From positions 1 to 44,505 of the forward strand of contig WQYR01000003.1 of assembly GCA_009781145.1 (NCBI GenBank): a stretch of 44,505 nucleotides of DNA, given 5' to 3'. Source of the stretch: Propionibacteriaceae bacterium (GTDB taxonomy: Bacteria > Actinomycetota > Actinomycetes > Propionibacteriales > Propionibacteriaceae). Positions within the stretch are counted from its first letter, which is position 1. The number at the start of each line of letters is the position of its first letter. This document shows, piece by piece, positions 1 through 44,505 of the stretch. The translations under genes were made by a program, and so were the position numbers. The notes under the pieces were generated by a model that ran no database searches, was not told where the DNA came from, and worked only from the letters and a program-made list of their open reading frames with translations.

Positions 1-3000
1 CACGCACCTGCCGCCAACCCGCGATTCAGCCCTGACGGCACGAAGATCGCGTGGACATCGTTCATGAACGGGGAACCCGACGTCTATCTGCTGGCGGACG
101 GCGCGGTGCGACGCTTGACCTGGTTCGGTTCATCGTGCCTGGTGGTCGGCTGGGCGGACGACGAGCACGTCATGGTTGCCAGCGGTCATCAAGAGGTCTT
201 CTCGGGGTTGCGTCGCCTGTACCTGGTGGCGCTGGACGGCAGTGTCGAAAGACTGCCTCTAGGGCCCGCCATGGGTGGCGCCTGGGGGCCTGCAGGCCAA
301 CTGGCCGTGAACACACCCAACAACCGCGATTCGGCCTTCTGGAAGCGTTACAGAGGCGGCACTGCCAGTGCCCTTTGGGTGAATGGGCCAAACGGGTGGC
401 AAGAGGTGTTGCCCGACGAGCCTGCCGGCAAATACTCGCCAGGCTGGCTGGGCGACCGGTTGATCTTCACAGCCGACATGGACGGCGTCGGCCAGCTTTA
501 CTCGGTGGCCGCCGATGGCAGCGGTTTGGCCTGCCACACACACCACACCGCGGCGCTGGGCTACGTGAGGGATGCCCGCACCGACGGCAAGCGCATCGTC
601 TACCACGCCCACGGCGTCATCTACGTCATGGACGGCCTGGACGGTGGCGCCCGCCCGCTGAGCATCGATTTGGGGGTGACGTCGCCCGCGCCCGAGGACA
701 TTGAGCCCGTCAAGCTGGGGTCGGTCAGCGTCGATGCCACCGGCGCCGGGTCGATGGTCGAATGGCACGGCGGGGCCTACTTCCTCACCCATCGGGCGGG
801 GCCGGCCCGGGCGCTGGCGGTTGACGACTCCGTACGGGCGCGGGTGCCGGCAGTCCTTGGGAAGACGGGCAAAGGTGTGGTCGTCACCGACGCCGATGGG
901 GCGGACGCTTTGGAGATCGTGTCGCTCGACGGTGGCGGCGAGCACCGCCGCCTTGCCGGTGGTCGGCTGGGCCGCGTGCTCGAGTTGGCGCCCTCGCCGG
1001 ACGGCACCAAAGTGGCGCTGGCCAGCCACGACGGCCGCGTCATCGTCGTAGACGTTTCCGACGGTGCGCTGCTGGTCGTGGGGCAAAGCGAGCAGGGTGA
1101 GGCGTCCGACCTGACCTGGGCGCCGGATTCCCGGTACCTGGTGTGGCGGTTGGAAGTCGGTTCGACCGGTAGCCCGCGCAGCCAGCTGCAATGCACGAAT
1201 GTGGCGGAGGGCGGCACCGTTGCCTTGACGTCGGGAACCTTCGACGACTTCAGCCCGGCCTTCACCCTTGACGGCAAACACCTGGCCTGGTTGTCGCGGC
1301 GGAACTTTGACCCGGCCGAGAGCGCCCACAGCTTCGCTTTGACGTTCAATTCGGGTGACCGTGTGCTGGTGGCGTCCCTGCGGGCCGCCGATTCGCTGCC
1401 CTTCGGGCTGAGCCCGGACGGTTGGGCGCTGGCCGAGGATGAATCAACCGATAAGGATGGCGGCGAGAAGGGCAAGAAACCGGAACGCGAGGCGCTGATC
1501 ATTGAAGCTGACGAGTTGGAGGCTCGCGCCGTCGTCCTGCCCGTCCCGGCGGGCAATTACCGAAGCCTTGCGGCGGTGAAGGAAGGCCTCGCCTGGTTGA
1601 GTGCGCCTGATCGTGGTGGCGAGCTCGGCTCAACCTGGCAGGGTGCCGGGCAGGCGCCGGCTAGTGCGGTTCAGCGGTATTCCTTCACGTCCCGCAAGTC
1701 GGAGTGTCTGGACGAAAAGGCCGACAGCATCGCCGTCAGCGGCGATGGGGCCTATGTCGCGGTCACCCACAAAGACGAATTGACCGTGCTGCCGACTGAT
1801 CGCAAGCTGGATGACGATGATGATGCCCGCGTGCATGTTGACCTGGGACGGTTGCGCCGCCGAGTCGATCTGCGGGCGCAGTGGCGCCAGATGTTCGAGG
1901 AGAACGGGCGTTTGATGTCCGATCACTTCTGGCGTGAAGACATGAGTGGCGCCGACTGGCCAGGGGTTCTGGCGGACTACCGCCCGCTCATAGAGGCGGC
2001 AATGACGCCTTCGGATGTCTACGACATCCTCTACGAATGTGTGGCCGAGCTTGGCACCTCTCACGCGTACATCATTCCAGGCGACGACGAGGCGAGCCTG
2101 CCGACCGGACATCTGGGTGCCGAGTTCCAGGCGACCGAGACGGGTTTTGAGATCGTCCGCGTTCTGCCGGGGGAGAGCAGTGACCCCAGAGCCTGGTCGC
2201 CGCTGCGGGCGGCTGGTGTGGCGGCTCAGGCCGGCGATGTGATCACGGCGGTGGACGGCCGTCCGACTGCCGGAGCGGTAGCCATCGGCGCGTTGTTGGA
2301 AGGCGCCGCAGGCAAGCCGACGGAGCTGACGCTGCGTCGCGGCGATGCCGTGCGGCGGGTGGTCGTCACGCCACTGAAGTCGGAGGCCGGCTTGCGCTAC
2401 CACGAGTGGGTAGCCGCGCGGGCGGCACATGTCGCGGAAGCCTCCGGTGGGCGCCTGGGCTACGTCCATGTGCCAGACATGGACGCCGTCGGCTGGGCGC
2501 AGTTGGAGCGTCGCCTGGGCGAGGCGAGCGCCTGTGAAGGCCTGCTGGCCGACATGCGCTACAACCGGGGCGGCTACACATCGCAGCTTGTTATCAACCG
2601 TCTTACCCAGAAGGTGATCGGTTGGGAGATGGGTCGCCACTTCGCCCGCCCTGACACCTACCCGTCCCAGGGTATGCGCGGCCCGGTCGTCGTTTTGGCC
2701 AACCAGTGGTCTGGTTCGGACGGCGACATCATCGCTGCCGTGTCGCAACTCCACGGTTTGACGGTGGTGGGCATGCGCACCTGGGGTGGCGTCATCGGCA
2801 TCGATGGACGCTACGATCTGGTGGACGGCACGACCGTGACGCAACCGCGCTATGCCTGCTGGTTCGACCGCTTTGGTTGGGCGATTGAGAACCACGGCAT
2901 CGACCCGGACGTTGAGGTGAAGCTCACGCCCGGCGATTGGGGGCACGAGGACGACCTACAACTGGACGTGGCCATCGAACTGGCTCTACGTCAGTTGGAT

Positions 3001-3069
3001 GAGAATCCAGCGGCGACACCGCCCGCGATGCCGCTAGGTCATGGAAAGCACTCGGTACCGTCGCCATAG
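1..3069 (+). CDS. Tricorn protease homolog (S41 family, beta-propeller + PDZ + core), 5' truncated by window edge
   Basis: Frame open from base 1 (HAPAANPRFSPDGTKIAWTSF...). WD/propeller-like repeats, PDZ-like AGDVITAVDGRPT, GTSHAYI, NQWSGSDGD and ENHGIDPDVEV match tricorn catalytic motifs. Confidence 0.93.
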   Translation, partial: HAPAANPRFSPDGTKIAWTSFMNGEPDVYLLADGAVRRLTWFGSSCLVVGWADDEHVMVASGHQEVFSGLRRLYLVALDGSVERLPLGPAMGGAWGPAGQLAVNTPNNRDSAFWKRYRGGTASALWVNGPNGWQEVLPDEPAGKYSPGWLGDRLIFTADMDGVGQLYSVAADGSGLACHTHHTAALGYVRDARTDGKRIVYHAHGVIYVMDGLDGGARPLSIDLGVTSPAPEDIEPVKLGSVSVDATGAGSMVEWHGGAYFLTHRAGPARALAVDDSVRARVPAVLGKTGKGVVVTDADGADALEIVSLDGGGEHRRLAGGRLGRVLELAPSPDGTKVALASHDGRVIVVDVSDGALLVVGQSEQGEASDLTWAPDSRYLVWRLEVGSTGSPRSQLQCTNVAEGGTVALTSGTFDDFSPAFTLDGKHLAWLSRRNFDPAESAHSFALTFNSGDRVLVASLRAADSLPFGLSPDGWALAEDESTDKDGGEKGKKPEREALIIEADELEARAVVLPVPAGNYRSLAAVKEGLAWLSAPDRGGELGSTWQGAGQAPASAVQRYSFTSRKSECLDEKADSIAVSGDGAYVAVTHKDELTVLPTDRKLDDDDDARVHVDLGRLRRRVDLRAQWRQMFEENGRLMSDHFWREDMSGADWPGVLADYRPLIEAAMTPSDVYDILYECVAELGTSHAYIIPGDDEASLPTGHLGAEFQATETGFEIVRVLPGESSDPRAWSPLRAAGVAAQAGDVITAVDGRPTAGAVAIGALLEGAAGKPTELTLRRGDAVRRVVVTPLKSEAGLRYHEWVAARAAHVAEASGGRLGYVHVPDMDAVGWAQLERRLGEASACEGLLADMRYNRGGYTSQLVINRLTQKVIGWEMGRHFARPDTYPSQGMRGPVVVLANQWSGSDGDIIAAVSQLHGLTVVGMRTWGGVIGIDGRYDLVDGTTVTQPRYACWFDRFGWAIENHGIDPDVEVKLTPGDWGHEDDLQLDVAIELALRQLDENPAATPPAMPLGHGKHSVPSP

Positions 3070-6000
3070 CGCAAGCACCGCCAGCGCCGTGATCAGCATT
3101 GTGACCGCCCAGGCCCCAGAACTATTGGTGGCCGGAGAGCCGCCGGTTTCGACCGTCACCGAGGTGCCTCCGTTGGCGGGCGGTTGCGCCGCCGGCACTG
3201 TGAAGGCCGCCTGCATGGCCAGGGTGGTGGCGGTGGCCACAAAGGTGTGCGTGCCGGCCGGCGTGTCCGCTGGGATCACCCACGTGAACTGGACCTGACC
3301 GTTGGTATCCGCGATCTGTGTGCCCAGGCTGAGCGGGAAGGAATGCATTGATCCCTGCACCGACTCGCCGGGATGGAAGCCGGATGCGATACCGGTCACC
3401 GTCCAGCCGATTTGCGCGGTCGTTATCGGCGCCCCGTCGTGGGACACTGAAGCCGAACCAACACCCGCCTGCGTGACAGTCAGCGTTTTCTGTAGCCCCG
3501 CAACCTGGACGGTGACTGTCGCCGTCCGCGGCAGGCCGGTCGGGTTGGCGTCAGCGGTCAGTGTGATGGTGGTGCCGACGACGGAAACCGTCAGCCAGGT
3601 CTGGTTGCTGGACGCGGTCAAGCCGGTCTGATTCGTCGTCACAGCCACGGTTGTGTTTGACGTGCCGGCCGGAGCGGGCCAGGCGGTCATGTCGAGGCTG
3701 AGCGTCGGCGTCACCACGATGGTGAAGTGGTTGACAGACTGACCCGAGTAGTTGCCAATGCCGGTGATTGTGACCGTGGCCTGCCCAGGGTTTGTGTTGT
3801 CGGTGTAGGCGACGGTGAAGTCGCTGCCTTGGACGAGGGCTTGACCGCCGACCGTCACGACGACTGTTGGAGTCAGGGGCCCGCCGGTGTAGTCCATCGA
3901 CGCAACAAGGGTAACGTTGGCGCCCGCCAGGCTTTGCGGCACAACCGTCAGCGTGTACGAGGCTGAGGCGGCCGCCCATTGGCCGGGCACGGCAGCGGCA
4001 ACCACGGTGATGCTGACCGAGCCGGTTGCCAGGATGGTCACCTGGCCGGCTGAGTCGACACTGGCCACGGCCGGGTTGGTGCTGGTGAAGCTGAGTGCGC
4101 CACCACCAACATGGGTCAACTGGTTGGTGAACGGCGGGTCGCCAAAGGTCTTGGTGACGTCGGTCGAATCGAAGGTCAGCACTTGGTCTGGGACCGGTGG
4201 CGCGCTACCTGTGATGGTGAAGGTGGTCGTACCAGTCGAGCCGGCATAGTTGCCGGTGCCGGTGATATTGACGGTGGCGGTCCCGACGTTAACGTTGTTG
4301 GTATATGACACGGTGTAGTCCGTCGTCGGAACGGGAGTTGTGCCGTCGCGTGCGACCACTGGCGGGGTGATGGGCGCGCCGGTGTAGGCGTGGTCAGGTA
4401 GCGCGTCGATGTTGAACGTGATGACCCGCGGCGAAATCGTGAACTGCTGGGTTATTGTTCCGGTGTAGTTGCCAGCCCCGGTGATGGTAACGGTGGCAGT
4501 GCCGGCATTGGTGTTGTTGTAGTAGGTAACCGTGTAGTCCTGGCTCTGAACCAGGGCAATTCCGCCCAGGCTGACGGTAACCGTCGGCGTCAGGGCGGCG
4601 CCTGTGTAGGCCGCCGGCCCGGACACCGTCACAGTTGCCGATGACAGGTCTATGAGATTGACCGTCACGCTGACACTTGCCGTCCGAGTGACGCCGCCCT
4701 CGGTGTAGCTGATGGTGACGCTCTGGTTGCCCGGCGTGGCCATGATTGTGCCGGCGGCCGGGTCGGTCGTGACGCTGGCGGTTACGTCGGCGGTCGTTGC
4801 GTTCGAATAGGTGGCCGTCACAACCATGCCGGTCAGGTTCAGAGCGTCGCCCGCCATGTAGGTGGTCTTTGCCGGCTGGGTCGTCACACTGATGGACGAC
4901 AACGATGGCGCTGGCAGATAGGACAGCGGGGCCGGCCAAGACGGTGGCTTGCCCGCGGTGAAGAGGTAGTCGTTGGCCCACTGGGTCAGGTCAGTTCCAC
5001 TGACAGACTCCGCCAGGGCGATGAAGTCCTGAGTGGACGCATTGCCACCGGCATTCTGGGTGAACCAGGCATACATCACCTGCTGCATCAGGTCTGGCCC
5101 GATGCCTTGGCGAAGCGCAGCCAGGGCCAGCGCCCCACCGTCGTAGTTCCAGTTGCCGAACATCTGGGACTGGGTTGTCATGCCGGCCGGCGCGACGGAC
5201 CACAACGAGTTCGTGTCTGGCAGGTTGTAGACGTTCATGGCCTGGTCGTTCACGCTGGCGCCGCCATGGTCTTCGTTCCACAGCCACGGCATGTAGGTTG
5301 CGAAGCCTTCGGCCAGCCAAAGATCGGACCAATCCGCCACCGAGACGGAGTTACCGCCCCACTGGTGGGCGAACTCGTGGATGTAGGTCGAGTCACCCCA
5401 GTCGGCGGTGTAGAAGGGTTTGCCGTAAACCTCCAGCGCGTAGGACACGGCAATCGGCTTCATGACGTAGCCGGCGACTGCCGGCTGGTATGGGCCGAAG
5501 TAGTTTTCGCCCCAGTCGAGCAATTGCTTTGTCAGGTCGATGTAGTGCGCCGGGACCTGCCCACCGTTGGTCAGCGCCGGGTCGGTGTAGGCGCCGATCG
5601 GCACGACCGTGCCACCTGGTGTGGTGTGGGTGTCGGTGTCGGCCTGGTATTTGCCGATGGCGGCGATGGTGAACGAGCTGGGCACCGCGTCAGGCTCGTC
5701 CCAGGTCCAGCGCGTCTGGTCCGCACCGACAGCCGTCGTGGAAACCAGGGAACCTATGGCGACGGCACTGAACTCGTTTGGAGCGGTCAGGCTGGTGGTG
5801 TAGGAAGCCTTGTCCGCCGGTGTGGCGTTGACCGGGTACCAGGCGAAAGCGCCGACCGGTTCGCCCAGACCCACGCCGCCACCGTCTGCCGGGTAGTTCG
5901 TCCCCCCGACGGAGAAGGCCCGGTTGGGTAGCCAGCCCACAGCGAAGTTGGACGAGCCGGCGAAGCTGAACTGCTGCGGCTGCCCGGAGTAGGACACGGC

Positions 6001-7989
6001 AACTGTGAAATCACCAGTCACCGCATGGGTTGGGGTCACCACCAGCTTGTACATGTTGGTCGCAGCGTCCTGAATGCGGGCGAAACTGGCAGAGGTGCCG
6101 TCGACCGTCACGCTGCTGACTGTCAGCCCAAGTAGGTCAAGTCCGAAAGAACACAGCGGCGCCCCGGTGACGGTGGCATTGATGGTGGTTGTGGCATCGA
6201 TCGTGGCCGGAGTGCCACCTACCGGTGGGTTGTAGGTCAGGTCGATGCTGTAGTGAGTCGCGTCGTAACCGCCGTTGCCCGACCACGGCACCAGCGAGTC
6301 ATTGCTGGTCAGGGAGCCGTTGACGCCGACACAGGCCGGTGCTGCCGTGTACTGATAGGCGCCGATATCAAAGGCGCCGGTCGCGGGCCGGGCCACCCCA
6401 TCGAAGTCGGTCGGTACGTCGGCGTGAAGATTCGCGCCCTGGCCGATGGCAGCAGTCGCCGCTGACGTCAGGTGGAAATCTCCGCCGGCGGCGTCGACAA
6501 ACAGGGACGGGTCGAGCCCGCTTGCGACCGACTGGCCACCCGCGAGGTTGTTTTGCTTGACAATCGTGCTGCTCAGCTGCTGGTTGCTGGTCCCGTAGTC
6601 TGGTTCGATGGCGAACCGGAAAATGTTGTTGACGATCTCGCCGTTTTGGGTCGGTTGTGGTGCCGGATAGCCTGCGGGGATCTGGACGTCCGAGACGCGC
6701 AGGCTGATGCTGTTGTAGTAGTAGGAGTCGGTGTTCCAAACCGTGTTATTATACACCTTGAACCCTGTGGCGCCCCGCAGCACAATGCCAGTGTCCGCGC
6801 TGGTGGATTTGATGACATTGTTGGCGATGATGCCGCCGCGGTGCTCAAACGACGTATCGCCGTACCGGAAGTATTGGTAGCCCGTTGACCCATCGCCGAA
6901 AGAGATTCCGATGTCCGAATTGATCACCACGTTGTTTTCGAACACGGAATCGATCGAATTACCTTTGAAGAACATGGCGTAGGCGACTGAGCCGCTGGCG
7001 TACCGGATGTTCTCAGCCACGTTGTTTCGCACAACCCAGCCCTTGGCGGCAACACCGTCGATGCCCTCGATGACGCTGCGCACGCCATTGGTATCGAAAC
7101 CGATGTGGCAGTTCTCGATGAGGCCGTAGTCGGAGTACTGGTCGGTGCCCTCCACGCCCCATTCGCCGGCCGATATCTTGAAGGCGGCCTCCCCGTTGTT
7201 CCACCCCACGATATTGTCGGCGTGGAAATACTGTGAGCCGTTTGCTACCTGAATGGCGTGATAGTAAGTGTCGCGCAGTGTCAGGTTCTTGACGGTGACG
7301 TAGCTGGACGCGTTGATGTAAATGTTGTGGAGGATGCCGCCGTTCATACCTTCGCCGCGAATGATCGTGTCGGCTGGGTTGCTCGTCTCGCCCTGGATGG
7401 TGATGTTGTTCTTGCCGGCAAGCTCAATGGTCTGCGACTCCTGATAGTCGCCCTTCGCCAAGGTGATGACGACGCCCTGCGGCGGCGCATTGTTTATCTG
7501 GGTTTGCAAATCAGCGAGGTTGGTGACGGTGACCTGTTGGACGACGCCAGGCTGTGGGCCGGTGGTCGCATCGACCACGTTGGACATGGTGGACGTCGAC
7601 CCGTCCGTGGCGATCGTCTTGCCGGCGAAGTAGTACCTCACACCATCGGACAGATTGTTGACATAGAGCATCTCGGCGTCACCCGCCGGCTGCGGGGCGA
7701 TCGTCATGTCGGCTTGGGTCGCCGCGTCGAAGTTCGCCGTGGTGATGGGGCTGGTGGAGTAGCGGACGTCGTAGGCTTTGGCCCGGCCGGTGCTTGTGGA
7801 GGCGTTGTCGTAAGGCGCAACCCAGTTCAATACCACGGTGTGGATGTTCGTCCCCTCGGCGGCGACAGACAGCGCCAGGGGCGCTGGGACGGCGTGAGCC
7901 GGTGGGTTGAACAGGGTTAGACCCCCCACAGCCAGGGCGAACGCCGCCAGCAAGCTGCTGGTATGCCGAAAACTAGAACCGCGTGTCAT
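3034..7989 (-). CDS. Giant secreted multidomain protein: signal peptide, FN3-like, right-handed beta-helix, M1-type metallopeptidase, Ig-like/BACON-like repeats, C-terminal TM
   Basis: Start MTRGSSFRHTSSLLAAFALAVGG with SD-like gagggga (ORF track start is 8049). NNVIKS/NNTVWN beta-helix coils; HEFAH-X18-E (HEFAHQWGGNSVSVADWSDLWLAE); repeated DYTVTYYNNTNAGTATVTITGAGNYTG; terminal TM plus RRYR. Confidence 0.9.
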   Translation of the reverse strand: MTRGSSFRHTSSLLAAFALAVGGLTLFNPPAHAVPAPLALSVAAEGTNIHTVVLNWVAPYDNASTSTGRAKAYDVRYSTSPITTANFDAATQADMTIAPQPAGDAEMLYVNNLSDGVRYYFAGKTIATDGSTSTMSNVVDATTGPQPGVVQQVTVTNLADLQTQINNAPPQGVVITLAKGDYQESQTIELAGKNNITIQGETSNPADTIIRGEGMNGGILHNIYINASSYVTVKNLTLRDTYYHAIQVANGSQYFHADNIVGWNNGEAAFKISAGEWGVEGTDQYSDYGLIENCHIGFDTNGVRSVIEGIDGVAAKGWVVRNNVAENIRYASGSVAYAMFFKGNSIDSVFENNVVINSDIGISFGDGSTGYQYFRYGDTSFEHRGGIIANNVIKSTSADTGIVLRGATGFKVYNNTVWNTDSYYYNSISLRVSDVQIPAGYPAPQPTQNGEIVNNIFRFAIEPDYGTSNQQLSSTIVKQNNLAGGQSVASGLDPSLFVDAAGGDFHLTSAATAAIGQGANLHADVPTDFDGVARPATGAFDIGAYQYTAAPACVGVNGSLTSNDSLVPWSGNGGYDATHYSIDLTYNPPVGGTPATIDATTTINATVTGAPLCSFGLDLLGLTVSSVTVDGTSASFARIQDAATNMYKLVVTPTHAVTGDFTVAVSYSGQPQQFSFAGSSNFAVGWLPNRAFSVGGTNYPADGGGVGLGEPVGAFAWYPVNATPADKASYTTSLTAPNEFSAVAIGSLVSTTAVGADQTRWTWDEPDAVPSSFTIAAIGKYQADTDTHTTPGGTVVPIGAYTDPALTNGGQVPAHYIDLTKQLLDWGENYFGPYQPAVAGYVMKPIAVSYALEVYGKPFYTADWGDSTYIHEFAHQWGGNSVSVADWSDLWLAEGFATYMPWLWNEDHGGASVNDQAMNVYNLPDTNSLWSVAPAGMTTQSQMFGNWNYDGGALALAALRQGIGPDLMQQVMYAWFTQNAGGNASTQDFIALAESVSGTDLTQWANDYLFTAGKPPSWPAPLSYLPAPSLSSISVTTQPAKTTYMAGDALNLTGMVVTATYSNATTADVTASVTTDPAAGTIMATPGNQSVTISYTEGGVTRTASVSVTVNLIDLSSATVTVSGPAAYTGAALTPTVTVSLGGIALVQSQDYTVTYYNNTNAGTATVTITGAGNYTGTITQQFTISPRVITFNIDALPDHAYTGAPITPPVVARDGTTPVPTTDYTVSYTNNVNVGTATVNITGTGNYAGSTGTTTFTITGSAPPVPDQVLTFDSTDVTKTFGDPPFTNQLTHVGGGALSFTSTNPAVASVDSAGQVTILATGSVSITVVAAAVPGQWAAASASYTLTVVPQSLAGANVTLVASMDYTGGPLTPTVVVTVGGQALVQGSDFTVAYTDNTNPGQATVTITGIGNYSGQSVNHFTIVVTPTLSLDMTAWPAPAGTSNTTVAVTTNQTGLTASSNQTWLTVSVVGTTITLTADANPTGLPRTATVTVQVAGLQKTLTVTQAGVGSASVSHDGAPITTAQIGWTVTGIASGFHPGESVQGSMHSFPLSLGTQIADTNGQVQFTWVIPADTPAGTHTFVATATTLAMQAAFTVPAAQPPANGGTSVTVETGGSPATNSSGAWAVTMLITALAVLALWRRYRVLSMT

Positions 7990-8210
7990 GAAGTCCCCTC
8001 GTCCCTGCAAAAGTCGGCCTACATGGTCTGTGCTGGTGAGGCGAAACACCCCCAGCTTGATTCATCATAGTTCAAACACAGAGTTCCGTACCATCGTGTA
8101 TTCAAGCATGTTGTTTCGGTGTTCGTCCTCGGCGTGGTGATTAGCTCGCTCTGACCTGCTTTCGCTAACATTTTTTGCTGAACTTGCCCGATGATCCGAG
8201 AGGGAACCGC

Positions 8211-9065
8211 ATGGCCGAGAAACCAGGCAAGCGTCGCCGAGGCGACCGCTACGACGCCACATATGTGCCAGGGGTGCATGATCTGACAGGAATCATGCCC
8301 TTTTTGATGCGCGGGCGAAACGAATCAGTCGCCTACATCCCCATTGACGTCGATGCTGAGCCACTGCTGGCATACATCGCCGAGCACAAGGGAACCGACA
8401 AAGAAATCACGATGTTCCAGGCCGTCTTGCTGGCCTTCACCAAGACCCTGCGCGAGCGTCCCACCCTGAACCGTTACATCATCGGTCGGCGGTTATACCA
8501 GCGTCGTAACGTCGTCTTCTCATTTATTGCCCGCCGCCAGATGGCCGACGACGCCACCGAGACAAATGTGCTTGTCAACATAAAGCCGGACGATGATCGC
8601 ACCACCATCATCGCGAAGCTGAAGGGTGAAATCACCGTTGCCAAGTCGGACGAGCAGAAGCAGGACGACAAGGTGATCTCGGCGTTCATGAAGCTGCCGC
8701 GTTGGACGCTGCGGCTGGCCGTGACCGCGCTGGACGCCTGGGACTTTTTCGTCGACACGCCGGGGTTCCTTCGAGGCGTCGACCCACTTCGATGCAGCAT
8801 ATACGTGGCCAACCTGGGCAGCGTCGGCCTAAATAGTGCGCCGTACCATCACCTTTACGAGTGGGGCACCTGTTCGATTTTCGTGGCCATTGGCAAGCTC
8901 GGGCCACAGGTCGTCGTCGGGGAGGACGGGCAACCAGCCGTCCGCCAGATCCTGCCGTTGCGCGTAACCTTCGATGAGCGGATCGCCGACGGTTATTATG
9001 ACGCTCGTGCGCTGGAACTGGTGGAGGATGTCCTGGCTAACCCGTCCCTGCTGGACGGCATGTGA
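8211..9065 (+). CDS. Stand-alone 2-oxoacid dehydrogenase acyltransferase catalytic-domain protein
   Basis: IPIDVDAEPLLAYI...ITMFQAVLLAFTKTL...RPTLNRYIIGRRLYQR and C-terminal LRVTFDERIADGYYDARAL resemble the E2 catalytic domain. No lipoyl domain. ATG 8211 has SD gagagg (ORF track starts at TTG 8175). Confidence 0.78.
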   Translation: MAEKPGKRRRGDRYDATYVPGVHDLTGIMPFLMRGRNESVAYIPIDVDAEPLLAYIAEHKGTDKEITMFQAVLLAFTKTLRERPTLNRYIIGRRLYQRRNVVFSFIARRQMADDATETNVLVNIKPDDDRTTIIAKLKGEITVAKSDEQKQDDKVISAFMKLPRWTLRLAVTALDAWDFFVDTPGFLRGVDPLRCSIYVANLGSVGLNSAPYHHLYEWGTCSIFVAIGKLGPQVVVGEDGQPAVRQILPLRVTFDERIADGYYDARALELVEDVLANPSLLDGM

Positions 9066-9078
9066 TTCCGGTTTTGTT

Positions 9079-10032
9079 CTAGAGCTTCGGCGCGATGTCG
9101 TTGAAGATGGCGGCCAAGATACCGGCCGTGTTTGTCTCGTCGTGAGACACGACAGTGATGGTGGCCTGACGGTCGGGCATCACGATGCAGTGCTGGCCGT
9201 ACTTGCCGTCGGCTCGGTAGCTTCCAGGCCAGCGGTTCAGCCACACCTGGTAGCCGTAGCCGACGTTCCACTCGTCCCCATCGAAATGGCGGGCGGGCGG
9301 GACGACATCGGTGTGCATGGCTTCCACGTAGGACGCAGGAACCAACTGGTGGTCGCCCCAGGCGCCGTTCTGCAGCAGCAGGCGACCAAGCTTGGCGAAC
9401 TCGGTCAGCGTCAGTTGCAGGCCGTAGCAGCCGAAACTGTGGCCTTGGGGGCAGGCGTTCCACCACGGGTTGATGATGTCAAGTGGCTGGAACAGCCGCG
9501 GAACCAGGTAGTCGAGCAGCACTGATCCGCTGGTCTTTTCCACCAAGCGGCTGAGCATGTAGGTGGAACCGTTGGCGTAGAAGAAATGGCTGCCCGCAGG
9601 CGCATCCTGTGGGGCGCGGAAGTAGAGTTCAGCCCAATCGGCGTGCCCGACCTCGTCCGGTGTAGCCTCAGGCAAGTCCTCGAAGTCCTTGCCGGAGCGC
9701 ATCTGCAACAGGTCGACGACGCGAATCGCCTCGCTTCCCGGCGCTGCGGTGCCAGCATACTCGGGGAAGAAGTCGAGCACCGGATCGGTCAAGCTCAAGC
9801 GTCCTTCTGCGACGCACATGCCGATGGCCAAGGATGTGTACGTCTTTGAGGCAGACCAAAGCTCAGCCCGGTCATCGGCTTGACGATAGTTCGCCACCTC
9901 ACCGACGCCTTGCTGGTAGACGTGGATACCGTGCACGCCGAGGTTGCGTTCAAGGCAGGTAATTCGGAAATCGGTCAGAAGCGATGAATCAAGCATGTAT
10001 CCATCATTCCACCGTGGCCTTTTCTTAGGCAT
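9079..10032 (-). CDS. Serine hydrolase, beta-lactamase class C family
   Basis: ELWSASKTYTSLAIGMCVAEGRLSLTDPV (SxxK), FFYANGSTYMLSRLVEKTSG (YxN-like). ATG 9996 is an alternative start. Confidence 0.88.
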   Translation of the reverse strand: MPKKRPRWNDGYMLDSSLLTDFRITCLERNLGVHGIHVYQQGVGEVANYRQADDRAELWSASKTYTSLAIGMCVAEGRLSLTDPVLDFFPEYAGTAAPGSEAIRVVDLLQMRSGKDFEDLPEATPDEVGHADWAELYFRAPQDAPAGSHFFYANGSTYMLSRLVEKTSGSVLLDYLVPRLFQPLDIINPWWNACPQGHSFGCYGLQLTLTEFAKLGRLLLQNGAWGDHQLVPASYVEAMHTDVVPPARHFDGDEWNVGYGYQVWLNRWPGSYRADGKYGQHCIVMPDRQATITVVSHDETNTAGILAAIFNDIAPKL

Positions 10033-10825
10033 ACGGCCCGAACATTTTCTCCATCGAAGCGCCGACGGACTTGACCGCCCGTCCCCGTGTCTTCCAACTC
10101 AGGGCGGCGTACCCGAGGTGGTTCATAATGCCGGGGCTCACACGCGGACGCCGACCCAGGGCCCGAAGCGCCGCAGCGACCACCGGTTTGACTCCCATTA
10201 TCGGCACCCGCCAGTTGGGTTTCGGGTGATTGGCCAGCCAGCCTTCCGTGCGTGTGGCGCCCGCCATGACGCCCAGCACGTCGACCTTGTGTGGCCTGAA
10301 CTCATACCACAGTGACTCGGCCAGGATTAGGTTGAATGCCTTGGTGGCGGCGTAATTGGCGGAGTACGGGGTGCCGTGTTGGGCAGTGCCCGACGACATC
10401 AGGATTATGCCGCCGCGTCTCTGTTTTGCCATCAGTGCGCCGTAGTGACGGGCCAGCAGTGTGCAGGCCAGTGCGTTGACGCGCACTTGGTTTTCGAGGT
10501 ATTCGGGGGTGGCCTTCAGGAACGGCCCGACATCGGACATGGCAGCGTTGCTGACCAACAGCGTGATGTCCAAGTCCGCCGTCAACCGCCCCAAGCGGGT
10601 GATGGAGCCGTCGTCGGCCAGATCCAACGTGATGGGGCGGGTTTTGACGCCGTATTGGCGCTCTATGGCCGCGCTTTCGTCGAGCAGGGCGTCCTCGTGG
10701 GACGCCACCATGACAATGTTCAGCCCCGAAGCCGCCAACTGGCGGCAGAACTCAGCCCCCAGCCCCTTGGACGCACCGGTGACCAGCGTCCAGGGCCCGT
10801 ACCTGCTTGCAAACGAAGTACTCAT
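10025..10825 (-). CDS. SDR family NAD(P)-dependent oxidoreductase
   Basis: TGASKGLGAEFCRQLA, SNAAMSD, YSANYAATKAFN (YxxxK). Confidence 0.92.
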   Translation of the reverse strand: MSTSFASRYGPWTLVTGASKGLGAEFCRQLAASGLNIVMVASHEDALLDESAAIERQYGVKTRPITLDLADDGSITRLGRLTADLDITLLVSNAAMSDVGPFLKATPEYLENQVRVNALACTLLARHYGALMAKQRRGGIILMSSGTAQHGTPYSANYAATKAFNLILAESLWYEFRPHKVDVLGVMAGATRTEGWLANHPKPNWRVPIMGVKPVVAAALRALGRRPRVSPGIMNHLGYAALSWKTRGRAVKSVGASMEKMFGPYA

Positions 10826-10855
10826 CTCGATCCCGAATCTGTTGTAATCATCATC

Positions 10856-11635
10856 TCAAAGATCGAAGGTTTCGTAAAACAGAGTGATCTCGATGATGAC
10901 GATTGCCACCAGGAATACATTGCGGATGAACGAGTTTCCATGGCGGATGGCCATGCGCGAACCGATCGCGCCGCCTGCCAGGTTGCAGACGGCCATGCAG
11001 CCGCCAATGGCCCACAGCACGTGTCCCGACGTGCCCAGCACGATCAGTGCGGCGATGTTGGTGGCCAGGTTGGCCAGCTTGGCCATCGTGGTGGCCGTCA
11101 AAAACTCGTAGCCCAGCAGACCCACCAGACCGATGACGAAAAAGACGCCGGTGCCGGGGCCGATCAGCCCGTCCCACATGCCAACCACCGCGCCCAGCGC
11201 CACGGCAAGCAGCCAGTGTGCGGCGCCGTCATGCTTGAGGTGCGTCACCTGGCCAAGCTGTGGGTTACGCCAGGTGTAAAGCCCGACTATCGCGACGACG
11301 ACAATCATGATGGGAAAGAACACGGCCCGCGAGAAGTACTGGATCAGGTAGGCGCCCAGGCTGGAGCCGCCGAACGCGGCGGCCACCATGACCAGTGTGG
11401 TCGGCCAAGAAATGCGCACCTTGCGAAGGTAGACCCCTGAGGCCATTGCCGTGCCGGCGACGGAGGACAGTTTGTTGGTGCCCGAGACGGTGGCGACGGG
11501 CGTCGTCGGCAAGCCGACCAACAAGGCCGGCAACTGGATGAGACCTCCACCCCCGACGACAGAGTCGATCCAGCCGGCCACCAGCGCCGCCAGGCAAAGC
11601 AAGACGACGGTCAGCATGGGCAGGCCATCGATCAC
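10856..11635 (-). CDS. TauE/SafE family sulfite exporter-like membrane protein
   Basis: AALVAGWIDSVVGGGGLIQLPALL... and GLIGPGTGVFFVIGLV motifs; multiple TMs; GTG start. Confidence 0.9.
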   Translation of the reverse strand: MIDGLPMLTVVLLCLAALVAGWIDSVVGGGGLIQLPALLVGLPTTPVATVSGTNKLSSVAGTAMASGVYLRKVRISWPTTLVMVAAAFGGSSLGAYLIQYFSRAVFFPIMIVVVAIVGLYTWRNPQLGQVTHLKHDGAAHWLLAVALGAVVGMWDGLIGPGTGVFFVIGLVGLLGYEFLTATTMAKLANLATNIAALIVLGTSGHVLWAIGGCMAVCNLAGGAIGSRMAIRHGNSFIRNVFLVAIVIIEITLFYETFDL

Positions 11636-11641
11636 GGCCCC

Positions 11642-11647
11642 AGTCTA
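11642..11647 (-). promoter_or_regulatory. -10-like TAGACT, 7 nt before the TauE-like GTG (leaderless-type)
   Basis: TAGACT-ggggcc-GTG on minus strand. Confidence 0.6.
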
Positions 11648-11841
11648 TCGGCGACGGCTCCCGAATGACCCTTTGGCATTCGCGAAGAATCGGTTGCGGC
11701 ACTCGGTATTTCAGCAGAAGTTGTACGCAACGCTTAGGCCACCGGCTGAGCCATTGGCGGGGGAGGTGTGCGACCCGCCGGGCACATTAGTTTGGTCACG
11801 GGGAGGCACTCTCGGGGCTCACTCCATAACACGAGGATGGT

Positions 11842-11858
11842 GTATGCTAATTGCATAC
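11842..11858. promoter_or_regulatory. Perfect inverted repeat gtatgc-TAATT-gcatac upstream of the toxin-antitoxin genes, candidate autoregulatory operator
   Basis: 6-bp arms read directly; 21 bp upstream of the antitoxin ATG. Confidence 0.6.
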
Positions 11859-11879
11859 GTTTGGTTCAAGGAGGTTAGG

Positions 11880-12125
11880 ATGACGCTGTTGCAGGTGCGG
11901 GATTTTCCGCAGGATCTTTATGAAGACATCGGCCGCATCGCCGAGTTTGAGCGGCGCTCGATTGCCCAGCAGACGGTGGTGTTGCTGCGTGACGCGGTGA
12001 AGCCGCCCTTGAGTGACAAGGAAAGACGCAAAAGGATAATGGCCGAGGCGCGCAAAAGGGCGGCATCGTTGCCCCCCGTCAGCATTCCGCCTGAGGTTCT
12101 GATCCGAGAGGATCGGGACAGATGA
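11880..12125 (+). CDS. FitA/VapB-like ribbon-helix-helix antitoxin
   Basis: ATG after caaggaggttagg SD; MTLLQVRDFPQDLYEDIGRIAEFERRSIAQQTVVLLRDAV is RHH-like. ORF track extends upstream to 11451, not supported. Confidence 0.8.
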   Translation: MTLLQVRDFPQDLYEDIGRIAEFERRSIAQQTVVLLRDAVKPPLSDKERRKRIMAEARKRAASLPPVSIPPEVLIREDRDR

Positions 12126-12547
12126 GCAAGGTAGTGCTGGACGCATCGGCAGCCGTCCGTCTGGTAGTTCCTGGGCCGCCCATGAGTCCGTCTGTTCAAG
12201 AAACGCTGGACGACGCCGATACTGTAGTTGTTCCATCGCTTTACTCGTCTGAAGTGGCGAATGCGCTGTGGAAGTACGTCCACTTGGGCGAGTTGACACT
12301 GGACGACGCCAAGGCCATGCTTAGCAACGCGTTGGGATTTGCTAACACGGAGCAGTTAATCGACGCGTCCCTTGCGACTGAGGCTCTTGGTGAGGCCTGC
12401 CGGTTAACGCATCCGGTGTACGACTTGATCTATGCCGTCCTAGCTAGGCGTTTGTCGGCACCGTTGATCACATGTGACGGGCGGTTGGCATCGGTTGCGG
12501 AAACTCTTGGAATCGAGGTCATCGGCTGCAAGAAGGACGAATCATGA
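12122..12547 (+). CDS. VapC-like PIN-domain toxin
   Basis: MSKVVLDASAAVRLVV...YSSEVANALWK...YDLIYAVLARRL...LITCDGRLASVAETLGIEVI; ATGA overlap with antitoxin. Confidence 0.9.
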   Translation: MSKVVLDASAAVRLVVPGPPMSPSVQETLDDADTVVVPSLYSSEVANALWKYVHLGELTLDDAKAMLSNALGFANTEQLIDASLATEALGEACRLTHPVYDLIYAVLARRLSAPLITCDGRLASVAETLGIEVIGCKKDES

Positions 12548-13995
12548 AATTCATCTCGACTCGCGGGGGAGCGCCACAACTGTTTTCTGATGTTCTGCTG
12601 GAGGGGTTGGCGGCTGACGGCGGGCTTTATGTGCCTGAGGCCTATCCGCAGGTCAGCGCGGCTGACTTGGCTTGCTGGCGTCACATCCTGGCGGACGAGG
12701 GGTATGCCGGGCTGGCCTTTCAAGTGTTGAAACTATTCATCGACGACATTCCAGAGGACGACCTGTACGACTTGTGCCAAGCCGCCTACAGTTCGGCCAA
12801 CTTCGGTTCGATGGATGTGGTGCACGTCAGCCAGGTGGAGGACGAGCTGTGGTTGGCCCACCTCAGTAACGGCCCGACGGCCGCCTTCAAGGACATGGCG
12901 ATGCAGCTTCTCGGGCGCCTGTTCGAGCATGAGTTGGCGCGGCGCGGCACAACGCTCAATGTGCTGGGCGCAACCTCCGGCGACACCGGCAGCGCCGCCG
13001 AATACGCCCTGCTTGGCAGGGCTGGCGTCACAGTGGCGATGCTCACTCCGGCTGGGCGGATGAGCGACTTCCAGCAGGCCCAGATGTACTCCATCGACGA
13101 CCCCGCCATCGCAAACATTGCGGTGGACGGAGTCTTCGACGATTGCCAAGATCTCGTCAAGGCCGTCAATCTGGACGCCGATTTCAAGGCGGAGCATCGC
13201 ATCGGGGCCGTCAATTCGATCAATGTGGCGCGGTTGCTATCGCAGGTGGTTTACGCTTTTGCCGCATATCTTCAGGTGTCGGGCGATGAGACCACGCCGA
13301 TCGCCTTCGCCGTGCCCACGGGTAACTTTGGCGACATCATGTCTGCCTATGTGGCCAAGCGAATGGGCCTGCCGGTGGGCGACCTGATTCTGGCGACCAA
13401 CGAGAACACCGTCCTGGCGGAGTTTTTCGCCACGGGTATCTACCGTCCTCGTAGCGCCGCCGCCACATATGCCACATCCAGCCCGTCCATGGACATTTCC
13501 AAGGCGTCCAACTTGGAGCGGTTCATCTTCGATCTGGTGGGGCGAGAGCCCCAGCGCGCGGCCGACCTGTTTGGCCGTCAACTGGTGGAGAGCGGCCAGT
13601 TCGACCTCAGTGGCGACCCCGCGTTCAAAACCCAGCGCGACACCTTCGGAATCATCGCGGGCACCAGTACCCACGCCGATCGTCTGGCGACGATCAAGGC
13701 GCTCTGGGAAGCCCACGGCGTGCTGATCGATCCGCACACCGCCGACGGTGTTCATGTGGCTCAGGCACTGCGGGCGGCGGGGGCGACCAGCGGACCCGTC
13801 ATCGCCTACGAGACGGCCTTGCCAGTGAAGTTTTCCGCGACCATCGAAGAGGCAATCGGGCAGGCTCCGCCGACCCCGCCGCGCTTTGCGGGCATCGAGG
13901 GGGCGCCGCGTCACGTCGTCCCCATGCCCAACGATGCCGACGCGTTAAAAGCCTGGCTGGTCGACTGGCTGCCAGTCGCGGCGGCGTCAGAGTAG
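12544..13995 (+). CDS. thrC: Threonine synthase (long form)
   Basis: MKFISTRGGAPQLFSDVLLEGLAADGGLYVPE; HLSNGPTAAFKDMAMQLLG; GATSGDTGSAAEYAL; ATGA overlap with toxin stop. Confidence 0.97.
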   Translation: MKFISTRGGAPQLFSDVLLEGLAADGGLYVPEAYPQVSAADLACWRHILADEGYAGLAFQVLKLFIDDIPEDDLYDLCQAAYSSANFGSMDVVHVSQVEDELWLAHLSNGPTAAFKDMAMQLLGRLFEHELARRGTTLNVLGATSGDTGSAAEYALLGRAGVTVAMLTPAGRMSDFQQAQMYSIDDPAIANIAVDGVFDDCQDLVKAVNLDADFKAEHRIGAVNSINVARLLSQVVYAFAAYLQVSGDETTPIAFAVPTGNFGDIMSAYVAKRMGLPVGDLILATNENTVLAEFFATGIYRPRSAAATYATSSPSMDISKASNLERFIFDLVGREPQRAADLFGRQLVESGQFDLSGDPAFKTQRDTFGIIAGTSTHADRLATIKALWEAHGVLIDPHTADGVHVAQALRAAGATSGPVIAYETALPVKFSATIEEAIGQAPPTPPRFAGIEGAPRHVVPMPNDADALKAWLVDWLPVAAASE

Positions 13996-14005
13996 ATTTT
14001 CTAGC

Positions 14006-15928
14006 ATGGATGAAGACGAGCGCACAGGCCAAGCGCGCGGCAGGCTGACCATATTCTTTGGTTACGCGGCAGGCGTGGGCAAGACCTACGCCATGCTGCA
14101 AGAGGCCCACGAGCAGTTGGACCACGGCGTGGACGTCGTCGTGGGGTACGTCGAGCCGCACGCCCGGCCCGAGACGCTGAAGTTGCTCGATGGTCTTCCG
14201 GTGATCCCGGTCAAGACGATCGAGTATCACGGCATCGAACTTGCCGAATTCGATTTGGACGCCGCGCTGGAACGTCACCCGCAGGTGCTGATCGTGGACG
14301 AGCTGGCGCACACCAATGCTGACGGATGGCGCAACAAGAAGCGCTACCAGGATGTAGAGGAACTGCTGCAGGCCGGCATCGACGTGTACACCACCGTCAA
14401 TGTTCAGCACATCGAAAGCCTCAACGACGTCATCTCTGGCGCCACCAAACAAAAGGTGCGAGAGACCGTCCCCGACTACATTTTCGACCGGGCCGACGCC
14501 ATGAAGGTGGTCGACGTCGAGCCAGACGAACTGCTGTCGCGTCTGGCCGAAGGCAAGATCTACCAGCCCGAGCGGGCCCAGGTGGCCACCGAGAATTTCT
14601 TCACCAGGGAGAACCTGCGAATACTGCGGGAGTCGGCGCTGCGCGAGGCCGCCAGCCGCCTGACTCACGTCAATGAGGCCCGACGCGTGCCAGAGCAAAC
14701 CAATGCCAAACTTATGGTCTACATCGACGCGTCAGCCTCGGCAGCCAAGTGCATTCGTTGGACGTCCCGTGTGGCTGAGGCGATGCTGGTGCCCTGGGTG
14801 GCGGTCTACGTCGAAGAAAAGGACCAAGACCTGCTGAGCGCCGAGGACCGCAAATACAAGACGGACAACATAGCGCTGGCCGAGCGCTTGGGTGCCGAGG
14901 TGGTCACGCTGAGTGGTGTCGACGTGCCGGAGGTTCTGGCCGAGTACGCCCGGGCCAGCGGCATCACGTCGGTGGTTGTGTCGAAGAGCCACCAGCGCCC
15001 GTTCCGTTCCGACTTTGCCGATCACTTGTTGTCGCTGCTTCCCAGCATGGAGATTCACTTCATTCCGGATGACGGACGCCCAATTCGTCCTTACCGGTTT
15101 GTTCCCGATGAGCCGTTCGCCTTCTCCTGGGCCTGTGTTGCCAAGATGCTGATAGCGCTGGCCGTTGCCACCGGCGTGTCGTACGGGTTGAGCGTGGCCG
15201 GCCTTGGAGACCAGAACATCATCATGGTCTACATTCTGTCGGTGATCATCATTTCGAGAATCACGACTGGATACATTTACGGCATCATCGCCTCGCTGAT
15301 CGGCGTGGTGGCGTTCAACTTCATTTTTGTCGACCCGGTGTACACATTCGGCGTCATCGCGCCGGGTTACCCCATCACCTTGGGGATCATGCTTGGCATG
15401 GCACTGCTGACGAGCACCCTGACGGCTCGCGTCAAGCGTCAAGCCAGGCTGGCGGCCAAGCGCGAGCAACGTACCCAGATTCTTTACGAAATCGGCAAAG
15501 CCCTGCTGGCGACGGAGGGACGCGACAACATCGTCAAAGTCACCAACAACTACCTGGTGCGGTTGTTCGGTCGGTCGGTCGTGTTCTATGACGACATGGC
15601 GGAACCGCCGCACATGCAGGAAGCGACCGGTGAGCACCCCGACTTCCTGCTGACCGACTCCGAAAAGGCTGTTGCGAACTGGTGTTTCGTCAATCAAAAG
15701 ATGGCAGGGTCGGGAACACCTACGCTGGCCGGTGCCGGCGCCATGTATTTCCCGGTGGTCTCCCGCGGCGTGTCGCGGGGCGTCATCGGCATCTCGTGCG
15801 AGCGCACCCGTCCCAGCACGTTCAGCCGGTTCTTCATCGAGACGATCATCACCCAGGTGGCGATGGCCCTTGAGCGTCAGCTCCTAGTGGACGGGCAGCA
15901 GCATCCGGTCTCGGCGGCGGCGTCCTAG
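14006..15928 (+). CDS. KdpD-like sensor: KdpD N-terminal domain, Usp domain, DUF4118-type TM region and GAF; no histidine kinase domain
   Basis: GRLTIFFGYAAGVGKTYAMLQEAHE, VGYVEPHARPET, VDELAHTNADGWRNKKRYQDVEELL; four-TM segment; ends ...ITQVAMALERQLLVDGQQHPVSAAAS*, before any DHp H-box. Confidence 0.92.
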   Translation: MDEDERTGQARGRLTIFFGYAAGVGKTYAMLQEAHEQLDHGVDVVVGYVEPHARPETLKLLDGLPVIPVKTIEYHGIELAEFDLDAALERHPQVLIVDELAHTNADGWRNKKRYQDVEELLQAGIDVYTTVNVQHIESLNDVISGATKQKVRETVPDYIFDRADAMKVVDVEPDELLSRLAEGKIYQPERAQVATENFFTRENLRILRESALREAASRLTHVNEARRVPEQTNAKLMVYIDASASAAKCIRWTSRVAEAMLVPWVAVYVEEKDQDLLSAEDRKYKTDNIALAERLGAEVVTLSGVDVPEVLAEYARASGITSVVVSKSHQRPFRSDFADHLLSLLPSMEIHFIPDDGRPIRPYRFVPDEPFAFSWACVAKMLIALAVATGVSYGLSVAGLGDQNIIMVYILSVIIISRITTGYIYGIIASLIGVVAFNFIFVDPVYTFGVIAPGYPITLGIMLGMALLTSTLTARVKRQARLAAKREQRTQILYEIGKALLATEGRDNIVKVTNNYLVRLFGRSVVFYDDMAEPPHMQEATGEHPDFLLTDSEKAVANWCFVNQKMAGSGTPTLAGAGAMYFPVVSRGVSRGVIGISCERTRPSTFSRFFIETIITQVAMALERQLLVDGQQHPVSAAAS

Positions 15929-15930
15929 CT

Positions 15931-16698
15931 TCAGCGACCGTAGCGGCGTTCGCGCTGCGCGTAGTCACGCAAGGCGCGGTAGAAATCGACGCGCCGGAAA
16001 TCGGGCCAAAGGGCCTCGCAGAAGTAGAACTCCGAGTGTGCCGACTGCCACATCAGGAAGCCCGACAGGCGCTGTTCACCACTGGTTCTGATGATGAGAT
16101 CCGGGTCGGGTTGACCGGAGGTGTAAAGATGAGCCTCGATCTGGTCGACCTCAAGGGTGTCGGCCACGTCCGCCAGAGTCAATCCGCGTTCAGCGTCCTC
16201 AGCCAGCAGGGAGCGCACAGCGTCCCGCAACTCCTGGCGCCCGCCGTAGGCGACGGCGACGTTGACATGCATGGGGGATACCTGGTTTGAGCCGGCCTCG
16301 GCGCGTCGAAGACGCTCGGCCGTCTTGTCGGGCAGGAACTCCAGCGCTCCAACCAGCCGCACCGGGTAACGGGCAGCGAGGTCTTCGACCAGGTTGGCGA
16401 TAACCTCGCACAGCGGACCCAGTTCGTCGTCCTTGCTGCGCCCGAGGTTGTCGGTGCTGAGTACCCATAGCGTCACCAGCGGGATGTGGAGTTCCGAGCA
16501 CCAGTCGCAGAACTCGCGCAGTTTGGCAGCCCCGGCCCGGTAGCCGGCGACCAGCGGTTCATCCGGTGCGTTGGCCCGGGCCCAGCGCCGGTTGCCGTCG
16601 GCAAGGACGGCGACGTGGTGCGGCAGGGTCTCCAGTGCCAGCCGTCCGCGTAGGCGACGCTCGTAAGCCGAGTAGAGCACCTTGGACGGACCGGTCAT
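15931..16698 (-). CDS. cis-isoprenyl diphosphate synthase (UppS family)
   Basis: LPHHVAVLADGNRRWARAN...FCDWCSELHIPLVTLWVLSTDNLGRS...DLIIRTSGEQRLSGFLMWQSAHSEFYF. Leaderless-type start at 16698; ORF track start 16731. Confidence 0.93.
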   Translation of the reverse strand: MTGPSKVLYSAYERRLRGRLALETLPHHVAVLADGNRRWARANAPDEPLVAGYRAGAAKLREFCDWCSELHIPLVTLWVLSTDNLGRSKDDELGPLCEVIANLVEDLAARYPVRLVGALEFLPDKTAERLRRAEAGSNQVSPMHVNVAVAYGGRQELRDAVRSLLAEDAERGLTLADVADTLEVDQIEAHLYTSGQPDPDLIIRTSGEQRLSGFLMWQSAHSEFYFCEALWPDFRRVDFYRALRDYAQRERRYGR

Positions 16699-16746
16699 GA
16701 AATCAAGTTTACGGCTCAAACCAACTTTCATCGGGCCTCGCCGCGT

Positions 16747-16752
16747 TAGGCT
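16747..16752 (+). promoter_or_regulatory. -10-like TAGGCT, 7 nt before the CNNM/CorC ATG (leaderless-type)
   Basis: TAGGCT-tatgca-ATG. Confidence 0.6.
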
Positions 16753-16758
16753 TATGCA

Positions 16759-18087
16759 ATGAACAGGTTGGCGCTCGACATCATCCTGATTTTTGTGTTC
16801 CTCATAATCGGCGGGGTTTTTGCCGCCGCCGAGATGGCGTTGGTGTCGTTGCGGGAACCACAGATCAAGGCGTTATCGCGCCGCGGCAAGCGCGGGCGGG
16901 CCATCGCCGACTTGGCGCACAACCCCAATCGGTTCCTGTCCGCCGTCCAGATCGGCGTGACGCTGGCAGGGTTCCTTTCGGCGTCCTTCGGCGCCGCAAC
17001 GCTGACCCGCGACTACATGAGCCCCTGGTTGGCCAGTTGGGGCCTCAGCGTGACCGCTGCTGACGTCATCTCGTTGGTGTTCATCACTTTGCTGATCTCG
17101 TTCTTCTCGATCGTTCTTTCCGAGCTGACGGCCAAGCGACTGGCCATGCAGCACCCCGAGTCGTTCGCGCTGGTGCTGTCGCCGCTTGTCAATGGCATTG
17201 TCAAGCTGTTCCGTCCCGTCATCTGGTTGATGGGGGTGTGTACAAACGCGCTGGTGCGCCTGCTCGGCGGCGACCCGAACGCGGGCAAGGAACAGGTCAG
17301 CGACGACGAGTTGCGTTCGATGGTGACAAGCTCGGAAACCCTGGGGGATGAGGAGCGACACATCGTCTCGGACGTTTTCGATGCCGGCAGCCGCAGCCTG
17401 CGTGAGGTGATGGTGCCACGCACCGAGGCGCACTTCCTGGAGGCCGGGATGCCCGCCGCGAAGGCGTTACGCGAGATCAAGGACGCCCCGTATTCGCGCT
17501 ATCCGGTGATCGACGGATCACCCGACCAGGTGATCGGTTTTTTGCATGTGCGCGACCTGGCCGACCTTGAGACCGATCTGCGTAGCGCGCCGATCAGCCA
17601 GCTTGCCCGTCCCGTCGTCACCCTGCCGGAAACGGTGCGGGTGCTGCGTGCTCTTTCGGACATGCGACGGGCCCACGCCCACCTGGCCATCGTCGTCGAC
17701 GAGTACGGTGGCACGGCAGGAATCGTCACGCTGGAAGACCTGGTGGAGGAGCTGATCGGTGACATCACCGACGAATACGACCTACCGGCCGACCCGATTT
17801 GGCGTCCCGGCAGCGGGCAGTTGGACGGCTTGACCACCATCGAGGAGTTCGCCGAGCGCACTGGTTACGTGCTGCCGGAGGGGCCCTATGACACGCTGGC
17901 CGGCTATTTCATGGCCCAGTTGGGCACCATCGCCAAAGTGGGGGACACCATCACAGCACGCCTGGGCGCCGCCGATGACGGCGAGGACGGCATAACCTTG
18001 GTGTTGCGCGTCGAGGCCCTGGACGGACGCCGCATCGAGCGCATAAGCATCCACACCATCGATCGCACCGAGCCGGAGACTAAATGA
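16759..18087 (+). CDS. Hemolysin C/CorC-like (CNNM + CBS + CorC-HlyC domain) membrane protein
   Basis: AAAEMALVSLREPQIKAL; EVMVPRTEAHFL; HLAIVVDEYGGTAGIVTLEDLVEELIGDITDEYD. Confidence 0.95.
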   Translation: MNRLALDIILIFVFLIIGGVFAAAEMALVSLREPQIKALSRRGKRGRAIADLAHNPNRFLSAVQIGVTLAGFLSASFGAATLTRDYMSPWLASWGLSVTAADVISLVFITLLISFFSIVLSELTAKRLAMQHPESFALVLSPLVNGIVKLFRPVIWLMGVCTNALVRLLGGDPNAGKEQVSDDELRSMVTSSETLGDEERHIVSDVFDAGSRSLREVMVPRTEAHFLEAGMPAAKALREIKDAPYSRYPVIDGSPDQVIGFLHVRDLADLETDLRSAPISQLARPVVTLPETVRVLRALSDMRRAHAHLAIVVDEYGGTAGIVTLEDLVEELIGDITDEYDLPADPIWRPGSGQLDGLTTIEEFAERTGYVLPEGPYDTLAGYFMAQLGTIAKVGDTITARLGAADDGEDGITLVLRVEALDGRRIERISIHTIDRTEPETK

Positions 18088-18161
18088 AGGTGGCGACCTA
18101 TTCAGGGTCAGCATCACCAGGCGGTGGCTAGACGGTCCAGTCACCATTGTTCCAGGGTGGA

Positions 18162-18218
18162 CGTCATCTGCGCCAAATATCGTCATACGCGCAAAGTACC
18201 GTCATCTGTAACATTGAG
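18162..18218 (+). repeat. Three tandem 19-bp direct repeats beginning CGTCAT, abutting the rnhA start
   Basis: cgtcatctgcgccaaatat / cgtcatacgcgcaaagtac / cgtcatctgtaacattgag, exact 19-nt spacing. Confidence 0.75.
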
Positions 18219-18220
18219 CC

Positions 18221-18763
18221 GTGATAACTGCGGCGGTGGACGGCTCGTCCCTTTCTAACCCTGGCCCGGCTGGCTGGGCCTGGTACGTCGACGACGGCTG
18301 CTGGGCGGCTGGCGGCTGGCCTTCGGCGACCAACAACCGCGGTGAGTTGATGGCGCTGCTGGCGCTGCTGCGCGCAACCGCGACTGCGGGGCTCGCCTCG
18401 GAACCCCTGCTGGTGCTGGCCGACAGTCAGTACGTCATCAACTCCGTCACCAAGTGGATGCCTGGATGGAAGCGGCGCGGCTGGCGAAAGGGGGACGGCA
18501 AGCCCGTCCTCAACGCCGACCTGATGCAAGCGCTCGATGAGGCGATGAATGGCCGTCCGGTGGCGTTCCAGTGGGTCAAGGGGCATGCCGGGCATCCGCT
18601 GAACGAATCTGCCGACGAGCTTGCCCGCGCCGCCGCAACGGCCTACCAGGCCGGCACCACGCCGCCTTCGGGCCCGGGTTTCAGCGGCGCCACGGGTGCC
18701 GAAACCGCAGTTGCGGCCAAGGCCGCCACGCCACCTGGAGCGGTCCAAGGCCACCTGTTTTGA
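18221..18763 (+). CDS. rnhA: Ribonuclease HI
   Basis: VDGSSLSNPGPAGWAWYVDDG, TNNRGELMALLALL, ADSQYVINSVTKWMPGWKRRGW, WVKGHAGHPLNESADELA; GTG start. Confidence 0.94.
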   Translation: MITAAVDGSSLSNPGPAGWAWYVDDGCWAAGGWPSATNNRGELMALLALLRATATAGLASEPLLVLADSQYVINSVTKWMPGWKRRGWRKGDGKPVLNADLMQALDEAMNGRPVAFQWVKGHAGHPLNESADELARAAATAYQAGTTPPSGPGFSGATGAETAVAAKAATPPGAVQGHLF

Positions 18764-18826
18764 GCAGATACTGCGTACTGCGACTGCGCGCAGCATAACG
18801 AGGAAGAGTAACGCAGCATGACGGGG
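18764..18826. repeat. Diverged partial relative of the palindromic element found in rsmA
   Basis: tgcgactgcgcgcag (18779-18793) is identical to rsmA 25555-25569; followed by cataacg and a second gcagcatgacgg end-like motif. Confidence 0.5.
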
Positions 18827-18846
18827 AGGCGCCGTGCTGCATTTTT
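18813..18846 (+). terminator. Candidate intrinsic terminator downstream of rnhA
   Basis: gcagca(18813-18818)...tgctgc(18835-18840) stem followed by attttt. Confidence 0.45.
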
Positions 18847-18960
18847 GGCGATACCCCCTAGGGCATTTGGGCTCGTCAGAATTGCTTACGCCGCAAGCAT
18901 AACGGTAAGTGGTTGCCAGGGTGTTTCCCGAGTTGGCCAAGTGTGGTACGTTAGCGGCAT

Positions 18961-18975
18961 CCGCCAAGGTGGCGG
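18961..18975. promoter_or_regulatory. Inverted repeat ccgcca-agg-tggcgg upstream of the SQR-like gene
   Basis: Perfect 6-bp arms, 23 nt before ATG 18999. Confidence 0.45.
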
Positions 18976-18998
18976 CTGCTTAACAGTGAGGTTTCCAC

Positions 18999-20456
18999 AT
19001 GACGCGTATTGTCGTCTTAGGAGCAGGAATTGCCGGGCACACGGCGGCGCTCCACCTAAAGAGGAGGCTGGGCAGTGCCCACGATGTTATCGTCGTGTCG
19101 CCCAACTCGAAATGGAATTGGATCCCATCGAATATCTGGGTCGGTGTCGGCAAAATGACCGTCGACCAGGTGACGTTCCCGCTGGCTCCGATCTACCAGT
19201 CCAAAGGCATCGAGTTCCACCAGGCGCTGGCCACCGAAATTCACCCCGAAGGTGATGCCGACGACCAGACGCCCTACGTCGTGGTGACGTCGACCCTGCC
19301 GGGCAAAGAGGGCGAAGCGGAAAAGATCACATACGACTACTTGATCAACTGCACTGGCCCCAAGCTCAACTTCGGCGCCACGCCAGGCCTTGGCCCCGAC
19401 AATGGGTTCACGATGTCTGTGTGCACCGCGCCGCACGCTCTTGAGGCGTCGAAGCACCTGAAGGAGGCCATTGACCGCGCCAAGAAGGGTGAGCACCTGC
19501 GCTTCGTCATCGGCACCGGTCACGGCACCTGCACCTGCCAGGGCGCAGCGTTCGAATACACCTTTAACGTCGAGCACGAGTTGCGGGAAGCTGGCGTGCG
19601 CGACAAGGCCGAGGTCATCTACTTCACCAACGAGGCCGCCTTGGGCGACTTCGGTGTCGGCGGCATGACCTTCGACAACGAGGGCTACCAGACGTCGTCC
19701 GATCTGTGGACGGAGTCCCTCTTCCGTGAGCGCGGTGTGCAGGCCATCATCGGCGCGCATGCCACGAACATCGAGGACGGCAAGATCAGCTACGAGCAAC
19801 TGGACGGCTCGACACACGAGCTGCCCTTCGACTTCGCCATGCTGATCCCACCGTTCCGGGGCCAAGATCTCAAGGCCTTCGACAAGGACGGCGAGGACAT
19901 TTCCGACAAGCTGTTCAACCCGGCCGGTTTCCTCAAGGTGGACGCCAACTACTCGGCTGGCGCCTACGAGAACTGGAAGGCCGACGACTGGCCCAAGACC
20001 TACCAGAGCCCGGTGTACGGCAACATCTACGCCGCAGGCATCGCCTTCGCGCCGCCGCACCAGATCTCGAAGCCACGCACCAGCCCCAATGGCACCGTCA
20101 TTACGCCGGCCCCGCCGCGCACTGGCATGCCGTCGGGCATGATCGCCAAGGCCGTTGCCTACACGATCGCGGACCGCGTGCGCGGCAACGGCCGCAAGCC
20201 GCACGAGGCGCCGATGACCAACCTGGGCGCGGCATGCGTGGCCTCGGCCGGCAATGGCCTGTTCAGCGGCTCGGCTGCCGCCATGACGATGAACCCCGTC
20301 GTCCCCAACTGGGAGCAATACCCGGCCACGGGACGCGACATCCGCACGACCACCGGTGAGATCGGCCTGGCCGGCCACTGGGTCAAGTTCATGCTCCACG
20401 TGTTGTTCATCTACAAGGCAAAGGCCCGCCCGCTGTGGTGGCTGATCCCCGAGTAA
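18999..20456 (+). CDS. Sulfide:quinone oxidoreductase-like FAD-dependent oxidoreductase
   Basis: MTRIVVLGAGIAGHTAALHLKRRLG; WNWIPSNIWVGVGKM; GNIYAAGIAFAPPHQISK; C-terminal hydrophobic HWVKFMLHVLFIYKAKARPLWW. Confidence 0.85.
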   Translation: MTRIVVLGAGIAGHTAALHLKRRLGSAHDVIVVSPNSKWNWIPSNIWVGVGKMTVDQVTFPLAPIYQSKGIEFHQALATEIHPEGDADDQTPYVVVTSTLPGKEGEAEKITYDYLINCTGPKLNFGATPGLGPDNGFTMSVCTAPHALEASKHLKEAIDRAKKGEHLRFVIGTGHGTCTCQGAAFEYTFNVEHELREAGVRDKAEVIYFTNEAALGDFGVGGMTFDNEGYQTSSDLWTESLFRERGVQAIIGAHATNIEDGKISYEQLDGSTHELPFDFAMLIPPFRGQDLKAFDKDGEDISDKLFNPAGFLKVDANYSAGAYENWKADDWPKTYQSPVYGNIYAAGIAFAPPHQISKPRTSPNGTVITPAPPRTGMPSGMIAKAVAYTIADRVRGNGRKPHEAPMTNLGAACVASAGNGLFSGSAAAMTMNPVVPNWEQYPATGRDIRTTTGEIGLAGHWVKFMLHVLFIYKAKARPLWWLIPE

Positions 20457-20475
20457 GAGAAAAGGATTAACGAAT

Positions 20476-20652
20476 ATGTCAACCCAACCTTATGATCCGG
20501 TCGCTGCAGCCGAGATTGCATCGGCACCGCTACCGACGCAGGCCACTTTGCGTCAGCGTCGCAATGTGTTCATCCAGATTTGGCGTTTCATCGCCTTCAA
20601 CCTGATGATCGTTCGCGTCATCGGTTCGCAGACGGCCTCCAAGAGGGACTAG
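20476..20652 (+). CDS. 58-aa small protein with a hydrophobic/amphipathic helix, downstream of the SQR-like gene (below ORF-track size cutoff)
   Basis: AAAGGA upstream; MSTQPYDPVAAAEIASAPLPTQATLRQRRNVFIQIWRFIAFNLMIVRVIGSQTASKRD*; 19 nt after the SQR-like stop. Confidence 0.75.
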   Translation: MSTQPYDPVAAAEIASAPLPTQATLRQRRNVFIQIWRFIAFNLMIVRVIGSQTASKRD

Positions 20653-21557
20653 TCGCGGGACCGGTGCCCGGCACCACCCACAGGGCCGTCGGCCACGCGG
20701 GTGCTGGCCACCTGGGGCAACTCAGGTAGGCGAGCAGCCGCGTTGTCGGCGGCCTTTTCGGTGTCGCAAAGAAACGCGCAGGTCGGGCCTGAACCGGAAA
20801 GCACCGACCCGACGACGCCCGGCAGGGCGGCGCCAAACGCCAGCGTTTCACCAATTTCGGGGCGAAGAGTGACGGCCGCCGGCGTCAGATCGTTGATCAG
20901 TTGAGCACCAAGCAGTGATGCATCACCGCTTGTCAGCACCTCAATGAGGTCATCCAGCTCGGCGGCGTCGTGGTCGCCGTGCGACATTTCGTCGTACTTG
21001 GCGAACACTTCTGGTGTGCTCAGCCCATGGCGGGCCAGTGCAAACACCCAGTGGTAGGTACCCCGGACAGGCTGTGGTGTAAGCACGTCGCCGCGTCCAA
21101 CACCCAAAGCGACGCCGCCAAGCAGGGCAAATGGGACATCTGCGCCCAGATCGGCAGCCAGATTCATCAGGTCAGGCTCACTGACGCCGAGATCCCACAG
21201 ATCGTTGCAGGCCCTTAGTGCCGCTGCCGCATCCGCCGATCCGCCTGCCATGCCACCGGCCACCGGTATGGCCTTGTCGACGACCAGGCGGGCACCCATT
21301 CCCGGGTCGCCAAAGCGGTCTCGCAGCAGGGTGGCAGCGCGCCCCGTCAGGTCGCTGCCGTCGGTGGGGATCAGGTTGGCGCCCTCGCCGCTGACGTCAA
21401 CTTCGACGCGTCCGGCCAGCGGTGTGCAGGTCAGAGTGTCGGCCAACGCGACGGCCATGAACACCGTTATCAGGTTGTGGTAGCCGTCTGGACGCCGAGA
21501 AGAGCAGCGCAGCCCGAGGTTGACTTTGGCCGGGGCCCGGTAGACCACTTCCGTCAT
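20649..21557 (-). CDS. ispE: 4-diphosphocytidyl-2-C-methyl-D-erythritol kinase
   Basis: YRAPAKVNLGLRCSSRRPDGYHNLITVF; IPVAGGMAGGSADAAAALRACN; LSGSGPTCAFL. Confidence 0.96.
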   Translation of the reverse strand: MTEVVYRAPAKVNLGLRCSSRRPDGYHNLITVFMAVALADTLTCTPLAGRVEVDVSGEGANLIPTDGSDLTGRAATLLRDRFGDPGMGARLVVDKAIPVAGGMAGGSADAAAALRACNDLWDLGVSEPDLMNLAADLGADVPFALLGGVALGVGRGDVLTPQPVRGTYHWVFALARHGLSTPEVFAKYDEMSHGDHDAAELDDLIEVLTSGDASLLGAQLINDLTPAAVTLRPEIGETLAFGAALPGVVGSVLSGSGPTCAFLCDTEKAADNAAARLPELPQVASTRVADGPVGGAGHRSRD

Positions 21558-21572
21558 GCCAGACTCACGCCA

Positions 21573-23303
21573 CTAAATCCAGCCGGGAAGCCACATGTGC
21601 AACTGCCAGAACCAAGTCGGCATGACGGTGTCATTTTGGATTGGCAACTGGAAGGCGAAGTTCAAGGTGATCAATACGACAGCAGCGCCGACGATGAAGG
21701 CGTTGCGGCGTCGGTTGGGCGCGCCGGGTGGCCCCAGAATCTTGCCCATACACATTGCCAGCGTGGTTGCTGTGAACGGAATGATCATGATGGCGTAGAA
21801 GAGGAAAACCGGGCGGTCGGCGCTGACCCACCACCCGATCCATGTGGCAAGCCAGGCGATGGTGGGCACGGCGAACCGCCAATCACGTCCGAATAACCAA
21901 AAAATCAGTGAAGCCACAATTGCGATGGCGGCAAACCACCAAAGGAAAGGCGTGCCTAACCCGGTGATGATCGTCATACAGGTGCCCTTGGTGTCGGCCG
22001 GGCAGCCTGGCGTTCCGGGGGCCTGCAGCCAAGATTCGGCGCCGCCATCTGAGCCCGTCCAGGTTTGCGTGCATGGCTTCGCCGAGTCGGCGGGGCAGCC
22101 GGGGGTGCCGGGCGGGATCGGGCCGGTGTATTCGATGCCGATGGTGCGGGCGAGAACAAGCCAGCCGGCCGGGTGGGCGTCGTATGGGTGGGTTTGCTCG
22201 GCTATCCAACTGCCGGTGTGGTAGTCCCAGATCTCAACGTTGTAGTGCCACAGCGAGGCCAATGGCTTGCCAACCATCCGCACCGAAAGCGCACTGGGGT
22301 TGTCGGCGCCCCACTGGCGGTCATAGCCGCCGGAGGTTGCCAGCCAGCCGGCCCAGGTGGCCGTGTAGGTGATCGCGGCCACCAGTACCATCAAGATGAA
22401 GGCCATGATGCCGTCCCGCCAGACAGAATTCGCGGCCTTTTCACGTGCACCTGCGGTGCTGCGGGCCCGGAAATCGAACACGACCGATGCGATGCCGACC
22501 ACCGCCAGCACATACATGGAGTTCCATTTGCAACCGATGGCCAAGCCAAACAGGATGCCTGACGCCAAACGCCAGGGCCGCCACCAAAGCAGCGGGCCGA
22601 ACTTGCCGTCCAGGTTGGCTAAGTTGTTGGCTTCGAGGTACCTCGCTAATCGGTTTCGGAACCAGTCTCGGTCGGCCATTGCGGCGGCGACCGCCATGAC
22701 GGTGAACGTCGCCTGGAAAATGTCCAACAGCGCGATGCGGCTCATGACGTAGCTGAGACCGTCGACGCAAAGGAAGAAGCCGGCCATGGCGCCCACCAGC
22801 GTGGAGCGCGATAGGCGGCGGGCCAGGCGCACCGTCGCGGCCACCAGAAGGCAACCGAAAATCAGGCTGCCAAATCGCCAACCGAACGAGTTCATGCCGA
22901 AAAGCCGCTCACCGGCCGCGATCAGGTACTTCGCCATCTGGGGGTGCACAACCATGTCCGGTGTGGGCAGCCACCCGTTGGTTTGCCCCTGGGCGATCAT
23001 GTCGTTGGCGTTGGATGGCCACTGCTTGGCGTAGCCAAAATGCAGCACCGACCAGGCTTCCTTGGCGTAATAGGTCTCGTCGAAAATGATCTTGGGTGGG
23101 TTGGCCAGACCGGGAAAGCGAATGCCGAAGGCCAGCAGTGTCAGGCCGATTGTCACCAGCCAGCTAAAGCGGTTGTCGCGGTGCAGCGGGTAGTCGTCGC
23201 GCAGCCGGTCGACGGTGTGCCAGGTTGGTGCCCATTCGTGGTCACCCTTGCTGGCCTGGCGGATTCTGGGAAGCCGGTCGAGCAGACTTGACGTTGACGC
23301 CAT
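21573..23303 (-). CDS. Protein O-mannosyltransferase (PMT family)
   Basis: KIIFDETYYAKEAWS, HPQMAKYLIAAGERLFGMNSFGWRFGSLIFG, DGLSYVMSRIALLDIF; many TMs; ATG 23303 after gagaggaa (ORF track start 23465). Confidence 0.93.
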   Translation of the reverse strand: MASTSSLLDRLPRIRQASKGDHEWAPTWHTVDRLRDDYPLHRDNRFSWLVTIGLTLLAFGIRFPGLANPPKIIFDETYYAKEAWSVLHFGYAKQWPSNANDMIAQGQTNGWLPTPDMVVHPQMAKYLIAAGERLFGMNSFGWRFGSLIFGCLLVAATVRLARRLSRSTLVGAMAGFFLCVDGLSYVMSRIALLDIFQATFTVMAVAAAMADRDWFRNRLARYLEANNLANLDGKFGPLLWWRPWRLASGILFGLAIGCKWNSMYVLAVVGIASVVFDFRARSTAGAREKAANSVWRDGIMAFILMVLVAAITYTATWAGWLATSGGYDRQWGADNPSALSVRMVGKPLASLWHYNVEIWDYHTGSWIAEQTHPYDAHPAGWLVLARTIGIEYTGPIPPGTPGCPADSAKPCTQTWTGSDGGAESWLQAPGTPGCPADTKGTCMTIITGLGTPFLWWFAAIAIVASLIFWLFGRDWRFAVPTIAWLATWIGWWVSADRPVFLFYAIMIIPFTATTLAMCMGKILGPPGAPNRRRNAFIVGAAVVLITLNFAFQLPIQNDTVMPTWFWQLHMWLPGWI

Positions 23304-23381
23304 GGTTTCCTCTCGATCTGCCGGGGCATTGTCCTGACTCAGTTTACGCCGCGAGCCCCGATGATCCGGGATAATGGATGG

Positions 23382-25139
23382 GTGGCCACAAAACACACTC
23401 CCGAGCCGGGCCGTCTGGTGCTGGCAGGTTCGCCTATAGGCGACCTGGCCGACGCCTCGCCCCACCTGGCCGAAATGCTGTCCAGCGCCGACATTGTGGC
23501 CGCCGAAGACACCCGGCGCTTGAGGCGTCTATGTGACAGGTTGGGCGTCACTCCGGCGGGCCGCGTCGTCAGCTATTTCGACGGCAACGAAGCCGAGCGG
23601 ACGCCGGGGCTGGTCGAGGCCATGAGTGGTGGTGCGACGGTCGTCGTGGTGACCGACGCCGGCATGCCGTCCGTCTCAGACCCGGGATACCGGTTGGTGC
23701 GGGCCAGCCTGGACGCCGGCTTGGAGGTTGTCGCCGTGCCGGGGCCGTCCGCGGCACTGACCGCTTTGGCAGTGTCAGGCTTGCCGGTGCGCCGGTTCTG
23801 TTTCGAGGGTTTTCCGCCGCGCAAGTCCGGCGAGCGGGCGTCCTATCTGGCAACGCTGGCCCGCGAACCACGCACCATGGTGTTCTTCGAGGCGCCGCAC
23901 CGGTTGGGTGAGTTTCTGGCAGCTTGCGTGGCGGCTTTCGGCGGGGGACGGCAAGGGGCCGTCTGCCGCGAATTGACCAAACCGCATCAGGAGGTCGTTC
24001 GCGGTTCGCTGACCGAGCTGGCGCAGTGGGCGCAAGGGCCGGTGCTTGGGGAGGTCAGCGTCGTCATCGGCGGCTGGCAAGGGTTGGACGAGGATGCTGC
24101 ACAGGACGCGTTGGCGGCCGGTTTGGCGGCCGTCCGTCAGGCTGTTGCCGATGGCGCCACGACGCGGGCGGCGGTGGCGATGGTGGCGGCGGCTCAGGGG
24201 TTGCGCCGAAAGACCCTCTATGACGCCGTCGTGGCGAGCCCCAGGGACGCTGCTGCGGTTGAGCCGACGGCCGATGTTGCGTCTGTGCTGGCAAGCCACG
24301 GCTTTGCCGACCTGCCGCCGCATCTGCCCCGTCCGGTGATCGACTCGCACACCCACATGGATTCGGTGTTCGAGAAGACCGGGCTTAGGCCCGAGGACAA
24401 CCTCATTGCCGCGTCCTCGGTCGGCGTCACCAAGGTCGTGCAGATCGGCTGTGACGTCACCAGTTCGCAGTGGGCTGTCGAGTTTGCCGCCGCCAATCCG
24501 GCGGTGATCGCCGCCGTGGCGGTACACCCGAACGACGCGGCTCGATTGACGGCAAAAGAGTTGGACGCTGCGCTCGGCGAGATTGACGCCTTGGCCGGGT
24601 CGGGCAGCCACGTCCGCGCGGTCGGTGAAACCGGCCTTGACTATTACCGCACCCGCGATTCCGCCGGGCAAGCACAGCAGCGGGCGTCCTTCGCCGACCA
24701 TATCGCCATAGCGGCGGCGAGGGGCTTGACGCTGGCGATCCACGACCGCGAGGCCCACAGCGACATTTTGCGTGTCCTGGATGACGCGCCGCTGCGTCCT
24801 GAGCGTGTGATCATGCATTGCTTCAGCGGCTGCATGGCATTCGCCCGCGACTGCGTCGAGCGCGGCTATTGGCTGAGCTTCCCGGGGACGGTGACGTTCA
24901 AGGGTTCGGAAGATCTGCGCGACGCCCTGACCGTCACCCCGCTGGACCGTCTGCTGGTCGAAACCGACGCGCCCTATCTGACGCCTGTGCCGGCGCGGGG
25001 GCGGCCAAACGCCAGCTACCTGGTGGCACACACGGTGGCTTTCATCGCCGAGTACCGGGGCGACGATCTGGCAGTGCTTTGTGACGCGCTGAGGGCCAAC
25101 GCCGAGGCCGCCTACGGCGGCGCGTGGGGCACGGCATGA
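23382..25139 (+). CDS. Fused RsmI (16S rRNA C1402 2'-O-methyltransferase) - TatD family metal-dependent hydrolase
   Basis: N-half: VLAGSPIGDLADASPHLAEMLSSADIVAAEDTRR, YFDGNEAERTPGLVEAM, VVTDAGMPSVSDPGYRLVR, AVPGPSAALTAL. C-half from about aa 320: VIDSHTHMDSVF, AVHPNDAARL, AVGETGLDYYR, HCFSGCMAFA, LLVETDAPYLTPVPARGRPN. One uninterrupted frame. GTG 23382 is a leaderless-type start; ORF track start 23361. Confidence 0.93.
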   Translation: MATKHTPEPGRLVLAGSPIGDLADASPHLAEMLSSADIVAAEDTRRLRRLCDRLGVTPAGRVVSYFDGNEAERTPGLVEAMSGGATVVVVTDAGMPSVSDPGYRLVRASLDAGLEVVAVPGPSAALTALAVSGLPVRRFCFEGFPPRKSGERASYLATLAREPRTMVFFEAPHRLGEFLAACVAAFGGGRQGAVCRELTKPHQEVVRGSLTELAQWAQGPVLGEVSVVIGGWQGLDEDAAQDALAAGLAAVRQAVADGATTRAAVAMVAAAQGLRRKTLYDAVVASPRDAAAVEPTADVASVLASHGFADLPPHLPRPVIDSHTHMDSVFEKTGLRPEDNLIAASSVGVTKVVQIGCDVTSSQWAVEFAAANPAVIAAVAVHPNDAARLTAKELDAALGEIDALAGSGSHVRAVGETGLDYYRTRDSAGQAQQRASFADHIAIAAARGLTLAIHDREAHSDILRVLDDAPLRPERVIMHCFSGCMAFARDCVERGYWLSFPGTVTFKGSEDLRDALTVTPLDRLLVETDAPYLTPVPARGRPNASYLVAHTVAFIAEYRGDDLAVLCDALRANAEAAYGGAWGTA

Positions 25140-26080
25140 GTGGGCTGCTGAATCCGTCCGCAGTGCGGGAACTGGCGTCTTCAGTTGGGTTGACGCCGAC
25201 CAAACGCTGGGGCCAAAACTTCGTTGTGGACGCCAATACGGTGCGCCGATTGGTGACGTTGGCGGGTGTCGAATCCGGCGATCAGGTGTTGGAGGTGGGG
25301 CCGGGGCTGGGTTCGCTGACACTGGGCTTGTTGGAGGCCGGTGCCAGTGTAGTGGCGGTCGAGATTGACGCCAAGTTGGCCCAATTACTGCCGCAAACCG
25401 TTGCCCAACGCCTACCCGAGGCGGTCGGCCGGTTGGATGTAATAGAGGGTGATGCGCTGCGGCTCTCTCCCGTCATCCTGCGCGGAGCGAGCGAAGCGAG
25501 TGAAGTCGCAGGATCTGCGACTGCGACAGCAAGACAGTCCGATCAGGCAGATCATGCGACTGCGCGCAGGATGACGGTCGCCCCGCCTGCCAAACTTGTC
25601 GCAAACCTGCCTTACAACGTGGCCGTGCCTGTCGTGCTCACGCTGCTTGAGCGGTTTGATGATCTGACGGACGGCCTTGTGATGGTTCAGTTGGAGGTGG
25701 CCCGGCGTCTGACCGCCGAACCCGGTTCGAAGGTCTACGGGGTGCCTAGTGCCAAGCTGGCCTGGTTCGCCGAGGCGGAGTTTGCCGGCACCGTGCCGGC
25801 CAGCGTCTTCTGGCCCGTCCCCAACGTCGAATCGGGCTTGGTACGATTCACCCGCCATAACCCGCCATCGGCGACACCCCGCGACAAGGTGTTCGCCGTC
25901 ATTGACGCCGCGTTCGCCCAGCGCCGCAAAATGTTGCGCAGCGCGCTGGCGCCGCTGGCATCCTCCCAAGCTGTGGCGTCGGCCCTGGACGAGGCCGGTG
26001 TGGAGCAGACAGCCAGGGGTGAAACCTGCACGGTGGCCCAATTCGCCGCGATTGCCCAGGCTCTTTTCAGCGAACAGTGA
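25136..26080 (+). CDS. rsmA: 16S rRNA A1518/A1519 dimethyltransferase with an atypical in-frame insertion
   Basis: LTPTKRWGQNFVVDANTVRRLV, VLEVGPGLGSLTLGLLEAG, VANLPYNVAVPVVLTLLERF; ATGA overlap with tatD stop. Confidence 0.96.
   Translation: MSGLLNPSAVRELASSVGLTPTKRWGQNFVVDANTVRRLVTLAGVESGDQVLEVGPGLGSLTLGLLEAGASVVAVEIDAKLAQLLPQTVAQRLPEAVGRLDVIEGDALRLSPVILRGASEASEVAGSATATARQSDQADHATARRMTVAPPAKLVANLPYNVAVPVVLTLLERFDDLTDGLVMVQLEVARRLTAEPGSKVYGVPSAKLAWFAEAEFAGTVPASVFWPVPNVESGLVRFTRHNPPSATPRDKVFAVIDAAFAQRRKMLRSALAPLASSQAVASALDEAGVEQTARGETCTVAQFAAIAQALFSEQ
25470..25577. repeat. 108-bp palindromic repeat element inserted in frame in rsmA
   Basis: Perfect 15-bp terminal inverted repeats ccgtcatcctgcgcg / cgcgcaggatgacgg, nested inner hairpin atcctgcg...cgcaggat; length equals 36 codons; encodes low-complexity residues absent from the usual RsmA pattern. 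Confidence 0.85.
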
Positions 26081-26705
26081 GCGTGGGGTGGTGCTGCAAG
26101 TTGGCCAGCCCATTCCAGGCAAGGTTAACCAATTGGGCGGCGAGGACATCCTTTGGAGGCTGACGGGTTTCCAGCCAGGCTTGGCCAGCCATAGACACCA
26201 AGCCGACGATCGCTTGCGCCATGGGCCGGGCGAGGTCCGGGTCGAAGCCGTGATGCGCCAGTTGTGAGCGCATGATCTCTTCGGCGTGAATCGTCACATC
26301 GCTCAAGATCGACGCATAAGTGTTGGAGCCGGAGTCCCGTGACAGAATGCGGAAACCCTCGGGGCAATCGTCGATGTAATCCAGCAGCGCCAGCGTGCCG
26401 CGCTCCACGATTTCGCGGTAGCGAGCATTGGGCGTGTCGAGGGCTTCGCAGACCGCGCTGTCCAGCCGTCGCGCCTCGCGGTCCACGATGACGGCGTAAA
26501 GCCCGTCCTTGCTGCCGAAATGTTCGTAGACGATCGGTTTTGACACCGCGGCGGCCGCGGCGATCTCTTCCACAGACGTGGCATCGACGCCGTTCTCGGC
26601 GAACAGCGCTCGGGCGACTTCGATGAGCTGCTCGCGGCGTTCCACGCCACTCATGCGCACCCGCGGAGTTACTTCGCCGGCTGCTTGTTCCTTGGCTTGC
26701 GACAT
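26067..26705 (-). CDS. TetR family transcriptional regulator
   Basis: RREQLIEVARALFAENGVDATSVEEIAAAAAVSKPIVYEHFGSKDGLYAVIVDRE; ATG 26705 overlaps malQ stop (TGATG). Confidence 0.93.
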   Translation of the reverse strand: MSQAKEQAAGEVTPRVRMSGVERREQLIEVARALFAENGVDATSVEEIAAAAAVSKPIVYEHFGSKDGLYAVIVDREARRLDSAVCEALDTPNARYREIVERGTLALLDYIDDCPEGFRILSRDSGSNTYASILSDVTIHAEEIMRSQLAHHGFDPDLARPMAQAIVGLVSMAGQAWLETRQPPKDVLAAQLVNLAWNGLANLQHHPTLTVR

Positions 26706-28888
26706 CAGACCACCTCCTGACTCCACGGTGGTGGCACGTGCTGCCACCCGTTCATCACGGCTGCCAGCCGCATGGGGCGCGGCGAGCTGAACACGTCTTC
26801 TAGGCCTATCGGGTGCCCGTCCGGCCCGCAAAGCGGCACCCGCCAGTTGGGGTACTCGTCGATGGTGCCGGGTTGGTTCTGTGTGCGACGGTCGCCGACC
26901 GCGTCCACCAGGTAGACGCACAGTATCGTTGCGGGGGACGCCACCAGCGCCCGGTAAAGCCCCAAAACGGTGGCCTCGACGTCGTCTAGAGTGGCGCCGT
27001 CCATCGGGTTGACTATGTAGCCTTCATTGGCCAGATAGTCCAACCACCACCGCTGCTCGTCATGGGCCCTTTCCAGTTCGACGTTCAGCGGTTCGGTCAG
27101 CAAGCCAAGATCGTTGCGCAGGTGTACATGGTCAAGCGCCAGGAACCCGGCGGTCGGCGGCAGATCGTGGGTCGTCACCGAGGCAATGCAAGCGCCGCGC
27201 CAGCGGTCTGGCGGAAGCGGCTGACCGCCTTCGTATTCGAACCAAAGCACCGAAGTGCCCAGGATGCCCCGCCGCGCCAGATAGTCGCGCACCCACGGTT
27301 CGACGGTGCCAAGATCCTCACCGATGACGACGGCGCCCGCCCGGTGGGCTTCGAGCGCCAGAATGCCGACCATCGCTTCGTGGTTGTAACGCATGTAGCA
27401 GCCCTCGTTGGGCGGACGGCCGCGCGGCACCCACCACAACCGGAACAAGCCCATGACGTGGTCGATACGCAGCCCGCCGGCGTGGTGCAGCGCGTGACGC
27501 ACAACCTGCCGGAAGGGCGCATAGTCAAGGTCGGCCAGGCGGTCGGGCCGCCAGGGCGGCTGGCCCCAAAGCTGGCCCAACTGGTTGTATGCATCGGGTG
27601 GTGCCCCCACCTCAATGTCGCCCGCATAGACATCCGACATCATCCAGGTGTCGGCGCCGTCCGGGTTCGTGCCGACGGCCAGATCTGTCAGCACACCGAG
27701 CCGCATGCCGGCCTCCCGGGCCGCATGCTGTGCCTCGTTGAGCTGCTCTTGGGCGATCCACTGCTGCCATTCGATGAAAGCCAAGTCCTGGGGGTTGTCG
27801 GCGGCTAATGCGTCGCATTCGGGCGATGTGGGGCGTTGTTCCGATGCTGGCCAGGCATGCCAGTCGGTTCCGGATTGCTCGCACAGCAAAGTCCACAGTC
27901 CGAAGTCGTGCAGGGGGCGACCCTCGCTGTGACGCCAGGCATGCAGCGACATCTGACGTGCCGGCGACAGCCCGGCATCGAAGACGATGCGCAGCGCCTG
28001 ACGCTTGATCGCCCAGGCGGTGTCGCGGTCAATGGTTTCGCGGGGCAGGCTGACGGCACGGGTCTGCAGCTTCCGAAGACGGTTGCGGTCTGGCCCAGCG
28101 ACGCCGGCGTATTCCGGTATCGCGTCCGGACGGATGTAGATGGGGTTGATGTAGCGCCTGGTCGACGGCAGGTAGGGCGAGGGCTCCATCGGGGGCGTCG
28201 GTTCGGCGGCGTGCACCGGGTTGATCAGCACGTAATCGGCATGCTGCGTGGTGGCGGCCCATGTCGCCAATGCGGCCAGGTCTACAAAATCGCCGATGCC
28301 CCACGACCCGTTAGAGCGCACCGAATAGAGTTGGGCGGCATAGCCCCACAGCCGGTGGTCTGTTGGCATCTCCAGTGACGCCGGGGTGACGGCCAGCGAC
28401 GCCTCGGCTTGCTGGGGTTCCGCGTCTCCGTACGTCAGAACCATCCTGTGGTAGCCCAGCGGCAGGTCGCCGGGAAGCTCAAATGTCGCCTCACCAAGCC
28501 ACTGGCCGTCGATCAGTCGATCGTCGTTCCAGTTGTCGATTTGGGGGACGTCCGCCCAATCGCCGTCCTCGAGACGGATACCCAGGGCGGCCGGCCAGCC
28601 GGTTGGCACGTGGGCGTTGACCCAGGCCACTTGCCCTTGCTGCATGACGGTGCCGGACGGCAAGGGGCGCCGCCAGGAGCGGTCGCGCTGATCGGCCAGT
28701 GCGGCATCAATGGCGGCATCGGACGACGCGTCTATGCCCAGTGCGGCCAACACGGCCACCACCGTGTCGTCGCTCACGTGGATCGGGCTGCCTTTCCAGT
28801 CCCACGATTGGGTCTGAAGGCCAAAGCTTTGTGCCAGTTCGTCCAGCCGGGTATCCAATGCGCTCCGTTCAGCGGCCTGGCCGCACAA
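26705..28888 (-). CDS. malQ: 4-alpha-glucanotransferase
   Basis: YAAQLYSVRSNGSWGIGDFVDLAALATWAA, GLRIDHVMGLFRLWWVPRG, VVIGEDLGTVEPWVRDYLARRGILGTSVLWFE; N-terminal start uncertain (TTG). Confidence 0.95.
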   Translation of the reverse strand: MCGQAAERSALDTRLDELAQSFGLQTQSWDWKGSPIHVSDDTVVAVLAALGIDASSDAAIDAALADQRDRSWRRPLPSGTVMQQGQVAWVNAHVPTGWPAALGIRLEDGDWADVPQIDNWNDDRLIDGQWLGEATFELPGDLPLGYHRMVLTYGDAEPQQAEASLAVTPASLEMPTDHRLWGYAAQLYSVRSNGSWGIGDFVDLAALATWAATTQHADYVLINPVHAAEPTPPMEPSPYLPSTRRYINPIYIRPDAIPEYAGVAGPDRNRLRKLQTRAVSLPRETIDRDTAWAIKRQALRIVFDAGLSPARQMSLHAWRHSEGRPLHDFGLWTLLCEQSGTDWHAWPASEQRPTSPECDALAADNPQDLAFIEWQQWIAQEQLNEAQHAAREAGMRLGVLTDLAVGTNPDGADTWMMSDVYAGDIEVGAPPDAYNQLGQLWGQPPWRPDRLADLDYAPFRQVVRHALHHAGGLRIDHVMGLFRLWWVPRGRPPNEGCYMRYNHEAMVGILALEAHRAGAVVIGEDLGTVEPWVRDYLARRGILGTSVLWFEYEGGQPLPPDRWRGACIASVTTHDLPPTAGFLALDHVHLRNDLGLLTEPLNVELERAHDEQRWWLDYLANEGYIVNPMDGATLDDVEATVLGLYRALVASPATILCVYLVDAVGDRRTQNQPGTIDEYPNWRVPLCGPDGHPIGLEDVFSSPRPMRLAAVMNGWQHVPPPWSQEVV

Positions 28889-29681
28889 CCTGTGTGCGGG
28901 CGAGCTTGTCGTGGATGCATTGACGCTTGGGGTCCCAGACGGCCCACAAGTAGTTGAATATCTGATAGGTCAGCCCGACATATGACAGCATGCTGGCAAT
29001 GGCCAGGTTGGTGTATGCGGCAAAACCCAGCGCCGTGGGCAACGCGGTGTAAAACACTAGTCGCATGGCGATGGGGAAAGGCGGCAAACGTCGTGGGGCT
29101 GTTCCGTGGTCAACGGGAACCACCCGCAGGCCGCAAGCCATTTGCCCAAGTGTCGCGCCGGCGAACCCGAGCATAACTGCCACGTAAACACAGGCCACCC
29201 CCAGCTCAACCGCCCCCATGGTTAGAAGCGCGGTCTGCAGATGGTAGATAGGGTCGGTGAAACTCGGAAGTGCTGCGCCGCTCACGGTGGCATTCATCAC
29301 GTCCTGGACGAAAGCTGTCATGCCTGAGTACAGGTTGGGAATCAGAGGCAAGTAGAAGATGGCGATGACGCCAAGCAACACGTAGTCGAGAACGGCGGCC
29401 AGTACCCGCCACCACCAGCCGGCGAGCGGCACTCCGTCTGCCGTCGTCGGGCCACTTGCGACAGCCGGCGCGGTCGCCGGGGTCGCGGGGCCCTTGTAGA
29501 CCGGTATGCCGGTGGCGCCTTGGGCATACCTGGCGTAGGGGTCGGAAGACGCCGCGCTGGCCGGTGCAGCGGTGGGTGTGGTCGCAGTTCTGGTCTCGGC
29601 CGTCCAGGCGTCGCCAGCCCAATAGCGTTGGCGCTCAGCGTCAGCGGGGTCGGGGTACCAGCCCGGCTGCGGTTGTGTCAT
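28869..29681 (-). CDS. DUF2510 + RDD family membrane protein
   Basis: PGWYPDPADAERQRYWAGDAWT (DUF2510-like), LAGWWWRVLAAVLDYVLLGVIA (RDD-like). Confidence 0.85.
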   Translation of the reverse strand: MTQPQPGWYPDPADAERQRYWAGDAWTAETRTATTPTAAPASAASSDPYARYAQGATGIPVYKGPATPATAPAVASGPTTADGVPLAGWWWRVLAAVLDYVLLGVIAIFYLPLIPNLYSGMTAFVQDVMNATVSGAALPSFTDPIYHLQTALLTMGAVELGVACVYVAVMLGFAGATLGQMACGLRVVPVDHGTAPRRLPPFPIAMRLVFYTALPTALGFAAYTNLAIASMLSYVGLTYQIFNYLWAVWDPKRQCIHDKLARTQVVRPGR

Positions 29682-29703
29682 ACCTCAATCATGCCATCTG
29701 GGG

Positions 29704-30210
29704 TCATGCTGCCGCCACGGCATCAACAAGCAACTGCAGCATCCAGCCGCACCAGTCGAAGACGGCCACGGTCGTGGCGCGCGGATCATGGCGTGGCAAC
29801 TTGGCGAGGCGGCTCGCATCGTCCTCATTGACGATGCCCAGTCTGGCGGCGAGCACCAGCCGCAGGTTGGTCAGCGTGGTCAGCCAGGCGGTCACATGGT
29901 CGGGCGTCACAGTCACCCAGCCGCCATCGGCGTTTTGAATGTCGGCGATGACGGCCTGAGCGGCCTCGGCTTTGTTTGTCGCCTGGTCGGCTTGGGTGAA
30001 GTGGCGAAACTCGGTGCTGGCTTCTGCGTCGTCCCTGTAGGTATCGGGGAAAAGGCGCTGTATGGCCGGGTCGGGCAGCCATTCGTCGTCCTGGCTCCGC
30101 AAAGGCTGCACGAGCTCCGCCAGTTCGCCCGCGAGGGTGCCCAGCAGAGTTGACTCGCTTGGTGTCATCCTTGCGAGGAAGGCTGTGCCCCGTCGTCGAA
30201 AAGCTTCCAT
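29704..30210 (-). CDS. DUF2017-like protein
   Basis: MEAFRRRGTAFLARMTPSESTLLGTLAGELAELV...; couples to clpS by TGATG overlap, as commonly seen in Actinobacteria. Confidence 0.72.
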   Translation of the reverse strand: MEAFRRRGTAFLARMTPSESTLLGTLAGELAELVQPLRSQDDEWLPDPAIQRLFPDTYRDDAEASTEFRHFTQADQATNKAEAAQAVIADIQNADGGWVTVTPDHVTAWLTTLTNLRLVLAARLGIVNEDDASRLAKLPRHDPRATTVAVFDWCGWMLQLLVDAVAAA

Positions 30211-30488
30211 CACGCCTGCTCCAGGGTTGCCCAAAGGCCGTAGCCCTGCATGGCGGCGGCGTCCAGTTCCATGGTTTCCCGCCCGCCTTCGGAGACTATC
30301 GCTCGTCCCTGCAGGTGGACGGTCATCATCAGGTGCTCGGCTTTCTCCCGCGGGTACCCGAAGTAGGTCATGAAGACGTAGGTGACGTAGGTCATCAGGT
30401 TGACGGGGTCGTTCCAGACGACGGTGACCCAAGGTGTCAAGGGCGCAATGTCGATGTGCTCTTCGATCAGCGGGCTGGCCAGTGGCAT
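30210..30488 (-). CDS. clpS: ATP-dependent Clp protease adaptor ClpS
   Basis: PWVTVVWNDPVNLMTYVTYVFMTYFGYPREKAEHLMMTVHLQGRAIV. Confidence 0.96.
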   Translation of the reverse strand: MPLASPLIEEHIDIAPLTPWVTVVWNDPVNLMTYVTYVFMTYFGYPREKAEHLMMTVHLQGRAIVSEGGRETMELDAAAMQGYGLWATLEQA

Positions 30489-30490
30489 CG

Positions 30491-30958
30491 CTACCCCTCG
30501 ACCTGCAACTCGAAGGGGGCACCGTTCTTGAGTGTCAGCCCGACCGTGCAGCCCCGCGAGATGGCCCTGGTGATGGCGTCGGCCAGGCGTTTTCGGGCCT
30601 CCTCGTCGAAGCCCGCGGTGTTCAGCAGGACGCGCTCCTGAAAGCTCTCATACCGGTCTTCTTCAGCGTGGGGTGTGGCATCGACCACTACGGTGGCGGG
30701 AAAGTCCTCGCCCAGGTGGCGGGCCACCAGGTTGTCGAAGGTCATGCCGGCGCATCCCGCCAAAGCCAGTCTCAGCAGCTCGCCCGGTGTGAACGAGCCC
30801 GGCAGGTCGTCGTCCGAGTCGGCCATCAGGACGGTGGAGCCACGGTCATTATGCCCGAGGTAGGATCGTCGGCCGGTGCGCTCGACCCACCAGCGGGTGT
30901 CTTCCGGCGGGCTGATGCGATTGGCTGTGGGGTAGTAGGGCTTGTCGGTGTCGGTCAT
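30491..30958 (-). CDS. OsmC family protein
   Basis: FTPGELLRLALAGCAGMTFDNL; C-terminal ISRGCTVGLTLKNG; SD aaggaga. Confidence 0.82.
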   Translation of the reverse strand: MTDTDKPYYPTANRISPPEDTRWWVERTGRRSYLGHNDRGSTVLMADSDDDLPGSFTPGELLRLALAGCAGMTFDNLVARHLGEDFPATVVVDATPHAEEDRYESFQERVLLNTAGFDEEARKRLADAITRAISRGCTVGLTLKNGAPFELQVEG

Positions 30959-31054
30959 GGTGTCTCCTTGGACACCAGGCTACCGCTTCAGCGGCCATCG
31001 AATTAGGAAACAACTCTGTTGCGTAAATCTTTGGCATGCCGGTAAAGTCGAAGC

Positions 31055-32284
31055 GTGAAGAGTTTGGCCTGGAGCGAGCGGTTCGACCGGTGGTCGACGG
31101 GGCGCGTGTCGGGGCCAATCATCCTACTGGTGATCATGTGGGTGACGTTCCAGTTGACGACGCTGATCGCCCAACCTCTGCAGCTTTGGCTGGCGCATTT
31201 GTTTTCCGGGCCGGTCAGCGACGGCGCGACGACGCTGCTCAGGTGGATGCACCTTGCCAACACCTGGGTGCACGGGCTGGTGGTGAACGGGATCATCGCC
31301 GGGGTGGGCACACTACTGGCGTTTCTTCCGCTGATGATCATCATGTTCGTCCTGCTGTCCATCCTGGAGCACTCCGGCTACATGGCGCGGGCCGCCGTCA
31401 CCGCCAGCGGCCTGATGCGTCGCATCGGGCTACCGGGCGAAGCCTTTTTGCCGCTGATCGTCGGCTTCGGCTGCAATGTGCCGGCCGTGATCGCGACACA
31501 AGACCTGGCCGACCCCCGGCAGCGGCGGCTGACAGCCTTGCTGGTGCCATTCACATCATGTTCGGCCCGCCTGACGGTGTATATGCTTGTCAGCTCAGCA
31601 TTCTTCGGGCGTTGGGCGGGTACCGCGGTGTTCGCCATGTATGTTTTGTCGATCCTTTTGGTGGTCGGTGTCGGCTGGGCGTTGCGACGGGCCATGTGGC
31701 AGCGATGGCCCGGTCTGCCGATGATCCTCGACCTGCCCCCCGTCCACACCCCCGGGTGGCGAGCGGTGGTGAAGTCCGCCTGGGATCGGGTGGTGGACTT
31801 CCTGAAAACGGCTTCGGGCATCATTGTGGCCGTCGTCGTTGTGGTTTGGGTGTTGCAGGCCATACCGGTGGGTGCCGGAAGCTTTGGCGATGTGGCGCTG
31901 GACAACTCCTTGTTCGCCGCCGTGGCGCGGGTGTTCGCGCCGCTGTTCGCTTTTGCTGGTTTCGGCGCCTGGCATCTGGTGGCGCCGCTGGTGGCCGGCT
32001 TCGCGGCCAAGGAGGCTGTTGTCGCGTCTTTGGGCCAGACCTTTGGGGGCGGTGATCTGGCGGCGGCGCTTCACACTGCCTTCGGTGCGGCCTCCGGTGG
32101 GCACGCGCTGGCGGCGGCCGCCGCATTCCTGGTGTTCGTGCTCGTCTACACCCCGTGCGCCGCGACGGTATCGGCTCTGCGCCACCAGGTCGGGGGACGC
32201 TGGACGGCCTTCGGCGTGGCGCTTCAATTGATTCTGGCCTGGGTGTTGGCGGTAGTCGTCTTCCAGATCGGGCGCCTGCTATGA
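31055..32284 (+). CDS. FeoB-type Fe(II) transporter membrane domain lacking the N-terminal G domain
   Basis: LSILEHSGYMARAAVTASGLMRRIGLPGEAFLPLIVGFGCNVPAVIATQDL, PFTSCSARLTVYML, FAAKEAVVASLGQTF, YTPCAATVSALRHQVGG; in-frame TAA at 31043 fixes the 5' limit. Confidence 0.93.
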   Translation: MKSLAWSERFDRWSTGRVSGPIILLVIMWVTFQLTTLIAQPLQLWLAHLFSGPVSDGATTLLRWMHLANTWVHGLVVNGIIAGVGTLLAFLPLMIIMFVLLSILEHSGYMARAAVTASGLMRRIGLPGEAFLPLIVGFGCNVPAVIATQDLADPRQRRLTALLVPFTSCSARLTVYMLVSSAFFGRWAGTAVFAMYVLSILLVVGVGWALRRAMWQRWPGLPMILDLPPVHTPGWRAVVKSAWDRVVDFLKTASGIIVAVVVVVWVLQAIPVGAGSFGDVALDNSLFAAVARVFAPLFAFAGFGAWHLVAPLVAGFAAKEAVVASLGQTFGGGDLAAALHTAFGAASGGHALAAAAAFLVFVLVYTPCAATVSALRHQVGGRWTAFGVALQLILAWVLAVVVFQIGRLL

Positions 32285-32526
32285 CTCCCGACAAAGCCGT
32301 CCTAGATGCGGTCAACCGTGGTGCCATCACGTTGCCGCAAATCGCTGAGGCCACGGGCCTGTCGGCCCAAGAGGTGGCCACCTGCGTCAACGACCTCGTC
32401 CGCACCCGTCAACTGGCTGCAGCGTCGTCACTGGCGAACTGCGCGCTGGGGTGCAGCGGTTGCTCGCAGATGTGCGATCACCGGGGCAGCCCCACCGTCA
32501 ACAGCGACCGGCTAGCGCCGTTGTGA
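32281..32526 (+). CDS. FeoC-like winged-helix, Cys-rich small protein
   Basis: ATGA overlap with feoB; ITLPQIAEATGLSAQEVATCVNDLVRTRQL then C-x3-C-x2-C-x3-C. Confidence 0.75.
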   Translation: MTPDKAVLDAVNRGAITLPQIAEATGLSAQEVATCVNDLVRTRQLAAASSLANCALGCSGCSQMCDHRGSPTVNSDRLAPL

Positions 32527-33955
32527 TCGCCTGAACGTCGGTTGCCAGCGGCAGTTCGGAGAGCGCCGCCACCGGTTCACCCGAACTCAGCGACCGGCGG
32601 GCGGCACCGATTTGGCGCGCCAGTTCCGCATACTCAGTTTGACTTAGAACGTCATCGGTTGTGTTGGCCAGGCCGCGTGCGAGGGCATGGGAGTGGTCGA
32701 CTGCGTCACCCAGGCAGCGTGCGCGTCCTACGCCCAGTCGACGGGCGACGGCGGTGGTCGAGTCGAAGAACGCAAGCTCGTGATCGGCGGTGACGAGACG
32801 TTGGGCCGCGTCTGGGTCGGGCTTCCCGCGGGCGATCGCGGTGGTCAGGTCGCCGGCCGCGGCGAGCAATGTGGCGACTCGGACCTTGACCACGTCAGTG
32901 GTTTTGACCGGAAGGATGAACCAGGACGAGGCGACGCCGATGACGGTGCCGACCGCCACCCCGAGCAGTCGATGCAACAACAGGCCGCTGCCCGCCTCGC
33001 CGAAATAGCCATACATGAACGCGAGGGCCGCCGTGATACCCGCCGCCCAGTAGACGTAACCGAAGTCACGCACCGCGCTGACCAGGATCAGAATCGCGAA
33101 AATTACCACCAGCGCCCGATTATCGCCTGTGGAAAACAGCCCGGCGAGCAGCGTCGCGACCGCAGTGCCGGCCAGCGCCCCGACAGCCCGTTGGGCGCCC
33201 TTCCACACGACATCGCCGCGTCCCCGGTTCCCGCTGTGGACGATGAGAACCGTCAACACGGTCCAGACCAGATGGCTGGGGTCCAGCAACTCGGCGGCGG
33301 CGAAGGCGGCCGCTACGGCGACGCCAAGTTGGATCGACATGCGGGTACTCGGCGCCAGACTCCGAAGCCAGGCTGACCAGCCGGAGGATCCAGGTGCTTT
33401 CGGACGGCTCTTTGGAGGGCTGACGGGCGACGATGGCCCACTCATGGCGATGGCTCTGGCGGCCATTGCCCAAACTGCGGCGACACAGGCGGCGATTAGC
33501 ATCCAGCCCAGGAACGCGACTGTCGCCTCAACGGGAAGCGGATGCACGAGAACGGCGATAAATCCGAGTGCGGCCAGGGTGCCCGCGGCTTGTCCAAGCG
33601 GACCGAGCCGCCGCAGTGCCACTGTCGTCGCGACGCCGACAGCGAACGCCACTGCTCCCGCTATCCGCCAGTAATCGTTGTTCGCCAACCACATGCTGGC
33701 GCCGACAGCGGCCGCCGCCCCGAGAAGGTAGGCGACGATAGCGATGGGTACTTGCCGCCAGGTGACGCGTGCCAATCCGCGAGGCAGTGCGACCCCGAGC
33801 ATGACGGCGAACACGATCGCGTCCAGTGGCGGGTTCCACCAGGTGTGCAGTTGGGCCATCGACCAAAACGAAGGCAGCACAACCACCAAAGCCGCCAATC
33901 CCGCCCGAGCGCACCGCGCAGCGGCGGAACCTATCCGCCGGCTGGCATCGCTCAC
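32498..33955 (-). CDS. FUSC / aromatic acid exporter-like membrane protein
   Basis: Repeated hydrophobic segments; MSIQLGVAVAAAFAAAELLDPSHLVWTVLTVLIVHSGNRGRGDVVWKGAQRAVGALAGTAVATLL. Confidence 0.85.
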   Translation of the reverse strand: MSDASRRIGSAAARCARAGLAALVVVLPSFWSMAQLHTWWNPPLDAIVFAVMLGVALPRGLARVTWRQVPIAIVAYLLGAAAAVGASMWLANNDYWRIAGAVAFAVGVATTVALRRLGPLGQAAGTLAALGFIAVLVHPLPVEATVAFLGWMLIAACVAAVWAMAARAIAMSGPSSPVSPPKSRPKAPGSSGWSAWLRSLAPSTRMSIQLGVAVAAAFAAAELLDPSHLVWTVLTVLIVHSGNRGRGDVVWKGAQRAVGALAGTAVATLLAGLFSTGDNRALVVIFAILILVSAVRDFGYVYWAAGITAALAFMYGYFGEAGSGLLLHRLLGVAVGTVIGVASSWFILPVKTTDVVKVRVATLLAAAGDLTTAIARGKPDPDAAQRLVTADHELAFFDSTTAVARRLGVGRARCLGDAVDHSHALARGLANTTDDVLSQTEYAELARQIGAARRSLSSGEPVAALSELPLATDVQAITTALAGRC

Positions 33956-34058
33956 GATCCAGATTCTACCGTGACCGAAGATGATGCCTTCGCGGAACCT
34001 AGGCTAGGCTGGCGGCATGCTGATGCACACGCTGATAGGATCGACCAAGCCGACACAA

Positions 34059-34807
34059 TCACCTACTCGCGACGCCGACGTTTCTCGCCTGGAGATCAAG
34101 GCCGTCGAACTGAGGATAGGCGATGTTTCCGCTCAGGCCCATCTTCTCGGTCGCCTTCTGGTGCACGCCAAGGATCACCAGCCCGACCCCAATCAAGGCC
34201 GGCATCAAAAATGGCACCAGCCTGGCGGCCAGTGGCGCGTCCGTTACGGCGAAGACCACCGGCAGCATAAATAGCGCCAGAACGACAAAGGTTACCCCCG
34301 TCGGAATCAGCAGTCGCGAGCCGCGCAACCCGTTCCACTGCTGAATGGTGCGGCACCTCGGGCACGTCGCGTACTGCACCGGCAACGCCAGTGGCCCTCG
34401 GTCGCGCGCCGCCTCGCGCAACCCCAGGCATCGGCGTCGACTCGGGTGCTCCGGCTGAACTCCCGTGCCTCATTGTTCCAGTGATAACTGACGTCTGTGG
34501 AGCCCACCGTCGCCGAAATCGGCACTGGCTGGTGCAGTCCAGCCGGCTCAGTTATCGCGTCAAGCCTGCTGGCGGCCGCCGCCCGAACGCTAGCGTCCGC
34601 ATCTTGTTGCGACGCCTCGGTGAGTGTGCGGGGGGCAGTCAAAGCGTTGATCGCAGCGACCCTCACGTTGGGGTTCGGCGACTCGCGGGCTGCCAGAGCA
34701 AGAGCCTGGCCCGCCGAGTACGCGTGCAACCAACCCTCGGTTGACTTCTCCAACTGGGCGATGGCTTTGAGTGCGGTGGCCTCATTGGCACTCTTCCAAG
34801 ATGACAT
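34059..34807 (-). pseudogene. HEAT-like + zinc-ribbon + 2-TM membrane protein, split by a probable 1-nt frameshift at about 34422-34425
   Basis: MSSWKSANEATALKAIAQLEKS...NPNVRVAAINALTAPRTL...DASVRAAAASRLDAI in one frame; CPRCRTIQQWNGLRGSRLLIPTGVTFVVLALF... in another. Adding one base in the C4/G4 run joins them. Confidence 0.65.
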
Positions 34808-34831
34808 GCAACCATCCCAGCTACGGTCCAC

Positions 34832-34848
34832 GCCCGATAGCATCGGGC
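34832..34848. promoter_or_regulatory. Perfect inverted repeat gcccgat-agc-atcgggc between divergent genes
   Basis: 7-bp arms read directly. Confidence 0.45.
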
Positions 34849-34924
34849 AGCCTCACTGGCGAACAGGCCTGCGATATCGGACAGCTGCTCGCAGATGTGC
34901 GATCACCGGGGCCGCCCAATGTAG
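34849..34924 (+). pseudogene. Relic of a feoC-like 3' end (SLAN...CSQMCDHRG)
   Basis: 34853-34864 and 34886-34912 are identical to 32428-32439 and 32461-32487 (12 + 27 bp) at identical 21-nt spacing and in the same reading phase. Confidence 0.65.
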
Positions 34925-34927
34925 GCT
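34922..34927 (+). promoter_or_regulatory. -10-like TAGGCT, 7 nt before the lipoprotein ATG (leaderless-type)
   Basis: TAGGCT-catttc-ATG. Confidence 0.6.
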
Positions 34928-34933
34928 CATTTC

Positions 34934-36031
34934 ATGCGTCAACCCTCACTGCACCGCATCGGCACGGTGTTGGTCGCGCTGCTGGTGACCGGCCTGGTGA
35001 TTGGTGGTTTGACAGGTTGCAGCACTGGGCACAGTAACCCCAAGAGCGTGGTTCAAGGGTATCTGAATGCCCTAGCCAAGGGTGACGCGAAGAAGGCGCT
35101 TTCATACGAGTATCGGTTTTGGGGCAGTCCAACCTACGCACAATTCCTAAACAATGAGACACTTGCCTACAGCAACGCGCACGCACCCTTGACCGTGATC
35201 TCAATCGATGAGGCGCAAGTCACTCCGGACAAGGGCAACTTGGGTGCCACGGCGACAGTGACAGCCAAGTACGCTTTTGGTGACCACCAGGTGACCCACA
35301 CCTTTTCGCTGAATCAGGTAAACGGCAGTTGGTACCTGGATTACGCGTACGCCGATGAAAACTTCCAGTCGCCAGGGGGTTGGTGGTTCGCGGTCGGCGA
35401 CGGCAAGGCTGTGGGCCTGACGCTCAATGGGCTGCCTTGGGCAAACGCCAGCCCATATCTGTTTCCGGGCGCTTACCAGTTGGCTACTGATAACTCGCTG
35501 GTGACAATGACCGGTGGGTCCTTTTTTGTTGACGCGCCGGATGATGGAAAGGTAACGAGAAGCACGCCCAAACACGTCGATGCGACCATAGCACTTACCA
35601 GCGACGCCAAGATCGAAATCGGCCAGCTCGCCAACACCAAGTTTTACGACTGCCTGGGCAAGCCGGGGGCGTTGGGGGTTTGCGTGTTCAGAATGCATCC
35701 CACAGGCAAAGACTTGGATCAGTCCACTCTCATGTGGAAGGTGGCTCAGTTTTTCCAAGACGAACCGCCGGAGTACGACATGACCCAATGGGACTGGGGT
35801 CTTTCGTGGGGGACAGTGATGAACACGGGTAGCGTTTCGGAAACCGCCTTCAAGACCGCCTACGCCGCGTTAGCCAGTGGGAATTGGGCCGATGGGACTC
35901 CCATCGACGTGTCCAAAGGCGAGTTCCAAGCATCTGTGCCGTGGGCTGTGTGCGTCGACATCAGCAACCCCGCCAACATCACGGTCAGTTTCAGCGATGG
36001 GTCAATTGACAGTTCGCTGTCCATGTGCTGA
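34934..36031 (+). CDS. Putative lipoprotein of unknown function
   Basis: MRQPSLHRIGTVLVALLVTGLVIGGLTGC lipobox; SVVQGYLNALAKGDAKKAL resembles DUF4878-type starts. Confidence 0.82.
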   Translation: MRQPSLHRIGTVLVALLVTGLVIGGLTGCSTGHSNPKSVVQGYLNALAKGDAKKALSYEYRFWGSPTYAQFLNNETLAYSNAHAPLTVISIDEAQVTPDKGNLGATATVTAKYAFGDHQVTHTFSLNQVNGSWYLDYAYADENFQSPGGWWFAVGDGKAVGLTLNGLPWANASPYLFPGAYQLATDNSLVTMTGGSFFVDAPDDGKVTRSTPKHVDATIALTSDAKIEIGQLANTKFYDCLGKPGALGVCVFRMHPTGKDLDQSTLMWKVAQFFQDEPPEYDMTQWDWGLSWGTVMNTGSVSETAFKTAYAALASGNWADGTPIDVSKGEFQASVPWAVCVDISNPANITVSFSDGSIDSSLSMC

Positions 36032-36089
36032 CATCGGTTAGCCGAGGTATCGCAAACGCACTCACGCCGGATCGTGTGCGACTGCGGCG

Positions 36090-36587
36090 TTATGCGTCAG
36101 CGAACGAGGCCAGGTTGGCTTTCATGTAGGCAAGCATGTTGGCGATAAACTGCTTTTCATCTAGGGCATAGAACTCGTCGTCCAGTGCGTTTAACGGGTT
36201 GTCTTTGTAGCTTTGGGAGAAACTTTCGAGTGTGTCGCCCCAGCTTTCAACGATCTTGTCGCCCTCGTCGCTGTCGATGATTTCGCAAGCCCGTTGGACG
36301 ATGTCCGCCCACTGATCGGCACCGGCCGTCTGGAGGCATTGAGCTGCGATCTCGAAGAACTGACGGCCAGCCGAGTTGTAGAAGAACTGGTTGAACCCGC
36401 CGTTCATCACTTCGCCAGCAGTGGCGTTGACGACGAAGCAGACCCGTTCCGGTTCGCTCCACTTGTCGACTACCTCGCGCTGGTTGTCCCAGTCGTCCAT
36501 TTTGGCGATCAGTCGGTCGTAGATCACCGAGTCTAAACGATCATCTGGCAAGGCGGACAGAGCTTCCACGCTCATCGGTTCAGCCAT
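36090..36587 (-). CDS. DUF4375/DMP19-like protein
   Basis: VNATAGEVMNGGFNQFFYNSAGRQFFEIAAQCLQTAGA; ATG 36587 with SD aaagga. Confidence 0.8.
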   Translation of the reverse strand: MAEPMSVEALSALPDDRLDSVIYDRLIAKMDDWDNQREVVDKWSEPERVCFVVNATAGEVMNGGFNQFFYNSAGRQFFEIAAQCLQTAGADQWADIVQRACEIIDSDEGDKIVESWGDTLESFSQSYKDNPLNALDDEFYALDEKQFIANMLAYMKANLASFADA

Positions 36588-36639
36588 TGTCAACGTCCTT
36601 TCATCCTCGTTGGCAGTACGCCACCTTCCGATCATCTCA

Positions 36640-36655
36640 GGTTTGGGACCAAACC
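36640..36655. promoter_or_regulatory. Inverted repeat ggtttgg-ga-ccaaacc in a divergent intergenic region
   Basis: Perfect 7-bp arms between DMP19-like (-) and dapE (+). Confidence 0.5.
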
Positions 36656-36706
36656 CAGATCGGATACCTTTCGTCTGTGACGTAGATGCGCTTGCGATAC
36701 GTCGGC

Positions 36707-36712
36707 TAGGCT
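36707..36712 (+). promoter_or_regulatory. -10-like TAGGCT, 7 nt before the dapE ATG (leaderless-type)
   Basis: TAGGCT-gacggt-ATG. Confidence 0.6.
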
Positions 36713-36718
36713 GACGGT

Positions 36719-37798
36719 ATGTTATTGCCTGCTGGCGATTTGGTCGCCTTGCTGAAAACCGTGGTTGATACGCCGTCCGTCAGTGGTGACGAGGGGGCGC
36801 TGGCCGATGCCGTCGAGACCACGTTGCGGGCGGCACAGCACCTGCAGGTTGGGCGTCAGGGCAACACCGTCTGGGCGCGTACCGAGCTGGGGCGGGCGTC
36901 GCGCGTCGTCATCGCCGGGCACCTCGACACGGTGCCGGTGGCGGGCAATCTGCCGTCTCGAATTGTCGACGGGCCAGACGGCCAGCCGATGCTTTGGGGG
37001 CGCGGCACTGTCGACATGAAGGGCGGCGTGGCCGTCATGTTGCACGTCGCCACCGAGACGCCGACGCCTAGTCGCGATGTCACCTGGATCTTCTACGACT
37101 GCGAAGAGGTCGAGGCAGTGCGCAATGGTTTGGGACGCCTGGCGGCCAGCCAGCCGGAGCTTCTTGCTGGCGACTTGGCCGTCCTGATGGAACCGACGAA
37201 TGGTCTTGTGGAGGGTGGCTGCCAGGGGTCTCTGCGGTTCACCGTGGCGACGCGGGGCGTGGCGGCGCATAGTGCTCGTGGCTGGCTGGGCAGCAACGCC
37301 ATCCATGCGGTAGCACCGGTGCTGACCCGCATCGTCGAGGCACAGCCGACATTCGGCGAGGTTGAGGTGGACGGGCTGACCTACCGCGAGGGCCTCAATG
37401 CCACGATGATCAGCGGGGGAGTGGCCAGCAACGTCATTCCCGACAGATGCGTCGTTCAGATCAACTACCGCTTCGCGCCGTCTGTCAGCGCCGACCAGGC
37501 GGAGGCCAAGATGCGTGCCCTGTTTGATGGGTCGGGCGACTTCGAGGTTCTTGACGTCTCGGCGGGGGCGCGTCCCGGACTGGACAGCCCGGCCGCCCAG
37601 GGGTTTGTCGCCGCCGTGGGCGTCGAGGTGGGGCCAAAGTACGGCTGGACGGACGTGGCGCGGTTCAGCGCCTTGGGGGTGCCGGCCTTGAACTTCGGCC
37701 CAGGCGACCCCTCCCTTGCCCACCGTGACGACGAGGCCGTCGCCCTATCCCAGGTGCGGGCCTGCGCCGAGGCCCTAACCCGCTGGCTGGAGGCCTAG
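36719..37798 (+). CDS. dapE: Succinyl-diaminopimelate desuccinylase
   Basis: VVIAGHLDTVPVAGNLP, LWGRGTVDMKGGVAVMLHVA, YDCEEVEAVRNGLGRL, GWTDVARFSALGVPALNFGPGDPSLAHRDDEAV. Confidence 0.96.
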   Translation: MLLPAGDLVALLKTVVDTPSVSGDEGALADAVETTLRAAQHLQVGRQGNTVWARTELGRASRVVIAGHLDTVPVAGNLPSRIVDGPDGQPMLWGRGTVDMKGGVAVMLHVATETPTPSRDVTWIFYDCEEVEAVRNGLGRLAASQPELLAGDLAVLMEPTNGLVEGGCQGSLRFTVATRGVAAHSARGWLGSNAIHAVAPVLTRIVEAQPTFGEVEVDGLTYREGLNATMISGGVASNVIPDRCVVQINYRFAPSVSADQAEAKMRALFDGSGDFEVLDVSAGARPGLDSPAAQGFVAAVGVEVGPKYGWTDVARFSALGVPALNFGPGDPSLAHRDDEAVALSQVRACAEALTRWLEA

Positions 37799-37804
37799 CG
37801 GCGA

Positions 37805-39055
37805 CTAGGTTGTGGTGTCGGTCGGCGAGGCCGTCGTTGGTGGTTCTGTTGTTGGTGGTTCTGTTGTTGGTGGTTCTGTCGTCGGCGGAGTTGTCGGCGG
37901 CGTGGTCGGTGGAGTTGTCGGTGGAGTTGTCGGTGGCTTTGTCGTCGGCGGCTTTGATGTCGGCGGCTGCGTCGTCGACGAAGATGTGCTAGTCGTCGGG
38001 GTGCTCGACGGGGTCGAGGACGACGGTGGCCTTGGCGGCGGCATCTGGCCGGGGTGGGCAGCCTGCCACTGCAGATTCGACGCCATCACTTGGTTTGACT
38101 TTTCATTCAGCATGGCGATCGCATCATTCAACGCCTTGGTGGCCACGGTGACCTGGTCGGGAGTGGCGCTACCCGGGGTGATCGAACCGTAATCGGCCAG
38201 AACGGTCTGAGCCTGCGGGATAGCCGCCTTGAGATCATTCCAAACCGATTGGTCGGTCACCTGGCCCTGCGTCAAGTCCAGCCTGACCTGCGCCGTCGCC
38301 AACGCGTCCGTCAAGTCCGACACCGCAGCGTTGTAACCGCCCAGCCACCCCGTCTTTTGGGCATCGGCCAAAGCTTGGTCAACGGCCTGCGCCTGCGTGC
38401 CCAATGTGGCTGTGGTCGTATCCAGGTTTGGCAACCAAGCCTTCACCTGAGCCGAGGTGACATGAAGTGACGCCACGGTGCTCAGGTCGAGCCCGGAAGC
38501 CGGTATCTGGCCGGACGACTCGAAGCTTGTCGAATATGAGGCGTCGGTGTAGATCACTGACGGTTGGGATTCCAGCGATGTCGCGTGCATGTCCAGCAGC
38601 AGCATCGCCGTGTTGTGGTAAGACTGGGCCTCTTGGATGGTGGCTGCCAGCAGAACCACCGAAGCGTCAGAGGTCGGCAGCGTCACCGTATCGGGTGAGG
38701 GCGTTGCTGTGCCGGTAGGCTGTGCGGTGGGTGTGGCGCTACTGGGCGACTCAGACGGCGCTGGGGACGCATCGCCCGCACCGACTGCGGTATTGTACGA
38801 GGTCAGCGCCGCATTGATTGCATCTTGCAGGTTGTTGTCTGCCTGGACGATCTGGTCGGCCAGCGACCGGTCCGCGGTCTTGATCGGATGCCCCGAGTAA
38901 CGGAAAACCAGCAGTACGACAACCACCAGGGCGATCACCAAAACGCCGACACCGATACCGAGAATAAGCAGCAACGAATCACGCTGCGGGGTTTCCTCAT
39001 CCGACTCGTCAATCGTATGAGAACCTGACGACTTGCGGTTCAAGTTGATGCGCAT
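37805..39055 (-). CDS. Single-pass membrane protein with a long extracytoplasmic region and Thr/Pro-repeat C-terminal tail
   Basis: LLLILGIGVGVLVIALVVVVLLVFRYSG TM; tail PPTTPPTTPPTTPPTTEPPTTEPPTTEPPTT; SD ggaggg. Confidence 0.82.
   Translation of the reverse strand: MRINLNRKSSGSHTIDESDEETPQRDSLLLILGIGVGVLVIALVVVVLLVFRYSGHPIKTADRSLADQIVQADNNLQDAINAALTSYNTAVGAGDASPAPSESPSSATPTAQPTGTATPSPDTVTLPTSDASVVLLAATIQEAQSYHNTAMLLLDMHATSLESQPSVIYTDASYSTSFESSGQIPASGLDLSTVASLHVTSAQVKAWLPNLDTTTATLGTQAQAVDQALADAQKTGWLGGYNAAVSDLTDALATAQVRLDLTQGQVTDQSVWNDLKAAIPQAQTVLADYGSITPGSATPDQVTVATKALNDAIAMLNEKSNQVMASNLQWQAAHPGQMPPPRPPSSSTPSSTPTTSTSSSTTQPPTSKPPTTKPPTTPPTTPPTTPPTTPPTTEPPTTEPPTTEPPTTASPTDTTT
37825..37965. 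repeat. Degenerate 12-bp coding tandem repeats (PPTT/EPPTT units)
   Basis: Iterated gttggtggttct and ggtggagttgtc units. Confidence 0.85.
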
Positions 39056-39131
39056 CTGCCCTCCATCTACACAGGTGGTGTGAGAACACCATGTTCGAGC
39101 ATACCGCGACGCTTGGGTAAAATGGCATCTT

Positions 39132-40922
39132 GTGTGCGCTCATATCCTCACCACGGCGGCTTGGCCTTACGCCAACGGGCCGCGTCATATCGGTCATGTC
39201 TCGGGTTTCGGGGTTCCTTCCGACGTCTTCGCGCGGTTCATGCGCATGCGTGGCCACGACGTTCTTTTCGTCTCAGGGACGGACGAACACGGCACCGCCA
39301 TCCAGGTGAAGGCCGATGAAGAAGGGCTGACCGCGCAGCAGACGGCCGACAAATACCACGGCGTGATCGTCGAGGACCTCGCCGGGCTAGGGCTCAGCTA
39401 CGACCTGTACACGCGCACCACCACCCGCAACCACGAGCAGGTTGTGCAGGAGATGTTCTCCACGCTGCACCGCAACGGCTACATCATCGAGAAGACGGAG
39501 CTGGGCGCGATCTCTCCGTCCACTGGGCGTACCCTCGCCGACCGCTATGTTGAGGGCACTTGCCCGGTGTGTGGCTTCGACGGGGCCCGAGGTGATCAGT
39601 GCGACAATTGCGGACGCCAACTCGACCCGGCCGATCTGATCAACCCGCACAGTCGCATCAACGGTGAGGTGCCTCAATTCGTCGAGACAACGCACTTCTT
39701 TCTCGACCTGCCAGCCTTTGCCGATGAACTGACAGCCTGGCTGAATTCTCGCCAGGACTGGCGGCCCAACGTCGTTGTCTTCTCGACCAACTTCGTCAAA
39801 GAACTCAAACCCCGTGCCATCACGCGTGACCTCGATTGGGGTGTGCCGATCCCGTTGGACGGCTGGCGCGACGCCCCGATGAAGCGCATCTACGTGTGGT
39901 TCGACGCCGTCATCGGGTATCTGTCGGCGTCCATCGAATGGGCCAACCGCATTGGACGCCCGGACGCCTGGCGCGAATGGTGGAATGACGAGGCAGCCCG
40001 CAACTACATGTTCATGGGCAAGGACAACATCGTCTTTCACACCGTGATTTGGCCGGCGATGTTGCTCGGCACGAACGGCCAGGGCTCAAAGGGCGGGACG
40101 CCATCGCAGCAATTCGGCATACTGGACCTGCCCACCGAAATCGTTAGCAGCGAGTTCTTGACGATGAAGGGTTCCAAGGTGGCGTCGTCACGCGGGGCGT
40201 CGATCTTCGTCGGCGATTTCCTGCGCGAGTTCGGGCCGGATGCGCTGCGCTATTACATCGCGGTGGCCGGGCCTGAGAACCAGGACACCGACTTCACCTG
40301 GGACGAGTTCGTCCGCCGCACCAACTTTGAGCTGGCCAACGAGTGGGGCAACTTGGTAAACCGCTCAGTCTCGATGGCCAACCGCTACAACGGCGAGATT
40401 CCCCAGGACGGGCCGCTAACGGACGACGACGAGGCCCTGCTGTCGGCGTCGCGTGACGCCTTCGAGACGGTGGGCGGCCTGCTTGAACAGTGCAAATTCA
40501 AGAATGCCATCACCGAGATCATGCGCGTCGTCGGCTTGGCCAACCAGTACCTCAGTGCCCAAGAGCCCTGGAAGCTCAAGGACGATGTGGCCCGTCGCGA
40601 CACCGTGCTGCATGTGGCACTGCAGGTGGTGGCCGACTGCAACACGATGCTGACGCCGTTTATGCCGCACGCCGCGCAGAAGACCTTCGAGCAGATGGGT
40701 GGCGAAGGTGTTTGGGCCGCCCAGCCGCAGATCAGCACGGTCGATGAGGGGGAGGGCACGCAACCGTATTTGGTGCTGACCGGCGACTATGCATCCGAGC
40801 AGGCGAAGTGGGCTCGGCAGTTCATCAAGCCCGGCGTCAAGCTTGAAAAGCCGACACCGCTTTTCGCCAAACTGGACGAAAAGCTGGCCGAGGAAGGTCC
40901 CGTCTGGGCCCCGATCAGCTAA
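39132..40922 (+). CDS. metG: Methionyl-tRNA synthetase
   Basis: [52 protein letters not shown]; zinc-knuckle Cys pairs CPVCGF...[18 protein letters not shown] start. Confidence 0.97.
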
Positions 40923-40993
40923 CTGTTTGACTAGAGTCGATATCTAGGGAATGGGGGCGCGCCAAAGCGCCGCCATCGGGAACAGAAGAACGG

Positions 40994-42097
40994 GTGAGCA
41001 AGATGTCCAATCCCACGCAGCAACCGCCGTACCAGGGCCAACCGCCCTATCAGGGTCAGGTGCCCTACCAGGGCCAACCGTCATATCAGCCGCAGTACCC
41101 GGGGATGGCCCCAATGGGCTACCCGCCCATGCCGCCGGCGAAACCCAAGGGACGTGTGCCCCTGGCGGTCAAGATTCTGTTGCCAATCGTTGTGGTCATC
41201 GCGCTGATCGTCGGTGGCGTCGTGATCTTTGCCAATCATGTCGTCTCCAACGTCGCCGACCAGGACTACTACACCCTCGGCGGCGATCAGATACCGTCCG
41301 TCAAGCTGGCGCTCGGGCAGCAACGGAAAGTCATCAGCTTCGAAAACACGACGGCGAGCGGCGTCACCACGCAGCTCATCCGCTATCAAGTGGACGGCAA
41401 TCAGCAGAACCAAGACATGTGGACGTATGCGGGCTATCTGCATGACAACGACAACTTCCTCACCTTGACCGATTTCGATTTCTCCGGCCCGGTGGGTTCC
41501 GGAGCCCTGGGGCGCAACTCGGCAGACGCCGGCCAACAACTGGTCGTGACGTTGACCTATGACACAACCGGCTATGCCGTCACAATTGTCAAGCAGGTCG
41601 GTTCGGTCACCCCCAACACACCCGACATCACCGACGCGCCGACGGTCTCCCCTGATGTGCCGACAACCAACGACACCACCGACAACCCCTTCGCGGCGGA
41701 GCCATCCGTCACGCCCGCTGACGGCTGGGCTCGTGACGACGCCTACTCGTTCCCTGCGTGGACGAAAGGTGACGCCCAGTTCTTGATCGTGGTTGCCGAT
41801 GTGTCCGACATTGGCATGAGCCACCAGGATTACACCCAGCGTTTCCGTGACATCATGGAGGGGGAGTCATACACGGACGAGGTCAGTTCGGTCTCCCGCA
41901 TGCCTATCGGCGGTTTTGACGCCTGGCAGTTCAGCTACCTGGACAACAACGACGGGACGCGAGACTGGTCGATCTACGTGTTCAACGACCCGGTCATGTA
42001 CGACATCGAGGCGTCCGCGCCAAGCGCCGACTTTGACGCGCTGGTGCCCGAGATGACGCAGATGCTGAACAGTTTCGTCGTCATCCCGCCGAAGTAA
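40994..42097 (+). CDS. Membrane protein with proline/Tyr/Gln-rich N-terminal repeats and extracytoplasmic domain
   Basis: PPYQGQPPYQGQVPYQGQPSYQPQ then TM VKILLPIVVVIALIVGGVVIF; alternative ATG 41003. Confidence 0.82.
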   Translation: MSKMSNPTQQPPYQGQPPYQGQVPYQGQPSYQPQYPGMAPMGYPPMPPAKPKGRVPLAVKILLPIVVVIALIVGGVVIFANHVVSNVADQDYYTLGGDQIPSVKLALGQQRKVISFENTTASGVTTQLIRYQVDGNQQNQDMWTYAGYLHDNDNFLTLTDFDFSGPVGSGALGRNSADAGQQLVVTLTYDTTGYAVTIVKQVGSVTPNTPDITDAPTVSPDVPTTNDTTDNPFAAEPSVTPADGWARDDAYSFPAWTKGDAQFLIVVADVSDIGMSHQDYTQRFRDIMEGESYTDEVSSVSRMPIGGFDAWQFSYLDNNDGTRDWSIYVFNDPVMYDIEASAPSADFDALVPEMTQMLNSFVVIPPK

Positions 42098-42977
42098 GGC
42101 CGTCCAGAAGCGCGGCGAAGGTGGCCGCCTGTGCGGGTGAAGCGTCAAGAAGCGGCGCCCGCACCGGGCCCACGTCGATGCCGAGGTGTTTCAGCCCGGC
42201 CTTGACCAGCATGCAACCCTGGGTGGCGAATACGCCCGTGTAGACGGGCAGCAGGTGCTGGTTCCACCCGACAGCCTCATCCAGCCGTCCCGCCAGAAAA
42301 GCTTCCATCATGACGGCTGTGGCGGCGCCGGTGAAGTGAGTGGACGTGCCGACCACGCCGACCCCGCCAACGCTCAGCATCGGCAGGGTGTAGGCGTCGT
42401 CGCCGGCGTAATAGAGCATGCCTGTATCACTGATGACGCGGGCCGAGGCGGCCAAATCCTTTTTGGCGTCCTTGACGCCAACGATGTTCGGGTGTTTGCC
42501 CAGGTGCAAAAGGGTCTCTGTCTCGATCGCGCGCCCGGTGCGGTGCGGTATGTCGTACAGCAGGCAGGGCAGGTCTGTGGCCGAGGCGACTTTGGTCATG
42601 TGGGCCTCGATGGCGTCCTGCGGCGGCAGCGAATAGTACGGCGTGACAATCAGCAGGCCGTGGGCGCCAGCGTCGGCTGCTTGATGCGCCAGCTCCACCG
42701 AATGAGCGGTGTCGGGCGTGCCCACCCCGGCGATGACCTTGGCCCGGTCGCCCACCTCTTTGGACACTGCCTTGACCATGGCGGCCTTCTCGGCGTCCGA
42801 CGTGGTTGGGGCCTCGCCGGTGGTGCCGTTGATGACCAGGGCGTCGTTGTGTTGTTCGTCGACCAGGTAGGCGGCCAGCCGTCGCGCCGTGTCCAAGTTG
42901 AGCTTGCCGTCAGCGTCGAAGGGCGTCACCATTGCGGTGATCAGACGGCCAAATATCGGGGCAGCAGTCGGGTTCAT
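42081..42977 (-). CDS. dapA: 4-hydroxy-tetrahydrodipicolinate synthase
   Basis: LITAMVTPFDADGKLNLDTARRLAAYL, INGTTGEAPTTSDAEK, YYSLPPQDAIEAHM, YDIPHRTG, GVKDAKKD. Confidence 0.97.
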   Translation of the reverse strand: MNPTAAPIFGRLITAMVTPFDADGKLNLDTARRLAAYLVDEQHNDALVINGTTGEAPTTSDAEKAAMVKAVSKEVGDRAKVIAGVGTPDTAHSVELAHQAADAGAHGLLIVTPYYSLPPQDAIEAHMTKVASATDLPCLLYDIPHRTGRAIETETLLHLGKHPNIVGVKDAKKDLAASARVISDTGMLYYAGDDAYTLPMLSVGGVGVVGTSTHFTGAATAVMMEAFLAGRLDEAVGWNQHLLPVYTGVFATQGCMLVKAGLKHLGIDVGPVRAPLLDASPAQAATFAALLDGLTSAG

Positions 42978-42983
42978 TCGCCC

Positions 42984-42989
42984 ATCCTA
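42984..42989 (-). promoter_or_regulatory. -10-like TAGGAT, 7 nt before the dapA ATG (leaderless-type)
   Basis: TAGGAT-gggcga-ATG on minus strand. Confidence 0.6.
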
Positions 42990-43613
42990 CCGCCGTCGTT
43001 GGCGCACCAGCACCACACCTCCGACAACGAGAAGGACAACGATGACGCCGACAACCGCGATGGTCGCGCCTGGTCCGCTGGTCGCGGCAGTGGTTGTGGG
43101 TGTGTCTGAAGGCGTCGGTAATCCCGGAACGTCGGTGGGAAGAACAGGCGTGCACTGCTCGCCGTAGCACCAGCCCTCGACCCACCCGGGCTGCGTGTGA
43201 GAATCATCCGACCCCGTGGTGGCGTAGGTCCAGTTGCCGGCCTCCGCGTCGGCGGCGGATGCCTGGTAATACTGCCAGTACTTGCCGTCAAAGGTTGCCG
43301 GGCAGGGATTGGGATAGTTGTTCAGGGCACAGATCATGCCTGTGGCGTCGCGGGTGATGGTGACCCCGGCCGCTTTCAAAGCATTCGTCCCGGTGCCGGG
43401 GTCGAGAATGCAAACCCCAAACGTCAGGGCGTCCGGCGCCCCGACGTCGCTCGCCGGTTCATCCTTGGTGACAACAACATAGACACCTTGCTGCTGCACA
43501 CAGTAATCCAGGCCAGGGGGGGAGGCGCTGGCGGTGTTGGCAGCCAGAGTCAGTGGGACGGCGGTAAGTAGAGCCAGGGCAAACCCGGCAAAGAAGCGAT
43601 GATTGTGAGGCAC
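42987..43613 (-). CDS. Secreted, C-terminally membrane-anchored protein of unknown function
   Basis: Signal peptide MPHNHRFFAGFALALLTAVPLTLAANTASA; WQYYQAS...NWTYATTG...GWVEGWCYG; TM plus RQRRR; SD aaagga. Confidence 0.78.
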   Translation of the reverse strand: MPHNHRFFAGFALALLTAVPLTLAANTASASPPGLDYCVQQQGVYVVVTKDEPASDVGAPDALTFGVCILDPGTGTNALKAAGVTITRDATGMICALNNYPNPCPATFDGKYWQYYQASAADAEAGNWTYATTGSDDSHTQPGWVEGWCYGEQCTPVLPTDVPGLPTPSDTPTTTAATSGPGATIAVVGVIVVLLVVGGVVLVRQRRR

Positions 43614-43753
43614 GATATTCCTTTCTCGCAGACCTCGACGAGATGATCGGTTAGAAAATGCTGCTAGTCGGTATCCCGGCTTGGCTCATCGCCTCACGGT
43701 TGCGGGTCAGCTCTGGCATCGCACCAGATTCCCCGACTATTGGCCCTATGACC

Positions 43754-44365
43754 TTAGCACGACTCGGGTACCGAGACGACCAACACGCGGAAGCCTTTGG
43801 CCGATGCAAGCCGTTCGGCTGACCAGCCGCCCTGCAAAGCCCAAGTTTGCAGCGAGTCGGCTCCAAGGTTTCGTCCCACCACCAGGTAGGCCCGGCCAGC
43901 GGGTGCGAGACGACCCAGCCAGGTGGTCAGCAGGTCGTGCAAGGCCGGCTTGCCGATGCGGATCGGCGGGTTCGACCAGATCTCGTCAAAACGGGCGTCT
44001 GGGTCGACGTCCTCAGGCCGCAGCGCTTCAACCTCAACGCCCGCCCGGGCGGCGTTCAGGCGGGTCAGTTCGAGCGCCCGGTCATTGACGTCGATGGCGG
44101 TGACGTGGGCCTGCGGGCAGGCGGTGGCCAGTCCGATGGCGATCGGCCCGACGCCGCAGCCCAGATCGAGCAGGCGTGGGTTTGGGCAGTTGGGCGTCGC
44201 GATCGGCGGGTCGACGCTGCGCAGCAGCACAGAGGTCCCAAGGTCGAGCCGGGACCCCGAAAACACCCCGTCCGCGGACGTGAAGGTGAAGCTGCGGTCA
44301 AAGATCGTTGCACGGAATTCGCGGAGGTTCGCCGCGCCTGTTGGCGTCTCGAAATAGTGGCTCAT
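43754..44365 (-). CDS. Class I SAM methyltransferase, RsmC-like
   Basis: LLDLGCGVGPIAIGLA, DEIWSNPPIRIGKPALHDLL (NPPxR). Confidence 0.88.
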   Translation of the reverse strand: MSHYFETPTGAANLREFRATIFDRSFTFTSADGVFSGSRLDLGTSVLLRSVDPPIATPNCPNPRLLDLGCGVGPIAIGLATACPQAHVTAIDVNDRALELTRLNAARAGVEVEALRPEDVDPDARFDEIWSNPPIRIGKPALHDLLTTWLGRLAPAGRAYLVVGRNLGADSLQTWALQGGWSAERLASAKGFRVLVVSVPESC

Positions 44366-44505
44366 GCTGCATCGTCCAGCGAACGGGTGCTGCGGGATTG
44401 CTCGGCACGGGCGGCCAACTGGTCATCGGGCGGGTAGGTGACGGCCTCCAACGTCAGCCCGCCGGGCGGCAGCACCGGCACTTCACCGGCGCGAGTTTTC
44501 CCAGC
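44362..44505 (-). CDS. truA: tRNA pseudouridine synthase A, C-terminal part (truncated by window edge)
   Basis: AGKTRAGEVPVLPPGGLTLEAVTYPPDDQLAARAEQSRSTRSLDDAA*; stop overlaps next ATG. Confidence 0.75.
   Translation of the reverse strand, partial: AGKTRAGEVPVLPPGGLTLEAVTYPPDDQLAARAEQSRSTRSLDDAA

Follow-up and report, generated by a model that had tools for sequence, protein, structure and literature searches.

Whether GTP drives FeoB as a pump or gates it as a channel has been debated for two decades. One analysis argues for a GTP-gated channel on the grounds that GTP is hydrolysed too slowly for transport to be driven by it (PMC4847171). The E. coli FeoB G-domain point mutants D123N and T37A abolish uptake, as cited in a passage of PMC8980893, and Helicobacter pylori needs FeoA (PMC10353542); canonical FeoB membrane domains therefore do not work alone. 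Here we describe a feoB gene in a 44,505-nucleotide stretch of Propionibacteriaceae DNA (the window) that encodes the membrane domain in isolation. From its sequence and genomic context, we consider that this gene probably specifies a FeoB rid of its GTPase: an Fe(II) permease that operates without GTPase activity, draws on the electrochemical gradient and is regulated chiefly at the level of transcription.

A membrane-domain FeoB in the window

The feoB locus of the window consists of the following features, given with their counterparts in a sister species, G002, where these differ:

31055..32284, plus strand: feoB-TM, 409 aa from a GTG start, comprising the FeoB membrane domain alone (Gate, FeoB_C, second Gate)
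32281..32526, plus strand: feoC, a 246-bp ORF overlapping the feoB stop (ATGA, 32281) and encoding a winged-helix protein with four invariant cysteines
31000..31029, unstranded: candidate inverted-repeat operator of 30 bp, GAATTAGGAAACA-actc-TGTTGCGTAAATC, common to the feoA promoters of full-length relatives
31019–31024, plus strand: possible −35 element TTGCGT, 18 nt upstream of the −10
31043..31048, plus strand: −10 element TAAAGT (TAGAGT in G002), 6 nt ahead of the GTG
30491..30958, minus strand: osmC-like gene, a divergent neighbour outside the system, missing at this place in G002

The 409-aa product matches the Pfam models Gate (E=7e-34) and FeoB_C (E=1e-11), and FeoB_N is absent. TIGR00437 aligns over model positions 242–592 of 594 with 301.6 bits, below the cut-off of 315.65 because the N-terminus is missing. 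Both profiles bear out the FeoB gate and transmembrane motifs that an earlier sequence-only reading had recognized in this coding sequence. Alignment to E. coli FeoB places the start of the window protein at the equivalent of about residue 265, directly ahead of the first transmembrane helix, and shows that the GDI helical domain is absent. Residues C140, C169 and C368 (E. coli C403, C432 and C677) are all kept, as are the GCNVPA motif and the second gate, and the membrane domain shares 53–60% identity with full-length FeoB of the same family. The sequence-only reading was right about the in-frame TAA at 31043, and its placement of osmC about 96 bp away on the opposite strand is confirmed (osmC start 30958, minus strand). 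Its statement that the window holds no FeoA or separate G-domain gene also holds, with PF02421 unmatched in the window contig and FeoA absent across the assembly. The TAAAGT element that it proposed as −10-like lies at 31043–31048 as described, with a spacing to the GTG of 6 nt and not the 7 nt given.

The arrangement of promoter and start codon is consistent with a leaderless feoB mRNA. A position weight matrix built from sites upstream of feoA in three relatives (G001, G003 and G005) ranks 31000–31029 best of 44,476 window positions at 30.7 bits, with the next at 15.5, an optimistic score in that the three training sites were chosen by eye for resemblance; in leave-one-out scans each training site ranks first in its own contig. 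Across the window genus, a 30-bp repeat of the form GAWTTWCGMAAC-N6-GTTKCGWAAWTC lies upstream of feoA or feoB and replaces the IdeR box (window 31000–31029; L104:10292; L099:1080; L100:1645; L102:1230). A classical IdeR box was sought upstream of window feoB and not found. The downstream gene, which the sequence-only reading had missed, is assigned as feoC by its family profile, which matches the FeoC structures 1xn7, 2k02, 4awx_B and 7wqu_B; the window protein on its own gives no score with PF09012. Between the window genome and G002, feoC has a dN/dS of 0.21. Both osmC (30491–30958) and a FUSC-family gene (32498–33955) flank feoB–feoC in the window and are absent from the otherwise collinear G002 contig.

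G002 (contig WRFI01000029, isolate Lab288P4bin49) carries the same short feoB at 91% amino acid identity and with no G domain, and the two genes share an identical GTG start, the same −10/−35 placement and the same upstream repeat. We refer to the window genome (G000) and G002, fragmented metagenome assemblies that are 81% and 76% complete, as lineage A. The two feoB genes contain no stop or frameshift and have a dN/dS of 0.094 (dS 0.61), the second lowest among eight neighbourhood genes; with so low a ratio, and only one of the eight genes lower, the protein is therefore maintained by selection. Comparison of the two species thus shows a conserved feoB product on which purifying selection acts.

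Origin and probable recurrence of the deletion

Short feoB frames also turned up in a second genus when 199 genomes of the family were scanned: G611 and G612 (lineage B) have complete 430-aa frames without a G domain, situated inside contigs of 194,610 and 90,153 bases. In G609, a full-length member of this genus, the gene order is birA, IdeR box, feoA, feoB, feoC, murI, and in G611 and G612 it is birA, IdeR box, short feoB, feoC, murI. The candidate IdeR boxes of G611 and G612 match at 16 and 17 of 19 positions, and box and start correspond between TTAGGTTAGCCTAACCTACATGAATCC ahead of G609 feoA and TTAGGTTAGCCTTACCTTTGTGAATCC ahead of the short feoB. Matching gene order, box and start therefore point to an in-place deletion that spanned feoA and the G and GDI domains. 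Comparison of these loci indicates that only about the first two to three codons of feoA escaped the deletion, which also took out the G domain and GDI, and that the membrane domain and feoC were spared. The lineage B membrane domain appears to be joined to the first codons of feoA, and the short feoB now to lie under the feoA operator and what looks like the feoA start codon. In the window genus, GTGAAG opens both G003 feoA and the window short feoB, and malQ and an RDD gene that adjoin feo in G004 and G005 lie within 5 kb in the window, in a changed arrangement.

All five other members of the window genus that we examined carry a FeoB G domain, continuous in frame with the membrane domain in G001, G004 and G006; G005 feoB is cut at a contig end and G003 feoB is broken by a frameshift. 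feoA is present in G001, G003, G004 and G005, and the G006 contig stops at the G domain. A tree of 70 membrane domains sets lineages A and B apart, each adjoining full-length members of its own genus, and the fewest changes on this tree amount to two losses. Placement of lineage A is weakly supported (89/45) because its branch is long, with a stem of 1.12 changes per site. A single origin of the G-less form is disfavoured by the tree and only marginally rejected by the AU test (p=0.041), and we conclude that the G-less architecture probably arose twice, separately. No other clear G-less FeoB appeared among the matches listed from 398 other genomes sampled in the phylum, 155 of them with FeoB, or among the matches listed from a Bacillota sample, in which two short frames sit close to the ends of their contigs. 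We found no published FeoB without a G domain in the open-access literature; reviews beyond it may refer to FeoB forms that are split or truncated.

Several other irregular feoB genes were set aside. G031 and G620 were rejected as G-domain losses, their contigs ending inside or adjoining feoB. G614 was dropped from the argument, its contig starting 190 bp upstream with other frames resembling a frameshifted G-domain remnant; the contig edge just 5′ of its divergent feoB membrane domain (G614:C116, L097:1–260) possibly marks an intermediate stage of loss. In G003 (L100:611–1375 and 3–1055) and G477 (L105:3427–5651), a feoB frameshift between the G and membrane parts is probably a sequence error. 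In G027:C65 (L098:3735–6087), feoA is followed by a G-domain ORF and then a GDI plus membrane ORF with a TGA/ATG overlap of 8 nt, an arrangement that reflects either a naturally split gene or, in this 98% complete genome, a frameshift error. A 468-bp contig filed under Paenibacillus glycanilyticus (L093, NZ_JAMBNP010000044.1) carries an actinobacterial-type FeoB piece, 65% identical to the window protein, and that assembly is probably contaminated.

Absent partners and competing explanations

The sequence-only reading had proposed a genome search for a stand-alone G domain or FeoA, and the search, now run, returned neither. No FeoB-type G domain lies upstream of window feoB or elsewhere in the G000 and G002 assemblies, and FeoA (PF04023), present in relatives, was not found in either. 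PF02421 gives four weak matches in the window genome, namely ObgE, YchF, HflX and RsgA. Stand-alone FeoA is likewise missing from G611 (96% complete) and G612 (93% complete), where the sole matches are SH3 domains of IdeR/DtxR proteins, and the frame lengths and domain patterns of the PF02421 matches there fit ObgE, Era, HflX, YchF and Der, a collective assignment that does not classify each one. In the RsgA-like GTPase of the window genome (L004, G000:C8), the N-terminal half carries an insertion made up of four or five SAPLPPP repeats.

Lineage A proteins are changed at D106, D118, R119, R149, R216, Y230 and E378, positions conserved in full-length proteins and mostly so from E. coli to full-length relatives, and one tempting conjecture is that some of these residues contact the G domain in full-length FeoB. 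Loss of D106 in all five short proteins was discarded as a convergent mark, the overlap between lineages not being significant (hypergeometric P=0.12). An AlphaFold (AF2) model of the window protein has a pTM of 0.81. Its six best matches in the PDB are all CNT transporters (probability 0.94–1.00, TM-score 0.38–0.53), with no convincing relative by E-value. CNT transporters are elevator carriers that use no nucleotide. A Pfam scan of the window protein found no CNT family and reported FeoB_C instead.

These observations bear on several explanations of the short gene. The sequence-only reading had offered as one option a split system, in which a gene at another locus supplies a FeoB-type G protein, perhaps with FeoA, in trans. 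The incompleteness of G000 (81%) and G002 (76%) leaves room for such a gene, and the separate overlapping G and membrane ORFs of G027 suggest that separation as such may be tolerated. Nevertheless, neither partner is found in any of the four G-less assemblies, feoA and the G domain were lost together from the operon with the operator kept, and lineage A is without residues that are conserved where a G domain is present, making a partner in trans quite improbable. Recruitment of a housekeeping GTPase (ObgE, HflX, Der or Era) to do the job of the G domain is more improbable still, as the candidates present, which give weak PF02421 scores, are ordinary members of families with ribosomal roles and have no tie to the feo locus. 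We give similarly little credence to a decaying pseudogene or assembly artefact. Both lineage A assemblies are fragmented and the fragmented relative G003 has a frameshifted full-length feoB, but one junction recurs in two separate assemblies, the promoter is conserved, the second lineage has its genes inside long contigs, and the frame without stop or frameshift and the dN/dS of 0.094 rule out the pseudogene reading. The shared junction in G002, together with the second lineage, also rules out the assembly error over an in-frame upstream G domain that the sequence-only reading had named as its refuting condition.

The strongest competitor, which we nonetheless consider unlikely, is that the membrane domain switched substrate after GTP control was lost, to another divalent metal or something else, and no longer imports iron. 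The long stem branch of lineage A and its changes in 5 of 84 otherwise invariant columns, including loop positions Y230 and R149 that are conserved as far as E. coli, would also fit a new substrate. Against a switch, the pore cysteines and gate motifs are intact, feoC is retained, lineage A keeps the ancestral feo operator, and lineage B has an IdeR box that abuts the start codon and keeps most of the loop residues. The other option of the sequence-only reading, a transporter with different energetics, is supported.

Proposed mechanism and relation to known systems

In the gradient-driven permease that we favour, the membrane domain would still import Fe(II) without nucleotide, whether as a channel or as a facilitated permease of the elevator type. 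The inside-negative membrane potential and the iron sink within the cell would drive uptake in an anoxic gut with Fe(II) available; isolate names of related bins, and the source of such bins, higher termites (PMC7024585), point to a gut habitat. With the G domain gone, the simplest mechanism would be a permanently enabled permease with uptake limited by transcription, and control would have moved from GTP gating to the IdeR box in lineage B and the conserved inverted repeat in lineage A. FeoC may act directly on the membrane domain. 4awx is a solved complex of FeoC with the G domain, and retention of FeoC without a G domain raises the question of its binding partner. More broadly, we propose tentatively, and with slightly less than even confidence, that the FeoB membrane domain moves Fe(II) on its own and without nucleotide, as an elevator or channel on which FeoC acts directly, and that the GTPase is a removable regulator which gut Propionibacteriaceae have discarded with FeoA more than once. 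A FeoB kept by selection without G domain or FeoA suggests that FeoB can work without GTP. This natural protein of about 410 aa is a ready-made test protein for the debate between pump and gated channel, useful for reconstitution and also for structure, because we found no FeoB membrane structure in the PDB, where the membrane domain has no direct sequence match.

Among known systems, the concentrative nucleoside transporters (vcCNT, CNTnw) resemble the window protein in modelled fold and in a related Gate domain name in Pfam, a resemblance of fold only, with a different substrate and about 13% identity. The split FeoB of G027, from the same family, likewise has its membrane domain in its own ORF, but keeps feoA and a G-domain ORF. 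FeoA–FeoB fusions of the Bacteroides type (PMC8980893) are also a rearranged Feo architecture, in which the membrane domain carries FeoA and the G domain as fusion partners, whereas in the window both are gone; that survey counts FeoA-containing architectures, so the G-less form could not be listed in it. Canonical FeoABC (TIGR00437; PF02421 with PF07670 and PF07664) has the G domain, GDI domain and FeoA that the window system lacks, and shares with it a homologous membrane domain, the cysteines, the gate motifs, an operon-linked FeoC and a putative iron-type operator that the window gene appears to have inherited from feoA.
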